Below, one piece after another: positions 1 through 64,000 of a stretch of DNA of 64,000 bases. The notes under the pieces are model-generated. The model made no database searches, was not told the origin of the DNA, and worked only from the letters and a program-made list of their open reading frames with translations. Origin of the DNA: Sphaerotilus uruguayifluvii. GTDB lineage: Bacteria; Pseudomonadota; Gammaproteobacteria; Burkholderiales; Burkholderiaceae_C. The position numbers were made by a program, and so were the translations under genes. The stretch is from NCBI RefSeq assembly GCF_013294065.1, contig NZ_JABSNM010000006.1, positions 162,978 to 226,977 on the forward strand, in the 5' to 3' direction. Every line of letters starts with the position of its first letter. Within the stretch, counting starts at the first letter, position 1.

Positions 1-264
1 CGCGTGCAGCATGCGCCGCGCGCCGCGGCTGGCGATGTCGTGCAGCACGATGTAGCTCGGGCGCAGGAACTCGAACTGCTGCTGCAGCGCCTCGGCCGGC
101 TCGCAGGACACGAAGAGCTCGCGCGTGTTGTTGCCGACCGGCCGGCCGATGTCGGCCGGCTCGTCGAGGTAGTCGCGCACGCTGCGCTGGATCTGCGTCT
201 CGTAGTGGTCCTCGTCGCCGTCGTGCACGGGCGGTCGCGAGCTCGGACCCGAAAGGGTGGTCAT
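1..264 (-). CDS. Unidentified protein, N-terminal part only
   Basis: An open frame starts with ATG at 264 on the minus strand and runs off the left edge of the window, so only about 88 residues are visible. A ribosome binding site (AGGAGA) lies about 8 bases before the ATG, which fixes the start. The visible part is hydrophilic and acidic at first (DGDEDHYETQIQRSVRDYL), then mixed alpha/beta in character. There is no signal peptide and no motif I recognise. It is transcribed away from nadB, with 133 bases between the two starts, so the two genes may share a divergent promoter region. I cannot assign a function. Confidence 0.6.
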   Translation of the reverse strand, partial: MTTLSGPSSRPPVHDGDEDHYETQIQRSVRDYLDEPADIGRPVGNNTRELFVSCEPAEALQQQFEFLRPSYIVLHDIASRGARRMLHA

Positions 265-397
265 GGCCGGTGTCTCCTGGGGAATCGCTGCAGGGCTCGA
301 AGAGGTCAAGAGAGGTCGACGAGAGAGACGGCACCGGCACGAAAACTGGACCGTATCATCCTATCATCCGGGCCTTGATTTCATATCGTGCGCCAGC

Positions 398-2104
398 ATG
401 TCTTTCAATTCTTCCACTTCTGACCACGACGCGCTGCCTGTCGTCATCATCGGTGCCGGTCTGGCCGGCCTGACCGTGGCCCTGGAGCTTGCGTCCACCC
501 GGCGGGTGATCGTGCTGGCCAAGCGCCAGCTCGGCGAGGCGGCCACGGCCTGGGCCCAGGGCGGCATCGTCGGCGTGCTGGGGCGCGACGACAGCATCGA
601 GAGCCATGTGCGCGACACGCAGGAGGCCGGCGCCGGCCTGGTCGACGAGCACACCGCGCGCTTCATCGCCGAGCGCAGCGCCGAGGCCATCGAGTGGCTG
701 GTCGAGCGCGGCGTGCCGTTCTCGCCCGACCCGGACGGCCCGCTGGGCCTGCACCTGACGCGCGAGGGCGGCCACGCGGTGCGCCGCATCGCGCATGCGG
801 CCGATGCCACCGGCTACGCCATCCACCAGGCGCTGCTGGCCGAGGTGGCGCGCCACCCCAACATCGAGCTGCGCGAGCGCTGGATGGCGATCGACGTGAT
901 CACCCCGCGCCACCTGCACAGCGACGCGGCGCCGCGCTGCCACGGCGTGTACGTGCTCGACCTCGACCACCAGCGCGTCGAGACGATCGCCACCAGCGCG
1001 GTGGTGCTGGCCAGCGGCGGCGTGGGCAAGGTCTACCGCTACACCAGCAATCCCGACACCGCCACCGGCGACGGCATCGCGATGGCCTGGCGCGCGGGCT
1101 GCCGGGTGGGCAACATGGAGTTCATCCAGTTCCACCCGACCTGCCTGTATCACCCGCAGGACCGCAGCTTCCTGATCACCGAGGCGCTGCGCGGCGAGGG
1201 CGGCCACCTGAAGCTGCCCGACGGCACCCGCTTCATGCCGGCGCACGATCCGCGCGGCGAGCTGGCACCGCGCGACATCGTCGCCCGCGCGATCGACTTC
1301 GAGATGAAGAAGCACGGCCTGGACCACGTCTGGCTGGACGCGACCCATCTAGGCGAGGCGTTCCTGAAGGAGCACTTCCCGACCATCCACGCGCGCTGCC
1401 TGGCCCTGGGCATCGACATCGCGCGTCAGCCCATCCCGGTGGTGCCGGCGGCGCACTACACCTGCGGCGGCGTGGTCACCGACCTGCTGGGCCGCACCGA
1501 CCTGCCGGGCCTCTACGCGGTCGGCGAGACCACCTACACCGGCCTGCACGGCGCCAACCGGCTGGCGAGCAACTCGCTGCTGGAGTGCGTGGTGCTGGGC
1601 AAGACCTGCGCCGAGACCATCGTCGCCGCGCCGCGCGCCGATCAGCCGCTGCTGCCGGCCTGGGACGAGAGCCAGGTGCACAACGCCGACGAGCAGGTGG
1701 TCATCGCCCACAACTGGGACGAGCTGCGCCTGCTGATGTGGAACTACGTCGGCATCGTGCGCACCACCAAGCGCCTGGAGCGTGCGCTGCATCGCATCCA
1801 GCTGCTGCGCGACGAGATCGACGACTACTACGCCAACTTCCGCGTCGACCGCGACCTGCTGGAGCTGCGCAACCTGGTCGACTGCGCCGAGCTGATCGTG
1901 CGCTCGGCCCTGATGCGCCAGGAAAGCCGCGGCCTGCACTACAGCCGCGACTTTCCCGATCCGCTGCCGGTGAGCTTCCCCACCGTGCTGGTGCGCCCGG
2001 CGCGCAGCCGGCGCGGCGCCGGCCTGGCGGGGCTGGGCATGGGGCTGGCCTCGCCGTCGGCGCCGGTGTCGCGGCCGCCGTCGTCGACCGGGCTGTGTGG
2101 CTGA
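398..2104 (+). CDS. nadB: L-aspartate oxidase NadB
   Basis: First enzyme of bacterial NAD synthesis: an FAD enzyme that oxidises L-aspartate to iminoaspartate, which NadA then condenses with dihydroxyacetone phosphate to quinolinate. The 568-residue product has the Rossmann FAD motif near the start (VVIIGAGLAGLTVALELA) and the AATAWAQGGI segment of the aspartate oxidase/fumarate reductase family. It also has the HPT box (FIQFHPTCLY), GLYAVGE and the HGANRLASNSLLE FAD-binding end. The C-terminal helical domain is present, so the length is normal. The ATG at 398 is the first that leaves a short natural N-terminus; no clear ribosome binding site precedes it. nadA lies 1.8 kb downstream on the other strand, so the two are not in one operon. 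Confidence 0.95.
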   Translation: MSFNSSTSDHDALPVVIIGAGLAGLTVALELASTRRVIVLAKRQLGEAATAWAQGGIVGVLGRDDSIESHVRDTQEAGAGLVDEHTARFIAERSAEAIEWLVERGVPFSPDPDGPLGLHLTREGGHAVRRIAHAADATGYAIHQALLAEVARHPNIELRERWMAIDVITPRHLHSDAAPRCHGVYVLDLDHQRVETIATSAVVLASGGVGKVYRYTSNPDTATGDGIAMAWRAGCRVGNMEFIQFHPTCLYHPQDRSFLITEALRGEGGHLKLPDGTRFMPAHDPRGELAPRDIVARAIDFEMKKHGLDHVWLDATHLGEAFLKEHFPTIHARCLALGIDIARQPIPVVPAAHYTCGGVVTDLLGRTDLPGLYAVGETTYTGLHGANRLASNSLLECVVLGKTCAETIVAAPRADQPLLPAWDESQVHNADEQVVIAHNWDELRLLMWNYVGIVRTTKRLERALHRIQLLRDEIDDYYANFRVDRDLLELRNLVDCAELIVRSALMRQESRGLHYSRDFPDPLPVSFPTVLVRPARSRRGAGLAGLGMGLASPSAPVSRPPSSTGLCG

Positions 2105-2225
2105 AAGGGTGAAATAAAGCTTTCAATCCATATTAATTTTTCGTTCAACAAGCGGCTAGAATCTTAATTCCTTCTTTCCGACCGCTTGAGGCCCCGGCAC
2201 GCCCGTGCCGGGCCGGAACGACAAC

Positions 2226-3494
2226 ATGTCCCGATCGCACTCCCGTCCGCTGACGGTCCTGACCTCGCTGTTCTTCATGTGGGGTCTGATCACCTCGCTG
2301 AACGACATCCTCATCCCGCACCTGAAGGCGATGTTCTCGCTGAGCTACGTGCAGGCGATGCTGATCCAGTTCTGCTTCTTCACCGCCTACTTCATCGTCT
2401 CGCTGCCGGCGGGGCGGCTGCTGCAGCGCCTGGGCTACCAGCGCGGCATCGTCGTCGGCCTGTGCATCGTCGGCGTGGGCTGCCTGATGTTCGGCCCGGC
2501 CGAGAGCCTACGCTCGTACCCGCTGTTTCTGGGCGCGCTGTTCGTGCTGGCCGCGGGCATCACGCTGCTGCAGGTGGCGGCCAACCCGTACGTGACGCTG
2601 CTGGGCCATCCGGACACGGCGTCGAGCCGGCTGAACCTGACGCAGGCCTTCAACTCGCTGGGCGCGACCGCCGGGCCGCTGCTGGGGTCGGTGCTGATCC
2701 TGGGGGCGGCCGACCAGGCCGCCTCGGCGGCGCAGGGCGGCGACAGCGTGCAGGGGCCGTACCAGGCGCTGGCGGCGACGCTGTTCGTGCTGGCGGCGGT
2801 GATGGCGATGTTCCGCCTGCCGGACGCACGCGCCATCGAGCGTGCCGCGGCCACCTCGGCCGGGGAGGTGCCCGCCGGCCGGCGCGGCCGCCTGACGGCG
2901 CACCGCCATCTGGTGCTGGGCGCGGTGGCGATCTTCGCCTATGTCGGCGCGGAGGTCGGCATCGGCAGCTTCCTGATCAACCTGATGGCCGAGCCCTCGA
3001 TCGCCGGACTGGACCATGCCAAGGCGGGCCAGTACCTGGCGATGTACTGGGGGGCGGCGATGGTGGGCCGCTTCGCCGGCAGCGCGATCATGCGCCGCGT
3101 CCGCGCCAGCCGCGTGCTGACGGTGGTGGCCGCGGCCAACGTGCTGCTGATCGGCGCGGCCATCGCGCTGGGCGGTCCGGCGGCGATGTGGCTGCTGCTG
3201 GCCACCGGCCTGATGAACTCGGTGATGTTCCCGACCATCTTCTCGCTGGCGCTGGAAGGCCTGGGGGCGCTCACCAGCCGCGGCTCGGGCCTGCTGTGCA
3301 TGGCCATCGTCGGCGGCGCGATCGTGCCACTGCTGCAGGCGGCGGTCGCCGACCGGGCCGGTCTGCTGGTGTCCTTCCTGGTGCCGCTGGTGTGCTATGT
3401 CTGCATCACGCACTACGGCGCGGCCGGCCACCGTCCGGTGGCGGTCGAGGAGGAGGCCGGTGCCCCGGCCGGGGCGCTGGGCGCCGCAGCCTGA
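2226..3494 (+). CDS. MFS sugar transporter, FucP/GluP type
   Basis: A 422-residue integral membrane protein of the major facilitator superfamily with about 12 hydrophobic segments. The N-terminal stretch FFMWGLITSLNDILIPHLK and the AANPYVTLLG and LTQAFNSLGATAGPLLG segments are hallmarks of the FucP/GluP family of proton-coupled fucose, glucose and galactose importers. The ATG at 2226 starts just before the first membrane helix; an upstream in-frame GTG at 2205 would only add seven residues. The 121 bases before it are AT-rich compared with the rest of the window and contain TAGAAT at 2157, a possible -10 element, without a convincing -35. The actual sugar cannot be read from sequence. Confidence 0.85.
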   Translation: MSRSHSRPLTVLTSLFFMWGLITSLNDILIPHLKAMFSLSYVQAMLIQFCFFTAYFIVSLPAGRLLQRLGYQRGIVVGLCIVGVGCLMFGPAESLRSYPLFLGALFVLAAGITLLQVAANPYVTLLGHPDTASSRLNLTQAFNSLGATAGPLLGSVLILGAADQAASAAQGGDSVQGPYQALAATLFVLAAVMAMFRLPDARAIERAAATSAGEVPAGRRGRLTAHRHLVLGAVAIFAYVGAEVGIGSFLINLMAEPSIAGLDHAKAGQYLAMYWGAAMVGRFAGSAIMRRVRASRVLTVVAAANVLLIGAAIALGGPAAMWLLLATGLMNSVMFPTIFSLALEGLGALTSRGSGLLCMAIVGGAIVPLLQAAVADRAGLLVSFLVPLVCYVCITHYGAAGHRPVAVEEEAGAPAGALGAAA

Positions 3495-3506
3495 ACGCTG
3501 GACGCG

Positions 3507-3523
3507 CGGCCGACGCTCGGCCG
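3507..3523. terminator. Hairpin between convergent genes
   Basis: Perfect 7-bp inverted repeat, CGGCCGA and TCGGCCG, with a 3-base loop, in the 30 bases between the stop codons of the convergent transporter and ComFB-like genes. There is no T-run on either side, so it is at best a weak or Rho-assisted bidirectional terminator. Confidence 0.4.
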
Positions 3524-3524
3524 T

Positions 3525-3809
3525 TCAGCGGCGGGCGCGCATCGCGATGCGCGCCTGCACGAACTCGAACGCGTAGGTCACCGCCTCGCCGATCGTCTGC
3601 TCGATCGCGAGGCGTTCCTTTTCGGTCAGGTAGAAGTTCAGGTCCACCGTGTGGCGGATGTAGCGCGAGCCCAGCCGGTTGAGCGCGACGCAGGCCACGT
3701 CGGGCAGCGCGTCGGCCTCGAGGTAGGGATAGTTCGGCGCCAGCCGGGTGACCGCGTCGAAGACCGGGCGCTCGTAGTGGTTGTGGACCGAGGTGAAGTC
3801 GATGTTCAT
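3525..3809 (-). CDS. ComFB-like protein (late competence family)
   Basis: A 94-residue protein resembling the ComFB family. Family members share an N-terminal N-x-x-E/Y segment, a central LPDVACVALNRLGSRYIRH stretch (the ALN-LP-RY core) and a helical tail; all are visible here (SVHNHYERPVFDAV, then the core, then EAVTYAFEFVQARIA). ComFB was named from the Bacillus comF operon, and relatives in other bacteria have been described as cyclic-dinucleotide receptors. The cysteine cluster of Bacillus ComFB is absent. The ATG at 3809 is chosen because the conserved part begins there; an in-frame ATG at 3849 would add 13 residues. Neither has a clear ribosome binding site. The gene reads in the same direction as nadA, 85 bases downstream of it. 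Confidence 0.65.
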   Translation of the reverse strand: MNIDFTSVHNHYERPVFDAVTRLAPNYPYLEADALPDVACVALNRLGSRYIRHTVDLNFYLTEKERLAIEQTIGEAVTYAFEFVQARIAMRARR

Positions 3810-3894
3810 GGCCGGGCGGTGAGTGGGATCGTCGTGATCCGTCTTCATCGGCCCGGCCGGGACCCGACTTGAACCGCGGGTCCGTGCCGCCGTC

Positions 3895-5007
3895 TCAGGC
3901 CGCGCCGATGTTGGGCACGAAGCCCTGGGCCGGCCTGGCGATCGCCGCCGGGTTGGCCTTGACGAAGTCGAGCATGCGGTCGATGCAGCCCAGCGCCTGC
4001 GAGCGCACCGGCTCCTCGACATGGATCTCGCCGCTGCCCTTCTCCAGGCAGTCGATCACGCCCTGCAGCGCGTTCATCGCCATCCACGGGCAGTGCGCGC
4101 AGCTCTTGCAGGTGGCGCTGTTGCCGGCGGTCGGCGCCTCGATCAGCCGCTTGTTCGGCGCGGCCTGCTTCATGCGGTGGAACATGCCGTTGTCGGTGGC
4201 GACGATGAACTCGGGCGCGTCCATCTCGATGACCGCCTTGAGCAGCTGCGCGGTCGAGCCGACGACATCGGCCTGCTCGACGACGCTCTGCGGCGACTCG
4301 GGGTGCACCAGCACCTTGGCCAGCGGATGCTCCCGGCGCAGCAGCTCCAGCTCGGTGCCCTTGAACTCGTTGTGCACGATGCAGTCGCCGGTCCACATCA
4401 GCATGTCGGCGCCGGTCTGGCGCTGCACGTAGCTGCCCAGGTGGCGGTCCGGCGCCCACAGGATCTTCTTGCCCTGCGCATGCAGGTGGCCGACGATCGA
4501 CAGCGCGCAGGAGCTGGTGACCATCCAGTCGGCGCGCGCCTTCACCGCGGCGCTGGTGTTGGCGTAGACGACGACGGTGCGGTCCGGGTGCGCGTCGCAG
4601 AAGGCGGCGAACTGCTCGGCCGGGCAGCCCAGGTCGAGCGAGCAGGTCGCGTCCAGGTCGGGCATCAGCACGCGCTTCTCGGGGCTGAGGATCTTGGCGC
4701 TCTCGCCCATGAAGCGCACGCCGGCCACGACCAGGGTCTGCGCGGCGTGGTCGCGGCCGAAGCGTGCCATCTCGAGCGAGTCGGAGACGCAGCCGCCGGT
4801 CTCGATCGCCAGGTCCTGCAGGTCGCCGTCGACGTAGTAGTGGGCCACCAGCACCGCGCCGCGCTCCTTCAGCAGCGTGCGGGCGCGCTCCTTCAGCGCC
4901 AGGCGCTCGTCGCGGGTCAGCGGCTTGGGCACCTTCGCCCAGGCCAGCGCGGTGCAGCTCTGCCCGCTGGCGTCCTGGCGGGTGTAGTCGAATTGGAGTT
5001 CGGTCAT
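3895..5007 (-). CDS. nadA: Quinolinate synthase NadA
   Basis: Makes quinolinate from iminoaspartate and dihydroxyacetone phosphate with a [4Fe-4S] cluster. The 370-residue product carries the three cluster cysteine contexts of the family: [21 protein letters not shown] and [13 protein letters not shown]. The substrate-binding [40 protein letters not shown] and TAGNSATCK segments are also in order. The length is typical of the proteobacterial form. The ATG at 5007 has a GAG-type ribosome binding site (TTGGAGTTCGG when read on the plus strand is coding, so the site is weak). The iron-sulfur cluster makes the pathway sensitive to oxygen, as known for the family. Confidence 0.95.
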
Positions 5008-5092
5008 GGTCGTCGTGCGGGATCGCGGGGATGAGGGCGCGATCCTAGCCGAGTCGCCTGGCCGAGTCGCGCCTGCGGGCCGGCCGGAGGCG

Positions 5093-6337
5093 TCAGCGCC
5101 ACTGGTTGCGCGCCACCGCCGCCTGCCAGCGTGCGGCCGACAGGTCGCCGAAGTCGCGGTCGATGCAGGCCAGCAGCAGCAGCCCGGGCTGACGCGGCAG
5201 CGGCAGGGCGAGGTGGTGGCGGCCGGCGGCGGTCCACATCAGCTCGGCCGGGGGCGCCTCGACCGCGTCGTCGCCCGTCGCCTGCTGCGCGCGCCACATC
5301 GCGCAGGTGCGGCGCGCCGCGCGCTCGATCTCGGCCTGCGCGGTCTCGGTGGCGGCGTCGATCGCCAGCAGCTCGGCGCCGTCGACGCTCACCAGCGCGG
5401 CACCGACCACGCCCGGCCCCATCGCCAGCACGCCGAGCATGCGGGCGACCCGGGTCTCGTCCAGGTCCGCGCCGGCGGCGGCCCGTGGGGCGGGCGATGG
5501 CGACGGAGAGGGCAGGTCGTGGGCGGCGTGGGCGTGAAGGGGCGTCGTCGGCATCGGGGACGGGAAGGCGGGTGGCGAAGCAGGGGGGGGGAGGGTCGGG
5601 GCTGCGGGTGCAGAGGCGGTCACGGGCACGGGCACGGGCACGGGCGCAGCAGGCGCGGCCGGGGCCTCGCCCTGGCCGCAGACCATCGCGACGAGCTGCT
5701 GGCTCCAGTCCGGCGCGCCGGACTGGAACAGTTCGAGTACATGGATGCGCAGGCCGCGCGGCCAGTGCGAGCGGCGCAGCCGGTCGGCGCGGCTGGGCTT
5801 GTCGGCCGGCGAGACCAGCAGCAGCGGCGGGCCCTGCCAGCTGTCGGGGCGCACGCGCTCGCCGATGCGGCGCACCAGCTCCTTGTCCTGCCCGGAGCCG
5901 GCCAGCACGACCGCGCGGTCGGCCTGCGCCAGCAGCGACAGCGCCACCGGCAGCGCCAGATCGTCGCCGGGCGCGGCCTCGACCTGGATCACGCCGAGCG
6001 TCTGGCCGGAGGGCGTCGGCACCAGCGTGCTGCGCAGCCGTGCCACCGGCGTGTCGGGGCGCTGTTCCTGCACCAGCACGATCTCGCCGATCGCGCCATG
6101 CGCGGCCTGGGCCAGCGGTCGCAGCGAGAAGGCCGGCCAGCTCGCCTGCGGATCCCAGACGACGATGTGCTGCCCGGGAGGCGCCGCGTCGCGCGGGAAC
6201 AGCATCCCGAGCGGCGGCGCGTCCGGCCGCTCGGCGCGGGTGCGCAGCTCCCGGGTGGTGAAAGGGACCGCATCGGCGGCATCGGGGGGCAGGCCGCTCG
6301 GGCCGGCCCAGGCGTCCTGGGTCGTCTGCTTCGGCAT
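5093..6337 (-). CDS. Protein with C-terminal Roadblock/LC7-like domain (second of pair)
   Basis: A 414-residue soluble protein of unknown role. Residues 1-230 form an alpha/beta region with no motif I can name. It contains hydrophobic strands such as [15 protein letters not shown] and [11 protein letters not shown]. Then comes a roughly 65-residue linker made almost only of Pro, Ala, Val and Ser, encoded in part by four GGGCAC-type hexamers (5621-5647) and a run of nine G (5583-5591; C on the coding strand). The last 125 residues (from about [18 protein letters not shown]) look like a Roadblock/LC7 fold: a regulatory domain that binds small GTPases or forms dimers. It begins 32 bases after the end of the gene at 6370-7719, which ends in a similar domain, so they are very likely one operon. 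No GTPase gene is adjacent. Confidence 0.7.
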
Positions 6338-6369
6338 GGGGTCGGGAGAGGTCCGGCGCGGGGCCCGGA

Positions 6370-7719
6370 TCAGATCAGCACCTGCTGCGCTTCCATGATG
6401 CGGTAGCGTGTCATCGCGAGGTTGCTGCGCAGCTTGTCGAGCACCGACAGGATGAACAGGTCCGGATGCGCGCGCAGCGTGCGCAGGATGTGGTATCGGC
6501 TGCCGGCGGTCACGAGGATCTCCTCGAGCGGGTCGCCGGGGCGCGAGTGGCCGAGCTGGCGCAGCGTGCGCCGGTGCGTCTTCCAGATCTCGGAGGCGGC
6601 CAGCGCGGCGCGGTCGATGTCGGGGCCGCGCGCCGGACAGGCGACGATCGCGCCGGTCATGCCGTTGACCAGCGCGACGAAGATCAGTCCGTCGAGCACC
6701 GTCAGCTCGTCGAGCACCGCCTGCGCGCGCCGGGTGTCGATGCGCGGCTCGCCGCCGGTGACGATCTCGCCCAGCGGCGCCGGTGCGTTCTCGGGCAGCG
6801 CCGCGGCCGGGTGACCGACGAAGACGGTCGCCTGGCGCGTCGGCAGCGCCGCGGCCTGGGCGCGCTGCAGCTGGCTCTCGGTCAGCGGCATCGGCGCGCT
6901 GCCGCTCTGCAGCGGCGCGGGCGCGCTCGGCGTGGCCTGCTCGGTGCGCAGCTTCTGCCAGTGCGCGAGCATGCGGTTCCAGACCGCGCTGGCGCTGGTG
7001 AGCGACTCGCAGATCGCCTCGACGCGCACCTGGTCCGGCCATTCCATCTGGCGGATGCGCGTCATCAGCGCCGCGGCGTTGATCGGCAGCATGAACAGCA
7101 GGTTGCGGCACTGCCACTGCAGGCTGTGCGCGGCCTGGTGGATGTCCTCGAGCATCGACTCGACGTCGGCCGGCGCCATCGGCCCGACGATCACCACCGA
7201 CAGGTCGGAGCGCTCCATCAGCGCGATCTGCACCTCGGCGGCATCGCGGCCCTCGGCCTGGATGTCGGCGTAGTAGATCTTCAGCGTGTCGTCGGTGCGA
7301 CGCGGCAGCATCGTGCGCTCGATGTCGGCCAGCGGCGCCAGGCTGGTCTGGTCGCGCAGGTGCAGCCGCTCGATCGGCTGGCCGCTGGCGTCGGCCAGCG
7401 CGCGGATCACCGAGGCGGCCCACATGTGCGAGGGGTCGCAGATCGTGATCAGCTTCTGCCGGACGAAGGTGTCCTTGCGGCTGCTGGCGAAATGCGCGCG
7501 CATCGCCTGGGCCGGCGAGCCGTTGACCAGCAGCTCGTCGCGGTGCGGATCGGCCGCGGGCTCGGCGGCCTGGGCGTAGTCTTCCTCGCCGGCCACGCCC
7601 ATGATCGTGGTGGTCGCGAAGTCCGCTTCCTGCAGCTCGCGCTCGCGGTCTTCCTTCCGATTCGAGCGGTTCACCGCCTCCCGGAGCGGGGTGAGATCGC
7701 CAAAGAGGCTCTTGAGCAT
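6370..7719 (-). CDS. Protein with C-terminal Roadblock/LC7-like domain (first of pair)
   Basis: A 449-residue soluble protein. The ATG at 7719 is chosen because GAGAAG sits just before it; in-frame starts further upstream lack one. After a charged start (MLKSLFGDLTPLREAVN), residues about 100-270 form an alpha/beta domain with strands KLITICDPSHMWAASVIRA and LSVVIVGPMAPADVESML. A Gln/Ala-rich linker follows, then from about residue 335 a Roadblock/LC7-like domain (DELTVLDGLIFVALVNGMTG to LDKLRSNLAMTRYRIMEAQ). I do not see a Walker or GTPase motif in the N-terminal domain. The next gene downstream has a similar C-terminal domain, so the two products may pair through these domains. The function is unknown. 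Confidence 0.7.
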   Translation of the reverse strand: MLKSLFGDLTPLREAVNRSNRKEDRERELQEADFATTTIMGVAGEEDYAQAAEPAADPHRDELLVNGSPAQAMRAHFASSRKDTFVRQKLITICDPSHMWAASVIRALADASGQPIERLHLRDQTSLAPLADIERTMLPRRTDDTLKIYYADIQAEGRDAAEVQIALMERSDLSVVIVGPMAPADVESMLEDIHQAAHSLQWQCRNLLFMLPINAAALMTRIRQMEWPDQVRVEAICESLTSASAVWNRMLAHWQKLRTEQATPSAPAPLQSGSAPMPLTESQLQRAQAAALPTRQATVFVGHPAAALPENAPAPLGEIVTGGEPRIDTRRAQAVLDELTVLDGLIFVALVNGMTGAIVACPARGPDIDRAALAASEIWKTHRRTLRQLGHSRPGDPLEEILVTAGSRYHILRTLRAHPDLFILSVLDKLRSNLAMTRYRIMEAQQVLI

Positions 7720-8033
7720 GTTCTTCTCGGGGGTCGTCGCGGTCCGATGAAAATCTGTACGGATGCCGTACTTTAGTCGCTCGCGTGCACTGCGGGCAGA
7801 TTCCGCGTGAAAGTTCATGCTGCAAACGTCTGCGTGCAGCGCGGGGCTTGACTTTCTGGTGATTCCTGAATTGAAAAAACAATATGGCGACGTGAAGTAT
7901 TCATCGAATGTCCGGTCGCTTTGTATGAGCTTGAAGCCGGGTGTGTCCGTACCGCGCGAGCTGTAACGAGGCGTGGGCCGGTTGTCCTGTCGGTTTCGCG
8001 GCACACTGCTGCCGTCGTGTCCGTGTGTCTGTC
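7720..8033. promoter_or_regulatory. Divergent intergenic region, 314 bases
   Basis: Lies between the divergently transcribed Roadblock-like operon and dsbD. It contains an AT-rich island at about 7850-7900 (TTGACTTTC, then TTGAAAAAACAATATGG) that must hold the promoters, but I cannot match a full -35/-10 pair with confidence on either strand. No RNA gene, repeat or conserved riboswitch is visible. Short frames inside it lack ribosome binding sites and are not reported as genes. Confidence 0.4.
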
Positions 8034-9896
8034 ATGAAAAGATCAAGAATCCTTCCGTGGGCTCTGCCGTTGCAGGTGATGCACCTGCTGCGCCGGTGGC
8101 TGGTGCTGCTGCCTTTCCTGCCGGTGGTCCTGCTGGCGCTGTCGCCGCCCGCGCGGGCCGAGGATTTCCTCGAGCCCGGCCAGGCCTTCCGGCTCGGCGT
8201 GACCGCGCACCAGGGGGCCGCGCTGCGGCTGCATTTCGACATCGCGCCGGGCTACTACCTGTACCGCGAGCGGCTCGAGCTGCGCTCGCGTCCCGAAGGC
8301 GTGACGCTGGCGCAGGCCCGGCTGCCCGACGGCCAGGTCAAGCATGACGAGACCTTCCAGAAGGACCTCGAGGTCTACCACGAGCGGCTCGACATCGACC
8401 TGGACCTGCAGGCGCTGGTGGCCGGTGCCGACGGCCCGCGCGAGCTGGTGCTGACCAGCCAGGGCTGCGCCGAGAAAGGCCTGTGCTATCCGCCGCGTGC
8501 GCAGCGCATCGCGCTGCAGGTCGCCGGCGGCGCGATCGCCTCGGCGCGGGTGCTGGGCGACGAGGCGCCGCAGGACGCGGGGGGCGCCGCGGCCGCGCCG
8601 GCCTCGCCGCTGCCCGGCGGGGACCGCTTCGCCTCGGTGCTGGGCTCGGGCAGCCTGCTCAAGGTCGCGGCGGCCTTCGCGCTGGCCGGGGTGCTGCTGT
8701 CCTTCACGCCCTGCATGCTGCCGATGGTGCCGATCCTGTCGTCGATCATCGTCGGGCAGGGCGCGCCGGTGTCGCGGGCTCGCGGGCTCGGCCTGTCGCT
8801 GGCCTATGCGCTGGGCATGGCGCTGGTCTACACCGGCTTCGGCGTGGCCGCCGGCCTGGCCGGCGAGGGCCTGGCCGCGGCGCTGCAGACGCCCTGGGTG
8901 CTGGCGGGCTTCGCGCTGCTGCTGGCGGGGCTGTCGCTGTCGATGTTCGGGCTGTACGAGCTGCAGCTGCCGGCCTCGCTGCAGTCGTGGCTGAGCACGG
9001 CCGGCTCGGGGCTGCAGGGCGGCCGCCACGGCGCGGTCTTCCTGATGGGCGGGCTGTCGGCGCTGATCGTCGGACCCTGCGTGGCCGCGCCGCTGGCCGG
9101 CGCGCTGCTCTACATCAGCCAGACGCGCGACGTGGTGCTCGGCGGCACGGCGCTGTTCTCGATGGCGCTGGGCATGAGCGTGCCGCTGGTGCTGGTCGGG
9201 CTGTCGGCCGGATCGCTGCTGCCGCGGGCCGGCCGCTGGATGGAGACGGTCAAGCGCGTCTTCGGCGTGCTGCTGCTGGGCGTGGCGGTGTGGATGGTCA
9301 CGCCGCTGCTGCCGGTGGCGCTGCTGATGGCGGCCTGGGGGGCGCTGGCGCTGGCGGCGGCCGTCGTGCTGTGGCGCGCGGCACCGGCCGGTGGTGCGGG
9401 GCGTGCGCTGCTGCGCGGGCTGGCGCTGCTGGGTGCGGCGCTGGCGCTGGCGCAGTGGGGCGGGGCGCTGAGCGGCGGCCGCGACGTGCTGCGGCCGCTG
9501 GCGCATCTCGGTCGCGCCACGGTGGCCGTCGGCGAGCCGCTGGCCTGGCGCCGGGTGCGCACGCTGGCCGAGCTGGAGGCGGCGGTGCGCGAGGCCGGCC
9601 GGCCGGTGATGTTCGACTTCTACGCCGACTGGTGCGTGTCCTGCAAGGAGATGGAGCGCTACACCTTCAGCGACCCGCGGGTGCGCGAGCGCCTGGCCGG
9701 CGTGCTGCTGCTGCAGGTCGACGTGACCGCCAACAGCGCCGACGACCGGGCGCTGCTGCGGCGCTTCCAGCTCTTCGGGCCGCCGGCGATCCTGTTCTTC
9801 GACGCCTCCGGGCGCGAGCTGGCCGACCGGCGCGTCATCGGCTTCCAGCCGGCCGACGACTTCCTCGCCAGCCTGGCGGCCGCCGGCATACGCTGA
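8034..9896 (+). CDS. dsbD: Thiol:disulfide interchange protein DsbD
   Basis: Inner-membrane protein that carries electrons from cytoplasmic thioredoxin to periplasmic DsbC, DsbG and CcmG-type proteins. The 620-residue product has all three parts. A signal peptide (about 1-42) precedes the periplasmic alpha domain, with its cysteine pair in TSQGCAEKGLCYPP (Cys145, Cys151). The membrane beta domain has eight or more hydrophobic segments, with one redox cysteine in SFTPCMLPM and the other in IVGPCVAAP. The C-terminal thioredoxin-like gamma domain carries DWCVSCKEME (Cys534, Cys537). The ATG at 8034 gives the natural signal peptide. A 12-bp stem-loop follows the stop codon. Confidence 0.95.
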   Translation: MKRSRILPWALPLQVMHLLRRWLVLLPFLPVVLLALSPPARAEDFLEPGQAFRLGVTAHQGAALRLHFDIAPGYYLYRERLELRSRPEGVTLAQARLPDGQVKHDETFQKDLEVYHERLDIDLDLQALVAGADGPRELVLTSQGCAEKGLCYPPRAQRIALQVAGGAIASARVLGDEAPQDAGGAAAAPASPLPGGDRFASVLGSGSLLKVAAAFALAGVLLSFTPCMLPMVPILSSIIVGQGAPVSRARGLGLSLAYALGMALVYTGFGVAAGLAGEGLAAALQTPWVLAGFALLLAGLSLSMFGLYELQLPASLQSWLSTAGSGLQGGRHGAVFLMGGLSALIVGPCVAAPLAGALLYISQTRDVVLGGTALFSMALGMSVPLVLVGLSAGSLLPRAGRWMETVKRVFGVLLLGVAVWMVTPLLPVALLMAAWGALALAAAVVLWRAAPAGGAGRALLRGLALLGAALALAQWGGALSGGRDVLRPLAHLGRATVAVGEPLAWRRVRTLAELEAAVREAGRPVMFDFYADWCVSCKEMERYTFSDPRVRERLAGVLLLQVDVTANSADDRALLRRFQLFGPPAILFFDASGRELADRRVIGFQPADDFLASLAAAGIR

Positions 9897-9897
9897 C

Positions 9898-9935
9898 GCC
9901 GGGCTGACGCCGCGCCAGGGTGACGTCAGCCCGGC
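9898..9935. terminator. Long stem-loop after dsbD
   Basis: Perfect 12-bp inverted repeat (GCCGGGCTGACG and CGTCAGCCCGGC) with a 14-base loop, starting 2 bases after the dsbD stop codon. No T-run follows, so it may act as a Rho-linked terminator or protect the 3' end of the transcript rather than be a classical intrinsic terminator. Confidence 0.5.
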
Positions 9936-9992
9936 GTGGCATCGTCGCGGACCTTTTCACCCCTGGCCTCGAGACTCGAGAGGAGAGCTTCC

Positions 9993-10493
9993 GTGACGAC
10001 CGACCTGATCCCGACCTGCGACCTGTGCGACCGCTTCAAGGGCGACACCAGCGGCGACTTCCGCGTGCTGCCGCCGGTGTTCCGCGAGTTCGGCGGCCGC
10101 GCCGCGTTCAGCGGCCCCGCGGTCACCGTCAAGTGCTTCGAGGACAACACCTCGGTCAAGGCGCTGCTGGAGGGGCCGGGCGAGGGCCGGGTGCTGGTGG
10201 TCGACGGCGCGGGCTCGCTGCGCCGCGCGCTGGTGGGCGGCAACATCGGAGCGGCGGCCGCGCGCAACGGCTGGGCCGGCGTCATCGTCGACGGCTGCGT
10301 GCGCGACGTGGCCGAGCTGGCGGCCTGCGATGTCGGCATTCGCGCGCTGGCGCCGATGCCGCTGCCCACCGAGCGGCGCCAGCCCGGCCTGCTCGACCAG
10401 CCGGTGCAGATCCAGGGCGTGACGGTGCGCCCCGGCGACTGGATCTGCGCCGATGCCGACGGCATCGTCGTGATGGCGGCGCGTCCGGCCTGA
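9993..10493 (+). CDS. RraA-like protein / 4-hydroxy-4-methyl-2-oxoglutarate aldolase family
   Basis: The 166-residue product belongs to the RraA/HMG-aldolase family (methyltransferase-like fold). The signature GGNIGAAAARNGWAGVIVDGCVRD is present around residues 75-100, with the metal- and substrate-binding Arg and Asp of the CVRD end. It starts TTDLIPTCDLCDRF and ends GDWICADADGIVVM, as in typical members. The GTG at 9993 is chosen because AGGAGAG lies 8 bases before it. Members either cleave 4-hydroxy-4-methyl-2-oxoglutarate and oxaloacetate or, in E. coli RraA, inhibit RNase E. The two are hard to tell apart from sequence. No aromatic degradation genes lie nearby. Confidence 0.85.
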   Translation: MTTDLIPTCDLCDRFKGDTSGDFRVLPPVFREFGGRAAFSGPAVTVKCFEDNTSVKALLEGPGEGRVLVVDGAGSLRRALVGGNIGAAAARNGWAGVIVDGCVRDVAELAACDVGIRALAPMPLPTERRQPGLLDQPVQIQGVTVRPGDWICADADGIVVMAARPA

Positions 10494-10603
10494 TTCCGAT
10501 CTGATTCCGGACGGATCGCCGTCCTGCCGCCGCCCGCGTCGGCACCGCGGCCGTGCAGATTGCACGCTCCGTCCTTACAGCCCCCGTCGGTCCGGGCCGA
10601 AAT

Positions 10604-11539
10604 ATGCTCATGACCGAAACCCTGCTGTGCAACGCCCTGCCCGTGCCCGCCGAGGCGGCCGACGGTGCGGCGCCGCCCTCGCAGGGCCCGGGGCTGCCCG
10701 CGCCGGGCGGGCTGGCGCTGCCGCAGCCGCCGCTGCTGCTGACGCAGCTGCGCGGCGAGCCGGCGGCGGCGCTGTCGCGGCTGGCGGCCTGTCTGGATGC
10801 GCCGAGCTGCGCGACGCTGATGCAGTGCTCGGTCGCGCTCGGCCTGGGGCCGCCGGGCGGGCGCCGCTCGACCTTCGAGGCGGCGATCGACGGCTTCGGC
10901 GCGCACCGGGCGGTCGACCTGTTCGGCGTGCTGGCGCTGGTCGGGCAGATGCGGGCGCTGGCGCAGCAGCGCGATGGCGCCGGCGGCCCCTGCGCGTCAT
11001 GGGCCGGATTCTGGGAACACGGCCTGCACCGCGCGCGCGTGCTGGCCTGGCTGGCGCGCCGCCACGGTGGCGTGCCCGCCGATCTGGCGCTGGCCTTCGG
11101 GCTGCTGTGCGACAGCGCGGTGGCGCTGATGATGCTCGAGCTGCAGGCGCCGAGCTACCGCGTCACGCTGGCCGAGGCCAATCTCGGCCACCGGCCGGTC
11201 ACCGAGGTCGAGCGCGGGCGCCACGGCACCGATCATGCCGAGGTGGCCTGCGCGATCGCGCGCGGCTGGGGGCTCGATGCGGAGCTGGCCGCCGCGGTCG
11301 GTCGCCACCATGACGACCGGGTGCTGAGCGCGCCGGGCCAGCCGCAGGTGCGCACGCTGGTCGCCCTCGGGCTGGTGGCCGACCGCATGACGGTGCGCCC
11401 GGCCGCGCGGCACCGCCAGCATGTCGAATGGCAGCGCGGCGGCGCGCTGGCGCTGCACGCGCTCGGCCTGAGCCTGCAGGACTACGACGACTGGCTCGAC
11501 GAGATCGGCGTGCAGGCGACGCCGGGCGGGCGCGGCTGA
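10604..11539 (+). CDS. HDOD domain protein
   Basis: A 311-residue cytoplasmic protein. After a Pro/Ala-rich N-terminus, residues about 45-300 match the HDOD domain, an HD-related fold without phosphodiesterase residues that occurs in signalling proteins. Visible family features are the FWEHGLHRARVLAWLARR helix, the LALAFGLLCDSAVALMML helix (Cys-Asp where HD enzymes have His-Asp), and RHGTDHAEVACAIARGWGL followed by RHHDD. The ATG at 10604 is the first of two close starts (10604 and 10610); no clear ribosome binding site helps to choose. It faces the nadC-serB gene convergently, with only 13 bases between them. The partner and signal are unknown. Confidence 0.7.
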   Translation: MLMTETLLCNALPVPAEAADGAAPPSQGPGLPAPGGLALPQPPLLLTQLRGEPAAALSRLAACLDAPSCATLMQCSVALGLGPPGGRRSTFEAAIDGFGAHRAVDLFGVLALVGQMRALAQQRDGAGGPCASWAGFWEHGLHRARVLAWLARRHGGVPADLALAFGLLCDSAVALMMLELQAPSYRVTLAEANLGHRPVTEVERGRHGTDHAEVACAIARGWGLDAELAAAVGRHHDDRVLSAPGQPQVRTLVALGLVADRMTVRPAARHRQHVEWQRGGALALHALGLSLQDYDDWLDEIGVQATPGGRG

Positions 11540-11552
11540 GCGCCGGCGCCGT

Positions 11553-13127
11553 TCAGGGCCGCACCACCTCCAGCAGCCGGTCCAGGCCGCCGGACTCGAT
11601 CGCCACCATCGCGCGCTCGCGCACCGCCGGCTTGGCGTGATGCGCCACCGACAGGCCGACCGCGCCCATCATCGGCAGGTCGTTGGCGCCGTCGCCCATC
11701 GCGATGGCCTGGCGCGGGTCGATGCCGTGCTGCGCGCACAGGGCCAGCACCGTGCGGCGCTTTTCCTCGCCGTCGCAGATGTCGCCCCAGTCCTGGTCGA
11801 GCACCCGGCCGGTGAGGCGGCCGTCGGCGTCGACCTCCAGCAGGTTGCTGCGGGTGTGGTCGATCTGCAGCAGATCGCGCAGCCGGTCGGTGAAGAAGGT
11901 GAAGCCGCCCGAGACCAGCACGATCTTCAGGCCGGCGGCCTGGCAGGTGCGCACCAGCGTCTCGGCGCCGGGGTTCAGGCGCAGCCGCTCGGTCCAGACC
12001 GCCTCCAGCGCCGACACCGGCACGCCGGCCAGCAGCGCCACGCGACGGCGCAGGCTGTCCTTGAAGTCGGTGATCTCGCCGCGCATCGCCGCGGCGGTGA
12101 TCGCGGCGACCTCGGCCTTGCGGCCGACCGCGTCGGCGATCTCGTCGATGCACTCGATGTTGATCAGCGTCGAGTCCATGTCGAACGCGATCAGGCGGAA
12201 GTCGGCCAGCCGCAGCGGCGGCTCGAAGCCGCGCACCACCAGGCCCGGCGCGATCTCGCGCGCGGCCGGCAGCACCCGCATCGACAGGTCGATGGCACGC
12301 ACGTCCTTGGTGAGGCGGCCGATCGAGACGCGGTCGACGCCGGTGGCGGCGATCTCGCGGATGGTCGTCATGTCGACGCCGCCGGAGACCTCCAGCAGCG
12401 CGCGCCCCCGGTTCAGCGCCACGGCCGCGCGCATGTCGTCGAAGGAGAAGTCGTCGATCAGCACGCTGGTGGCGCCGGCGTCCAGCGCCTCCTCCAGCTC
12501 GACCAGGCTCTCGACCTCGATCTGGATGCTCACGCCCGAGTCCAGGGCCTGCGCGGCCTTCAGCGCCGCGGTGATGCCGCCGGCCGCGGCGATGTGGTTT
12601 TCCTTGATCAGGATGCCGTGCCACAGCGCCAGGCGCTGGTTGGCGCCGCCGCCGACGCGCACCGCGTACTTCTGCGCCTGGCGCAGGCCGGGCAGCGTCT
12701 TGCGGGTGTCGAGCACCACGCAGCCGTTCGGGTTCGGGCTCAGTCCGGCGATCGCGTCGACATGCTGGCGGGTCACGGTGGCCACCGCCGAGAGCATCTG
12801 CAGGAAGTTCAGCGACGAGCGCTCGGCGCTGAGCAGCGCGCGCGCCGGCGCGTCGATGCGGCACAGCTCGGTGCCGGCCGTGAAGCGCGCACCCTCGGCC
12901 ACCGCCCAGTCGACGCGGATCGAGGCATCGCAGCCGTGCATGCAGCCGTCGAACCAGTCGCGGCCGCACAGCACGCCGTCCTCCTTGGCGACCACGCGGG
13001 CCTGCACGCGGCGGTCGGCTGGCACCAGTTCGGCCGTCCAGTCGCAGCGGCCGATGTCTTCATACAGCGCGTCGCGGATGTTGCGTGCGCGGGCGGCTTC
13101 CAGGGTCTCGTCGTCTTCGAAGTGCAT
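11553..13127 (-). CDS. Fusion of quinolinate phosphoribosyltransferase (NadC) and phosphoserine phosphatase (SerB)
   Basis: One 524-residue frame holds two enzymes. Residues 1-285 are NadC, which turns quinolinate and PRPP into nicotinate mononucleotide. DTRKTLPGLR (Arg142, Lys143), GGGANQRLALW, LIKENHI (Lys175), IEVES and LIDDF are intact, and it ends normally at TKDVRAIDLSMR. Residues about 295-524 are SerB, the last step of serine synthesis. DMDST (Asp316, Asp318), VSGGFTFF and GDGANDLPMM are all present, without an ACT domain. No stop codon separates the two parts, and the junction joins the natural NadC end to a natural SerB start. The ATG at 13127 begins the NadC part. An internal ATG (LSMRV) could allow separate SerB but has no ribosome binding site. 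Confidence 0.9.
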   Translation of the reverse strand: MHFEDDETLEAARARNIRDALYEDIGRCDWTAELVPADRRVQARVVAKEDGVLCGRDWFDGCMHGCDASIRVDWAVAEGARFTAGTELCRIDAPARALLSAERSSLNFLQMLSAVATVTRQHVDAIAGLSPNPNGCVVLDTRKTLPGLRQAQKYAVRVGGGANQRLALWHGILIKENHIAAAGGITAALKAAQALDSGVSIQIEVESLVELEEALDAGATSVLIDDFSFDDMRAAVALNRGRALLEVSGGVDMTTIREIAATGVDRVSIGRLTKDVRAIDLSMRVLPAAREIAPGLVVRGFEPPLRLADFRLIAFDMDSTLINIECIDEIADAVGRKAEVAAITAAAMRGEITDFKDSLRRRVALLAGVPVSALEAVWTERLRLNPGAETLVRTCQAAGLKIVLVSGGFTFFTDRLRDLLQIDHTRSNLLEVDADGRLTGRVLDQDWGDICDGEEKRRTVLALCAQHGIDPRQAIAMGDGANDLPMMGAVGLSVAHHAKPAVRERAMVAIESGGLDRLLEVVRP

Positions 13128-13399
13128 GGGGTCGTCATGGTGGGATCGCACAGCCCGGCCGCGCAGCGGGCCGCCGGGGCGGCAAGCGTAGCAGGTCCGC
13201 GTCCGCGGCGGCACGTCCTGCGGGCGGAACTCGCACGCAGACCGTGCCGGATCCCGTGACGGATCAGGTTTCAACTGTTTCATTTACGGTTGTTCGAAAT
13301 CGTCACTTGAATCGAGAAATCACTTTTGTCGGCGCTTTGTCGGGGCGTCGCCCAATACCCGAAAGTACCCCGCGGCGGGCTTCCTAAGATCGCCCGACC

Positions 13400-14740
13400 A
13401 TGAGCTTCAAGCTGTTCCAGGCCTATATCCTGCTGACCTTCTTTCGCCCGGTGGAGCTGTTCGCGCCGGAGCTGGGCGAGCTGCGCCCGATGCTGTGGCT
13501 GTGGCTGCTGGCGGTCATCACCTCGGTGGTCGCCGCGGCAGCGAAGAAGGAGGCCGGCGCGCGCCCGATCCATTTCAAGCTGCTCTTCTGGCTGTGGGCG
13601 CTGATCGGCGTGTCCAAGCTGCTGTCGCCCTGGGCCGGCGGCACGATGGAGGCGATCAGCGACTTCAGCACCTCGTCGATGCTCTTCCTGCTGGCGGCGC
13701 TGAACCTGACGACGCTCGACCGCCTGAAGAGCACGATGAACGCGGTGGTGCTGGCGATGGTGCTGAACTCGGTCATCGGCATCAACGCCTACCACACCGG
13801 CCAGTACAGGGAGCAGCTGGTGCTGTACCAGACCGCGCCCGCGCACGACAACGACGATCCGGCGACGATGCCCGACCTGAAGACGGTCATTCCGGCGCAC
13901 GACGATTCCGGCTGGTTCCTGTGGCGGCTGAAGAGCGTGGGCTTCCTGGCCGACCCGAACGACTTCGCCCAGGTGCTGGTGATGTCGATGCCGATGCTGT
14001 GGGCGGGCTGGCGCGCCGGCCAGCGCCTGCGCAATCTGGTGATGGTGATCGCGCCCGGGGCGGCGATGATCTACGCGATCTTCCTGTCGCAGTCGCGCGG
14101 CGCGCTGATCGGGCTGGCCTCGCTGCTGTTCTTCGGCGTGCGCAAGGCGCTGGGCACGACCAAGACGGTGCTGCTGCTGGGCGTGATGGCCGGCGCGCAG
14201 CTGGTGGGCAACATGTCGGGCGGACGCGAGTTCTCCGGCAAGGAGCGCTCGGCCGAGGAGCGCATCGAGTCCTGGACGATCGGGCTGGACCTGCTCAAGG
14301 GCCATCCGATCTTCGGCGCCGGCTACGGCAACTACCTCGAGTACAACTACCTGACGGCGCACAACTCCTTCGTGCTGTGCTTCGCCGAGCTGGGGCTGGT
14401 GGGCTACTTCGTCTGGATGGGCATGATCGTGCTGACCTACAAGGGCCTGAGCCGCACGCTCGACCAGCTGCCCGAAGGCTCGCCGGCCTGGAAGACCGCC
14501 TCGCTGCTGCGCTCGTCGATGGTCGGCTACCTGACCTGCGCCTGGTTCCTGTCGCGCACCTACGGGCCGGCGCTGTTCTTCCTGATGGCGCTGGGCATCG
14601 GCGCCTGGCACTGCGCGGTGCGCTCGATGCCGGCCAGCCAGGTGCCCGCGCCGCTGCTGCGCATCGACTGGCAGAAGGACACGCTGCGGCTGATGGGCAT
14701 GACGATCTTCGCCGTCTACATGTTCGTGCGCTCCCACTGA
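13400..14740 (+). CDS. O-antigen ligase / polymerase-like membrane protein
   Basis: A 446-residue protein with about 10-12 hydrophobic segments and a long non-membrane loop after the fifth. The layout and the FLSQSRGALIGLASLL segment, followed by ESWTIGLDLLKGHPIFGAGYGNY and TAHNSFVLCFAELGL, are typical of the O-antigen ligase/Wzy superfamily (Wzy_C domain). These enzymes move or polymerise undecaprenyl-linked glycans on the periplasmic face. The start is the ATG at 13400, and no other start fits the first helix. No glycosyltransferase is adjacent, so the substrate cannot be named. The 272 bases upstream contain AT-rich sequence (about 13265-13330) likely to carry its promoter and that of the divergent nadC-serB gene. 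Confidence 0.8.
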   Translation: MSFKLFQAYILLTFFRPVELFAPELGELRPMLWLWLLAVITSVVAAAAKKEAGARPIHFKLLFWLWALIGVSKLLSPWAGGTMEAISDFSTSSMLFLLAALNLTTLDRLKSTMNAVVLAMVLNSVIGINAYHTGQYREQLVLYQTAPAHDNDDPATMPDLKTVIPAHDDSGWFLWRLKSVGFLADPNDFAQVLVMSMPMLWAGWRAGQRLRNLVMVIAPGAAMIYAIFLSQSRGALIGLASLLFFGVRKALGTTKTVLLLGVMAGAQLVGNMSGGREFSGKERSAEERIESWTIGLDLLKGHPIFGAGYGNYLEYNYLTAHNSFVLCFAELGLVGYFVWMGMIVLTYKGLSRTLDQLPEGSPAWKTASLLRSSMVGYLTCAWFLSRTYGPALFFLMALGIGAWHCAVRSMPASQVPAPLLRIDWQKDTLRLMGMTIFAVYMFVRSH

Positions 14741-14796
14741 CCGATCCCTCTGCGCGCGCTGCGCGCGGACGATGCCGGCGGCATACTGCGCATCCG

Positions 14797-15723
14797 ATGG
14801 ATCTGAAACAACTCGACTACTTCGTGCATGTCGCCGAGCTGCGCAGCTTCAGCCGCGCGGCGGTGGTGCTGGGCATCGCGCAGTCGGCGCTGAGCCGGCA
14901 GGTGCGCGCGCTCGAGATCGAGCTGCGCGAGACGCTGCTGCTGCGCAACGGCCGCGGCGTGACGCTGACCGAGCCGGGCCGGCGCCTGCTCGAGCACAGC
15001 CTGGCGATCCTGCAGCGCGTCGGCGAGGCGCGTGCCGACATGGCGGCCAGCCGCGACGAGCCGGTCGGCCGCATCACCATCGGCCTGCCGCCGACGATCG
15101 GCCGCCAGCTCACGCTGCCGCTGATCGACGGCTTTCGCCGGCGCATGCCGCTCGCGCAGCTGGCCATCGTCGAGGGCCTGTCCTCGCATGTGGCGGAGTG
15201 GATCGCCTCCGGGCGCGTCGACCTCGGGCTGCTCTACAACCCGGACATGCAGCCGGGTCTGGAGTTCACGCCGCTGCTGGAGGAGCCGCTGTGCCTGGTG
15301 CAGCGTGCCGGTGACGCGGACGCGCAGGACCGCGCGCCGCTGCCGATCGGCGAGCTGCCGCAGCGCCGCCTGGTGCTGCCCGAGCGGGCGCATGTGCTGC
15401 GCCGGCTGCTCGAGACGCGAGCGATGCACGCCGGGCTGCGGCTCGACATCGCCTGGGAGGTCTCCAGCGTCGCGGCGATCATCGATCTGGTCTGCGCCGG
15501 CTACGGCCAGGCGGTGCTGACGGCCAGCGCGGTGGCGGCCTCGGGCCGGGCCGACCTGCTGGCGGTGCGGCCGATCCTGGACCCGGGGCTGCGCACCGTG
15601 CTGTGCCGGGTGGTGTCGTCGCGCCAGCGTGCCACGCCGCTGCTGCGCCAGGCCACCCGACTGCTGTCCGAGCTGGCGCGCGGCCTGCCCCAGGCCGCGG
15701 CCGCCAGCTCGCTGCCGGGCTGA
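14797..15723 (+). CDS. LysR-family transcriptional regulator
   Basis: 308 residues. The N-terminal winged helix-turn-helix is classical (MDLKQLDYFVHVAELRSFSRAA, then LGIAQSALSRQVRALE, RNGRGVTLTEPGRRLLE). The effector-binding domain occupies residues about 90-300, beginning GRITIGLPPTIGR. The sequence is closest in feel to the NAC/CynR group. It begins 56 bases after the upstream membrane protein gene and is read in the same direction, which differs from the usual divergent arrangement of LysR genes, so its target is not evident. The ATG at 14797 gives the exact natural start (MDLKQL). Confidence 0.9.
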   Translation: MDLKQLDYFVHVAELRSFSRAAVVLGIAQSALSRQVRALEIELRETLLLRNGRGVTLTEPGRRLLEHSLAILQRVGEARADMAASRDEPVGRITIGLPPTIGRQLTLPLIDGFRRRMPLAQLAIVEGLSSHVAEWIASGRVDLGLLYNPDMQPGLEFTPLLEEPLCLVQRAGDADAQDRAPLPIGELPQRRLVLPERAHVLRRLLETRAMHAGLRLDIAWEVSSVAAIIDLVCAGYGQAVLTASAVAASGRADLLAVRPILDPGLRTVLCRVVSSRQRATPLLRQATRLLSELARGLPQAAAASSLPG

Positions 15724-15757
15724 TGGCCGGGCTGACGGATCTTCGAGGAGCTTGCCC

Positions 15758-17539
15758 ATGATCGCTGCCCCGATTCCGGATGACGAGGACGCCCGGCTGC
15801 AGGCGCTGGCGCGCTGCGCCATTCTCGACACCGCCGCCGAGCCGCTCTACGACGAGCTGACCGCGCTGGCCGCGCGCATCTGCACGGCGCCGGTGGCCGC
15901 GATCACGCTGGTCGACCGCCATCGCCAGTGGTTCAAGTCGCGCATCAATGTGCCGGTGCCGGAGACGCCGCGCTCGATCTCGGCCTGCGCGCACACGATG
16001 CTCGGCGACGGGCCGCTGGTCTGCGAGGACGCGCTGCAGGACGAGCGCTTCCAGGGCAACCCGCTGGTCGGCGAGCAGCGCAACCGCTTCTATGCCGGCG
16101 TGCCGCTGCGCCTGTCCGGCGGCGAGCGGCTTGGCGCGCTGTGCGTGCTCGATCACCGGCCGCGCCGGCTCGAGCCGGCCCAGCTCGAGATGCTGGAGTC
16201 GCTCGGCCGGCATGTCTCGCGTCTGCTCGACCAGCGCATCGTCGCCAGCCGGCAGGCCGAGGCGCTGCTCGGCAGCGACCGGCGCGTCGAGGCCCAGGCC
16301 GCGAGGGTCGACGAGTCGCGCCGGCTGCTGGCCGCGGCCGAGCAGGCGAGGCTGGCGCTGGTCGACCTGCTGGAGTCCCAGCAGCAGCTCGAGCGCGAGC
16401 TGCGCGAGCGCGAGCAGCATTTCCGCACCCTGGCCGACCAGGGCACGGCGCTGATCTGGACCGCCGGGCTCGACATGGGCTGCGACTACTTCAACCTGCC
16501 CTGGCTGAACTTCACCGGCCGCACCCTCGACCAGGAGCTGGGCAGCGGCTGGACCGAAGGGGTGCATTCCGAGGACATCGAGCGCTGCCTGCTGACCTAC
16601 AAGGCGGCGTTCGCCGCGCGGCGCAGCTTCAGCATGGAGTACCGGCTGCGTGCCGCCGACGGCCGCTACCGCTGGATCCGCGACGACGGCTCGCCGCGCC
16701 ATGACAGCCAGGGCGGCTTCATCGGCTTCATCGGCTACTGCTACGACATCTCGGACATGAAGGAGAACGAGTTCCGCATGCGCCGCTTCCATGCCGAGCT
16801 CGAGCGCCGCGTGGCCGAGCGCACCGCCGATCTCGCCGCGGCCAATCGCGAGCTGGCCACCTTCACCTACAGCGTCTCGCATGACCTGAAGGCACCGCTG
16901 CGCGGCATCGACGGCTACAGCCGCATGCTGCAGCTCGTGCATGGCGACCTGCTCGACGACGGCGCGCGCGATCTGGTGGCGCGCATCCGCCACGGCGTCG
17001 GCCAGATGAACCAGCTGATCCACGACCTGCTGGCCTACTGCCATCTCGAGCAGCGCCAGGTGCGGCCGGTGCCTGTCGACCTGCTCGACCTGGCGCGGCG
17101 CACCATCGAGCTGCGCTGCGCCGACGAGCCGCTGGTGCGCTCGCGCATCGATCTGCAGGTCGCCCCCGAGGTCGAGGCGGCCGGGGTCCTGAGCGTGCGC
17201 GCCGACGCCGACGGCTTGGCCATGGCGCTGCGCAACCTGCTCGACAACGCGCTGAAGTTCAGCGCGCGCAGTGCGTCGCCCCGGGTCACGGTGCGCGTCA
17301 GCTCCACGCCGGGGGACTGCGCTATTCTGTCCGTCGAGGACAACGGCATCGGCTTCGACATGCAGTATCACGACCGGATCTTCGAGATCTTCCAGCGGCT
17401 CGAGCGCGTCGAGGCCTATCCCGGCACGGGCATCGGTCTGGCGATCGTGCGCAAGGCCATGCAGCGCATGGGCGGCCGCGTGTGGGCCGAGGGCACGCCG
17501 GGCCGGGGCGCCACCTTCTTCCTGGAGCTGCCGCGATGA
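15758..17539 (+). CDS. Sensor histidine kinase (GAF-PAS-HisKA-HATPase)
   Basis: A 593-residue cytoplasmic kinase with no membrane helices. In order: a GAF domain (about 15-165, with the SISACAHTML and FYAGVPLRL segments common to this group); a short coiled coil (about 165-225); a PAS domain (about 220-340); a coiled linker (ELERRVAERTADLAAANREL); HisKA with His375 in SVSHDLKAPLRG; and HATPase_c with DNALKFS (N box), DNGIGFD (G1) and GTGIGLAI (G2). This resembles the phytochrome-type and Rcp1-linked kinases, but no chromophore cysteine stands out. Start: ATG at 15758, preceded by GAGGAG. The stop overlaps the start of the response regulator by 4 bases, so the two form one unit. Confidence 0.93.
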   Translation: MIAAPIPDDEDARLQALARCAILDTAAEPLYDELTALAARICTAPVAAITLVDRHRQWFKSRINVPVPETPRSISACAHTMLGDGPLVCEDALQDERFQGNPLVGEQRNRFYAGVPLRLSGGERLGALCVLDHRPRRLEPAQLEMLESLGRHVSRLLDQRIVASRQAEALLGSDRRVEAQAARVDESRRLLAAAEQARLALVDLLESQQQLERELREREQHFRTLADQGTALIWTAGLDMGCDYFNLPWLNFTGRTLDQELGSGWTEGVHSEDIERCLLTYKAAFAARRSFSMEYRLRAADGRYRWIRDDGSPRHDSQGGFIGFIGYCYDISDMKENEFRMRRFHAELERRVAERTADLAAANRELATFTYSVSHDLKAPLRGIDGYSRMLQLVHGDLLDDGARDLVARIRHGVGQMNQLIHDLLAYCHLEQRQVRPVPVDLLDLARRTIELRCADEPLVRSRIDLQVAPEVEAAGVLSVRADADGLAMALRNLLDNALKFSARSASPRVTVRVSSTPGDCAILSVEDNGIGFDMQYHDRIFEIFQRLERVEAYPGTGIGLAIVRKAMQRMGGRVWAEGTPGRGATFFLELPR

Positions 17540-17991
17540 TCACGACCGAGCCGGTGCGCCGCGCGATCCTGCTGGTCGAGGACAACCCGATCGACCTCGA
17601 CCTGACGCGGCGCGCCTTCGCGCGCAGCCAGCTGATCAATCCGCTGGAGGTCGCGCGCGATGGCGCCGAGGCGCTGGCCTGGCTGCCGCGCTGGGAGGCC
17701 GGCGAGCCGCTGCCGCTGGTGGTGCTGCTCGACCTGAAGCTGCCCAAGGTCGACGGCCTGGAGGTGCTGCGGCGCTTCCGCGAGCATCCGCTGGCCTGCT
17801 CGGTGCCGATCGTCGTGCTGACCTCCTCGATCGAGGACTGCGACATCGCCACCGCCTACCGCGACGGGGCCAACTCCTACATCGTCAAGCCGGTCGACTT
17901 CGACAAGTTCCTCGAGGTGACCTCGCAGATCAAGCTCTACTGGTGCCTGCTGAACCAGCCGCCGGCCGCCCATCCGGCGCCGCCGCGCTGA
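17536..17991 (+). CDS. Single-domain response regulator, Rcp1/CheY type
   Basis: A 151-residue receiver domain with no output domain. The acidic pair is in ILLVEDNPID (Glu15, Asp16), the phospho-acceptor is Asp66 in VVLLDLKLPK, the switch Thr/Ser is in VVLTSS and the lysine is in YIVKPVDFDKF. The NPIDLDLTRRAF helix is typical of the Rcp1 subgroup partnered with phytochrome-like kinases. Its ATG overlaps the kinase stop (ATGA), so translation is coupled and the kinase is the natural phosphodonor. With no output domain it must act by binding a partner protein. Confidence 0.93.
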   Translation: MITTEPVRRAILLVEDNPIDLDLTRRAFARSQLINPLEVARDGAEALAWLPRWEAGEPLPLVVLLDLKLPKVDGLEVLRRFREHPLACSVPIVVLTSSIEDCDIATAYRDGANSYIVKPVDFDKFLEVTSQIKLYWCLLNQPPAAHPAPPR

Positions 17992-18100
17992 GTCCCGCGC
18001 GAAGAGGGTGGAGGATCTCGCATCTCGCGATGTCGTCGAGGCATAGCTGCTAGGCGGTCCATGCTCTGGCCGGCATCGCCCGGGCTGCGCAAAATGCGCG

Positions 18101-18136
18101 GAAACCGGATGCCTGAAACCGGATGCCTGAAACCGG
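18101..18136 (+). repeat. 14-bp tandem repeat before aldo/keto reductase gene
   Basis: The unit GAAACCGGATGCCT occurs twice in full (18101-18114 and 18115-18128), followed by a partial third copy GAAACCGG at 18129-18136 that runs straight into the ribosome binding site AAGGAG. The ATG of the next gene is 12 bases further on. Changes in copy number would alter the leader but not the coding frame. Confidence 0.8.
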
Positions 18137-18148
18137 AAGGAGACCCTG

Positions 18149-19147
18149 ATGACCCTCGCGACACGCCGCCTCGGCCCCTTCGACGTGGCCCCGATCGGGC
18201 TGGGCTGCATGAATCTCAGCCATGCCTATGGGGTGCCGCCGGCGCCCGAGGAGGCCGCCGGCGTGCTGCTGCGCGCGCTGGAGCTGGGCGTGACGCACTT
18301 CGATACTGCGGCGCTCTACGGCTTCGGTGCCAACGAGGAGCTGGTCGGCCGGGTGCTGGCACCGCACCGCCACCGCTTCACGCTCGCGAGCAAGTGCGGC
18401 ATGACCGGCGTCGACGGCAGGCGCGTGATCGACGGCCGCCCGGCCACGCTCAAGGCCACCTGCGAGGCGGCGCTGCGCCGCCTGCGCACCGACGTCATCG
18501 ACCTGTACTACCTGCACCGCTGGGACAAGGCGGTGCCGATCGAGGAGTCGGTGGGCGCGCTGGCCGATCTGGTGCGCGAGGGCAAGATCCGCGCGATCGG
18601 CCTGTCGGAGGTGTCGGCATCGACGCTGCGCCGCGCGCATGCGGTGCACCCGATCGCCGCGCTGCAGACCGAGTATTCGCTGTGGACGCGCAACCCGGAG
18701 ATCGCGGTGCTGGAGGCCTGCCGCGAGCTGGACGTGGCCTTCGTCGCGTTCAGCCCGCTGGCGCGCGGCTTCCTGCCGGGCACGCTGCGCGATGTCTCCG
18801 GCTTCGATGCGAAGGACATCCGCCGCGCGATGCCACGCTTCGCTCCGGCCAACTACGCCGCCAACCTGCAGCGGCTCGAGCCGCTGCGGGCCGTGGCCGA
18901 GGAGGCCGGCTGCACGCTGGCGCAGCTGGCGCTGGCCTGGCTGCTGCACCGCGGCGACCACATCCTTCCGATCCCGGGCACCACGAGCGTGGCCCATCTG
19001 GAAGAGAACCTGGGTGCGGCCGCCGTGACGCTGACGCCCGCACAGAGGGCCCGCCTGGAGGCGGCGATCCATCAGGGCAACGTGGCCGGCGCGCGCTACA
19101 ACGGCGCCACCCAGACCGAGATCGACACGGAAGAGTTCTCGGCCTGA
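18149..19147 (+). CDS. Aldo/keto reductase
   Basis: A 332-residue (beta/alpha)8-barrel NADPH oxidoreductase. The catalytic tetrad is visible: Asp and Tyr in THFDTAALYG, Lys in LASKCG and His in DLYYLHRWD. The end has the cofactor loop ILPIPGTTSVAHLEEN. Overall it matches the YakC/IolS-type group that reduces small aldehydes and ketones. The start is fixed by GGAAGGAG ahead of the ATG at 18149. A G+C-rich hairpin follows the stop codon. The physiological substrate cannot be read from the sequence. Confidence 0.9.
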   Translation: MTLATRRLGPFDVAPIGLGCMNLSHAYGVPPAPEEAAGVLLRALELGVTHFDTAALYGFGANEELVGRVLAPHRHRFTLASKCGMTGVDGRRVIDGRPATLKATCEAALRRLRTDVIDLYYLHRWDKAVPIEESVGALADLVREGKIRAIGLSEVSASTLRRAHAVHPIAALQTEYSLWTRNPEIAVLEACRELDVAFVAFSPLARGFLPGTLRDVSGFDAKDIRRAMPRFAPANYAANLQRLEPLRAVAEEAGCTLAQLALAWLLHRGDHILPIPGTTSVAHLEENLGAAAVTLTPAQRARLEAAIHQGNVAGARYNGATQTEIDTEEFSA

Positions 19148-19165
19148 ATTCGGCCTGAAACGACA

Positions 19166-19190
19166 GAGGCGGCCCGCAGGCCGCCCCTCT
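19166..19190. terminator. Bidirectional terminator-like hairpin
   Basis: GGCGGCC (19168-19174) pairs with GGCCGCC (19179-19185) across the 4-base loop CGCA, followed by CCTCTT. It sits between the convergent aldo/keto reductase and TerB-like genes. The stem is strong and the U-tract is poor, so termination may be partial. Confidence 0.55.
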
Positions 19191-19227
19191 TGCTGCGCCG
19201 GGGCCAGGCACGGCCCCGGGGCGATGA

Positions 19228-19734
19228 TCACATCGACAGCTTGACCTGATAGCCCGGGGCGTTCTTCGGATGACTCTGGTTGGTGAAGACCGAGCGGTCG
19301 TTCTTCAGCACGATGACCTCGAAGAAGGGGCGGAAGCGCTCCTCGGTGACGCCGAAGGCCTGCAGGAACTTGCCGAACATCTGCTGCTCCTCCGGCTCGG
19401 GCTGGCCGTCGGCCAGCGAGGAGTCGATCAGGTTGACCAGGATGCACATCTTCTGCGCGTCGGTCAGCAGCGGGGCGGCCTCGGCCAGGAAGGTGTCGAG
19501 CGAGTTCTTGCGGCGGTACTTCAGCGCCGAGTCCAGCAGCGCCTGGTTCTGCGCGCCCACGCCGATCGTGCCGCGTCCGTCGTCCTTGCCGCCGAGCACC
19601 GACAGCAGGTGGCCCACCTCCTCGCTGTCCATCTCGCCGTCCGCGCTCATCATGTAGATCAGCGCGGTGGTGAACGCGAGGTGCGGCGTCATCTTGTCGC
19701 CGGAATCGCTCTTGAACATGTCGAACAGACCCAT
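19228..19734 (-). CDS. TerB-like protein
   Basis: A 168-residue soluble, mostly helical protein. The start MGLFDMFKSDSGDK, followed by LAFTTALIYMMSADGEMDSEEVGHLLSVLGG, is the pattern of the TerB/tellurite-resistance fold: repeated acidic D-G-x-M-x-x-E-E helix pairs that can bind metal. A second such unit is SSLADGQPEPEEQQMFGKFL. The ATG at 19734 has AAGGAG 9 bases before it. No other ter gene is nearby, so tellurite resistance itself is not implied. Relatives occur alone in many proteobacteria with no known role. Confidence 0.75.
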   Translation of the reverse strand: MGLFDMFKSDSGDKMTPHLAFTTALIYMMSADGEMDSEEVGHLLSVLGGKDDGRGTIGVGAQNQALLDSALKYRRKNSLDTFLAEAAPLLTDAQKMCILVNLIDSSLADGQPEPEEQQMFGKFLQAFGVTEERFRPFFEVIVLKNDRSVFTNQSHPKNAPGYQVKLSM

Positions 19735-19950
19735 GCGTTTGGCTCCTTGGGGGTGAAGAGGGGAGGGAATCGGGCCGCAGCTCCGGCAGGCATCCGGCCA
19801 TCGGCAGCGGCCCGCGCATGAGATGCGGGGCGGCCGATGAAAGTTCAATCCGGCCTGCCGCCACCTTCGAATTTCCTGAAGAGGCGGCCGAGGCTGTCCT
19901 CGGGAGGGTTGACGCGGGCGTTGTGGGCGAATTCACCGATGGAGACTGCC

Positions 19951-20322
19951 GTGACGATTCGCCTCCCCCTGATCCCGACGCCCGCCCTGCCGCGCCTGCT
20001 GGCGCTGCTGGTGCTGGCCGGTGCGGCTGCCGTGCCGTCCGCCCGCGCCGGCGGCGTGCAATGGTCGGTCGGCATCCAGCTGCCCGCGCCCCCGGTGGTG
20101 GTCTACCCGGCGCCCGCGCCGGTTCCCCGTGTCTACGCGCCGGCGCCGGTCTACGTTCAGCCGCAGCCGCAGGTGATCTATGTCCAGCCCGAGCGTCCCT
20201 GGCCGCGCCATCGCCACGGTCCGCGCCACTGGCGCGATGACGACGACTGGCGCGGCGACGGCGATGGCGACCGTCGCGGCTGGCGCCGTGACTGGCAGCC
20301 GGGCTGGCGCCACGGCGACTGA
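19951..20322 (+). CDS. Small secreted Pro/Arg-rich protein
   Basis: A 123-residue precursor. A signal peptide ([19 protein letters not shown], ending at AVPSARA before GGVQ) is followed by a Pro/Val/Tyr-rich stretch of [14 protein letters not shown] and QPQPQVIYV type, then an Arg/Asp/Trp/His-rich tail. Proteins of this build are common in the periplasm or cell envelope of Burkholderiales and have no known function. The GTG at 19951 is chosen because GGAG lies 6 bases before it; an in-frame ATG at 19939 would add four residues. No metal-binding motif is certain, although the His- and Asp-rich tail could bind cations. Confidence 0.6.
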
Positions 20323-20395
20323 GGGGCCGTCGCCTGCGCGACGGGAGGCCGGGCAGGGCAGTGATTCAATCGGTTCTCTCCAAGGAGACCGCCCC

Positions 20396-21637
20396 ATGCC
20401 CCTGATCACCCCTTCCGAGCACGGCCGCGCGCTGCTCGAGCGCCTGCAGGCCTTCTTCGATCGCCACATCCTGCCGAACGAGGCCCTCTACGAGCAGCAG
20501 ATGCATGCGCTGCGGGCCGCGGGCAATCCGTGGCAGCCGGTGCCGCTGGTCGAGGAGCTCAAGCCGCTCGCCCGCGAGGCCGGCCTGTGGAACCTGTTCC
20601 TGCCGCATGCGCACAAGGGCGAGGGCGGGGTGTCCAACCTCGACTACGCGCCGCTGTGCGAGCTGATGGGCCGGGTGATCTGGTCCGGCGAGGTCTTCAA
20701 CTGCTCGGCGCCCGACACCGGCAACATGGAGACGCTCGAGCGCTACGGCACCGAGGCCCAGAAGACGCGCTGGCTCGAGCCGCTGCTCGACGGCCGGATC
20801 CGCTCGGCCTTCCTGATGACCGAGCCGGCGGTGGCCTCGTCGGACGCGACCAACATCGAATGCTCGATCCGGCGCGACGGCGACGAGTACGTCATCAACG
20901 GCCGCAAGTGGTTCTCGTCCGGGGCCGGGCATCCGAAGTGCGAGATCTTCATCGTGATGGGCAAGACCGATCCCGAGGGACCGCGCCACCTGCAGCAGTC
21001 GATGGTGCTGGTGCCGCGCGACACGCCGGGCGTGACGGTGCTGCGCCCCTTGAGCGTCTTCGGCTACGACGACGCGCCGCACGGCCACATGGAGGTGCTG
21101 CTGGAGGACGTGCGGGTGCCGGCCGGCAACATCCTGCTCGGCGAGGGGCGCGGCTTCGAGATCGCGCAGGGGCGCCTGGGCCCGGGGCGCATCCACCACT
21201 GCATGCGTTCGATCGGCGCGGCCGAGCGCGCGCTGGAGCTGATGATCGACCGCCTGAACACCCGCGTCGCCTTCGGCAAGCCGCTGTCGGCGCAGTCGAT
21301 CTGGCACGAGCGCATCGCCGAGTCGCGCTGCATGATCGACCAGGCGCGGCTGCTGACGATGAACGCGGCGCACATGATGGACACCGTCGGCAACAAGGTC
21401 GCCCGCGCCGAGATCGCGATGATCAAGGTGGTGGCGCCCAAGGTGTCCTGCCAGGTGGTGGACTGGGCGATCCAGGCCCATGGCGCGGCGGGTCTCAGTC
21501 AGGACAGCTGGCTGTCGGAGATGTACGCGCACCAGCGCACCGTGCGCCTGGTCGACGGTCCCGACGAGGTGCACCGCAACGCCATCGCGAAGATCGAGAT
21601 CGGCCGGCGCGCGGCGCTGCGCGAGGCGCGCGGCTGA
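20396..21637 (+). CDS. Acyl-CoA dehydrogenase family protein
   Basis: A 413-residue FAD enzyme that introduces a double bond next to the thioester of an acyl-CoA. Family motifs are [19 protein letters not shown] and the [19 protein letters not shown] segment (FAD/substrate loop, residues about 140-185). The helical C-terminal domain has [31 protein letters not shown] and [18 protein letters not shown]. These resemble the ACAD10/11-like subgroup that handles longer or hydroxylated chains. AAGGAGA precedes the ATG at 20396. It is separated from ribA by only about 60 bases, but a functional link is not apparent. Confidence 0.9.
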
Positions 21638-21701
21638 GGGCGCTCGCCTGCACGCCGGCGCGGATGCGGCGACAATGCCGCTCCAGACCGACGATGTTGC
21701 G

Positions 21702-22430
21702 ATGAAGCCCGAAACGATCTTCCGGCCGGCGGCCGATCCGGCCGCCGATGCCTCCGACGCCCGACCTGCGCCCGGCGTCCATGCCCATGTCCGGCGCGGT
21801 CCGAGCGCGCGCCTGCCCACCGAGCATGGCGACTTCACCATCAGTTCCTACTACGACCGCAGCACCGGCATCGAGCACATGGCGGTGCACCGCGGCGAGC
21901 TGGCCGGCGCGCGCGAGGTGCTGGTGCGGGTGCATTCCGAGTGCCTGACCGGCGACATCTTCGGCTCGCTGCGCTGCGACTGCGGCCCGCAGCTGCGTCT
22001 GGCGCTCGAGCGCATCCGCGAGGCCGGGCGCGGCGTGGTGGTCTACATGCGCGGCCACGAGGGCCGCGGCATCGGCATCGACGAGAAGCTGCGCGCCTAC
22101 ACGCTGCAGGACCAGGGCCTGGACACCGTCGAGGCGAATCTGGCGCTGGGCCATCCGCCCGACAGCCGCCGCTTCGAGGCCGCCGCCGAGATCCTGCAGG
22201 ACCTGGGCATCGCCTCGGTCAGCCTGATGAGCAACAACCCGATCAAGCTGCTGGCGCTGCAGCAGCAGGGCATCGAGGTGGTGCAGCGCGAGCCGCACGA
22301 GATCGACGCCAACCCCGAGAACGCCGCCTATCTCGCGACCAAGCGCGAGAAGATGGGTCACCTGCTGGCGCTGCCGCCGGCCTCTCCAGGCCCCGCCGAT
22401 CCTGCCGACGCCTCGCGCAGCCGCCGGTAG
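21702..22430 (+). CDS. ribA: GTP cyclohydrolase II RibA
   Basis: Opens GTP to 2,5-diamino-6-ribosylamino-4-pyrimidinone 5'-phosphate, the first committed step of riboflavin synthesis. In the 242-residue product the zinc site is Cys91, Cys102 and Cys104 (HSECLTGDIFGSLRCDC). The GTP-binding and catalytic RGHEGRGIGIDEKLRAY loop and MSNNPIKLLAL are present. There is no fused RibB domain. An in-frame ATG at 21675 would add nine residues; neither start has a clear ribosome binding site. The last 73 bases overlap the 3' end of the oppositely read regulator gene. Confidence 0.92.
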   Translation: MKPETIFRPAADPAADASDARPAPGVHAHVRRGPSARLPTEHGDFTISSYYDRSTGIEHMAVHRGELAGAREVLVRVHSECLTGDIFGSLRCDCGPQLRLALERIREAGRGVVVYMRGHEGRGIGIDEKLRAYTLQDQGLDTVEANLALGHPPDSRRFEAAAEILQDLGIASVSLMSNNPIKLLALQQQGIEVVQREPHEIDANPENAAYLATKREKMGHLLALPPASPGPADPADASRSRR

Positions 22431-24406
22431 AGCGTGTTGCGGCTGATGCCGAGCCGGCGAGCCGTCTCCGACAGGTTGCCGCCGCACTGCGCGAGCATGC
22501 GTGACGCCTCGTCGGACGAGACCTCGGCGCGGGTCGGCGCCGTGCCGGCCGGGCTGCCCGCCGCGGCCGGGGGCGGATCGAGCGCGGCGAGCTCCTCGAT
22601 CAGGTCGTCGGGCAGGTGCTCGCGGCGGATCATGCGCTCGCCGGGTTCGAGCTGCGCGCAGGCCGCGCGCAGCGCGTTGGCGAGCTGGCGCACATTGCCC
22701 GGCCAGCGGTAGTCGGCCAGGCGCGCCAGCAGCGCCGGCTCGACCGCCGCTGCGGATCCGGCCGCGTCCAGCAGCTGCCGGCACAGCGCCGCCAGGTCGC
22801 CGCGCTCGTGCAGCGGTGGCAGGATCAGCGTCAGGCCGTTGAGCCGGTAGTACAGGTCCTCGCGCAGCCGGCCGCAGGCGACCTCGTCGATCAGGCGGCG
22901 CCGGCTGGTGCACACCAGCGCGACATCGAGCGGCAGCACCGGCTCGCCGGGCAGCGGCGCGAGCAGGTCGTCCTGCAGCACCCTCAGCAGCCGCGCCTGC
23001 AGCGTCAGCGGCAGATCGGCCACTTCGTCGAGCACCAGCGTGCCGCCGCGCGCGCGGCGCAGCAGGCCCGGTGCCGGCGGGCGCTCCAGCGGGCGGCCGA
23101 ACAGCGCGTCGTCCAGATGCATCTCGTCGAGGCTGGCACAGTGCAGCGTCTGCAGCGGCCCGGCGCGCCGGACGCCGCTGCGATGCACCGCCTGCGCCAG
23201 CGCGGTCTTGCCGGTGCCGGACTCGCCCTGCAGCACCAGCCCGATCGGCGGCTCGCCGAGCCGCCTTAGCCGCGCCACCACCTGGCGCATCGTCGGGTCG
23301 CCCAGCTCGAAGCCGTCCAGCGCATCCGGCAGGCGATCCCGCGGCGGCACAGGCACCGCCATCGCCCTCGGCGCGTCCGGCGTGGCGTCCGCGCCGGCGG
23401 CCTCGGACGCGGACAGCGCGGCCGGGTCGACGCAGTCGGTGCGGCGCGCCATCACCTCGATGCCCGAGGGGCTGCTGTCGACCCGCATCCACAGCATCGT
23501 GCCGTCGGCGCAGCGCACCTGGCGTGGCTCGGGCGGCATCAGCCGCGCCATCGCCTCGACGCTGTGCACGTCCAGGCCGAAGAGCGCGTCGACGCGCAGC
23601 GCGCCGATGTGGCCGCGCTCCAGCCCCAGCATCGACAGTGCTGCGGCGTTCGCGCCGATGAGCCAGCCGTCGTCCGACAGCGCCATCAGGCCTTCGGTCA
23701 GGCTGGCGATGCCCTCGCGCCGGGCGTGGAAGCGCAGCCGCAGCCCCTGCGCGTGGCGGGTCTCGAACAGGCGCTGCTCGATCATGCGCGAGGCCGAGCG
23801 CACCAGGCCGAGCGTGTGCGGATGGGCCTGGCGGTGGTCGCCGCTGATGTCGATCGCGCCGATGATCTGCCCGGCCGGATCGACGATGGGCGAGGCCGCG
23901 CAGGTCAGGAAGCCGTTGCGGTCCAGATAGTGCTCGTCGCCATGGATGACCAGCGCCTGCTCCTCGACCAGGCAGGTGCCGATCGCGTTGGTGCCGCGCC
24001 ACTGCTCGTGCCAGATCGCGCCGGGGCGCAGGGCCACCCGGGCCGCGCGCTGGCTGAAGCCGGTGTCGCCGATCGCGTCGAGCACCATGCCCTGCGCGTC
24101 GGCCAGCAGCACGACGCTGTCGGTGCCGCAGGTCTGCTCGAACAGGAACTCCAGCACCGGCCGGGCATGGTCGATCAGTTCGCGATGGCGCTCGCGTGCA
24201 CGCGCGAGCTGCACGGCCGAGGCGTGCGGCGCGCTGCTGCCCAGGCCGGCCGGGGTCAGACCGGCCGCGCGGCTGCGCTGCCACGAGCGCTGCAGCAGCG
24301 GCTCGACCGGGATGTCCGCCGGCAGCGGCTCGCCGCTGCCCAGCGCGTGCCTGAGACCCCGCAGCCGCGAGGACCGCCCCCCCCCGGGGCGACTGGAATC
24401 GTTCAT
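22358..24406 (-). CDS. AcoR-like enhancer-binding regulator lacking the GAFTGA loop
   Basis: A 682-residue regulator facing the aldehyde dehydrogenase gene. Order: GAF-type sensor domain (about 60-230) with the HEQWRGTNAIGTCLVEEQAL and AASPIVDPAGQIIG segments of AcoR-type activators, then a PAS-like region (about 235-320). The AAA+ domain (about 365-600) has Walker A GESGTGKT (394-401) and Walker B GTLVLDEV (455-462), and the Fis-type helix-turn-helix is at about 640-672 (NLSETARRLGISRNTLYRRL). The loop that should carry GAFTGA, the sigma-54 contact, is missing: residues 435-449 read LFGRPLERPPAPGLL. A run of nine G spans codons 8-10. The ATG at 24406 is the first that keeps the conserved start. 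Confidence 0.88.
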   Translation of the reverse strand: MNDSSRPGGGRSSRLRGLRHALGSGEPLPADIPVEPLLQRSWQRSRAAGLTPAGLGSSAPHASAVQLARARERHRELIDHARPVLEFLFEQTCGTDSVVLLADAQGMVLDAIGDTGFSQRAARVALRPGAIWHEQWRGTNAIGTCLVEEQALVIHGDEHYLDRNGFLTCAASPIVDPAGQIIGAIDISGDHRQAHPHTLGLVRSASRMIEQRLFETRHAQGLRLRFHARREGIASLTEGLMALSDDGWLIGANAAALSMLGLERGHIGALRVDALFGLDVHSVEAMARLMPPEPRQVRCADGTMLWMRVDSSPSGIEVMARRTDCVDPAALSASEAAGADATPDAPRAMAVPVPPRDRLPDALDGFELGDPTMRQVVARLRRLGEPPIGLVLQGESGTGKTALAQAVHRSGVRRAGPLQTLHCASLDEMHLDDALFGRPLERPPAPGLLRRARGGTLVLDEVADLPLTLQARLLRVLQDDLLAPLPGEPVLPLDVALVCTSRRRLIDEVACGRLREDLYYRLNGLTLILPPLHERGDLAALCRQLLDAAGSAAAVEPALLARLADYRWPGNVRQLANALRAACAQLEPGERMIRREHLPDDLIEELAALDPPPAAAGSPAGTAPTRAEVSSDEASRMLAQCGGNLSETARRLGISRNTLYRRLREASAGSAGPGEAGGSASR

Positions 24407-24562
24407 TTGGTGTTTACCCTTATGTCTTCCGGTGCCAATTGCTTCAACAAGGGCCAGCCGGCAGTGAGTCGATCCGTGACAAGTTTTTCGGTGTGCGGCG
24501 ATACCGGGTATGTACTGTCTCGATGGATGACACCGCATCCCCGTGGGTTGCTCAATGAACAG

Positions 24563-24578
24563 GTTTCCAGCAGGAAAC
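24563..24578. promoter_or_regulatory. Inverted repeat, probable activator site 1
   Basis: GTTTCC-AGCA-GGAAAC, a perfect inverted repeat with 6-bp arms and a 4-base centre, in the region between the regulator and the aldehyde dehydrogenase gene. It is about 70 bases upstream of the -24 element, where upstream activating sites for enhancer-binding proteins usually sit. Binding by the Fis-type helix-turn-helix of the divergent regulator is inferred. Confidence 0.6.
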
Positions 24579-24582
24579 AGGC

Positions 24583-24598
24583 CATTCCTGTCGGAATG
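24583..24598. promoter_or_regulatory. Inverted repeat, probable activator site 2
   Basis: CATTCC-TGTC-GGAATG, perfect with 6-bp arms and the same TTCC-N4-GGAA core as site 1. The two centres are exactly 20 bases apart, close to two turns of the helix, so bound dimers would lie on the same face. A less perfect TGTC-N9-GACA lies further upstream at 24516-24532. Confidence 0.6.
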
Positions 24599-24646
24599 TC
24601 CGTCCCGGTCCCTGAAAACGGGGGGAGGGCCGGGATGGCGCAGGGC

Positions 24647-24662
24647 TGGCACGACCTTCGCA
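24647..24662 (+). promoter_or_regulatory. Sigma-54 promoter of the aldehyde dehydrogenase gene
   Basis: TGGCACGACCTTCGCA fits the -24/-12 consensus TGGCAC-N5-TTGC with one mismatch. GG (24648-24649) and GC (24660-24661) are separated by exactly 10 bases as required. Transcription would begin near 24672, giving a leader of about 40 bases that contains the AAGGAGA ribosome binding site. Confidence 0.75.
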
Positions 24663-24710
24663 ATGGAGCTGGCATCTCAACCCCTGGCATCAACACTGAA
24701 GGAGACATCG

Positions 24711-26231
<1,521 letters not shown>

Positions 26232-26305
26232 TCCTGGCCCCGACGGGGTCGGGCTGCGGCCAGGGGTGGCTGCAGCCTCGGGTTTCGGACATCTGCCATG
26301 TCCTG

Positions 26306-26330
26306 GGGGTGACTTCGGTCACCCCTTTTT
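26306..26330 (+). terminator. Intrinsic terminator after aldehyde dehydrogenase
   Basis: GGGGTGAC-TTCG-GTCACCCC, a perfect 8-bp stem with a stable TTCG tetraloop, followed at once by TTTTT and a T-rich tail. It is the clearest terminator in the plus direction in the window. It separates the dehydrogenase from the DUF779 gene, whose ATG is 49 bases beyond the T-run. Confidence 0.9.
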
Positions 26331-26378
26331 GCGTTTTGCTTTCCGCTCCCAGCATTCCGGAGCACGGGAGACCGCACG

Positions 26379-26768
26379 ATGACGACGATCGATCGAGTGA
26401 CCGCCACCACCAGCGCGCTGGCGCTGGTCGAGCAGCTCAAGGCGCGCCACGGCACGCTGATGTTCTACCAGTCGAGCGGCTGCTGCGACAACAGCGCGCC
26501 CAACTGCTACCTGCCCGGCGAGATGGCCCTGAGCCCGGCCGACGTGTTCCTGGGGCAGGTCGGCGGCGTGCCCTTCTACATGAGCGGCTCGCAGTACGCG
26601 TACTGGCAGCACACCCAGCTGATCATCGACGCGGTCGACGCGCCGCTGGGCGGCGACAACTTCAGCCTGGAGGGCCCGCTGGGCAAGGCCTTCCTGAGCC
26701 GCTCGCGCCTGTTCACCGACGAGGAATCCGCGCAGCTCGCCGCCGAGGGGCCGCTGCAGCGGCCCTGA
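26379..26768 (+). CDS. DUF779 family protein
   Basis: A 129-residue protein of the DUF779 family. FYQSSGCCDNSAPNCYLPGE near residues 29-48 carries the conserved cysteines, and the second half has FYMSGSQYAYWQHTQLIIDAV followed by NFSLEGPLGKAFLSRSRLF. The family is nearly always encoded beside AcoD/ExaC-type aldehyde dehydrogenases and is thought to help that enzyme, but its biochemical role is unknown. GGGAG lies 8 bases before the ATG at 26379. An efficient terminator separates it from the dehydrogenase gene, so it either depends on read-through or has its own promoter in the 50-base gap. Confidence 0.88.
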   Translation: MTTIDRVTATTSALALVEQLKARHGTLMFYQSSGCCDNSAPNCYLPGEMALSPADVFLGQVGGVPFYMSGSQYAYWQHTQLIIDAVDAPLGGDNFSLEGPLGKAFLSRSRLFTDEESAQLAAEGPLQRP

Positions 26769-26800
26769 CCGGCCGTCAGGCCTGTGCCGCGCGTCCGGCC

Positions 26801-27688
26801 TCAGGTCGAGGCCGGCTCCGTCGCCTGCGCCTCGCGGCTGATGCGCATCGTGACGTCGACCGCGCGCAGGTGCTTGGTGATCGAGCCGACCGCGACCCGG
26901 TCGACCCCGGTCTCGGCCAGCGTGCGCACCGTCTCCAGCGAGGCGCCGCCGGAATACTCGACCAGCGTGCGGCCGCCGCATTCGCGGTGCTCGCGCACCA
27001 TGCGCGCGACCGTCCTGACCAGCTCGAGCGGCAGGCTCTCGACCAGGACCAGCTCGATGTCCTCGTCGAGCGCGATCAGCGTGTCCTCGCGGGTGCGGAT
27101 CTCCGCCATGATCGGCACGTTCAGGCCGAGCGCGCGTGCGTAGCTGATCGCCTCGCGCAGGCCGCCGGCCGAGGCGATGTGCACGTCCTCGATCAGGAAG
27201 CCGTCGTGCAGGCCCATGCGGTGGTTCAGGCCGCCGCCGGCCAGCACCGCGTACTTCTGCGCGCTGCGCAGGCCGGGCAGGGTCTGGCGGGTGTCGACGA
27301 TGCGCGCACCCGTCCCGGCGACCGCGTCGACATAGCGGCGCACCGAGGTCGCGGTGCCGGTGAGCGTCTGCAGGAAATTCAGCGCGGTGCGCTCGCCGGT
27401 GAAGATCGTGCGCGCGCCGCCCGAGAGCGTGCACAGCAGGTCGTCGGGCTGCACCGAGGCGCCTTCCGGCACCGCCCATTCGATCGAGATCGTCGGGTCG
27501 AGCGTGCGGAAGACCGCGTCGAACCAGGGCTGGCCGCACAGCACCGCGGCCTCCCGCGTCATGACCCGGGCGGTGACCTGCTGGGCCCGGGACAGCAGCA
27601 CCGAGGTCACGTCGCCACTGCCGATGTCTTCGGCCAGGGCGTTCTCGACGCACAGTTGCAGGTCGGCGGGCGGGCTGACGGTGTTCAT
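26801..27688 (-). CDS. NadC paralogue with altered active-site residues
   Basis: A 295-residue homologue of quinolinate phosphoribosyltransferase and the second NadC in the window. The fold is kept: ALNFLQTLTGTAT, TLPGLRSAQKYAVLAGGG, NHRMGLHDG and GVDRVAVGSITKHLRAVDVTMR. Several residues that hold quinolinate or PRPP differ. The DTRK lysine is Gln135, the LIKENH lysine is Glu167 (LIEDVH), the EVE motif reads AEIR and the LDD/LDN aspartate is Glu217 (LVES). All are canonical in the fused copy at 11553-13127. It may therefore use another substrate or be inactive. AAGG lies 5 bases before the ATG at 27688. It is divergent from the recombinase-like gene and converges on DUF779. Confidence 0.85.
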   Translation of the reverse strand: MNTVSPPADLQLCVENALAEDIGSGDVTSVLLSRAQQVTARVMTREAAVLCGQPWFDAVFRTLDPTISIEWAVPEGASVQPDDLLCTLSGGARTIFTGERTALNFLQTLTGTATSVRRYVDAVAGTGARIVDTRQTLPGLRSAQKYAVLAGGGLNHRMGLHDGFLIEDVHIASAGGLREAISYARALGLNVPIMAEIRTREDTLIALDEDIELVLVESLPLELVRTVARMVREHRECGGRTLVEYSGGASLETVRTLAETGVDRVAVGSITKHLRAVDVTMRISREAQATEPAST

Positions 27689-27810
27689 TGAACCTTGTTC
27701 CGTGTTGTTCGACGAAATGCGAGATTCTGAGGCCTGATCGGGGCGTCTGCTGCGAGAAGTGCCGTCCTGTTGCCGATGCCGTCGGCTGAAGAGAGTGACT
27801 CAGGTCTTTT

Positions 27811-27890
27811 AAGATACTAACAGCTAATTGAACGAAGCCCGGAACGCCCTCGGAAACGTGCACGAGGAAAGCTGTTTTCGTTAGTATCTT
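27811..27890. repeat. 11-bp perfect inverted repeat before recombinase-like gene
   Basis: Left arm AAGATACTAAC (27811-27821) and right arm GTTAGTATCTT (27880-27890) are exact reverse complements separated by 58 bases. The right arm ends 3 bases before the ATG of the recombinase-like gene and the left arm faces nadC-like at 27688. In both outward directions the arm reads TTAGTATCTT, which contains -10-like TAGTAT. It could be a pair of operator sites or recombination sites. The region is much richer in A+T than its surroundings. Confidence 0.8.
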
Positions 27891-27893
27891 TCC

Positions 27894-28991
27894 ATGGACA
27901 CCGCGACTCTCTCCCTGTTCGATCCCTCGCCGGGCGATGCGCTGGCCGAGCGGCTGCAGCAGCAGTTCCAGGCCTGGCTCGATTCCGCGCCGGCGCGCGG
28001 TCCGCGCCAGAAGGGCCGCCTGCGCGAGGAGTCGGCGCAGATCTACGCCGACATGTGGAACGCCTTCATCGCCTACTGCGCTCCTGCCGGCAGCGCGGAC
28101 GAGACCGCCGCAGGGCGCACGCTGCGGCTCGATCCGGACAGCGACGGCGCGCTCGACCGCGAGCACCTGGTCGAGTTCCTGGAACATGCCGCGACCCGGC
28201 CGCTGCGCCGGGTCCGCACCGGGCAGGCGCGCGCCGAGCTGACGCTGCGCTACGCCTGGCGGCTGCTGCAGCTGCTCGACCGGGTGCTCAACCATGCCCG
28301 CGAGCAGCAGGGGCGCGAGCCCTTCGAGGCCGCGCAGGCGCTGATGCAGGAAGCGCCCTATCGCTACGCCAATGCGGCGGCTCTGACGCCGGTGCCGGAT
28401 GTGCTGACCGATGCCCAGGCCGAGGCGCTGGTCGCTCACGCCACCGAATTCCAGGCGCTCGACCTGGCGCGCGGCATCACCTGGAAGGTGCTGCGCGACC
28501 GCTGCGCGCTTGCGCTGATGCTCGGCGCCGGGCTGGCGCCGGGGCAGGTGCGGGCCTTGCGCCTGGGCGACGTGACGATCGACGGCGGCCACGAGCCTGG
28601 CGTGCCCTGGCGGCTGACGGTCGTCGCCGACGGCAGTTGTCCGGAGCACCAGGTGCCGATCGCCGCCTGGGCGGCGCGCCAGCTGGGTTTCTGGCTGACC
28701 GTGCGGGCGCGGCTCGGCGAGGCGGTCGTGCGCGAGCCCTGGGTGTTTCCGTCGACGCTGGCGGGCAAGCCGTGGTCGCATCCGGCCTGCCACCGCGCCG
28801 CGGTCACGCTGATGGCCGCGCTGGGCATCGAGGGCGGCTCGCCGTTCCGGCTGAGGCACACCTTCGCGGTGCGCCAGCTGCGCAGCGGCCATGCCGAGGA
28901 GGAGGTCGCGCGCTGGATGGGCTATGTCGACACCGGCCCGATGAAGCGATACCGCCATGTGCTGACCGCGCCGGAGCGCGGGGTGGCCTGA
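27894..28991 (+). CDS. Tyrosine recombinase-like protein lacking most catalytic residues
   Basis: A 365-residue protein with a helical N-terminal region (about 40-160, SAM-like/core-binding) and a C-terminal domain that aligns with phage-integrase/XerD catalytic domains. Compared with XerD motifs, the first Arg (GLR) is Ala215 in GAGLAPGQVRALRL. The HxxR His is Phe318 (FRLRH), with Arg321 kept. The GH motif is GY (Tyr344), and the nucleophile Tyr353 is present in MKRYRHV. Three of the usual catalytic positions are therefore lost, while the fold and tyrosine remain. There is no adjacent transposon or att site apart from the 11-bp inverted repeat directly upstream. It may be a DNA-binding regulator derived from a recombinase. 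The ATG at 27894 has no ribosome binding site. Confidence 0.75.
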   Translation: MDTATLSLFDPSPGDALAERLQQQFQAWLDSAPARGPRQKGRLREESAQIYADMWNAFIAYCAPAGSADETAAGRTLRLDPDSDGALDREHLVEFLEHAATRPLRRVRTGQARAELTLRYAWRLLQLLDRVLNHAREQQGREPFEAAQALMQEAPYRYANAAALTPVPDVLTDAQAEALVAHATEFQALDLARGITWKVLRDRCALALMLGAGLAPGQVRALRLGDVTIDGGHEPGVPWRLTVVADGSCPEHQVPIAAWAARQLGFWLTVRARLGEAVVREPWVFPSTLAGKPWSHPACHRAAVTLMAALGIEGGSPFRLRHTFAVRQLRSGHAEEEVARWMGYVDTGPMKRYRHVLTAPERGVA

Positions 28992-29013
28992 GGCCGGTCG
29001 GTGCCGCGCCGAG

Positions 29014-30561
29014 TCAGAGCGGCGTGCGCTCGCAGCGGTCGAGCTGCTGGTACTCGCGCCGCGCCGACGGCGTGGCGAAGCGCTCGAACTGCTCGCTCAG
29101 GCGCGCGAGCTGGCGCAGCCGCAGCACCTTGTCGAGCTGGGTGATGTCGCGGTCGACGCCGACCTGCTCGAGATCGAGGGCAGCCCGGCGGTCCTGGCGC
29201 TCGGCCAGCGCCGGGTAGTCCTTCTGCGCCGTCAGATAGGACTGCGCCGCGCCCAGCTCGGTGGCCAGGAAGCGTGCATAGGCAGCGGTGTGGGGATGGG
29301 CCGCCTCGGGCCAGCGCTGCACCAGGCCGCGCTGCAGCCGCTGCTGCAGCTGCGTGATCTCGTCGTCGAGCCGGTGCGACTGCCGGTCGATCGCCTCGAG
29401 CCGCTGCTCCAGCGCCTGGTGGCGCGTCTGCAGCGCGCGCTGCAGCGCACGACCGCGCGGCGGCAGGCCCAGCCGCTGCGCCAGCTCGGCCGCCAGCCGG
29501 CCGTACTCGTTGTCGGGTTCGCTGGTCGTGTCGATGTAGCGCAGCCAGGCCGGCTGCCAGCGCTCCAGGTAGACCTCGCTGGTGGCGCGCGGCAGATCGG
29601 CGTTGTGGCCCTCCAGCAGCGCGTACAGGTGCGCCTCGTGCAGCGTGACCGTGCCGTCGCCGTCACGGTCGGGCGAGCGCGGCAGGCGCTGGCCGGCGCG
29701 GGTCATGCCGCTGAGCGCGGCGAAGAAGTAGGTGGTGTAGTCGCGGTAGTCGCCCGAGTCGATGCTGGCCGAGCAGCCCTCGGAGAGCCGGTCGGCAGAC
29801 TCGGCGGCGAAGCCGCAGCGGTTGTAGGCAGCCAGCGTGCGCGTGTCGCGCGCCTGCGGGCGGATCAGGCGCATGAAGCCGCCCGAGTAGCACTGCGTGA
29901 AGACGAAGCGCATCGGCACGGCCGGCGGCGCGCTGCCGGCCAGGCGCTCGAGCTCGCGCACCGACAGCCGGGTGTCGTCCCACAGGCGCAGCGTGTTGCC
30001 GGCCCGGTCGGAGAGGTCGCGCAGGCCGTGGCCGTTGAACACGAACAGGCCGCGGTCGCCCGGCCGCAGCGCCGAGAAGTCGCGTGCCAGCGTCGCGCCG
30101 AGCTGATCGACGCGGGTGCCGTGCACGGTGCCGCCGATGTGGTGCTTGCGGTACTGGTTGCCGTTGAATTCCTGCTGGCCGAAGACGCGCGCCAGCGGCT
30201 GCAGCGTCGCCTGGCCCTCGGCCGGCCGGCTCCAGATGCGCACGTCGCGCACTTCGGGCGAGGCGTCTGCGAAGAAGATGCGCAGGTCCGCCTGCGGCGC
30301 CAGCGAGCGCACGATGTCGGCCACCCACAGCACGTTGAGCTCGATCTGGCCCTGCGAGGCCTCGGGGTCCGGGCCGCCGCCGACCAGCCAGACATGCGAG
30401 CGGCCGGCCGAGGGCGCGCCTGCCGCCTGCGCATGCACCGCGCTGCCCGGCCAGGCCACCAGCGCCATCGCCGCGAGACTGCACAGGCGGCGCGCGATGG
30501 CCGAACGCCATCGGGCCGGCGCGTGCTCAGTGCTCTGCGGGAATGGTGGTCGGAGCTTCAT
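29014..30561 (-). CDS. Secreted caspase-like (clan CD) cysteine peptidase
   Basis: A 515-residue precursor. A signal peptide (about 1-45, ending VHAQA) precedes a caspase/legumain-like domain. The strand LFVFNGHG carries the candidate catalytic His178 and MRFVFTQCYSGGF carries Cys224, the His-Gly and Cys-Ser-Gly arrangement of clan CD peptidases. An EF-hand-like loop DRDGDGTVTLHE near residue 300 may bind calcium. Residues about 345-515 are predicted to be long charged helices, probably coiled coil (RHQALEQRLEAIDRQSHRLDDE). The start overlaps the end of the upstream membrane-protein gene by 35 bases, so the two are translated together. Substrate and role are unknown; an inactive homologue is possible. 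Confidence 0.7.
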   Translation of the reverse strand: MKLRPPFPQSTEHAPARWRSAIARRLCSLAAMALVAWPGSAVHAQAAGAPSAGRSHVWLVGGGPDPEASQGQIELNVLWVADIVRSLAPQADLRIFFADASPEVRDVRIWSRPAEGQATLQPLARVFGQQEFNGNQYRKHHIGGTVHGTRVDQLGATLARDFSALRPGDRGLFVFNGHGLRDLSDRAGNTLRLWDDTRLSVRELERLAGSAPPAVPMRFVFTQCYSGGFMRLIRPQARDTRTLAAYNRCGFAAESADRLSEGCSASIDSGDYRDYTTYFFAALSGMTRAGQRLPRSPDRDGDGTVTLHEAHLYALLEGHNADLPRATSEVYLERWQPAWLRYIDTTSEPDNEYGRLAAELAQRLGLPPRGRALQRALQTRHQALEQRLEAIDRQSHRLDDEITQLQQRLQRGLVQRWPEAAHPHTAAYARFLATELGAAQSYLTAQKDYPALAERQDRRAALDLEQVGVDRDITQLDKVLRLRQLARLSEQFERFATPSARREYQQLDRCERTPL

Positions 30562-31108
30562 GTCGATCGGTCAGGACGGGCAGCGGGGGAGGAACCCTGC
30601 TCGGGCGGGTCGTGGGGGGCGGGGCCGGCGGCAGGCCGTCGTCGGGCAGGTCGAAGCGCGAGCGCGGCAGCCCGCGCGGCGGGGGCGGCGGCTCGCGGTG
30701 GGTGGCCAGCGCATACAGCAGGCCCGACAGCGCGCAGACCGCGCCGAGCAGCAGCGACTGCGGCTGCATTGCCTTCAGCCCGGCGAACAGGCCCAGGCCG
30801 ATGCCGGCGGTGCCGCACAGCACGACCAGCAGCACCGCGGCCCAGACCAGCGCCCCGCCGCCGAGCAGCAGACCGCCGAGCCACGGCAGCGTGCCGAGCA
30901 GGTACAGCGCCCCGACCAGCCACAGCAGGTCCAGGCCCAGCTGGCGCAGCAGCTCGCGGTGCGGCTCCAGCGCCCACTGCTGCGAGATCACCTGATCACC
31001 GAGCAGGTGGTCGAGCAGCGCCAGTCCGGCCAGCGCCAGCAGCAGCGTCAGCCAGGGCAGAAGAAGAAAGGCCAGGACGGCGCGTCGATGGATCCAGCGG
31101 GACAGCAA
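30527..31108 (-). CDS. Small membrane protein with four helices and Pro-rich tail
   Basis: A 193-residue protein: four hydrophobic segments (about 12-32, 58-78, 80-105 and 115-135) and a cytoplasmic or periplasmic Pro/Arg-rich tail (PPPPPRGLPRSRF, PPAPPPTTRPSRV). No family is recognised. The reading frame has no ATG in its first part, so the likely start is TTG at 31108. This is unusual for the window and the exact start is uncertain. Its 3' end overlaps the caspase-like gene by 35 bases, pointing to translational coupling and a shared task, perhaps anchoring or controlling the secreted peptidase. Confidence 0.55.
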   Translation of the reverse strand: MLSRWIHRRAVLAFLLLPWLTLLLALAGLALLDHLLGDQVISQQWALEPHRELLRQLGLDLLWLVGALYLLGTLPWLGGLLLGGGALVWAAVLLVVLCGTAGIGLGLFAGLKAMQPQSLLLGAVCALSGLLYALATHREPPPPPRGLPRSRFDLPDDGLPPAPPPTTRPSRVPPPLPVLTDRHEAPTTIPAEH

Positions 31109-31174
31109 GGGCGGCAGGGCAGGGGCGCGAGAAGATGCGAATATCTCACATCGGCGCCAGGGCCGGGGCAGCGC

Positions 31175-32317
31175 TCAGCGCCGGGGCAGCACGGCCGGAC
31201 CGGCCGGTCGCCAGCGTCGCAGCTGTCCGATCGCCCAGCCGCGCAGCGAGCGGTGAAAGAGCAGGTGCTGCGACACCGGCGCGATGTGGGGCTTCCACAG
31301 ATGCGCCCAGGGCGGATGCGTGACGAAGCTCAGCCGGTCGATGCGCGCGTCGGCGCAGGCCGACTCGATCGCCTCGCGCATGATCAGATGGCCGGGCGCG
31401 AGGTCGGCCTCCGATTCGAGGTAGGCGATCTTGACCAGGTGCAGCGTGCGTGCGCCCAGCAGCGCGAACTGCGCCGCGATGGCCTGGCCGTCCAGGCGCA
31501 GCAGGTGGATGCGGCAGGTGCGCTGGTCGGCGAACTGGCGCGCCAGCGCGCGGTAGAAGCCGCTGAGCGAGTCGCTGCGGGCGATCGCGCTGCCGGTCTC
31601 GGCCTTCCAGCCCGAGGCTTCGAGCTGCAGGAACTGCTCGAGCGCGGCCTCCAGCGCCGGGCCGGACTCGACGACCTCGAAGCGCAGCGCGCCGCGCGAC
31701 TGCGCCCGCCGCATCAGCCGGCGCACGTTGCCGTGATGGCTGCGGCTGACCGGCGCGAGCGCCTGCTCGGGCGTGCCGCTGCAGTCCAGCCAGGCGCTCT
31801 CGCGCAGCGGCATCGAGCATTCGGCCGGCCGGCGCTCCGAGCGGGCCGCGCGGTCCAGGCCCGAGCCGGCGATGACCCCGTCGAGGCGCAGCAGGTCCCA
31901 GCCGATCTCGCGCGCCGCCACCGAGCCCTGCAGCCAGTCGAAGAGCTCGGGCCAGAGATCGTCCGCGTCCATGTCGGGGGCCAGCGCCAGGTCGCTGATG
32001 AGCTGGTGCGCATGCACCGGCGTTCGGGCCTCGCGCAGCGTCATCAGGCCGGCGCCGAAGGGGCGCTGGTCGACCGTCAGCGGCAGCACCGCCTCCAGCC
32101 GGTCGCCGCGCTGCGCGCAGACGAAGGCCAGCTCGTCCGGGCTGTCGCACAGGTGCTGCAGCCGCGCGCCGTACCAGGCCGGCTGGCGGAAGATGCAGTC
32201 GGGCTCCATGCGGGCGTCGAGCATGGCCTGCCAGCGCGGGCGCAGGGCCATCCAGCCATGCAGGCCGCGCATGATGCGGAAGGAGCGGGGAGGCGGCGGA
32301 AGAGGGCGGGCGCTCAT
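31175..32317 (-). CDS. GNAT-fold acetyltransferase, PF13480 (CelD/BcsL-like) type
   Basis: A 380-residue cytoplasmic protein. Residues about 180-330 carry the PF13480 pattern. It begins with [15 protein letters not shown], followed by [17 protein letters not shown] (the L-E-x-x-x-W-K signature), [18 protein letters not shown] and [23 protein letters not shown], the acyl-CoA-binding part. Proteins of this group acylate sugars, exopolysaccharide or amino groups and are often found in cellulose or capsule clusters. The ATG at 32317 is the most upstream sensible start; it has no clear ribosome binding site. A second member of the same family lies at 39057-40190. Its target is unknown. Confidence 0.75.
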
Positions 32318-32441
32318 CGGCAAGGGACACCGGTCGGGTGAGTCGGGTGACAATTCCCCTGCATGTCGGCACGATGCCGGCCGGCCTGAAACCCCGCCTT
32401 CCGCTTTCCCCGCCCACGAACCCCAGGACGCCTCCCACGCC

Positions 32442-32987
32442 ATGCCGCTGCGCGAGATTCTCAAGATGGGTGACGCACGCCTGCTGCGCACCGCCCGCCC
32501 GCTCGCCGAAGCCGAGTTCGGCACGTCCGAGCTGCACGCGCTGATCGCCGACATGGTCGAGACCATGCAGGCGGTGCAGGGCGCCGGCCTGGCCGCGCCG
32601 CAGATCGGCGTCGACCTGGCGCTGGTGATCTTCGGCTTCGGCCGCAGCCTGCGCTATCCGGACGCGCCGCCGGTGCCGCCCACCGTGCTGATCAACCCGG
32701 TGATCGAGCCGCTCTCGGACGAGGAGGAGGACGGCTGGGAAGGCTGCCTGTCGGTGCCGGGGCTGCGCGGCGTGGTGCCGCGCTGGTCGCGCATCCGCTA
32801 CACCGGGCGCGACGAGCGCGGCCAGCCGATCGACCGCGTCGCCGAGGGCTTTCACGCCCGGGTGGTGCAGCACGAGTGCGACCACCTGATCGGCACGCTC
32901 TACCCGATGCGGGTGCGCGACTTCCGCCGCTTCGGCTACACCGAGGTGCTCTTTCCCGGGCTGGACGCGTCGCGCGACGACGACTGA
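32442..32987 (+). CDS. def: Peptide deformylase
   Basis: Removes the formyl group from the first methionine of new proteins. In the 181-residue product the three family motifs are complete: [18 protein letters not shown] (metal ligand Cys102) and QHECDHL (His144, catalytic Glu145, His148). The start [14 protein letters not shown] is typical of the betaproteobacterial second type of Def, which is usually encoded away from fmt, and no fmt is present here either. The last 52 bases overlap the end of the convergent SPFH gene. Confidence 0.93.
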
Positions 32988-33898
32988 GGTGCGGCCGGCG
33001 CGCGCATCAGCGCCATCGCCGAGCCGATCAGGCCGGCGACCTCGCCCATGTGCGCTGGCACGATCATCGTGTTGTTCGTGCGGGCCAGCTCCGCGTAGGC
33101 ATCGACCGCCTTCTCGGCCACCTGCAGCTGCACCGCCTGTTCGCCGCCGGGCTCGCGGATCGCCGCGGCGATGCGCCGGATCGCGTCGGCCGAGGCGGTC
33201 GCCACCGCCGAGATCGCCGCCGCCTGGCCCTCGGCCTGGTTGATCTGCGCCTGCTTCTCGCCTTCGGAGCGGGCGATGAAGGAGGCCCGCTCGCCGGTGG
33301 CGATGTTGATCTGCTCCTGCTTGCGGCCCTCGGAGGCGGCGATCAGCGCGCGCTTCTCGCGCTCGGCGGTGATCTGCTGCTGCATCGCGTGCAGGATCTC
33401 CGCCGGCGGCGTCAGGTCCTTGATCTCGTAGCGCAGCACCTTCACGCCCCAGGTCAGCGCCGCCTCGTCGAGCGCGTTGACCACCGAGGCGTTGATCAGC
33501 TCGCGCTCCTCGAAGGTGCGGTCGAGTTCCATCTTGCCGATCACCGAGCGCAGCGTGGTCTGCGCGAGCTGGGTGATGGCCATCACGTAGTCCGACGAGC
33601 CGTAGCTGGCGCGCATCGGGTCGGTGACCTGGAAGTACAGGATGCCGTCGACCTTGAGCTGGGTGTTGTCGCGGGTGATGCAGACCTGGCTGGGCACGTC
33701 GAGCGGAATCTCCTTGAGCGAGTGGCGGTAGGCGACGCGCTCGATGAAGGGGATCAGGAAGTTCAGCCCCGGCGAGAGCGTGGCGTGGTAGCGGCCGAGC
33801 CGCTCAACGATCCAGGCGTGCTGCTGCGGCACGACCTGGACCGAGCGGGCGACGAACAGCGCCGCGACGGCGAGAAGGATCAGCGCGAGAAGGTCCAT
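32936..33898 (-). CDS. SPFH/Band 7 membrane protein (QmcA/stomatin type)
   Basis: A 320-residue protein: one N-terminal membrane helix (about 3-20, [17 protein letters not shown]) followed by an SPFH domain (about 22-200, with [28 protein letters not shown] and [19 protein letters not shown]) and an Ala/Glu/Gln-rich coiled coil (about 195-265). This is the QmcA/paraslipin form, which builds large rings in the membrane and binds FtsH-type proteases. The gene upstream encodes an NfeD protein 40 bases away; SPFH and NfeD are a well-known operon pair thought to act together in membrane quality control. The 3' end overlaps def. Confidence 0.92.
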
Positions 33899-33938
33899 GC
33901 GGGACTCCGGTGGAGGAAAGAGGCCGGGCGCGGGCCGC

Positions 33939-34376
33939 TCATCGCAGCGCGCGCAGCCGCAGCGTCGTGCCGTCGACGCCGACGATGACATGCAGGCCGG
34001 GGCGGCCGGGCGGCTCCGCCGCGTCCAGGCGTGCCGTCCAGGTGCAGCCGCGGTGCGACACCTCGGCCAGGCCGTCGTCGCGCCAGCGCTCGACGCGCAC
34101 CTGCAGGCCGAGATCGAGATGCTGGGCCGGATCGGTCGCCGACCCGGGCGCCGTGCGTCGCCGCAGCCGCCAGGCGCGCAGCGCCAGCATCGCGCCGCCG
34201 CCGACGAGGGCCGCCGTGAGCGTCTGTGCCGCGCTGCCGGCGCCCAGCAGCGCCGCCACGCCGGCCGCGGCCAGACCGAGCGCCAGCAGCAGCAGGAAGA
34301 AGGTGCCGGTGAACAGCTCGAGCGCCAGCACCAGCGCCGCGGCGATCCACCATGAGGTCAGGACATCGGACTGCAT
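33939..34376 (-). CDS. NfeD-like protein
   Basis: A 145-residue protein with two or three N-terminal membrane segments (WWIAAALVLALELFTG, then FFLLLLALGLAAAGVAALLG, and a short one to about residue 65). A small beta-barrel OB-like domain occupies residues 80-145 (LGLQVRVERWRDDGLAEVSHRGCTW). This is the short NfeD form without the ClpP-like protease domain. It heads the two-gene SPFH/NfeD unit and is divergent from the amino-acid decarboxylase gene, with 148 bases between the starts. Confidence 0.85.
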   Translation of the reverse strand: MQSDVLTSWWIAAALVLALELFTGTFFLLLLALGLAAAGVAALLGAGSAAQTLTAALVGGGAMLALRAWRLRRRTAPGSATDPAQHLDLGLQVRVERWRDDGLAEVSHRGCTWTARLDAAEPPGRPGLHVIVGVDGTTLRLRALR

Positions 34377-34432
34377 CTCGGGCCTCCCGTGCCGGACAGT
34401 GTAGGACCGCGATCACGACAGCGCATTGACAT

Positions 34433-34447
34433 CGGTGCATCGCACCG
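34433..34447. promoter_or_regulatory. Inverted repeat before the decarboxylase gene
   Basis: CGGTGC-ATC-GCACCG, a perfect inverted repeat with 6-bp arms just downstream of TTGACA (34426-34431). TTGACA is a -35-like hexamer, but no good -10 follows at the right spacing. TACACT at 34462 is a second candidate -10. The palindrome could be an operator for a regulator acting on either of the divergent genes. Confidence 0.45.
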
Positions 34448-34524
34448 TCACGCGCTGGCCCTACACTTCGCCCTTCGCTTTTTTCCCGTCCCACCGCCCC
34501 CTGGTCTTCGGAGACCCTCCCGCC

Positions 34525-36783
34525 ATGCAGCGCTTCCATTTCCCGATCGTCATCATCGACGAGGACTTCCGCTCGGAGAACACCTCCGGTCTGGGCATTC
34601 GCGCGCTGGCGCAGGCCATCGAGAAGGAAGGCTTCGAGGTGCTGGGCGTGACCAGCTACGGCGACCTGAGCCAGTTCGCGCAGCAGCAGAGCCGTGCCTC
34701 GGCCTTCATCCTGTCGATCGACGACGAGGAGTTCACGCCCGGCCCCGAGCTCGATCCGGCGGTGCTGAACCTGCGCAAATTCATCGAGGAGATCCGCTTC
34801 CGCAACCCGGACATCCCGATCTACATCTACGGCGAGACGCGCACCAGCCAGCACATCCCGAACGACATCCTGCGCGAGCTGCACGGCTTCATCCACATGT
34901 TCGAGGACACGCCGGAGTTCGTGGCGCGCCACATCATCCGCGAGGCCAAGAGCTACCTCGACGGCCTGGCGCCGCCCTTCTTCAAGCAGCTGATGGACTA
35001 CGCGCAGGACGGCTCGTATTCTTGGCACTGCCCGGGCCACTCCGGCGGCGTGGCCTTCCTGAAGAGCCCGGTCGGCCAGATGTTCCACCAGTTCTTCGGC
35101 GAGAACATGCTGCGCGCCGACGTGTGCAACGCGGTGGAGGAGCTCGGCCAGCTGCTCGACCACACCGGGCCGGTGGCGCAGAGCGAGCGCAACGCCGCGC
35201 GCATCTTCAACGCCGACCACTGCTTCTTCGTCACCAACGGCACCTCGACCTCCAACAAGATGGTCTGGCACCACACGGTGGCGCCGGGCGACGTGGTGGT
35301 GGTGGACCGCAACTGCCACAAGTCGATCCTGCACTCGATCATCATGACCGGGGCGATCCCCGTGTTCATGACGCCGACGCGCAACCACTTCGGCATCATC
35401 GGCCCGATCCCGCAGGCCGAGTTCACCCGCGAGGCCATCGAGGCCAAGATCGCGAAGAACCCGCTGCTGGCCGGCGTCGACACCAGCGGCATCAAGCCGC
35501 GGATCATGACGCTGACGCAGAGCACCTACGACGGCGTGCTCTACAACACCGAGACCATCAAGCAGATGATGGACGGCTGGATCGACACGCTGCACTTCGA
35601 CGAGGCCTGGCTGCCGCACGCCGCCTTCCACAAGTTCTACGGCAGCTACCACGCGATGGGCAAGAACCGCCCGCGCCCGAAGCAGGCGATGGTCTACGCC
35701 ACGCAGTCGACGCACAAGCTGCTGGCCGGCATCAGCCAGGCCTCGCAGGTGCTGGTGCAGGACGCGCAGGAGCAGAAGCTCGACCGCCACCTCTTCAACG
35801 AGGCCTACCTGATGCACACCAGCACCTCGCCGCAGTACGCGATCATCGCCTCGTGCGACGTCGCCGCGGCGATGATGGAGCCCCCGGGCGGCACCGCGCT
35901 GGTCGAGGAAAGCATCAAGGAGGCGCTGGACTTCCGCCGCGCGATGCGCAAGGTCGAGGACGACTTCGGCCACGACTGGTGGTTCAAGGTCTGGGGCCCG
36001 CCGGCGCTGGCCGCCGAGGGCATCGGCCGCGCCGACGGCTGGGTGCTGCATGCCAACGAAGGCTGGCACGGCTTCGGCGACCTGGCCGCCGGCTTCAACA
36101 TGCTCGACCCGATCAAGTCGACGCTGATCACGCCCGGGCTGGACGTGTCGGGCGACTTCGCCGAGACCGGCATCCCGGCCTCGATCGTCTCGAAGTACCT
36201 GGCCGAGCACGGCGTGGTGGTCGAGAAGACCGGCCTCTACTCGTTCTTCATCATGTTCACCATCGGCATCACCAAGGGCCGCTGGAACACGCTGCTGACC
36301 GCGCTGCAGCAGTTCAAGGACGACTACGACCGCAACCAGCCGATCTGGCGCGTGCTGCCCGAGTTCGCCGCCAAGTTCCCGATGTACGAGCGCATGGGCC
36401 TGCGCGACCTGTGCCAGCTCATCCACAAGGCCTACGCCGAGGGCGACATCGCGCGCCTGACGACCGAGGTCTATCTGTCGGACGTCGAGCCGGCGATGAA
36501 GCCCAGCGACGCCTACGCGCACATCGCGCACCGCCGCACCGAGCGCGTCGAGATCGACCAGCTCGAGGGCCGCATCACCACCTCGCTGCTGACGCCGTAC
36601 CCGCCGGGCATTCCGCTGCTGATCCCGGGCGAGCGCTTCAACAAGCGCATCGTCGACTACCTGCGCTTCACCCGCGACTTCAACGAGCGCTTCCCCGGCT
36701 TCCACACCGACGTGCACGGTCTGGTCGAGGAGGACATCGGCGGCGGGCGCAAGCGCTACTTCATCGACTGCGTGAAGGCCTGA
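34525..36783 (+). CDS. Arginine/lysine/ornithine decarboxylase (PLP fold type I)
   Basis: A 752-residue enzyme of the large bacterial basic amino-acid decarboxylases (AdiA, CadA, SpeC/F family). A receiver-like wing domain forms the first 130 residues (FPIVIIDEDFRSENTSGLGIRALAQAI). The PLP domain has FHCPGH-type SWHCPGHSGGVAFLKSP and HFDEAWLPHAAFH, and the PLP-binding lysine is Lys398 in ATQSTHKLLAG. The C-terminal domain ends FHTDVHGL. The length is like AdiA, the inducible arginine decarboxylase, but CadA- or SpeF-like specificity cannot be excluded. GGAG lies upstream of the ATG at 34525. No antiporter gene is next to it, so it is not a standard acid-resistance cluster. Confidence 0.9.
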   Translation: MQRFHFPIVIIDEDFRSENTSGLGIRALAQAIEKEGFEVLGVTSYGDLSQFAQQQSRASAFILSIDDEEFTPGPELDPAVLNLRKFIEEIRFRNPDIPIYIYGETRTSQHIPNDILRELHGFIHMFEDTPEFVARHIIREAKSYLDGLAPPFFKQLMDYAQDGSYSWHCPGHSGGVAFLKSPVGQMFHQFFGENMLRADVCNAVEELGQLLDHTGPVAQSERNAARIFNADHCFFVTNGTSTSNKMVWHHTVAPGDVVVVDRNCHKSILHSIIMTGAIPVFMTPTRNHFGIIGPIPQAEFTREAIEAKIAKNPLLAGVDTSGIKPRIMTLTQSTYDGVLYNTETIKQMMDGWIDTLHFDEAWLPHAAFHKFYGSYHAMGKNRPRPKQAMVYATQSTHKLLAGISQASQVLVQDAQEQKLDRHLFNEAYLMHTSTSPQYAIIASCDVAAAMMEPPGGTALVEESIKEALDFRRAMRKVEDDFGHDWWFKVWGPPALAAEGIGRADGWVLHANEGWHGFGDLAAGFNMLDPIKSTLITPGLDVSGDFAETGIPASIVSKYLAEHGVVVEKTGLYSFFIMFTIGITKGRWNTLLTALQQFKDDYDRNQPIWRVLPEFAAKFPMYERMGLRDLCQLIHKAYAEGDIARLTTEVYLSDVEPAMKPSDAYAHIAHRRTERVEIDQLEGRITTSLLTPYPPGIPLLIPGERFNKRIVDYLRFTRDFNERFPGFHTDVHGLVEEDIGGGRKRYFIDCVKA

Positions 36784-36799
36784 GCGGCCGGGATCGGCC

Positions 36800-37666
36800 A
36801 TGGAAGGCGTGCCGGAGCGCTTCGACTCGCCGCGCGACCGCGCCGAGTTCCTGCGCCCGGCGCACCGCGCCGGCGTGGAGCTCTACCGCGCCGCCATCGT
36901 CGACTGCGCCTTCGAGCCGCACGGCCATGACGCCTACGGCTTCGGCGTGATCGACCAGGGCGTCGAGCGCTTCCGGCTGCGCGGCGCCGAGCACCTCGCG
37001 CCGGTGGACACGCTGGTGGCGATGCAGCCCGAGGACCTGCACACCGGCCGTGCCGAGACGCCGCAGGGCTGGTCCTACCGGATGGTCTATCTGGACGAGG
37101 ACCTGCTGCGCAGCCTCGGCGGCGGTGCGGCCTGGCGCTTCGACGAGGCGCTGATCCGCGATCCGCGCACCGTCGCGCCGGTCAGCGCGCTGATGCACCG
37201 GCTCTGGCGCGCGGCCGCGCAGGGCGCCGAGCCGCTGGCCTTCGACAGCCTGCTCGTCGAGCTGGTCGAGCACCTGCGCCCGCATGCCCGCGACGCGGCC
37301 GTGCCGCGCGAGGCCGGCGCCGCGGCGCGCTTCCGTCCGGTGATGGAGCTGATGCGCGCACGCCTGGACGAGCCGCTGACGCTCGACGAGCTGGCTGCCG
37401 CCGCGGGCCTGAGCCCTTTCCATTTCCTGCGCAGCTTCCGCCGCGAGCACCACGCCACGCCGCAGCAGATGCTGATGGCGCTGCGCCTGCTCGAGGCCAA
37501 GCGCCGCATCGCCGCCGGCGAGCCGCTGGCGCAGGTGGCTGCGGCCACCGGCCTGGCCGATCAGGCGCATCTGACCCGCGCCTTCTCGCGCCGCTACGGC
37601 GTGACGCCGGCGCGCTACCGCCAGCAGCTGCAGCAATCCGGTACAAGACCCCGCCGGCACGCCTGA
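36800..37666 (+). CDS. AraC-family regulator
   Basis: 288 residues: a cupin-type sensing domain (about 20-140, with FEPHGHDAYGFGVIDQGVE) and two helix-turn-helix motifs at the end (TLDELAAAAGLSPFHFLRSFRREH and QVAAATGLADQAHLTRAFSRRYGVTPARYR). Its 3' end is 15 bases from the start of an EamA exporter gene read in the same direction, a combination often seen where the regulator controls the exporter. It starts 16 bases after the decarboxylase stop, so it may be partly co-transcribed with that gene. Start ATG at 36800. Confidence 0.9.
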   Translation: MEGVPERFDSPRDRAEFLRPAHRAGVELYRAAIVDCAFEPHGHDAYGFGVIDQGVERFRLRGAEHLAPVDTLVAMQPEDLHTGRAETPQGWSYRMVYLDEDLLRSLGGGAAWRFDEALIRDPRTVAPVSALMHRLWRAAAQGAEPLAFDSLLVELVEHLRPHARDAAVPREAGAAARFRPVMELMRARLDEPLTLDELAAAAGLSPFHFLRSFRREHHATPQQMLMALRLLEAKRRIAAGEPLAQVAAATGLADQAHLTRAFSRRYGVTPARYRQQLQQSGTRPRRHA

Positions 37667-37681
37667 CCGACACTGCCCGGC

Positions 37682-38674
37682 ATGTCGATCGGAATTCTCT
37701 GTGCCCTGGTGGCCGGTCTCATGTGGGGCCTGGTCTTCGTCACGCCGCTGCTGCTGCCGGACTATCCGGCCGCGCTGCTGTCCTGCGGCCGCTATCTGGC
37801 CTTCGGGCTGATCGCGCTGCCGATCGCCTGGTTCGACCGGGCGCGCCTGCGCGAGCTCGAGCGCAGCGACTGGATCGAGGCGCTCAGGCTCTCGGCCATC
37901 GGCAACCTGCTGTACTACCTCTGCCTGGCCGCGGCGATCCAGCGCGCCGGCGGTGCGCTGCCGACGATGATCATCGGCACGCTGCCGGTGGTGATCGCCG
38001 TCTGCTCGAACCTGCGCGATCCGCACGAGCGCCTGCCGTGGCGCGAGCTGCTGCCGCCGCTGGGGCTGATCGCCGCCGGCATCGCCTGCGTCAACCAGGT
38101 CGAGCTGGAGCGGCTGCGCGCCGAGGGCGGTCTGGACGCCGGCCGCTACCTGGTCGGTGCGCTGCTGGCCCTGGCCGCGGTGGCCTGCTGGACCTGGTAC
38201 CCGATCCGCAATGCCGACTGGATGCGCGCCCACCCGGACCGCCATCCGCGCAGCTGGGCCACCGCGCAGGGACTGATGACGCTGCCGCTGGCGGTGCTGG
38301 GCTACGGCGTGCTGGGGCTGGTCTCGCTGACGCCGGCCGGCGCCGCCGGGCTGGGCGTGGCCATGCCCTTCGGGCCGGAGCCGCTGCGCTTCGTGCTGAT
38401 GATGCTGGCGGTCGGCCTGCTGGCGTCCTGGGTCGGCACGCTGTGCTGGAACGCCGCCAGCCAGCGCCTGCCCACCGCGCTGCTCGGGCAGCTGATCGTG
38501 TTCGAGACGCTGGCCGCGCTGGGCTACGCGATGGTGATGCGCGGGCGCTGGCCGGGCACGACGACGCTGGCGGGCATCGTGCTGCTGGTGGCCGGCGTGC
38601 TGCTCGCGCTGCGGGTGAAGCCGCGCCGCGACGGCGCTGCGGGTGCCGATGCGCAGCCTGTCACGCCCGCCTGA
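37682..38674 (+). CDS. EamA/DMT-family transporter
   Basis: A 330-residue membrane protein with ten hydrophobic segments in two repeats (drug/metabolite transporter superfamily). It begins MSIGILCALVAGLMWGLVFVTP with the start-helix pattern of EamA domains, and the second repeat begins near residue 155 (ARYLVGALLALAAVACWTWYP in outline). Such proteins export amino acids or other small metabolites. Together with the upstream AraC gene it forms a regulator-exporter unit. The exported compound cannot be told from the sequence. Confidence 0.88.
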   Translation: MSIGILCALVAGLMWGLVFVTPLLLPDYPAALLSCGRYLAFGLIALPIAWFDRARLRELERSDWIEALRLSAIGNLLYYLCLAAAIQRAGGALPTMIIGTLPVVIAVCSNLRDPHERLPWRELLPPLGLIAAGIACVNQVELERLRAEGGLDAGRYLVGALLALAAVACWTWYPIRNADWMRAHPDRHPRSWATAQGLMTLPLAVLGYGVLGLVSLTPAGAAGLGVAMPFGPEPLRFVLMMLAVGLLASWVGTLCWNAASQRLPTALLGQLIVFETLAALGYAMVMRGRWPGTTTLAGIVLLVAGVLLALRVKPRRDGAAGADAQPVTPA

Positions 38675-38808
38675 CACGGCCTGGGCGCGCTGACGGACGA
38701 GGCCGGACGCCGTGTCGGACAGCTTCCGACACGCGTTCTGGCATGTGGCCGATGGGCAGGGCGCGGGCCCGAGCCTAGAGTGCACCCATGGATTTCAGGA
38801 GTGCCACG

Positions 38809-39045
38809 ATGAACGCCCAGCAGTACACGACGTTTCCCGCCGATCCGTTCGCCCTGATGATGAATCCGCAGGACATTCTCGCCGCCGTCGAGCGCTCGGA
38901 GCGCCTGGGCCGGCTGCAGCGCCGCGTCTGCCGCCCGCTCGACCGCCCGCTGATCCCGCATGCGCTGACCGAGATCGAGCTGTTCGACCGCAGCATCGAC
39001 GCCGGCATGGTTCCCGACGAGGAACTGCCGGACGACGAGCACTGA
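38809..39045 (+). CDS. Small hypothetical protein, 78 residues
   Basis: A small, acidic, soluble protein with start MNAQQYTTFPADPF and a basic middle (ERLGRLQRRVCRPLDRPLIP). There are no membrane segments. The ATG at 38809 is chosen because AGGAG lies 8 bases before it; an in-frame ATG at 38788 would add seven residues but has no ribosome binding site. Codon use matches its neighbours, so it looks like a real gene. Such small proteins of about this size and make-up occur in many Burkholderiales, with no function known to me. Confidence 0.6.
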   Translation: MNAQQYTTFPADPFALMMNPQDILAAVERSERLGRLQRRVCRPLDRPLIPHALTEIELFDRSIDAGMVPDEELPDDEH

Positions 39046-39056
39046 GCGCTCCGGCT

Positions 39057-40190
39057 TCAGCGCCGGCCGGGGCGCCAGCCGCTGAGCCGCCACAGCAGGC
39101 GGCGCAGCTCGGCCATGACACCCGGCGCCCCTGCGGCCTGCAGCCGCTGGTGGCCGAAATGCTCGTTGCAGAAGTCCTGCTTGACCTTGGTGGTGCCGGG
39201 CAGCATGTCGATCAGGTCGGTCCGGCCGGAGTCGATCTCGGCGCGCAGCATGCCGGCGACCAGCACCCGACCCGGCTCGTGGCGCGAGAACTCCGGGTCG
39301 AAGGCGGTGAGCTGGTAGAAGAAGGTGCGCCCGCGGTGCAGGCCGAGCGCGAAGGCGATCACCCGGTCGCCGGCCTTGAGCAGGTGATGGCGCGCATGGC
39401 CTTCGGCGGCGAGCTGCTCCAGCATCGTCCGGTAGGCCAGGCGGTCGCGCTCGCGGCCGAAGAGCACATGCCGGCTGCGACCGCGCTGCTCCAGCGTCTG
39501 CTGCCGCAGCGAGTGCAGCCGCTCGATCTGGGCCAGCTCGTCCTCGTCGAGCCGCTCGCGCTGCACCAGCCGCGCGCCCAGGTCGCGCTCGATCGCGCGC
39601 TGGCGGTTGAGCGTCTTGCCCAGCATCGAGCGCCCCAGCGTCGCGGCATGGCGCTCCCAGTCGGCGCTCAGCCGCGCGCGGTGCGAGACCATCGGCTCGG
39701 GCTGCAGGCGCGCGTCGCGCAGTCCGGCCGCGAAGGCCGCGCGCATCGGCGAGACGTCGCGGAAATACTGCAGCTCGATCAGCTCGACCGGGCTGCGCGG
39801 CCCGGACAGGTGGCGCGCCAGCGCCTGTGCGCAGGCCTGGGCCTCGTCGGCGCGGGCGACGAGCAGGTCGCCGTCGAAGCGCATCGATCCCGGCACCGCG
39901 CCCCAGAACTCGAGCCGGCGCACGCCCCCGCGCCAGGCCGGTCGCCGGTCGATGACGGTCGGTGCCGCGCCGACCAGCCGCTCGCCGGCCCACACCAGCA
40001 GGAAATGCATGCGCCGGCCCGGCAGCAGGTAGATCGGTGCCATCGCGCGCAGCAGGCCGATCGAGAAGAAGACGCCGCGTCCGTCGGGCACCGCCTCGAG
40101 CAGCTGCTCCCACGCGGCGCGATGGGCCTCGAGCGCCGCGGGGCTGTCGGCCACGGTGATGCGCAGAGGGCTGGAATCGGTTTCGCTCAT
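39057..40190 (-). CDS. GNAT-fold acetyltransferase, PF13480 (CelD/BcsL-like) type
   Basis: 377 residues. It has the PF13480 layout: an N-terminal half resembling a degenerate GNAT fold, then from about residue 170 MLGKTLNRQRAIERDLGARL, HSLRQQTLEQRGRSRHVLF and LLKAGDRVIAFALGLHRGRTFFYQLTAFDPEFSRHEPG. It ends with TDLIDMLPGTTKVKQDFCNEHFGHQRL. This ending, with the TKxKxxW/F-like motif, is common in capsule- and cellulose-related acyltransferases. The start ATG at 40190 lies 7 bases after the stop of the membrane acyltransferase gene, so the two are in one operon and probably modify the same glycan. Confidence 0.8.
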   Translation of the reverse strand: MSETDSSPLRITVADSPAALEAHRAAWEQLLEAVPDGRGVFFSIGLLRAMAPIYLLPGRRMHFLLVWAGERLVGAAPTVIDRRPAWRGGVRRLEFWGAVPGSMRFDGDLLVARADEAQACAQALARHLSGPRSPVELIELQYFRDVSPMRAAFAAGLRDARLQPEPMVSHRARLSADWERHAATLGRSMLGKTLNRQRAIERDLGARLVQRERLDEDELAQIERLHSLRQQTLEQRGRSRHVLFGRERDRLAYRTMLEQLAAEGHARHHLLKAGDRVIAFALGLHRGRTFFYQLTAFDPEFSRHEPGRVLVAGMLRAEIDSGRTDLIDMLPGTTKVKQDFCNEHFGHQRLQAAGAPGVMAELRRLLWRLSGWRPGRR

Positions 40191-40197
40191 GGGATGA

Positions 40198-41244
40198 TCA
40201 TGCGGCACGCGCCGGTGGCGCATCGTTGCGATCAGCCCCGGAGCGGCCGGCCAGTTGCATCGAGGGCGGGCGGCGGTAGAGCCAGGCCGCGCCGTGGCGC
40301 CGCGCCAGCCGGTGCAGCAGCAGCGCGGCGGCGATCGCGCCGGCCGGCAGCAGCAGCGCGCGCAGCGCCAGCGGCAGGCCCGTGGCGGCCAGCAGCGGTG
40401 CCAGCGCCTGCATCGGCAGCCAGAAGCCCAGGTAGATGACGATGGAATCCCGGCCCGCGGCCTGCAGCCCGGCGCCGAGGCGCCGGGTCTGCAGCAGCGC
40501 CGCGATCATCACCACCGCGCCGATGCCGACCATGCCCAGCAGCAGCGCCAGCAGCGGCCACGGCGCCGGCTGGACATGCACCAGCACCGCGTTGGCCGGC
40601 GCCCACAGCGCCAGCAGCGCCAGCGCCCGGCGCGGCCGCTCGCTCGTCCAGCGCGCCAGCGCGAGGAAGAAGGGCGCCAGCCGATGTCCGGCGTGGAAGA
40701 AGACGAAGAACTCGCCGAACCAGTCCAGCACCGGCACGCCGGTGTGCAGCGGGAACAGGTGCATGACCGCCGCCGCCAGCCCGACATGCCATGGCGGCAC
40801 GCCGCGCAGAGCCCGCGAGACCAGCGCGTAGACCGGCAGCATCAGCAGGAACCACAGCATCGCCGGCGGCTTCCACAGCGCCAGCAGCAGCTGCGCGAGC
40901 GCGTCGGCCGGGCCCTGCGGGTGCTGCAGCCCCAGCAGCCACTGGCCGACGACCAGGATCGGTGCCCACAGCACCAGGAAATGCAGGTAGTGCAGCACCC
41001 GGCGGTCGGCGAAGTCGCGCCAGGGCCGGTCGATCACGCGGCCGAGAAAGAGACCCGAGATCAGGAAGAAGTCCGGCATCCGGAAGGGCTGGGCAAAGGC
41101 GCTCAGGTAGCCCAGCCAGCTGGCCGAGCCGTCGCTGGCGATCAGGCTGCGTGCCCCCCACAGGCCGACGACGGCCAGGATGCACAGGCCCTTGGCGATG
41201 TCGACCCAGTCCTGGCGGGCGGGCGTGTCCTTCTTGGCTGTCAT
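40198..41244 (-). CDS. Membrane acyltransferase (acyltransferase_3 family)
   Basis: A 348-residue protein with about ten membrane helices of the acyltransferase-3/OpgC/YcfT type. The start KDTPARQDWVDIAKGLCILAVVG has the typical D-x-x-K/R-G first helix, and PFRMPDFFLISGLFLGRV is the F-x-x-S-G-x-F-L motif of helix 2. Members move acyl groups onto sugars of exopolysaccharides, Nod factors or periplasmic glucans. It ends 7 bases before the PF13480 acetyltransferase gene, which points to a joint glycan-decoration job. It is divergent from the glycogen operon; the 223 bases between the starts show no clear promoter. Confidence 0.85.
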   Translation of the reverse strand: MTAKKDTPARQDWVDIAKGLCILAVVGLWGARSLIASDGSASWLGYLSAFAQPFRMPDFFLISGLFLGRVIDRPWRDFADRRVLHYLHFLVLWAPILVVGQWLLGLQHPQGPADALAQLLLALWKPPAMLWFLLMLPVYALVSRALRGVPPWHVGLAAAVMHLFPLHTGVPVLDWFGEFFVFFHAGHRLAPFFLALARWTSERPRRALALLALWAPANAVLVHVQPAPWPLLALLLGMVGIGAVVMIAALLQTRRLGAGLQAAGRDSIVIYLGFWLPMQALAPLLAATGLPLALRALLLPAGAIAAALLLHRLARRHGAAWLYRRPPSMQLAGRSGADRNDAPPARAA

Positions 41245-41467
41245 GGGGAGATCCGCGGCGATCGTGGGTGGAGGGGAAGATGGAAGGAGAGGCCGGGCTC
41301 AGCATAGGCGGCCGGCCCGTGGCGTGGATCACGTCTCCCCTGGCTGGTGCCCGCGGGTGCGGGAGCGCATCAAGGCAAATGGTGCGGATCTTGCAGATAC
41401 TGCGCTGCGACAAGACAGGAGCAGCGGGTCTTCCGCAGGATGGGTTCCGTCACGGTTACATGGCAAG

Positions 41468-43195
41468 ATGAAAGACATGACCCCGAACACGCAGAGCCAG
41501 AGCACGCCGGATCACGCCGACAGCGCATGGTGGCGCGGCGCGGTGATCTACCAGATCTACCCGCGCAGCTTCCAGGACAGCAACGGCGACGGCATCGGCG
41601 ACCTGCCCGGCATCACCGCACGGCTGGACCATGTGGCGTCGCTCGGCGTCGACGCGATCTGGATCTCGCCCTTCTTCCGCAGTCCGATGAAGGACTTCGG
41701 CTACGACGTGGCCGACTACCGCGACGTCGACCCGATCTTCGGCACGCTGGCCGACTTCGACGCGCTGCTGGCGCGCGCGCACCAGCTGGGCCTGAAGGTG
41801 ATGATCGACCAGGTGCTCTCGCACACCTCCGACCAGCATGCCTGGTTCCAGGAGAGCCGCCTGAGCCGCGACAACCCGAAGAGCGACTGGTATGTCTGGG
41901 CCGATGCCCGGGCCGACGGCACGCCGCCGAACAACTGGCTCAGCGTCTTCGGCGGCAGCGCCTGGCAGTGGGACTCGCGCCGGCGCCAGTACTACCTGCA
42001 CAGCTTTCTCTCCAGCCAGCCTGACCTGAACTTCCACAACCCGGCGGTGCAGGACGCGCTGCTCGGCGAGGTGCGCTTCTGGTGCGAGAAGGGCGTCGAC
42101 GGCTTCCGCTTCGATGCCTGCAACCACCAGTTCCACGACGCGCAGCTGCGCGACAACCCGCCGGCGCAGGGCGGCGAGGTCTCGACGGTGCGGGCCGACA
42201 ACCCCTACGCGATGCAGCAGCACCTGCACGACAAGAGCCGGCCGGAGAACCTGGTGTTCCTCGAGCGGCTGCGTGGCGTGCTCGATGCCTTCGGCGCGAC
42301 CAGCATCGGCGAGGTCGGCGACGAGAACGCGCCGCCGCTGATGGCCGACTACACCGAAGCCGGACGTCGCCTGCACATGGCCTACAGCTTCAGCCTGCTG
42401 ACGGCCAACTCGGCGCCCGCCCATGTGCGCGGCGAAGTCGAGAAGCTCGAGCGCGAGATCGCGCGCACCGGCGGCTGGGGCTGCTGGGCCTTCTCCAACC
42501 ATGACGTGCCGCGGGTGGCCAGCCGCTGGTCGAGCGACGGCCAGCCCGACGACCGCCGCTCGAAGCTGCAGCTGGCGATGCTGCTGACGCTGCGCGGCAG
42601 CGTCTGCCTCTACCAGGGCGAGGAACTCGGCCTGCCCGAGGCCGACGTGCCCTTCGAGCGGCTGCAGGATCCCTACGGCCTGGCCTTCTGGCCGGAGTTC
42701 AAGGGCCGCGACGGCTGCCGCACGCCGATGCCCTGGCAGGCCGACGAGGTACAGGCCGGTTTCTCGACCGCCGAGCCCTGGCTGCCGGTCAGTGCGGCGC
42801 AGCAGGCGCGCGCGGTCGACCGCCAGCAGGCCACGCCGGACTCGGTGCTGAAGACCGCGCAGGCGCTGCTGGCCTGGCGCCGCGCCACGCCGCTGCTGCG
42901 CGAGGGCTCGATCCGCTTCGTCGATGCACCCGAATCGGTGCTGATGTTCGAGCGCCGGCTGGGCCCGGCCGAGGCTGCAGACGCACCATTGGAGTGCATG
43001 CTGCTGGCCTTCAACACCGCCGACCGTCCGGTCGAGGTGCCGCTGCCGCCCGCCTGGCAGGGCGCAAGGCTGCGCGCCGACACGCCGCTGGGCGGCGGCG
43101 CCCACCTGTCGGCCGACGGGCTGAGCCTGCGGCTCGATCCGCTTGGCGCGGCGATTGCATGCCATGCCGCCGATTCCGGCATCCGCTCGCGCTGA
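41468..43195 (+). CDS. GH13 alpha-glucosidase, first gene of glycogen operon
   Basis: A 575-residue (beta/alpha)8 glycoside hydrolase of the oligo-1,6-glucosidase/alpha-glucosidase group. [22 protein letters not shown] is the classical start; then DGFRFDACN with nucleophile Asp216, SIGEVGDE with acid/base Glu282 and FSNHDVPR with Asp346. It is predicted to hydrolyse maltose and malto-oligosaccharides released during glycogen breakdown. No signal peptide is present, so it acts in the cytoplasm. It is 44 bases upstream of glgB and in the same direction. Start: ATG at 41468 (a second ATG lies at 41477). Fine specificity (alpha-1,4 or 1,6, or sucrose) is not certain. Confidence 0.88.
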
Positions 43196-43239
43196 CTCCC
43201 TTCTTCTGGACTCCGGACTTTCCGTCTTCTTCTCGCCCC

Positions 43240-45531
43240 ATGCCCCGCAAGACCTCCGCTCCGTCCCCGGCTCCGGCCGCCCCCGCGAAGAAGACTTCCC
43301 CGACGGCGGTCGCCGTGCCCGAGACCGGCCGGGTCGATGCCGCGACGCTGGACGCGCTGATGCGCGCCGACCACGGCGACCCGTTCTCGGTGCTCGGCAT
43401 GCATCACACCGGCACCGCGCTGGTGGTGCGTGCGCTGCTGCCCGGCGCGGCCGAGGTCGAGCTGCTCGACGCGCTGGGCCGGCGGCTGTGCGCGCTGACC
43501 CGTCAGGAGGACAGCGCGCTGTTCACCGGCGCGGTGCCGCGCCGGCGCAATCCGTTCGAGTACCGGCTGCGCATCCGCTGGACCGACGCCGAGGGACGCG
43601 CGCTCGAGCCGGTGGTGGTCGACGACGCCTACCGCTTCGCGCCGCTGATCCGCGACACCGACCTCTATCTGCTGGCCGAGGGCACGCACCACCGGCCCTA
43701 CGAGTGGATGGGCGCGCATCCGCAGATCCACGAGGGCACCGGCGGCACCCGCTTCGTGGTCTGGGCGCCGAGCGCGCGCCGCGTCTCGGTGGTCGGCAGC
43801 TTCAACCAGTGGGACGGCCGGCGCCACCTGATGCGCCGCCGCCATGAATGCGGGCTGTGGGAGATCTTCGTGCCGCAGGTCGGCGAGGGCGATCTCTACA
43901 AGTTCGAGGTGCTGGGCGCCGACGGCGTGGTGCGGGTCAAGGCCGACCCCTACGCCTTCCGCGCCGAGGTGCGACCGCAGACCGCCTCGGTGGTGCAGCG
44001 CCTGCTGCCTGGCGTGGCGATCGACGAGACGCGCCGCCAGGCCAATGCGCTGGACGCAGCGGTGTCGATCTACGAGGTGCATCTGGGCTCGTGGCGGCGT
44101 GGCGAGGACGGCCGCTGGCTGACCTACCGCGAGCTGGCCGAGCAGCTGGTGCCCTATGTGCGCGACCTGGGTTTCACCCACATCGAGCTGCTGCCGGTGC
44201 ACGAGCATCCCTTCGACGGCTCCTGGGGCTATCAGCCGACCGGCCTGTACGCGCCGACCTCGCGCTTCGGCACGCCGGAGGACTTCCGCGCCTTCGTCGA
44301 CGCGGCGCACGCGGCCGGGCTGGGCGTGATCCTGGACTGGGTGCCGGGCCACTTCCCGACCGACGCCTTCGCGCTGGCCGAGTTCGACGGCACGCACCTC
44401 TACGAGCACGCCGATCCGCGCGAGGGCTTCCACCAGGACTGGAACACGCTGATCTACAACTACGGCCGCACCGAGGTGCGCAACTTCCTGGTCGGCAACG
44501 CGCTGTACTGGATCGAGCGCTTCGGCATCGACGGCCTGCGGGTGGACGCGGTGGCCTCGATGCTCTACCGCGACTACAGCCGCCGCGACGGCGAGTGGAT
44601 CCCCAACCGCCACGGCGGCCGCGAGAACCTCGAGGCCATCGAGTTCCTGCGCCGCGCCAACTTCATCGTCGGCACGCAGCGCCCCGAGGCGGTGATGATC
44701 GCCGAGGAGTCGACCTCCTTCCCGCTGGTGACGCGTCCGCCCTCGCAGGATCTGCAGTCCGGCGGCCTGGGCTTCCACTACAAGTGGAACATGGGCTGGA
44801 TGAACGACACGCTGGCCTACTTCTCGCGCGATCCGGTCTACCGCAGCCACCACCACGACCAGCTGCGCTTCTCGCTGATGTACGCCTTCAGCGAGAACTT
44901 CGTGCTGCCGCTCTCGCATGACGAGGTGGTGCACGGCAAGGGCTCGCTGATCCGCAAGATGCCCGGCGACGACTGGCAGAAGTTCGCCAACCTGCGCGCC
45001 TACCTCGGCTTCATGTGGGGGCATCCGGGCAAGAAGCTGCTGTTCATGGGCTGCGAGTTCGCGCAGTGGAACGAGTGGAACGAGGCCGCGCAGCTCGACT
45101 GGCCGCTGCTCGAGCAGGCGCCGCATGCCGGCGTTCAGCGCCTGGTGCGCGATCTCAACGCGGTGCTGCGTCACTACCCGGCGCTGCACCAGCGCGACGT
45201 GCAGCCCGAGGGCTTCGCGTGGGTCAGCCACGAGGATGCGCAGCATTCGGTGATCGTGTTCGAGCGCCGTGCCGCGCCCGACGAGGCGGGCCACGCCGCG
45301 CGGGTGCTGGTGATCTGCAACCTGACGCCGGTGGTGCGCCACGGCTGGCGCATCGGCGTGCCGCAGGCCGGCGCCTGGCGCGAGCTGATCAACACCGACC
45401 AGGCGGTCTACGGCGGCTCGGGCGTCGGCAACGGCCTGCTCGAGAGCGAGGCCCTGCCGTGGCAGGACCAGGCGCAGTCGATCGTCATGACGCTGCCGCC
45501 GCTGGCCACCGTGATGCTGGTGATCGATTGA
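43240..45531 (+). CDS. glgB: 1,4-alpha-glucan branching enzyme GlgB
   Basis: Introduces alpha-1,6 branches into glycogen. The 763-residue product has an N1 domain and CBM48 (about 110-210, [20 protein letters not shown]) and a GH13_9 catalytic domain with nucleophile Asp436 in [17 protein letters not shown] and acid/base Glu489 in MIAEEST. It also has [10 protein letters not shown] and [16 protein letters not shown], exact hallmarks of branching enzymes. The first 30 residues form a Pro/Ala/Lys-rich tail. Start: ATG at 43240. It is followed after 20 bases by glgX. Confidence 0.96.
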
Positions 45532-45551
45532 CGGATCGGTCGGATCGGGTG

Positions 45552-49431
<3,880 letters not shown>

Positions 49432-49481
49432 GATTCCCGCCCACCCGCACACAGCAAGCAGAGCACAAGGAGACCTGCCTC

Positions 49482-50750
49482 ATGGACATCACCCGCTACA
49501 CAGAGAGCCGCACGCTGGCACGTCGCACGCTTGCCCTGGTCCTGGCCGGTGGCCGCGGCTCACGCCTGAAGGACCTGACCGACCGGCGCGCCAAGCCGGC
49601 GGTGCACTTCGGCGGCAAGTTCCGCATCATCGACTTCGCGCTGTCGAACTGCATGAACTCCGGCATGCGCCGCATCGGCGTCATCACGCAGTACAAGTCG
49701 CACTCGTTGCTGCGCCACCTGCAGCGCGGCTGGAGCTTCCTGCGCAACGAGATGGGCGAGTTCGTCGACCTGCTGCCGGCGCAGCAGCGCGTCGACGAGG
49801 AATCCTGGTACCGCGGCACCGCCGACGCCATCTACCAGAACCTCGACATCATCCGCAACTCGACCCCGCCCGAGTACATCGTCGTGCTCGCGGGCGACCA
49901 CATCTACAAGATGGACTACTCGATCATGCTGGCCGACCATGCCGCCAGCGGCCGGGGCGTCACGGTCGGCTGCATCGAGGTGCCGCGCGAGGAAGCCAAG
50001 GGCTTCGGCGTGATGGCGATCGACGAGAGCCGCGCCATCATCGAGTTCGTCGAGAAGCCGGCCGATCCGCCCGCGATGCCCGGCGACCCGGACACCTCGC
50101 TGGCGAGCATGGGCATCTACATCTTCACGGCCGACTACCTGTACCGGCTGCTGGAGGAGGACGCGGCCGATCCGGATTCCGAGCACGACTTCGGCAAGAA
50201 CCTGATTCCGAAGGCGGTGTCCGAAGGCCAGGCGCTGGCGCATCCGTTCTCGATGTCGGCGATCGCCAACCCGCCGTACTCGCGCGCCTACTGGCGCGAC
50301 GTCGGCACGGTCGACGCGTACTGGGCGGCCAACCTCGATCTGGCCTCGACCACGCCCGAGCTGAACATGTACGACAAGGACTGGCCGATCTGGACCTACC
50401 AGGAACAGCTGCCGCCGGCCAAGTTCGTGCACGACGAGCCGGGCCGCTGCGGCCAGGCGATCAACAGCCTGGTCTCGGGCGGCTGCATCGTCTCGGGCGC
50501 GACGGTGCGCAACTCGGTGCTGTTCTCCAACGTGCTGGTGCGCTCCTTCTCGGAGATCAACCAGGCGGTGGTGCTGCCCGACGTGCAGATCGGCCGCGGC
50601 TGCCGCCTGAGCAAGGTGGTGATCGACCGGCGCTGCCGGCTGCCCGACGGCCTGGTCATCGGCGAGGATCCTGAACTGGATGCCCAGCGCTTCTTCCGCA
50701 CCGACAACGGCGTGGTCCTGGTGACCCGCAGGATGCTGGCCGCGCTATGA
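49482..50750 (+). CDS. glgC: Glucose-1-phosphate adenylyltransferase GlgC
   Basis: Makes ADP-glucose from ATP and glucose 1-phosphate and is the usual control point of bacterial glycogen synthesis. The 422-residue product has [29 protein letters not shown] (nucleotide and activator region), [26 protein letters not shown] and FVEKP, then a left-handed beta-helix ([20 protein letters not shown]). CAAGGAGA precedes the ATG at 49482. Its stop overlaps the start of glgA by 4 bases (ATGA), so translation is coupled. Confidence 0.96.
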
Positions 50751-52219
50751 GAGTCCTGCAGGTCTGTGCCGAGATCTTCCCGCTGCTGAAGACCGGCGGT
50801 CTGGCCGATGTCGCCGGCGCCCTGCCGCCGGCGCTGGCCGCGCTCGGCGACGAGGTGCGGGTGCTGCTGCCGGGCTTCGACGCCATCCTGGACGGGCTGC
50901 AGGAGGCGGTGGTCGTGGCCGAGCTGCAGCCGCCGCCGGCGCTGCACTGGGGCAGTGGCGGCACGCGGCTGCTGTGGGGCCGGCTGCCGGCGGTGGGCGA
51001 GGGCGTCACCGCCTATGTGATCGACGCGCCCGGCTACTACCGCCGCCCGGGCGGGCCGTATGCCGACGCCAACCGCCACCCGTACGGCGACAACCATCTG
51101 CGCTTCGCGCTGCTGGGCTGGGTCGCCGCGGAGCTGGCGCAGGGGCTCGACCCCTTCTGGCATCCGACGGTGCTGCATGCGCATGACTGGCATGCCGGCC
51201 TGGCGCCGGTCTATCTGCGTGCGGCGCAGCAGGCGCGCCACCAGCATTTCGCCGGCAGCGTCTTCACGGTGCACAACCTGGCCTACCAGGGCGGCTTCGC
51301 CGGGCATCACTTCCAGGAGCTGGGCCTGCCCAGCGGCTTCTGGGGCGTCAACGGCGTCGAGTTCCACGGCCAGATCGGCTTCATGAAGGGCGGGCTGTAT
51401 TTCGCCGACCGCATCACCACCGTCAGCCCGACCTACGCGCGCGAGATCCAGGGCCCCGAGCAGGGCTGCGGCCTCGACGGGCTGCTGCGCACCCGCGGCG
51501 TCGACCTCTCGGGCATTCTCAACGGCGTCGACGATGCGGTCTGGCATCCGGCCACCGACGCGCTGCTGCCGGCCAGCTACGACGTCGACGCGCTCGACGG
51601 CAAGGCCGCCTGCAAGGCGGCGCTGCAGCAGGAGCTCGGCCTGGCGGTCGATCCGGCGCGGCCGCTGCTGTGCATCGTCAGCCGCCTGACGGAGCAGAAG
51701 GGCCTGCACCTGGTGCTGGACGCCCTGCCGGGCCTGCGCGCGCTGGGCTGGCAGTTCGCGATGCTGGGCAGCGGCGACGCCTGGATGGAGACGGCGTTCG
51801 CCGAGGCCGCGGCCGCCCATCCGGACGACGTCGCGGTGCGCATCGGCTACGACGAGCGCTTCGCGCACCGGCTGATCGCCGGCAGCGACGCGATCGCCGT
51901 GCCCTCGCGCTTCGAGCCCTGCGGCCTGACCCAGCTCTACGGCCTGAAGTACGGCACGCTGCCGCTGGTGCGCCGCGTCGGCGGTCTCGCCGACACCGTG
52001 GCCGACACGCGACTCGAGACGCTCGACCGCGACGCCACCGGCTTCGTCTTCGACGAATTTTCCGCAGGCGCGCTGCTGTGGGCCGCCGAGCGGGCCGCGG
52101 CGCTGTTCCGCCGCCCGGCCGACTGGCGTACCGTGCAGCAGCGCGCGATGCGGCAGGACTTCGGCTGGACGGCCGCCGCGCGCCACTACCAGGCGCTGTA
52201 CCGCCAGGTCAGCGCCTGA
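50747..52219 (+). CDS. glgA: Glycogen synthase GlgA
   Basis: Adds glucose from ADP-glucose to the non-reducing ends of glycogen. The 490-residue GT5 enzyme of GT-B fold has the ADP-glucose motif [13 protein letters not shown] (Lys15), [36 protein letters not shown]-like [11 protein letters not shown], and the C-terminal [20 protein letters not shown]. It overlaps glgC by 4 bases and lies 50 bases before glgP. Start: ATG at 50747. Confidence 0.96.
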
Positions 52220-52269
52220 CGCCGCCTCCGACGACCGCCCCAGAACGACCCCTTCGCCCGATCATTCCC

Positions 52270-54737
<2,468 letters not shown>

Positions 54738-54750
<13 letters not shown>

Positions 54751-55718
54751 GCTCCGGCCCGGCCAGCGGCCGAGCGCCAGCGGGTCCAGTGCGCGCCCAG
54801 CTCGAGCGCGAAGTCCGACGGGATGAAGCGCTCGAAGCCGGCGCCGGGATAGCTGGTCAGCTCGCCGACGATCAGCCGCCCGTCGCACAGGTACAGGTCG
54901 ACGCGCAGGAACTCGAAGGGCGCGGCCAGCTTCAGCGCCAGCGCGATCATCGCGTCGAGCTCGGCCGGGCGGGGGTCCGGCGCATGGTTGTCCAGCGTCA
55001 GCCGTGCCGGCAGCAGCCGCCAGTCGGTGTCGTAGAGATTGCGGGTGTGGCGCCCGAAGCGGCCGCGGTCGACCTGGATGAAGCGCACCGCGCCGCCGAT
55101 CACGTAGATCTTGTGATCCGGCGGGATGCCGCCGGGTTCGCGCGGATCGCTCAGCATCGGCTCGGCCAGGATGCGCCCGCGCAGGCCTGAGTAGCACCAC
55201 TCGCGGCTCTGGCGGCTGAAGTCGGTGTCGAGCCAGCGCTGCATCTCCAGCCGCAGCGCGGCCTCGGCGGCGCCATCCAGCGGCGGATCGTTCTCGCGCA
55301 GGAAGATCACCCGGCCGCTGCCCACCGTCGGCTTGAGCACGCAGGGACGCGCCAGCGTGCGCAGCGGCACCGCGTCGGCGCGGCTCCACAGGCCGAGCTG
55401 CGCCAGCACATGGTCCGGCCCGGCCTCCTGCAGCACATGCGCGCGGGTGGCGGCCTTGTCGGCGGCGAGCTGCAGCAGCGGCGAGCGGCAGCGCAGCATG
55501 TAGGCCTGGATGTGCTCGTTGAAGCTGCGCGGCTGCCGGTAGTCGGGCCAGCGGCCGAAGTAGATCAGATGGCCGACGGCCAGATAGAGCCGGTCGGGCA
55601 GCACCCGGCCGAGCCGGCGCGCCAGCCACAGGTCCGGCCGGCGACAGCCGCGCAGGCGCCGGCCCAGATGGCGCAGCCGGTCGAGCGGACCGGGCGCGGC
55701 GGCCGGGACCGCGCTCAT
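54738..55718 (-). CDS. TupA-like ATP-grasp protein
   Basis: 326 residues resembling the TupA-like ATP-grasp family seen in capsule and exopolysaccharide clusters. The N-terminal [30 protein letters not shown] is the family's NEKI/N-x-x-x-x-DK region, and [17 protein letters not shown] is the ATP-binding lysine loop. [21 protein letters not shown] and [28 protein letters not shown] hold the metal-binding Asp and Glu. The product probably joins an amino or carboxyl compound in a glycan. The ATG at 55718 overlaps the stop of the glycosyltransferase gene by 4 bases, so the two are one operon. Function is inferred by family only. Confidence 0.75.
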
Positions 55719-56794
55719 GCGGCCGCCGGCCCGGTGCGCAGCTGGCGCAGCCAGCGCCGCAGCCGTCCGGAGGTGTTGGTCACCGCCAGCCGTCCGGCCA
55801 GCTGCCGCGGCGCCGCCAGCATTGCCAGCAGCCACAGCTGCGAGGCATAGCGCTCCGGGCGGGTGTAGCCCGGACAGGCCTGCAACGCGCGCGCCTGCAG
55901 CCGCAGCAGCCGCAGCGCGTCGTCATGCCGGTAGGGATGGCGCTGCGGCTCGGTGCGCAGCGACAGCGCGCGGGTGCGCAGGTTCCACGGCGCCGGCAGG
56001 AAGGGGCCCTCGACATGCTCGCCGCCGTGCTGCGCCAGCAGCGCCAGCGAGGCCTCGCGGCGGTGCTGGTCCACCCGCAGCGTGTCGGCATGGCGGGCGG
56101 CGATGTTGCCGAAGCAGCCCCGCGCGCGGTTGCTGCCGGAGTGGATGCGGTAGGCGCCCAGCGCCGCGGCGATGCCCAGCACCCGGCCCTGGAAGGGCGC
56201 GAGCAGGAAGGGCGGCGTGTCGGCGGCGCGGCGCCAGTCGCGCTCGACCAGCGGGAAGAAGGGCGCGATCGCGCTGCGGCGGTAGAGGTTGCCGCTCGAG
56301 GGCGGCCCGCCATAGCTGCCGAAGCGCCGGATCAGCGGCCGCACGTCGCCGTCATGCATCAGGTAGGGAATGGTGCGGCTCATGCAGCGGCCCTCGCGGT
56401 CGATGCAGCGCAGCCGGAACTGGATCTTGGCCACGCCACGTCCGCCGTCGGGCTCGGCCTGCAGGCGTGCCAGGCAGCGTGCCAGCGCCTGCGGCTCGAG
56501 CCGGTCGTCGGCATCGAGAAAGAGCACCCAGTCGCCGGTGGCCAGCGCCATCGCGGCATTCATCATCGAGCCCTGGCCGCGGTTGTCCGGGCTGATCCAG
56601 TGGCGGATGCGCGTGCCGTAGCGCCGGATCACCTCGTCGGAGCCGTCGCCGGAGGCGTCGTCGCAGACGACCACCTCCACCTCGGGCACCGGCAGGCCGT
56701 CCGGCCCGCCGTCGTGCTGCGCCAGCGCGCTGTCGATCGCCTCGCCGAGAAACCGGCCGTAGTCATGGCTGCTGATCAGGATGGAGACCCGCAT
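55715..56794 (-). CDS. Family 2 glycosyltransferase
   Basis: 359 residues with a GT-A domain: RVSILISSHDYGRFLGEAIDSALAQ at the start, VEVVVCDDASGDGSDEVI (nucleotide-binding Asp), NRGQGSMMNAAMALATGDWVLFLDADDRLE (the D-x-D metal site). Then comes a C-terminal helical part without membrane segments. It adds a sugar from an activated nucleotide to an unknown acceptor. Coupled with the ATP-grasp gene by a 4-base overlap, it is likely part of surface glycan synthesis. Start: ATG at 56794. Confidence 0.88.
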   Translation of the reverse strand: MRVSILISSHDYGRFLGEAIDSALAQHDGGPDGLPVPEVEVVVCDDASGDGSDEVIRRYGTRIRHWISPDNRGQGSMMNAAMALATGDWVLFLDADDRLEPQALARCLARLQAEPDGGRGVAKIQFRLRCIDREGRCMSRTIPYLMHDGDVRPLIRRFGSYGGPPSSGNLYRRSAIAPFFPLVERDWRRAADTPPFLLAPFQGRVLGIAAALGAYRIHSGSNRARGCFGNIAARHADTLRVDQHRREASLALLAQHGGEHVEGPFLPAPWNLRTRALSLRTEPQRHPYRHDDALRLLRLQARALQACPGYTRPERYASQLWLLAMLAAPRQLAGRLAVTNTSGRLRRWLRQLRTGPAAA

Positions 56795-56896
56795 CGATCT
56801 TCGTCAATGTCACCGATGCCCGCAAGGATACATCCTGTTTCATCATCGGCGTGACGGATTTCATGGCGGTGGCGGCGCCCCCCGTCATCGCGATGC

Positions 56897-57481
56897 TCAG
56901 TTCGCGCGCCGGCCCAGGCGTTTCAGGTGCGCCAGGTGCTGCTCGCGGCGCGCCGCGTCCGGCGCGTCGACCTGGCCGATCAGGGTCTCGTGCACCGGCG
57001 CGATGCCGACGAAGCCCAGGATGTTGCGCTCGAGCGACTTCACGCTGTGCGCGCGGAAGTAGTAGCGGTAGACCAGCGCCGGCATGCCCATGGTGACCAC
57101 CACCCGCGCGCTGCGCCCGGCCAGCAGCTTTTCCGGCATGTCATGCCCGGCGGCCCGGCCCAGCGCGAAGCCCGGGCGCGCCACCTGTTCCAGGAAGCCC
57201 TTCAGCAGCGCGGGCATGTCTCCGAGCCACAGCGGGAAGAACAGCACCAGATGCTCGGCCCACAGGATGTCCTGCTGCGCCGGCCGCAGTGCCGGCGGCA
57301 CCGGCTCGTTCATCCATTCCTGCTGCGTGCGCAGCAGCGGGAAATCGAGCGCGGCGACCTCGATCTGGCGGATCTCGTGGCCGCCCTCGATCGCGCCGTC
57401 GCGGTAGGCGTGTGCCAGCGCATGGCCGAAATGGGTCGGGGCCGGATCCGGGTGGCCCTGGATCAGCAGGATGCGGGTCAT
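56897..57481 (-). CDS. Flavodoxin-fold NAD(P)H oxidoreductase (KefF/MdaB type)
   Basis: 194 residues of the NQO1/KefF fold. RILLIQGHPDPAPTHFGHALAHAY is the FMN-binding start, LRPAQQDILWAEHLVLFFPLWLGDMPALLKGFLEQVARPGFA is the flavodoxin-fold middle (two strands and a helix) and RSARVVVTMGMPALVYRYYFRAHSV follows. These proteins reduce quinones or act as regulators of the KefC potassium channel; no kef gene is present here. The ATG at 57481 gives the usual N-terminus. Its function in the cell is not settled. Confidence 0.85.
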   Translation of the reverse strand: MTRILLIQGHPDPAPTHFGHALAHAYRDGAIEGGHEIRQIEVAALDFPLLRTQQEWMNEPVPPALRPAQQDILWAEHLVLFFPLWLGDMPALLKGFLEQVARPGFALGRAAGHDMPEKLLAGRSARVVVTMGMPALVYRYYFRAHSVKSLERNILGFVGIAPVHETLIGQVDAPDAARREQHLAHLKRLGRRAN

Positions 57482-57576
57482 GACGGCATGTCCTCCTGGG
57501 CGTCATCGTCGGCCCGCTCCCCCGGGACGGCCTTGCGCCAGCACAATCCGGCCGGAAAGCGCCGCAGCGCGCCGGC

Positions 57577-58080
57577 TCAGCTGACGATGTAGGCCGCCGC
57601 GCCGGTGGCGATCAGCACGCCCTCGTCGTTGTGCAGGCGCATCAGCGTCGAGGCCACCCGCCCGCCGAGCCGGGTGACCTCGGCCGAGGCGACGAAATGC
57701 CGCCCCAGCCCCTGGCGCAGGTAGTCGACGCGCAGGTCGATCGTGCCCATGCGGCCGAAGCGGTGCATGACCTGGGTCGCGCTCTCGTCGGCGTGCTTCT
57801 CGGCGAGGGCCAGCGTCAGCGCGAAGCCGCCGGTGGCATCGAGCACCGCCGAGATCACGCCGCCGTGCAGCCGGCCGTAGAGATAGTGGCCGACCAGCTC
57901 GGGGCGCATGTCGAAGCGCAGCCGCGGCGCGGCCGCCTCGAGCGAGTCGACCTTCAGGCCGAGCAGCTGATTGAAGCTCAGGCGCTGTTCCCACAGCTCG
58001 GTGACGGCCTGGTGCAGCCGGGCCTGTTCGTCGGCATCGCGGCGGGCCGCGGGAGAGGAGGGGGCGTGCGCAGGGCTCAT
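57577..58080 (-). CDS. Hotdog-fold thioesterase, PaaI/YigI type
   Basis: 167 residues. The hotdog fold is visible from about residue 45: LVGHYLYGRLHGGVISAVLDATGGFALT holds the H-G-G helix with the catalytic Asp region, and IDLRVDYLRQGLGRHFVASAEVTRLGGRVA the following strands. This is the pattern of PaaI/YigI thioesterases that hydrolyse short or medium acyl-CoAs. No paa genes are adjacent. Start: ATG at 58080, with weak translation signals. It is divergent from the DUF1624 gene with 119 bases between. Confidence 0.82.
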   Translation of the reverse strand: MSPAHAPSSPAARRDADEQARLHQAVTELWEQRLSFNQLLGLKVDSLEAAAPRLRFDMRPELVGHYLYGRLHGGVISAVLDATGGFALTLALAEKHADESATQVMHRFGRMGTIDLRVDYLRQGLGRHFVASAEVTRLGGRVASTLMRLHNDEGVLIATGAAAYIVS

Positions 58081-58199
58081 GAGATCGGATTGTCGGAAGG
58101 TGCGCCCCAGCCTGCCTGTCACCGCGGTGCCAGCCCATCGGCATTTGCCCGCGCCGGCCGGCCCTCGGGCGACAACCTCGGGCGACAATCCTGCCCGCC

Positions 58200-58940
58200 A
58201 TGACTTCGTCCCCCCGATTCCTCCGCCTCGACGCGCTGCGCGGCCTGGCCATGGTCTGGATGACCGTCTTCCATTTCTGCTTCGACCTGAACCAGGCCGG
58301 CTGGCTGCAGCCGCGCCAGAGCTTCGTCGACGATCCGTTCTGGACCGGGCAGCGGCTGGTGATCGTCAGCACCTTTGTGCTGTGCGTCGGGCTGTCGCAG
58401 GCGGTGGCGCGTCAGGCCCGGGTGCCGACGCGGCGCTTCCTGCGCCGCTGGCTGCAGATCGCCGGCTGCGCGGTGCTGGTCAGCCTGGGCTCGATGTGGA
58501 TGTTTCCGCGCAGCTGGATCAGCTTCGGCGTGCTGCATGCGGTCGCGGTCATGCTGCCGCTGCTGCGCGGGCTGCGGCTGGGCCCCGTCGGCTGGGCGCT
58601 GCTGGGCACGGTCGCGCTGCTGCTGCCGGCCTTTGTCGCGCATCCCTGGTTCGACGGGCGCTGGACGAACTGGATCGGTCTGGTGACGCGGCTGCCGGTG
58701 ACGCAGGACTATGTGCCGCTGCTGCCCTGGCTGGGCGTGGCCGCCTGGGGACAGGCGATCGGGCTGGGCTTGCTGGCGCGCTGGCCCGCGCTGCTGCAGG
58801 GGCCGCTGCCGGCCGGACGAATGGCCGGACGGACGACCGGCACGCTGGCCTGGATGGGCCGGCACGCGCTGTCCTGGTACATGCTGCACCAGCCGGTGCT
58901 GATCGGCGCGATCACCGCGGCGGGCTGGCTGCTGCGCTGA
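58200..58940 (+). CDS. DUF1624 (HGSNAT-like) membrane protein
   Basis: 246 residues with about seven membrane helices. RFLRLDALRGLAMVWMTVFHFCFDLNQ at the start is the family signature (the L-D-x-x-R-G start of the acyltransferase clan), and GRHALSWYMLHQPVLIGAI ends it. The HGSNAT_cat/DUF1624 group is related to lysosomal heparan alpha-glucosaminide N-acetyltransferase, with an acyltransferase role in bacteria not well defined. The last 29 bases overlap the end of the convergent AraC gene. Start: ATG at 58200. Confidence 0.8.
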   Translation: MTSSPRFLRLDALRGLAMVWMTVFHFCFDLNQAGWLQPRQSFVDDPFWTGQRLVIVSTFVLCVGLSQAVARQARVPTRRFLRRWLQIAGCAVLVSLGSMWMFPRSWISFGVLHAVAVMLPLLRGLRLGPVGWALLGTVALLLPAFVAHPWFDGRWTNWIGLVTRLPVTQDYVPLLPWLGVAAWGQAIGLGLLARWPALLQGPLPAGRMAGRTTGTLAWMGRHALSWYMLHQPVLIGAITAAGWLLR

Positions 58941-59796
58941 GCCCGACCCCGGCGGCGGCGCCGCCCGGCGCGAAGAAGCGGCCCGGCGCCATGCCGACGG
59001 TGCGGGTGACCATCGCGCTGAAGGCGCTCGGACTGGCATAGCCCAGCTCGGCGGCGATCACGCCCATCGGCCGGCCCTCGGTCGCCAGCACCAGCGCACG
59101 CGCCAGCAGCACCTGCTGACGCCACTGCTGGAAGCTGGTGCCGAGCTCCTCGCGGAACAGCCGCGCGATGGTGCGCGGGCTGGCGCCGGTGCCGGTCGCC
59201 CAGTCCTCGAGCCGCTCGTGGCGGGTCGGCTCGTCGAGCAGCGCCTGGCAGAGCGCGCGCAGCCGCTTGTCCTGCGGCAGCGCGATGCCCAGCGGCAGCG
59301 GGCGCGCGCGCAGCAGCTCGTCGACGATCAGATCGGCCATCGCACGGGCGCGCGGCGGCAGGGTGGCCGGCAGCGCGGCCGGCCCGGCCTGCGCCGGATC
59401 GTCCTGCGCGGTCTGGCGCACCAGCTCGGCCAGCAGGCGCGAGACCTCGACGACCCGGCAGCGCTGCCAGTGCGGCTCGTCGCCCGGCGGCCGGTGCAGA
59501 TAGAGCGTCAGCATTTCCGCGTCGCGCAGCACCGCCACCGAATGCTCGATGCGCGGCGGGATCCAGACCGCGCGCGTCGGCGGCACGATGCAGGTCATCT
59601 GCCCCGTCACCACCCGCGACACCCCGGTCAGCGAGAACGAGACCTGCGCCCAGTCATGCCGGTGGGACTCGACCCGCGAGCTCGCCCGCAGCACGCGCAG
59701 CTTCGCACGCACCGGCCAGCCCGCGCGCGGCGCGAAGCGCTGGGGGTCGAGCGGCGGAATGGGGGGCGGGACGGACGGCGAGGCGGCAGTGACCAT
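58912..59796 (-). CDS. AraC-family regulator, NimR-like
   Basis: 294 residues: a cupin sensing domain (about 40-120, VESHRHDWAQVSFSLTGVSRVVT and WIPPRIEHSV) and an AraC helix-turn-helix pair at the end (RLEDWATGTGASPRTIARLFREELG and GVIAAELGYASPSAFSAMVTRTVGMAPGRFF). It sits back to back with an MFS transporter gene, 99 bases apart, the layout seen in NimR/NimT and similar regulator-exporter pairs. It probably controls that transporter and itself. Start ATG at 59796. Confidence 0.88.
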   Translation of the reverse strand: MVTAASPSVPPPIPPLDPQRFAPRAGWPVRAKLRVLRASSRVESHRHDWAQVSFSLTGVSRVVTGQMTCIVPPTRAVWIPPRIEHSVAVLRDAEMLTLYLHRPPGDEPHWQRCRVVEVSRLLAELVRQTAQDDPAQAGPAALPATLPPRARAMADLIVDELLRARPLPLGIALPQDKRLRALCQALLDEPTRHERLEDWATGTGASPRTIARLFREELGTSFQQWRQQVLLARALVLATEGRPMGVIAAELGYASPSAFSAMVTRTVGMAPGRFFAPGGAAAGVGLSAAASPPR

Positions 59797-59895
59797 GGAC
59801 GGAGGCAGGAAGACGGGATGCGGGTTGGCGTGATCTCGACAGAACTTGTCTGGTTGCCGAAAGTATGCCGCGCGCCCGCTTCGTACAGTGTCGGG

Positions 59896-61146
59896 ATGAA
59901 TTCGACCACGCTTCCCCCCACCGCCGCCCGCCCCGAGGAGGACCGCGCGCGGTTGCGACGCGACGTGAGCACGATCGGCCTGATCGGCCTGGCGCACGGC
60001 ACCTCTCATTTCCACCACCTGCTGCTGCCGCCGCTGTTCCCGGCCTTCATCCGCGACTTCGGGCTGAGCTACTCGGAGCTGGGCCTGCTGGTGACGGTCT
60101 TCTTCGTGATCTCCGGCGTCGGCCAGGCGCTGTCGGGCTTTCTGGTCGACCGGGTCGGGGCGCGGCCGGTGCTGTTCGGCGCGATCGTCAGCTTCCTGCT
60201 GGCCTCGCTGGCGGACGCCGGCGCGCAGGGCTATGGCGGGCTGGTGCTGGCCGCGGCGCTGGCCGGCCTGGGCAACGCGCCCTTCCATCCGGCCGACTTC
60301 ACGATCCTGAACCGGCGGGTCTCGCCGCAGCGGCTCGGCCATGCCTTCTCGGTGCACGGCATCAGCGGCAACCTGGGCTGGGCGCTGGCGCCGGTCTTCC
60401 TGATCGGCCTGAGCGGCGTGTTCGGCAGCTGGCGCGCGGCCTACCTCGGCTCGGCGCTGGTGGCGGTCGTCGTGCTGGTCGTGCTGTGGCTGCGCCGCGC
60501 CGACCTGGACGACCGCGCGAGCGGCGCGTCGGCGGCCGCGCGGCCGGCCGGGGTGGCCGACGAGCACCCGATGGCCTTCCTGAAGCTGCCTTCGGTCTGG
60601 CTGTGCTTCTCGTTCTTCTTCTGGACGACCGCGGCGCTCAGCGCGGTGCAGAGCTTCGCCAGCCCGGCGCTGAACCGCATGTACGGCCTGCCCGAGACGC
60701 TGACGGCCTTCGTCGTGACCGGCTACATGCTGTGCGGGGCCTGCGGCATGGTGATCGGCGGCTTCTTGGTGGCGCGCGTCGAGCAGCTCGAGCGCACCAT
60801 CGCCGCGGCCATGGCGCTGGCCGGGCTGCTGCTGATGCTGGCGGGCACCGGCTGGCTGCCGGGCATGGCGGCGGCGGCGTCGGTCGCGCTGGCCGGCTTC
60901 GGCACCGGCCTGGCGGGCCCGTCGCGCGACATGCTGATCAAGCGCGCCGCGCCGCCCGGGGCGACCGGCCGCGTCTACGGCACCGTCTACTCGGGGCTGG
61001 ACACCGGCTTCGCGCTGGCCGCGCCGGTCTTCGGCCTGCTGCTCGACCACCATCTGGACGGCGCGATCTTCTTCGGCGCCGCCGCGGCGATGGTGCTGGG
61101 CATCGTGTCGGCCTCGGTCGTCGGTCGCGGACTGAAGCGGCGCTGA
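59896..61146 (+). CDS. MFS transporter
   Basis: 416 residues with 12 hydrophobic segments. HGTSHFHHLLLPPLFPAFIRDFGLSYSELGLL and GNAPFHPADFTILNRRVSPQRLGHAFSVHGI are typical of the FSR/fosmidomycin-resistance-like and related MFS subgroup. The family includes drug and metabolite exporters. The divergent AraC gene and the spacing suggest regulated expression in response to a compound. The ATG at 59896 starts just before the first helix. The substrate is unknown. Confidence 0.88.
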   Translation: MNSTTLPPTAARPEEDRARLRRDVSTIGLIGLAHGTSHFHHLLLPPLFPAFIRDFGLSYSELGLLVTVFFVISGVGQALSGFLVDRVGARPVLFGAIVSFLLASLADAGAQGYGGLVLAAALAGLGNAPFHPADFTILNRRVSPQRLGHAFSVHGISGNLGWALAPVFLIGLSGVFGSWRAAYLGSALVAVVVLVVLWLRRADLDDRASGASAAARPAGVADEHPMAFLKLPSVWLCFSFFFWTTAALSAVQSFASPALNRMYGLPETLTAFVVTGYMLCGACGMVIGGFLVARVEQLERTIAAAMALAGLLLMLAGTGWLPGMAAAASVALAGFGTGLAGPSRDMLIKRAAPPGATGRVYGTVYSGLDTGFALAAPVFGLLLDHHLDGAIFFGAAAAMVLGIVSASVVGRGLKRR

Positions 61147-61157
61147 AAGGAGCCGCG

Positions 61158-61191
61158 AAAAAGAAAAGACCCGGCGGGTCAGCGCCGGGTC
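61158..61191 (-). terminator. Intrinsic terminator of the phasin gene phaP
   Basis: GACCCGGC and GCCGGGTC (61168-61175 and 61184-61191) form a perfect 8-bp stem with an 8-base loop; on the minus strand the T-rich tract TTTTCTTTTTC follows. It also closes the convergent MFS gene, which ends 22 bases away, though without a T-run in that direction. Confidence 0.85.
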
Positions 61192-61239
61192 AAGGTACCT
61201 GAAAGACCACTTCTCTGCGAAGGTACCGAGGAGACAACC
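61192..61239 (-). repeat. Conserved phasin 3' element, copy 1
   Basis: Read on the minus strand: GGTTGTCTCCTCGGTACC, about 22 variable bases, then CAGGTACCTT, placed directly before the terminator. GGTACCT pairs with AGGTACC as a 7-bp stem. The same parts, in the same order and orientation, occur after the second phasin gene at 63475-63525. The 18-base left part is identical between the two. It lies in the 3' untranslated region of the phasin transcript. Confidence 0.75.
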
Positions 61240-61262
61240 TGGAGAGGTCCCTCGACGGGATC

Positions 61263-61784
61263 TCAGGCCGCCTTGGAGGCAGCCTTGGTGATCGACTGGA
61301 TGTTCGCTTCGGCAGTGCTGACGGCCTGCTTGGCGGCCTTCTGGGCGCTTTCGACGACGGCGGTGGTGGCGCTCATCGCCTGCTTCATCATCGCGACGGC
61401 GTTCTCGCTGCCGGCCGGGGCGTTCTTCATCGCCGATTCGACGAAGCCCTGGAACTTCTCCTGGGCCGAGGCGACCTGGGCTTCCAGCAGCTTGCTGATG
61501 TCGGCCTGGGTGGAGGTGGCGATTTCATAGACCTGACGGCCGTAGGCGGTGGCCTTCTCGGCGGCCGGCTGCAGCGCGCCCGACTGCAGGGCCAGCAGTT
61601 CCTGCGGATCCTTGACGGCCAGCAGCGCCTTGGCGTGGGCGGCCGACTCGTCGAGCGCGGCGCGGGTGACTTGCAGGTTCAGCTCGACCAGCTTCTCGAC
61701 GCCACCGAAGGCCTTCTGGCCGATCTCGACGGCGGCGTCCAGGTTGGCCTTGCCAGCAGCGGTGAACTGTTCGGTGTTGATCAT
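61263..61784 (-). CDS. phaP: Phasin
   Basis: A 173-residue granule-associated protein that coats polyhydroxyalkanoate granules. It has the PHASIN_2 pattern: MINTEQFTAAGKANLDAAVEIGQKAFGGVEKLVELNLQVTRAALDE, then KALLAVKDPQELLALQSGALQP and a coiled amphipathic helical tail. All-helical, no cysteine, many Ala. The promoter (TTGAAA, 16 bases, TATACT) and PhaR-like boxes upstream are strong evidence of PHA-linked control. AAGGA lies 10 bases before the ATG at 61784. The second phasin gene at the right edge is a paralogue with the same 3' element. Confidence 0.93.
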   Translation of the reverse strand: MINTEQFTAAGKANLDAAVEIGQKAFGGVEKLVELNLQVTRAALDESAAHAKALLAVKDPQELLALQSGALQPAAEKATAYGRQVYEIATSTQADISKLLEAQVASAQEKFQGFVESAMKNAPAGSENAVAMMKQAMSATTAVVESAQKAAKQAVSTAEANIQSITKAASKAA

Positions 61785-61868
61785 GATGAGCGATTCCTTG
61801 GTCGTGATGAGTCGGTCGGAAACCGGAGCGGGCCGAAGCTGGCCTCATGGTTTGCCGCATCGCGCTTT

Positions 61869-61881
61869 GTTGCGCTGCAGC
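61869..61881. promoter_or_regulatory. PhaR-like box 1
   Basis: GTTGCGCTGCAGC has the form GYTGC-N3-GCARC, similar to the PhaR operator pattern CTGC-N3-GCAG. It lies just downstream of the predicted start of phaP transcription (about 61883), where a bound repressor would block initiation. Binding is inferred. Confidence 0.55.
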
Positions 61882-61889
61882 ATGACTCC

Positions 61890-61917
61890 AGTATAGGAGC
61901 GGCAGCGACGATTTCAA
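61890..61917 (-). promoter_or_regulatory. Sigma-70 promoter of phaP
   Basis: On the minus strand: TTGAAA at 61917-61912, 16 bases, TATACT at 61895-61890. Both hexamers match the consensus at five of six positions. It is the best sigma-70 promoter I see in the window. The leader to the ATG is about 100 bases. Confidence 0.8.
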
Positions 61918-61925
61918 GCATCGAT

Positions 61926-61938
61926 GCTGCGCTGCAAC
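61926..61938. promoter_or_regulatory. PhaR-like box 2
   Basis: GCTGCGCTGCAAC, a GYTGC-N3-GCARC site that is close to the reverse complement of box 1, 9 bases upstream of the -35 element. Two boxes bracketing the promoter match the known repression of phasin genes by PhaR. Confidence 0.55.
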
Positions 61939-61941
61939 ATC

Positions 61942-61961
61942 ATTAGGTTGCAAACCCTAAT
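61942..61961. promoter_or_regulatory. Inverted repeat ATTAGG-N8-CCTAAT
   Basis: ATTAGG (61942-61947) and CCTAAT (61956-61961) form a perfect inverted repeat around TTGCAAAC, just upstream of PhaR-like box 2 and 38 bases from the end of the GbsR-like gene. It may be an operator for a further regulator of phaP, perhaps the GbsR-like protein. Confidence 0.45.
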
Positions 61962-61998
61962 TGAACTTTCATCACGATGGAGCCGGTACCGGTTCGGG

Positions 61999-62586
61999 TC
62001 AGTCGCGGTCCCGGTCGGTCTCGCTGGACGACAGGCCGGGCAGGGCGCGCAGCGCCGAGCCCATCTCGAGCAGCCGGCCCACGCGCGATCCCATGCGCAT
62101 CAGCTGCGACAGCGTGCGCGGATCGAGGTGCTGCACTTCGTCGAACCAGGTGCTGAGCATGTCGATCAGCTCGTGCATGCCGCGCATGCGCTCCTGCGCG
62201 TGGCGGTCCTCCTCGCAGGTCGGCACCTCCAGCATCGCGTTGCGCAGCATCGTCAGCGTCGGCTCGACCTCGCGGCGGCGGCGCTCCTCGGCCAGGCGGC
62301 GGAAGATCTCCCAGGTGTCGGCCGGCGCCTCGAAATAGTCGCGCCGGTCGCCGGGCAGGTGGCGCAGCTGCACCAGGCGCCAGGACTGCAGCTCCTTCAG
62401 GCTCATGCTGACGTTGGAGCGGCTGATCTGCAGCGCCTCGGTGATGTCGTCGGCGTTGAGCGGGCGCTGCGAGACGTAGATCAGCGCGTAGATCTGGCCG
62501 ACGGTGCGGTTGATGCCCCAGCGGCTGCCCATCTCGCCGAAGTGGGAAACGAAGCTGCGGACCAGCGGGCTCATCAGCGCAGACAT
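61999..62586 (-). CDS. GbsR/MarR-type regulator
   Basis: 195 residues. The winged helix-turn-helix of GbsR type (INRTVGQIYALIYVSQRPLNADDITEALQISRSNVSMSLKELQSWRLVQLRHLPGDRRDYFEA) is followed by a long helical C-terminal half ending in MGSRVGRLLEMGSALRALPG. This family represses transport or metabolism genes. The ATG at 62586 is chosen; an upstream frame start at 62601 is TTG. It is divergent from the Crp-like gene, and both starts share a palindromic region. It is also upstream of phaP in the same direction but separated by phaP's own promoter. Confidence 0.85.
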   Translation of the reverse strand: MSALMSPLVRSFVSHFGEMGSRWGINRTVGQIYALIYVSQRPLNADDITEALQISRSNVSMSLKELQSWRLVQLRHLPGDRRDYFEAPADTWEIFRRLAEERRRREVEPTLTMLRNAMLEVPTCEEDRHAQERMRGMHELIDMLSTWFDEVQHLDPRTLSQLMRMGSRVGRLLEMGSALRALPGLSSSETDRDRD

Positions 62587-62637
62587 GTCACGATCCGTCA
62601 AGGAATGGGTTGATTCCCATCAATTGTGTACCTGAAT

Positions 62638-62653
62638 TTCAGAAATTTCTGAA
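62638..62653. promoter_or_regulatory. Palindrome in divergent region
   Basis: TTCAGAAATTTCTGAA is a perfect 16-base palindrome midway between the GbsR-like and Crp-like genes. A second inverted repeat, ATGGG-N6-CCCAT (62605-62620), lies nearer the GbsR-like start. Both are candidates for operators of either regulator. Confidence 0.6.
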
Positions 62654-62700
62654 GTCACGGAAGCTAGAATTGACGGATTAGGGTATTCCGCTAGTCTACG

Positions 62701-63408
62701 ATGAACCTGATCGACGCTCTGGATCTGGCCCCCGCTCCGGCGGTCGAAGGCGCTCTGCGCGAGGCGGTCGCGCCGGCGCACGAGCGTCATGCACGCGGCG
62801 CGCTGATCTTCCGCCCGGGTCGCTTCGTCACGCCCTTCCTGGTGGTCGACGGTGCGGTGCGCATCGATCACCCGACCGCCGACGACAGCACGGTGCTGCT
62901 CGCGCTGCCCGGCGACCTGCTGGGCCTGGAGCAGCTGCACGGGCGCCCGCAGTCGACCTTCGGCCGGGCGATCGTCGAGACGATCATCGCGCCGCTGGGC
63001 CCGATGCCGGACTCGGCCTGGCGCGAGCTGCTGGTCAACCGGCTGATCGTGCGCCAGGAGCATGCCGCCCAGCTCGGCCGCCTGCGCTATGGCCCGGCGC
63101 CGGAGCGCATCCGCGCGCTGCTGCTGCTGCTGGCCGGTCGGGCGACCTACGGGCCGCTGCGCTCGCTGCAGGCCCCGGTCGGCGCCGAGGACGACCGCAT
63201 GAGCTGCGAGCTGCCGCGCCTGTCGGACATGGCCGCGCTGACCGACATCGCGCCCGAGACGGTCTCGCGGGTGATCTCGAGCATGCGCCGCACCGGCCTG
63301 ATCAGCCGCGAGGCCGGCCGCCGGGTGCGGCTGAGCGCGCAGCTGGTCTATGTCGCCGGCGAGATGCCGCGTGGCATGACGCGCAGCCGCACCCGCGACG
63401 AGGCCTGA
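62701..63408 (+). CDS. Crp/Fnr-family regulator
   Basis: 235 residues. A cNMP-binding-type beta-roll (about 20-115, RGALIFRPGRFVTPFLVVDGAVRI and LLALPGDLLGLEQLHG) is followed by a dimer helix and a C-terminal winged helix with RLSDMAALTDIAPETVSRVISSMRRTGLI. No CxxC or Fnr cysteine cluster is present, and the Arg/Ser of the cAMP pocket is not obvious, so the ligand is unknown. No ribosome binding site precedes the ATG at 62701. A possible -35/-10 pair (TTGACG at 62670, TAGTCT at 62692) would put the transcript start at or near the ATG. Confidence 0.88.
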   Translation: MNLIDALDLAPAPAVEGALREAVAPAHERHARGALIFRPGRFVTPFLVVDGAVRIDHPTADDSTVLLALPGDLLGLEQLHGRPQSTFGRAIVETIIAPLGPMPDSAWRELLVNRLIVRQEHAAQLGRLRYGPAPERIRALLLLLAGRATYGPLRSLQAPVGAEDDRMSCELPRLSDMAALTDIAPETVSRVISSMRRTGLISREAGRRVRLSAQLVYVAGEMPRGMTRSRTRDEA

Positions 63409-63438
63409 TCCCCGGCGCCCGGGCAGCGCCATGCGGAC

Positions 63439-63470
63439 AAAAAAAACCCGGTGGAGACGGATCCACCGGG
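63439..63470 (-). terminator. Intrinsic terminator of second phasin gene
   Basis: CCCGGTGGA (63447-63455) pairs with TCCACCGGG (63462-63470), 9 bp with a 6-base loop, and on the minus strand eight T follow. Very strong. It also lies 30 bases after the convergent Crp-like gene. Confidence 0.92.
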
Positions 63471-63474
63471 AGTG

Positions 63475-63525
63475 AAGGTACCTGGATCATGTTCGCATGT
63501 TCCTGGAGGTACCGAGGAGACAACC
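63475..63525 (-). repeat. Conserved phasin 3' element, copy 2
   Basis: Minus-strand order as in copy 1: GGTTGTCTCCTCGGTACC, variable middle, then CAGGTACCTT, followed by the terminator. Here the middle part also pairs with itself (GGAACATG and CATGATCC, one mismatch), giving a longer stem-loop. Two copies 2.3 kb apart, both after phasin genes. Confidence 0.75.
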
Positions 63526-63641
63526 AGTCGCACGTTCCCGGAGAGGAAGCGTGCCATCGGTAGATGGGTCCGCTCCAGGAAAGTTCAATGGCCGATGCGG
63601 TGAATTTTCCGGGCCGCCGGGTCCGGTCGGCTTGAGCTGGA

Positions 63642-64000
63642 TCAGGCGGCGGCCGCGCGGCGGCGTGCCGGCCGTTCGTCGTGCTGCGGGCTCATGATCG
63701 CCTCGACCTGCGCGCCGGTGTGGTCCACCGCCTCGCGCGCGGCCTTCTGGACGATCTCCATCGCGCTGCTGGCGGCAGTGACCGCGGTGCGCACCACCTC
63801 GGCGGAATCGGCCGGATCGGCCGGCGCGTTCTTCACGGCGGTGTCGACCATCGCCAGGATGCGCTGCTGCGCCGCGGCGAGCTGGGCCTCGACCAGGCGG
63901 TTGACCTCGCGCTGTGTGCTGACGGCGATCTCGCAGAGCTCGCGGCTGTAGGCGCCGGCCTTCTCCGCGGCCGGCTGCACCAGCCCGGCCTGGGCCGAGG
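63642..64000 (-). CDS. Second phasin, C-terminal part
   Basis: The frame is open to the right edge, so the N-terminus is outside the window. About 119 residues are visible. AGLVQPAAEKAGAYSRELCEIAVSTQREVNRLVEAQLAAAQQRILAMVDTAVKNAPA aligns residue by residue with phaP at 61263 (GALQPAAEKATAYGRQVYEIATSTQADISKLLEAQ in outline), so it is a paralogue. It differs in a C-terminal Arg-rich tail (DERPARRRAAAA). Its 3' element and terminator copy those of phaP. It probably also sits on PHA granules, with different affinity or charge. Confidence 0.82.
   Translation of the reverse strand, partial: SAQAGLVQPAAEKAGAYSRELCEIAVSTQREVNRLVEAQLAAAQQRILAMVDTAVKNAPADPADSAEVVRTAVTAASSAMEIVQKAAREAVDHTGAQVEAIMSPQHDERPARRRAAAA

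Follow-up and report, generated by a model that had tools for sequence, protein, structure and literature searches.

A catalytically silenced tyrosine recombinase of Sphaerotilus uruguayifluvii as a probable autoregulator with its own inverted pair of sites

A gene at positions 27894–28991 (+ strand) of the window, the 64,000-nt stretch of S. uruguayifluvii contig NZ_JABSNM010000006.1 (162,978 to 226,977, forward strand) analyzed here, encodes a 365-aa tyrosine recombinase that appears to have been catalytically silenced. Its probable role is to bind DNA and regulate its own gene, along with a small number of further targets in Sphaerotilus. As proposed here, a recombinase would have lost catalysis and retained its two-domain grip on DNA; one protomer per half-site would bind, sequence-specifically, to two inverted arms that overlap the gene's promoter or lie to both sides of it; and arm binding would repress transcription of the gene, probably through a bridge between the arms. 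Within the Sphaerotilus clade the protein may also bind a few single sites, one of which precedes a ParA-like gene by 138 bases. The specificity of the protein and both of its arms would drift together, leaving each lineage with a private site pair. What is read from sequence is the predicted fold, the loss of catalytic residues, purifying selection, concerted arm pairs and conserved further sites; binding, repression, bridging and an effect at the further sites are what we infer.

The integrase/XerD-like fold claimed by an earlier, sequence-only reading of this DNA is borne out. The ORF scores 40.3 bits against Pfam Phage_integrase (cut-off 27.1), with the match covering residues 171–357, the catalytic-type domain (28404–28964). 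Ahead of it is an N-terminal helical domain of core-binding type (approximately residues 13–139, 27930–28310), delimited by the secondary structure of the model and by full-length Foldseek matches. An AlphaFold2 model made with an alignment of 21 relatives has a mean pLDDT of 82.6 and a pTM of 0.57, and in Foldseek it matched XerA, XerH, Cre and lambda Int along most of its length, with XerA (5hxy) at the top (E 3e-8). The protein is thus predicted to have the complete tyrosine-recombinase fold, core-binding domain as well as catalytic domain.

Just two of the six catalytic positions are retained. Alignment with E. coli XerD (1a0p) and 11 canonical-looking recombinases gives A-D-F-R-Y-Y where active enzymes have R-K-H-R-H-Y: the Arg I position is A215 (codon 28536–28538), the catalytic Lys position D246 (28629–28631), the HxxR His position F318 (28845–28847) and the His/Trp position Y344 (28923–28925), while Arg II (R321, 28854–28856) and the nucleophile tyrosine (Y353, 28950–28952) are kept. 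The replacements at 215, 318 and 344 and the survival of R321 and the tyrosine had been named from the sequence alone, with correct numbering; the loss of the Lys at D246 is additional to these.

The same pattern runs through the family. Among 36 members (the 22 loci of the genome searches minus the fragment L024, plus 15 plasmid loci), Arg I, Lys, the HxxR His and the His/Trp are present in 0/36 each, and Arg II and Tyr in 36/36. The HxxR His column holds 28 Phe, 7 Tyr and 1 Arg. All six residues are present in each of 11 canonical-looking rows, which were picked by eye on the same motifs and so confirm the columns but are no independent test. In a further 22 relatives, distant or weak ones, the HxxR His and the His/Trp are missing throughout (0/22 each) and Arg II is present throughout (22/22), with Arg I in one and Tyr in 10. 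Purifying selection (dN/dS 0.09–0.33 across nine family pairs) indicates that the protein functions and that its gene is not in decay, and the invariance of R321 and Y353 within the family leaves room for some residual chemistry. The tree was made without L024, and the placement in it of L102, whose row is out of frame, is meaningless; L037 and L038 are the same loci as G009 and G008.

Family relatives at E ≤1e-20 were found in 18 of 200 genomes of the taxonomic family and in 18 of 399 in an order-wide search, and come from Burkholderiales; a class-wide search at 1e-20, with the best five candidates per genome scored, returned the source genome alone (1/369). Sixteen of 72,556 plasmid records have a relative, at a single place in each. 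None was found in 50,697 phage records, and a phage origin was rejected on this count.

Directly upstream of the gene is a perfect 11-bp inverted repeat, correctly described from the sequence alone as having arms 58 bases apart. The left arm, AAGATACTAAC (27811–27821), is part of an extended match AAGATACTAACAGC; the right arm, GTTAGTATCTT (27880–27890), ends 3 bases 5′ of the ATG, and the spacer between them (27822–27879) has 58 bases. The repeat score in the −200 to +20 region of the gene was reached by none of 40 dinucleotide shuffles, and exact copies of the 11-mer in the 4.9-Mb genome are confined to the two home arms. A scan of 29 stretches (28 distinct, as L110 and L019 are one record) found no third arm copy nearby, with the sole exception of a 3-mismatch match at window position 2152. 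In longer, GC-rich stretches, a score of 11 is also attained by two of the 11 canonical recombinases and a score of 10 by one more, so the window repeat alone is not extreme and the weight rests on a family-wide test of the arms.

For this test and for the arm counts, L110 was excluded, leaving 37 distinct loci. An arm pair before or at the start codon was found at 33 of them. The case that the sequence-only reading named as a refutation, relatives with no repeat upstream, does occur, in a minority: L011 and L014 have only a right arm, at the start codon, and no arms were recognized at L013 and L106. The arms are 8–19 bp long, roughly the size of tyrosine-recombinase half-sites, with spacers of 43–120 bases at the 33 loci. 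They share a TAAC-like core, and the letters beyond it differ between groups, as in another Sphaerotilus (AAATGGACTAAC, L007), in Aquincola (AAAACCGAACCAACGGCGC, L019/L110) and at L015 (AAATGAATTAACAGCA).

When each left region was scored against each right region, with all 37 loci retained, the mean was 11.73 for a locus's own pair vs 7.68 across loci; none of 20000 permutations reached the former value, the highest being 9.19. This comparison is a cautious one, since relatedness can only raise the cross-locus scores. L020 was kept in it although its right arm lies beyond the fixed window, its start codon being unsure. Taken individually, 13 of the 22 first-set loci exceed all 40 of their own shuffles. 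L002, L003 and L006 score 8, a value also reached by 7, 10 and 8 of 40 shuffles, respectively; they were counted as pairs because the ACTAAC core is shared at the same place. The two arms of a locus thus change together, and the site pair, present at 33/37 loci, goes with the gene and not with the neighbor. Five distant silenced relatives from one genus (L050, L052, L053, L055 and L059) have a repeat of their own upstream of the gene, ATGTCCTTTCCCC..GGGGAAAGGACAT, with arms 56–61 bases apart; a sixth row of the same genus, L054, has no such repeat.

The right arm may cover the gene's own promoter. It contains TAGTAT, a possible −10 element (27882–27887, + strand) 6 bases before the ATG, and this hexamer is kept within the right arm in 6/6 Sphaerotilus relatives, at a distance of 6 or 7 bases from the start codon. 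A TTGnnn hexamer lies 17 bases upstream in four of the six, and is absent in the window, where a consensus scan of the region found no sigma-70-like promoter.

Further candidate targets were sought with the pattern DACTAACRGC, which has 20 matches in the six gene-bearing Sphaerotilus genomes, six of them the genes' own left arms. Of the 14 matches away from home, 13 are in three orthologous places and one stands alone; gene names at these places were read from translations, without profile tests. Place A (five genomes) has a gabT-like gene on one side and a polyamine-type ABC transporter operon on the other, and its core TTTARATACTAACAGC is kept in five genomes of two sub-groups, between which the flanking intergenic DNA no longer aligns. 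Place B (five genomes) is within a crcB-like coding sequence, and place C (three genomes) precedes a ParA-like gene, in G000 by 138 bases. A single match was found in the genus outside these six, in a contrast set of seven genomes of which six do not have the gene and one has other arms. As this set is more distantly related, and as the further matches amount to few independent events (three places and one lone match), place A is the strongest single item. A variant of the right arm, TACTAACGAA, occurs at the home locus in 6/6 genomes and once elsewhere. It weighs against a role of the further sites that they are single arms with no inverted partner within 160 bases, unlike the home site, and that place B is in coding sequence. 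The reversed pattern has 134 matches vs 20, a difference in commonness that makes it a poor yardstick. At place B (L136, L138 and others), the motif uses GCT-ACT codons in a GC-rich genome, kept in four of the five genomes.

With XerC, XerD, XerA and XerH the silenced family has in common the whole-length fold, Arg II and Tyr. It differs from them in the replacement of Arg I, Lys, the HxxR His and the His/Trp, and in half-sites 43–120 bases apart (58 here) instead of flanking a short central spacer, which in active tyrosine-recombinase sites is 6–8 bp. A parallel from yeast is Ndc10, which is not known to be catalytic. In this kinetochore protein the tyrosine-recombinase fold is described as serving centromere binding (work cited in PMC6077249), so that here too such a fold is put to binding specific DNA; the protein differs in being eukaryotic and in not being a self-regulating gene product with a private site pair. 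Recombinase parts turned to DNA binding are also described for the eukaryotic ALOG and Crypton-derived genes (PMC3537659, PMC3212892), which have a separate origin and for which no arm pair was seen in the portions of these papers available. Recombinases that became DNA-binding regulators are known from eukaryotes. No report of bacterial silenced tyrosine recombinases as regulators was found in the literature covered (open-access papers, with most subscription papers missing), and a bacterial family with private, co-changing site pairs was not found in the open-access literature. Dozens of natural protein-and-site pairs for the choice of DNA by recombinases would be offered by this family, with a use in reprogramming Cre-like tools; the family also cautions that many "integrase" annotations do not mark integration.

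Of the alternatives to autoregulation, the one that survives best, although it is unlikely, is that of a replicon-maintenance protein, with the arm pair serving as a centromere-like or origin-linked site and as an operator, and with the Sphaerotilus copy a chromosomal descendant. Rep, ParA or ParB genes (Pfam Rep3, AAA_31/CbiA, HTH_ParB) were found within the flank (up to ~5–8 kb) at 9 of 35 family loci, in a search whose queries came partly from the same loci and in which some flanks were short; at one of them, L069 from another Sphaerotilus, a ParB-like gene is 87 bases away. Genes of these types also lie near four (L118, L119, L121 and L122) of the eight silenced relatives that are more distant. 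The conserved site upstream of the ParA-like gene in three Sphaerotilus genomes speaks for this role as well, as do the 16 plasmid records with their relative at one place each. Against it, the link recurs, yet most loci (26/35) have no such neighbor; the Sphaerotilus copies adjoin nadC and a conserved convergent gene; and the three kinds of site present in G006 map ~1.9–2.3 Mb on from dnaA on the circle, off the origin, a distance on which the idea of origin-proximal clustering of the further sites was dropped.

In a fuller version of this role, equally doubtful, the silenced recombinase and the site pair encoded with it would be a bacterial equivalent of Ndc10, a single-gene module, linked to ParA-type partition, for maintaining or positioning Burkholderiales plasmids and chromids. 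The module would later have settled on the Sphaerotilus chromosome, and would hold a handful of sites there, one of them before a ParA-like gene. ParR/parC, an autoregulating plasmid partition operon with repeats on both sides of its own promoter, is alike in having repeats around its own (here possible) promoter and in the proximity of plasmid maintenance genes. It differs in its fold, and the silenced family has one inverted pair and a partner ATPase near a minority of loci. L118, L121 and L122 are each ~3–4 kb from a Rep_3-like initiator gene, with the same unnamed neighbor gene, presumably KfrA, alongside; L118 is on a 2.6-Mb contig, ~4.6 kb from where the contig begins. In the main text of two papers on Burkholderia replicons (PMC4948915, PMC10809759), as far as it was available, there is no mention of an integrase or recombinase. 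The recurring rep/par neighborhood makes a replicon-maintenance role directly testable.

A leader hairpin, of RNA or single-strand DNA, that controls translation is quite improbable as an explanation of the arms. They can pair in the predicted RNA fold, but this fold has ordinary stability (z −1.20 and −0.65), the loops would have 43–120 bases, and the possible −10 lies within the right arm. Among 471 arm positions there are 20 mismatches, of which 18 are non-wobble and just two wobble (G-T). The few wobble mismatches, the range of spacers and the ordinary RNA fold together fit two double-strand half-sites better than a hairpin.

The protein is very improbable as an unusual relaxase of tyrosine-recombinase type, with the repeat as its oriT. 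TcpM, MobK and MpsA are likewise recombinase-like proteins with a cis site, the oriT, upstream of their own gene (PMC9299015), as the site pair is here; conjugation genes are near four loci (L082, L102, L103 and L109); and 14 of the 16 relative-bearing plasmids are typed as non-mobilizable, that is, with no known relaxase. However, TcpM, MobK and MpsA, as described in the part of that source available, keep the catalytic set and do not have the core-binding domain, the opposite of this family on both points, and conjugation genes were not recognized around most loci with the two such queries used. With four of the six residues missing and a core-binding domain present, a relaxase identity was rejected.

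Least probable of all is a DNA-inversion switch, the alternative offered by the sequence-only reading, in which the arms would be recombination sites and the spacer would flip. The inverted arms do flank a possible promoter, but the spacers aligned better unflipped in 10/10 compared pairs (several scores being weak), the catalytic set is lost, a segment of 43–120 bases is short for such a switch, and the arm letters vary by group, so that one shared host recombinase could not serve all. The arms also seemed to us to resemble integron attC sites (AAC...GTT, similar length); this likeness was dropped, as the arms of the distant silenced relatives do not have AAC...GTT and as even the best score to an integron integrase is weak (E 0.016).

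As first put forward, the idea of a recombinase turned regulator included control of the divergent neighbor as well as of its own gene. The silenced fold and the way the site pair goes with the gene speak for the idea, and the control of the neighbor is not supported. The neighbor, which had been called an altered NadC gene, passes the NadC equivalog cut-off (TIGR00078, 247.9 vs 198.4). It is adjacent in five of six Sphaerotilus loci, that of the window and those of four relatives; in the sixth, G006, nadC and the recombinase gene are 2.9 kb apart, with a Crp-like gene in between, and the repeat is intact, and outside the Sphaerotilus clade the family genes adjoin other, varied genes. Within the genus, nadC is present in 13/13 genomes and the recombinase gene, at full strength, in 7/13. 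On the other side of the recombinase gene, a convergent gene (29014–30561, − strand) is found downstream in 6/6 Sphaerotilus loci. Its 515-aa product has no Pfam match above cut-off, and by eye we take it to be caspase-like. The window also has a second NadC-like gene (12249–13079, − strand), with both QRPTase domains and 44% identity to nadC (26801–27688); a second match, of this kind, is found in 5 of the 13 genus genomes, and in G011 the sole match is of this kind.
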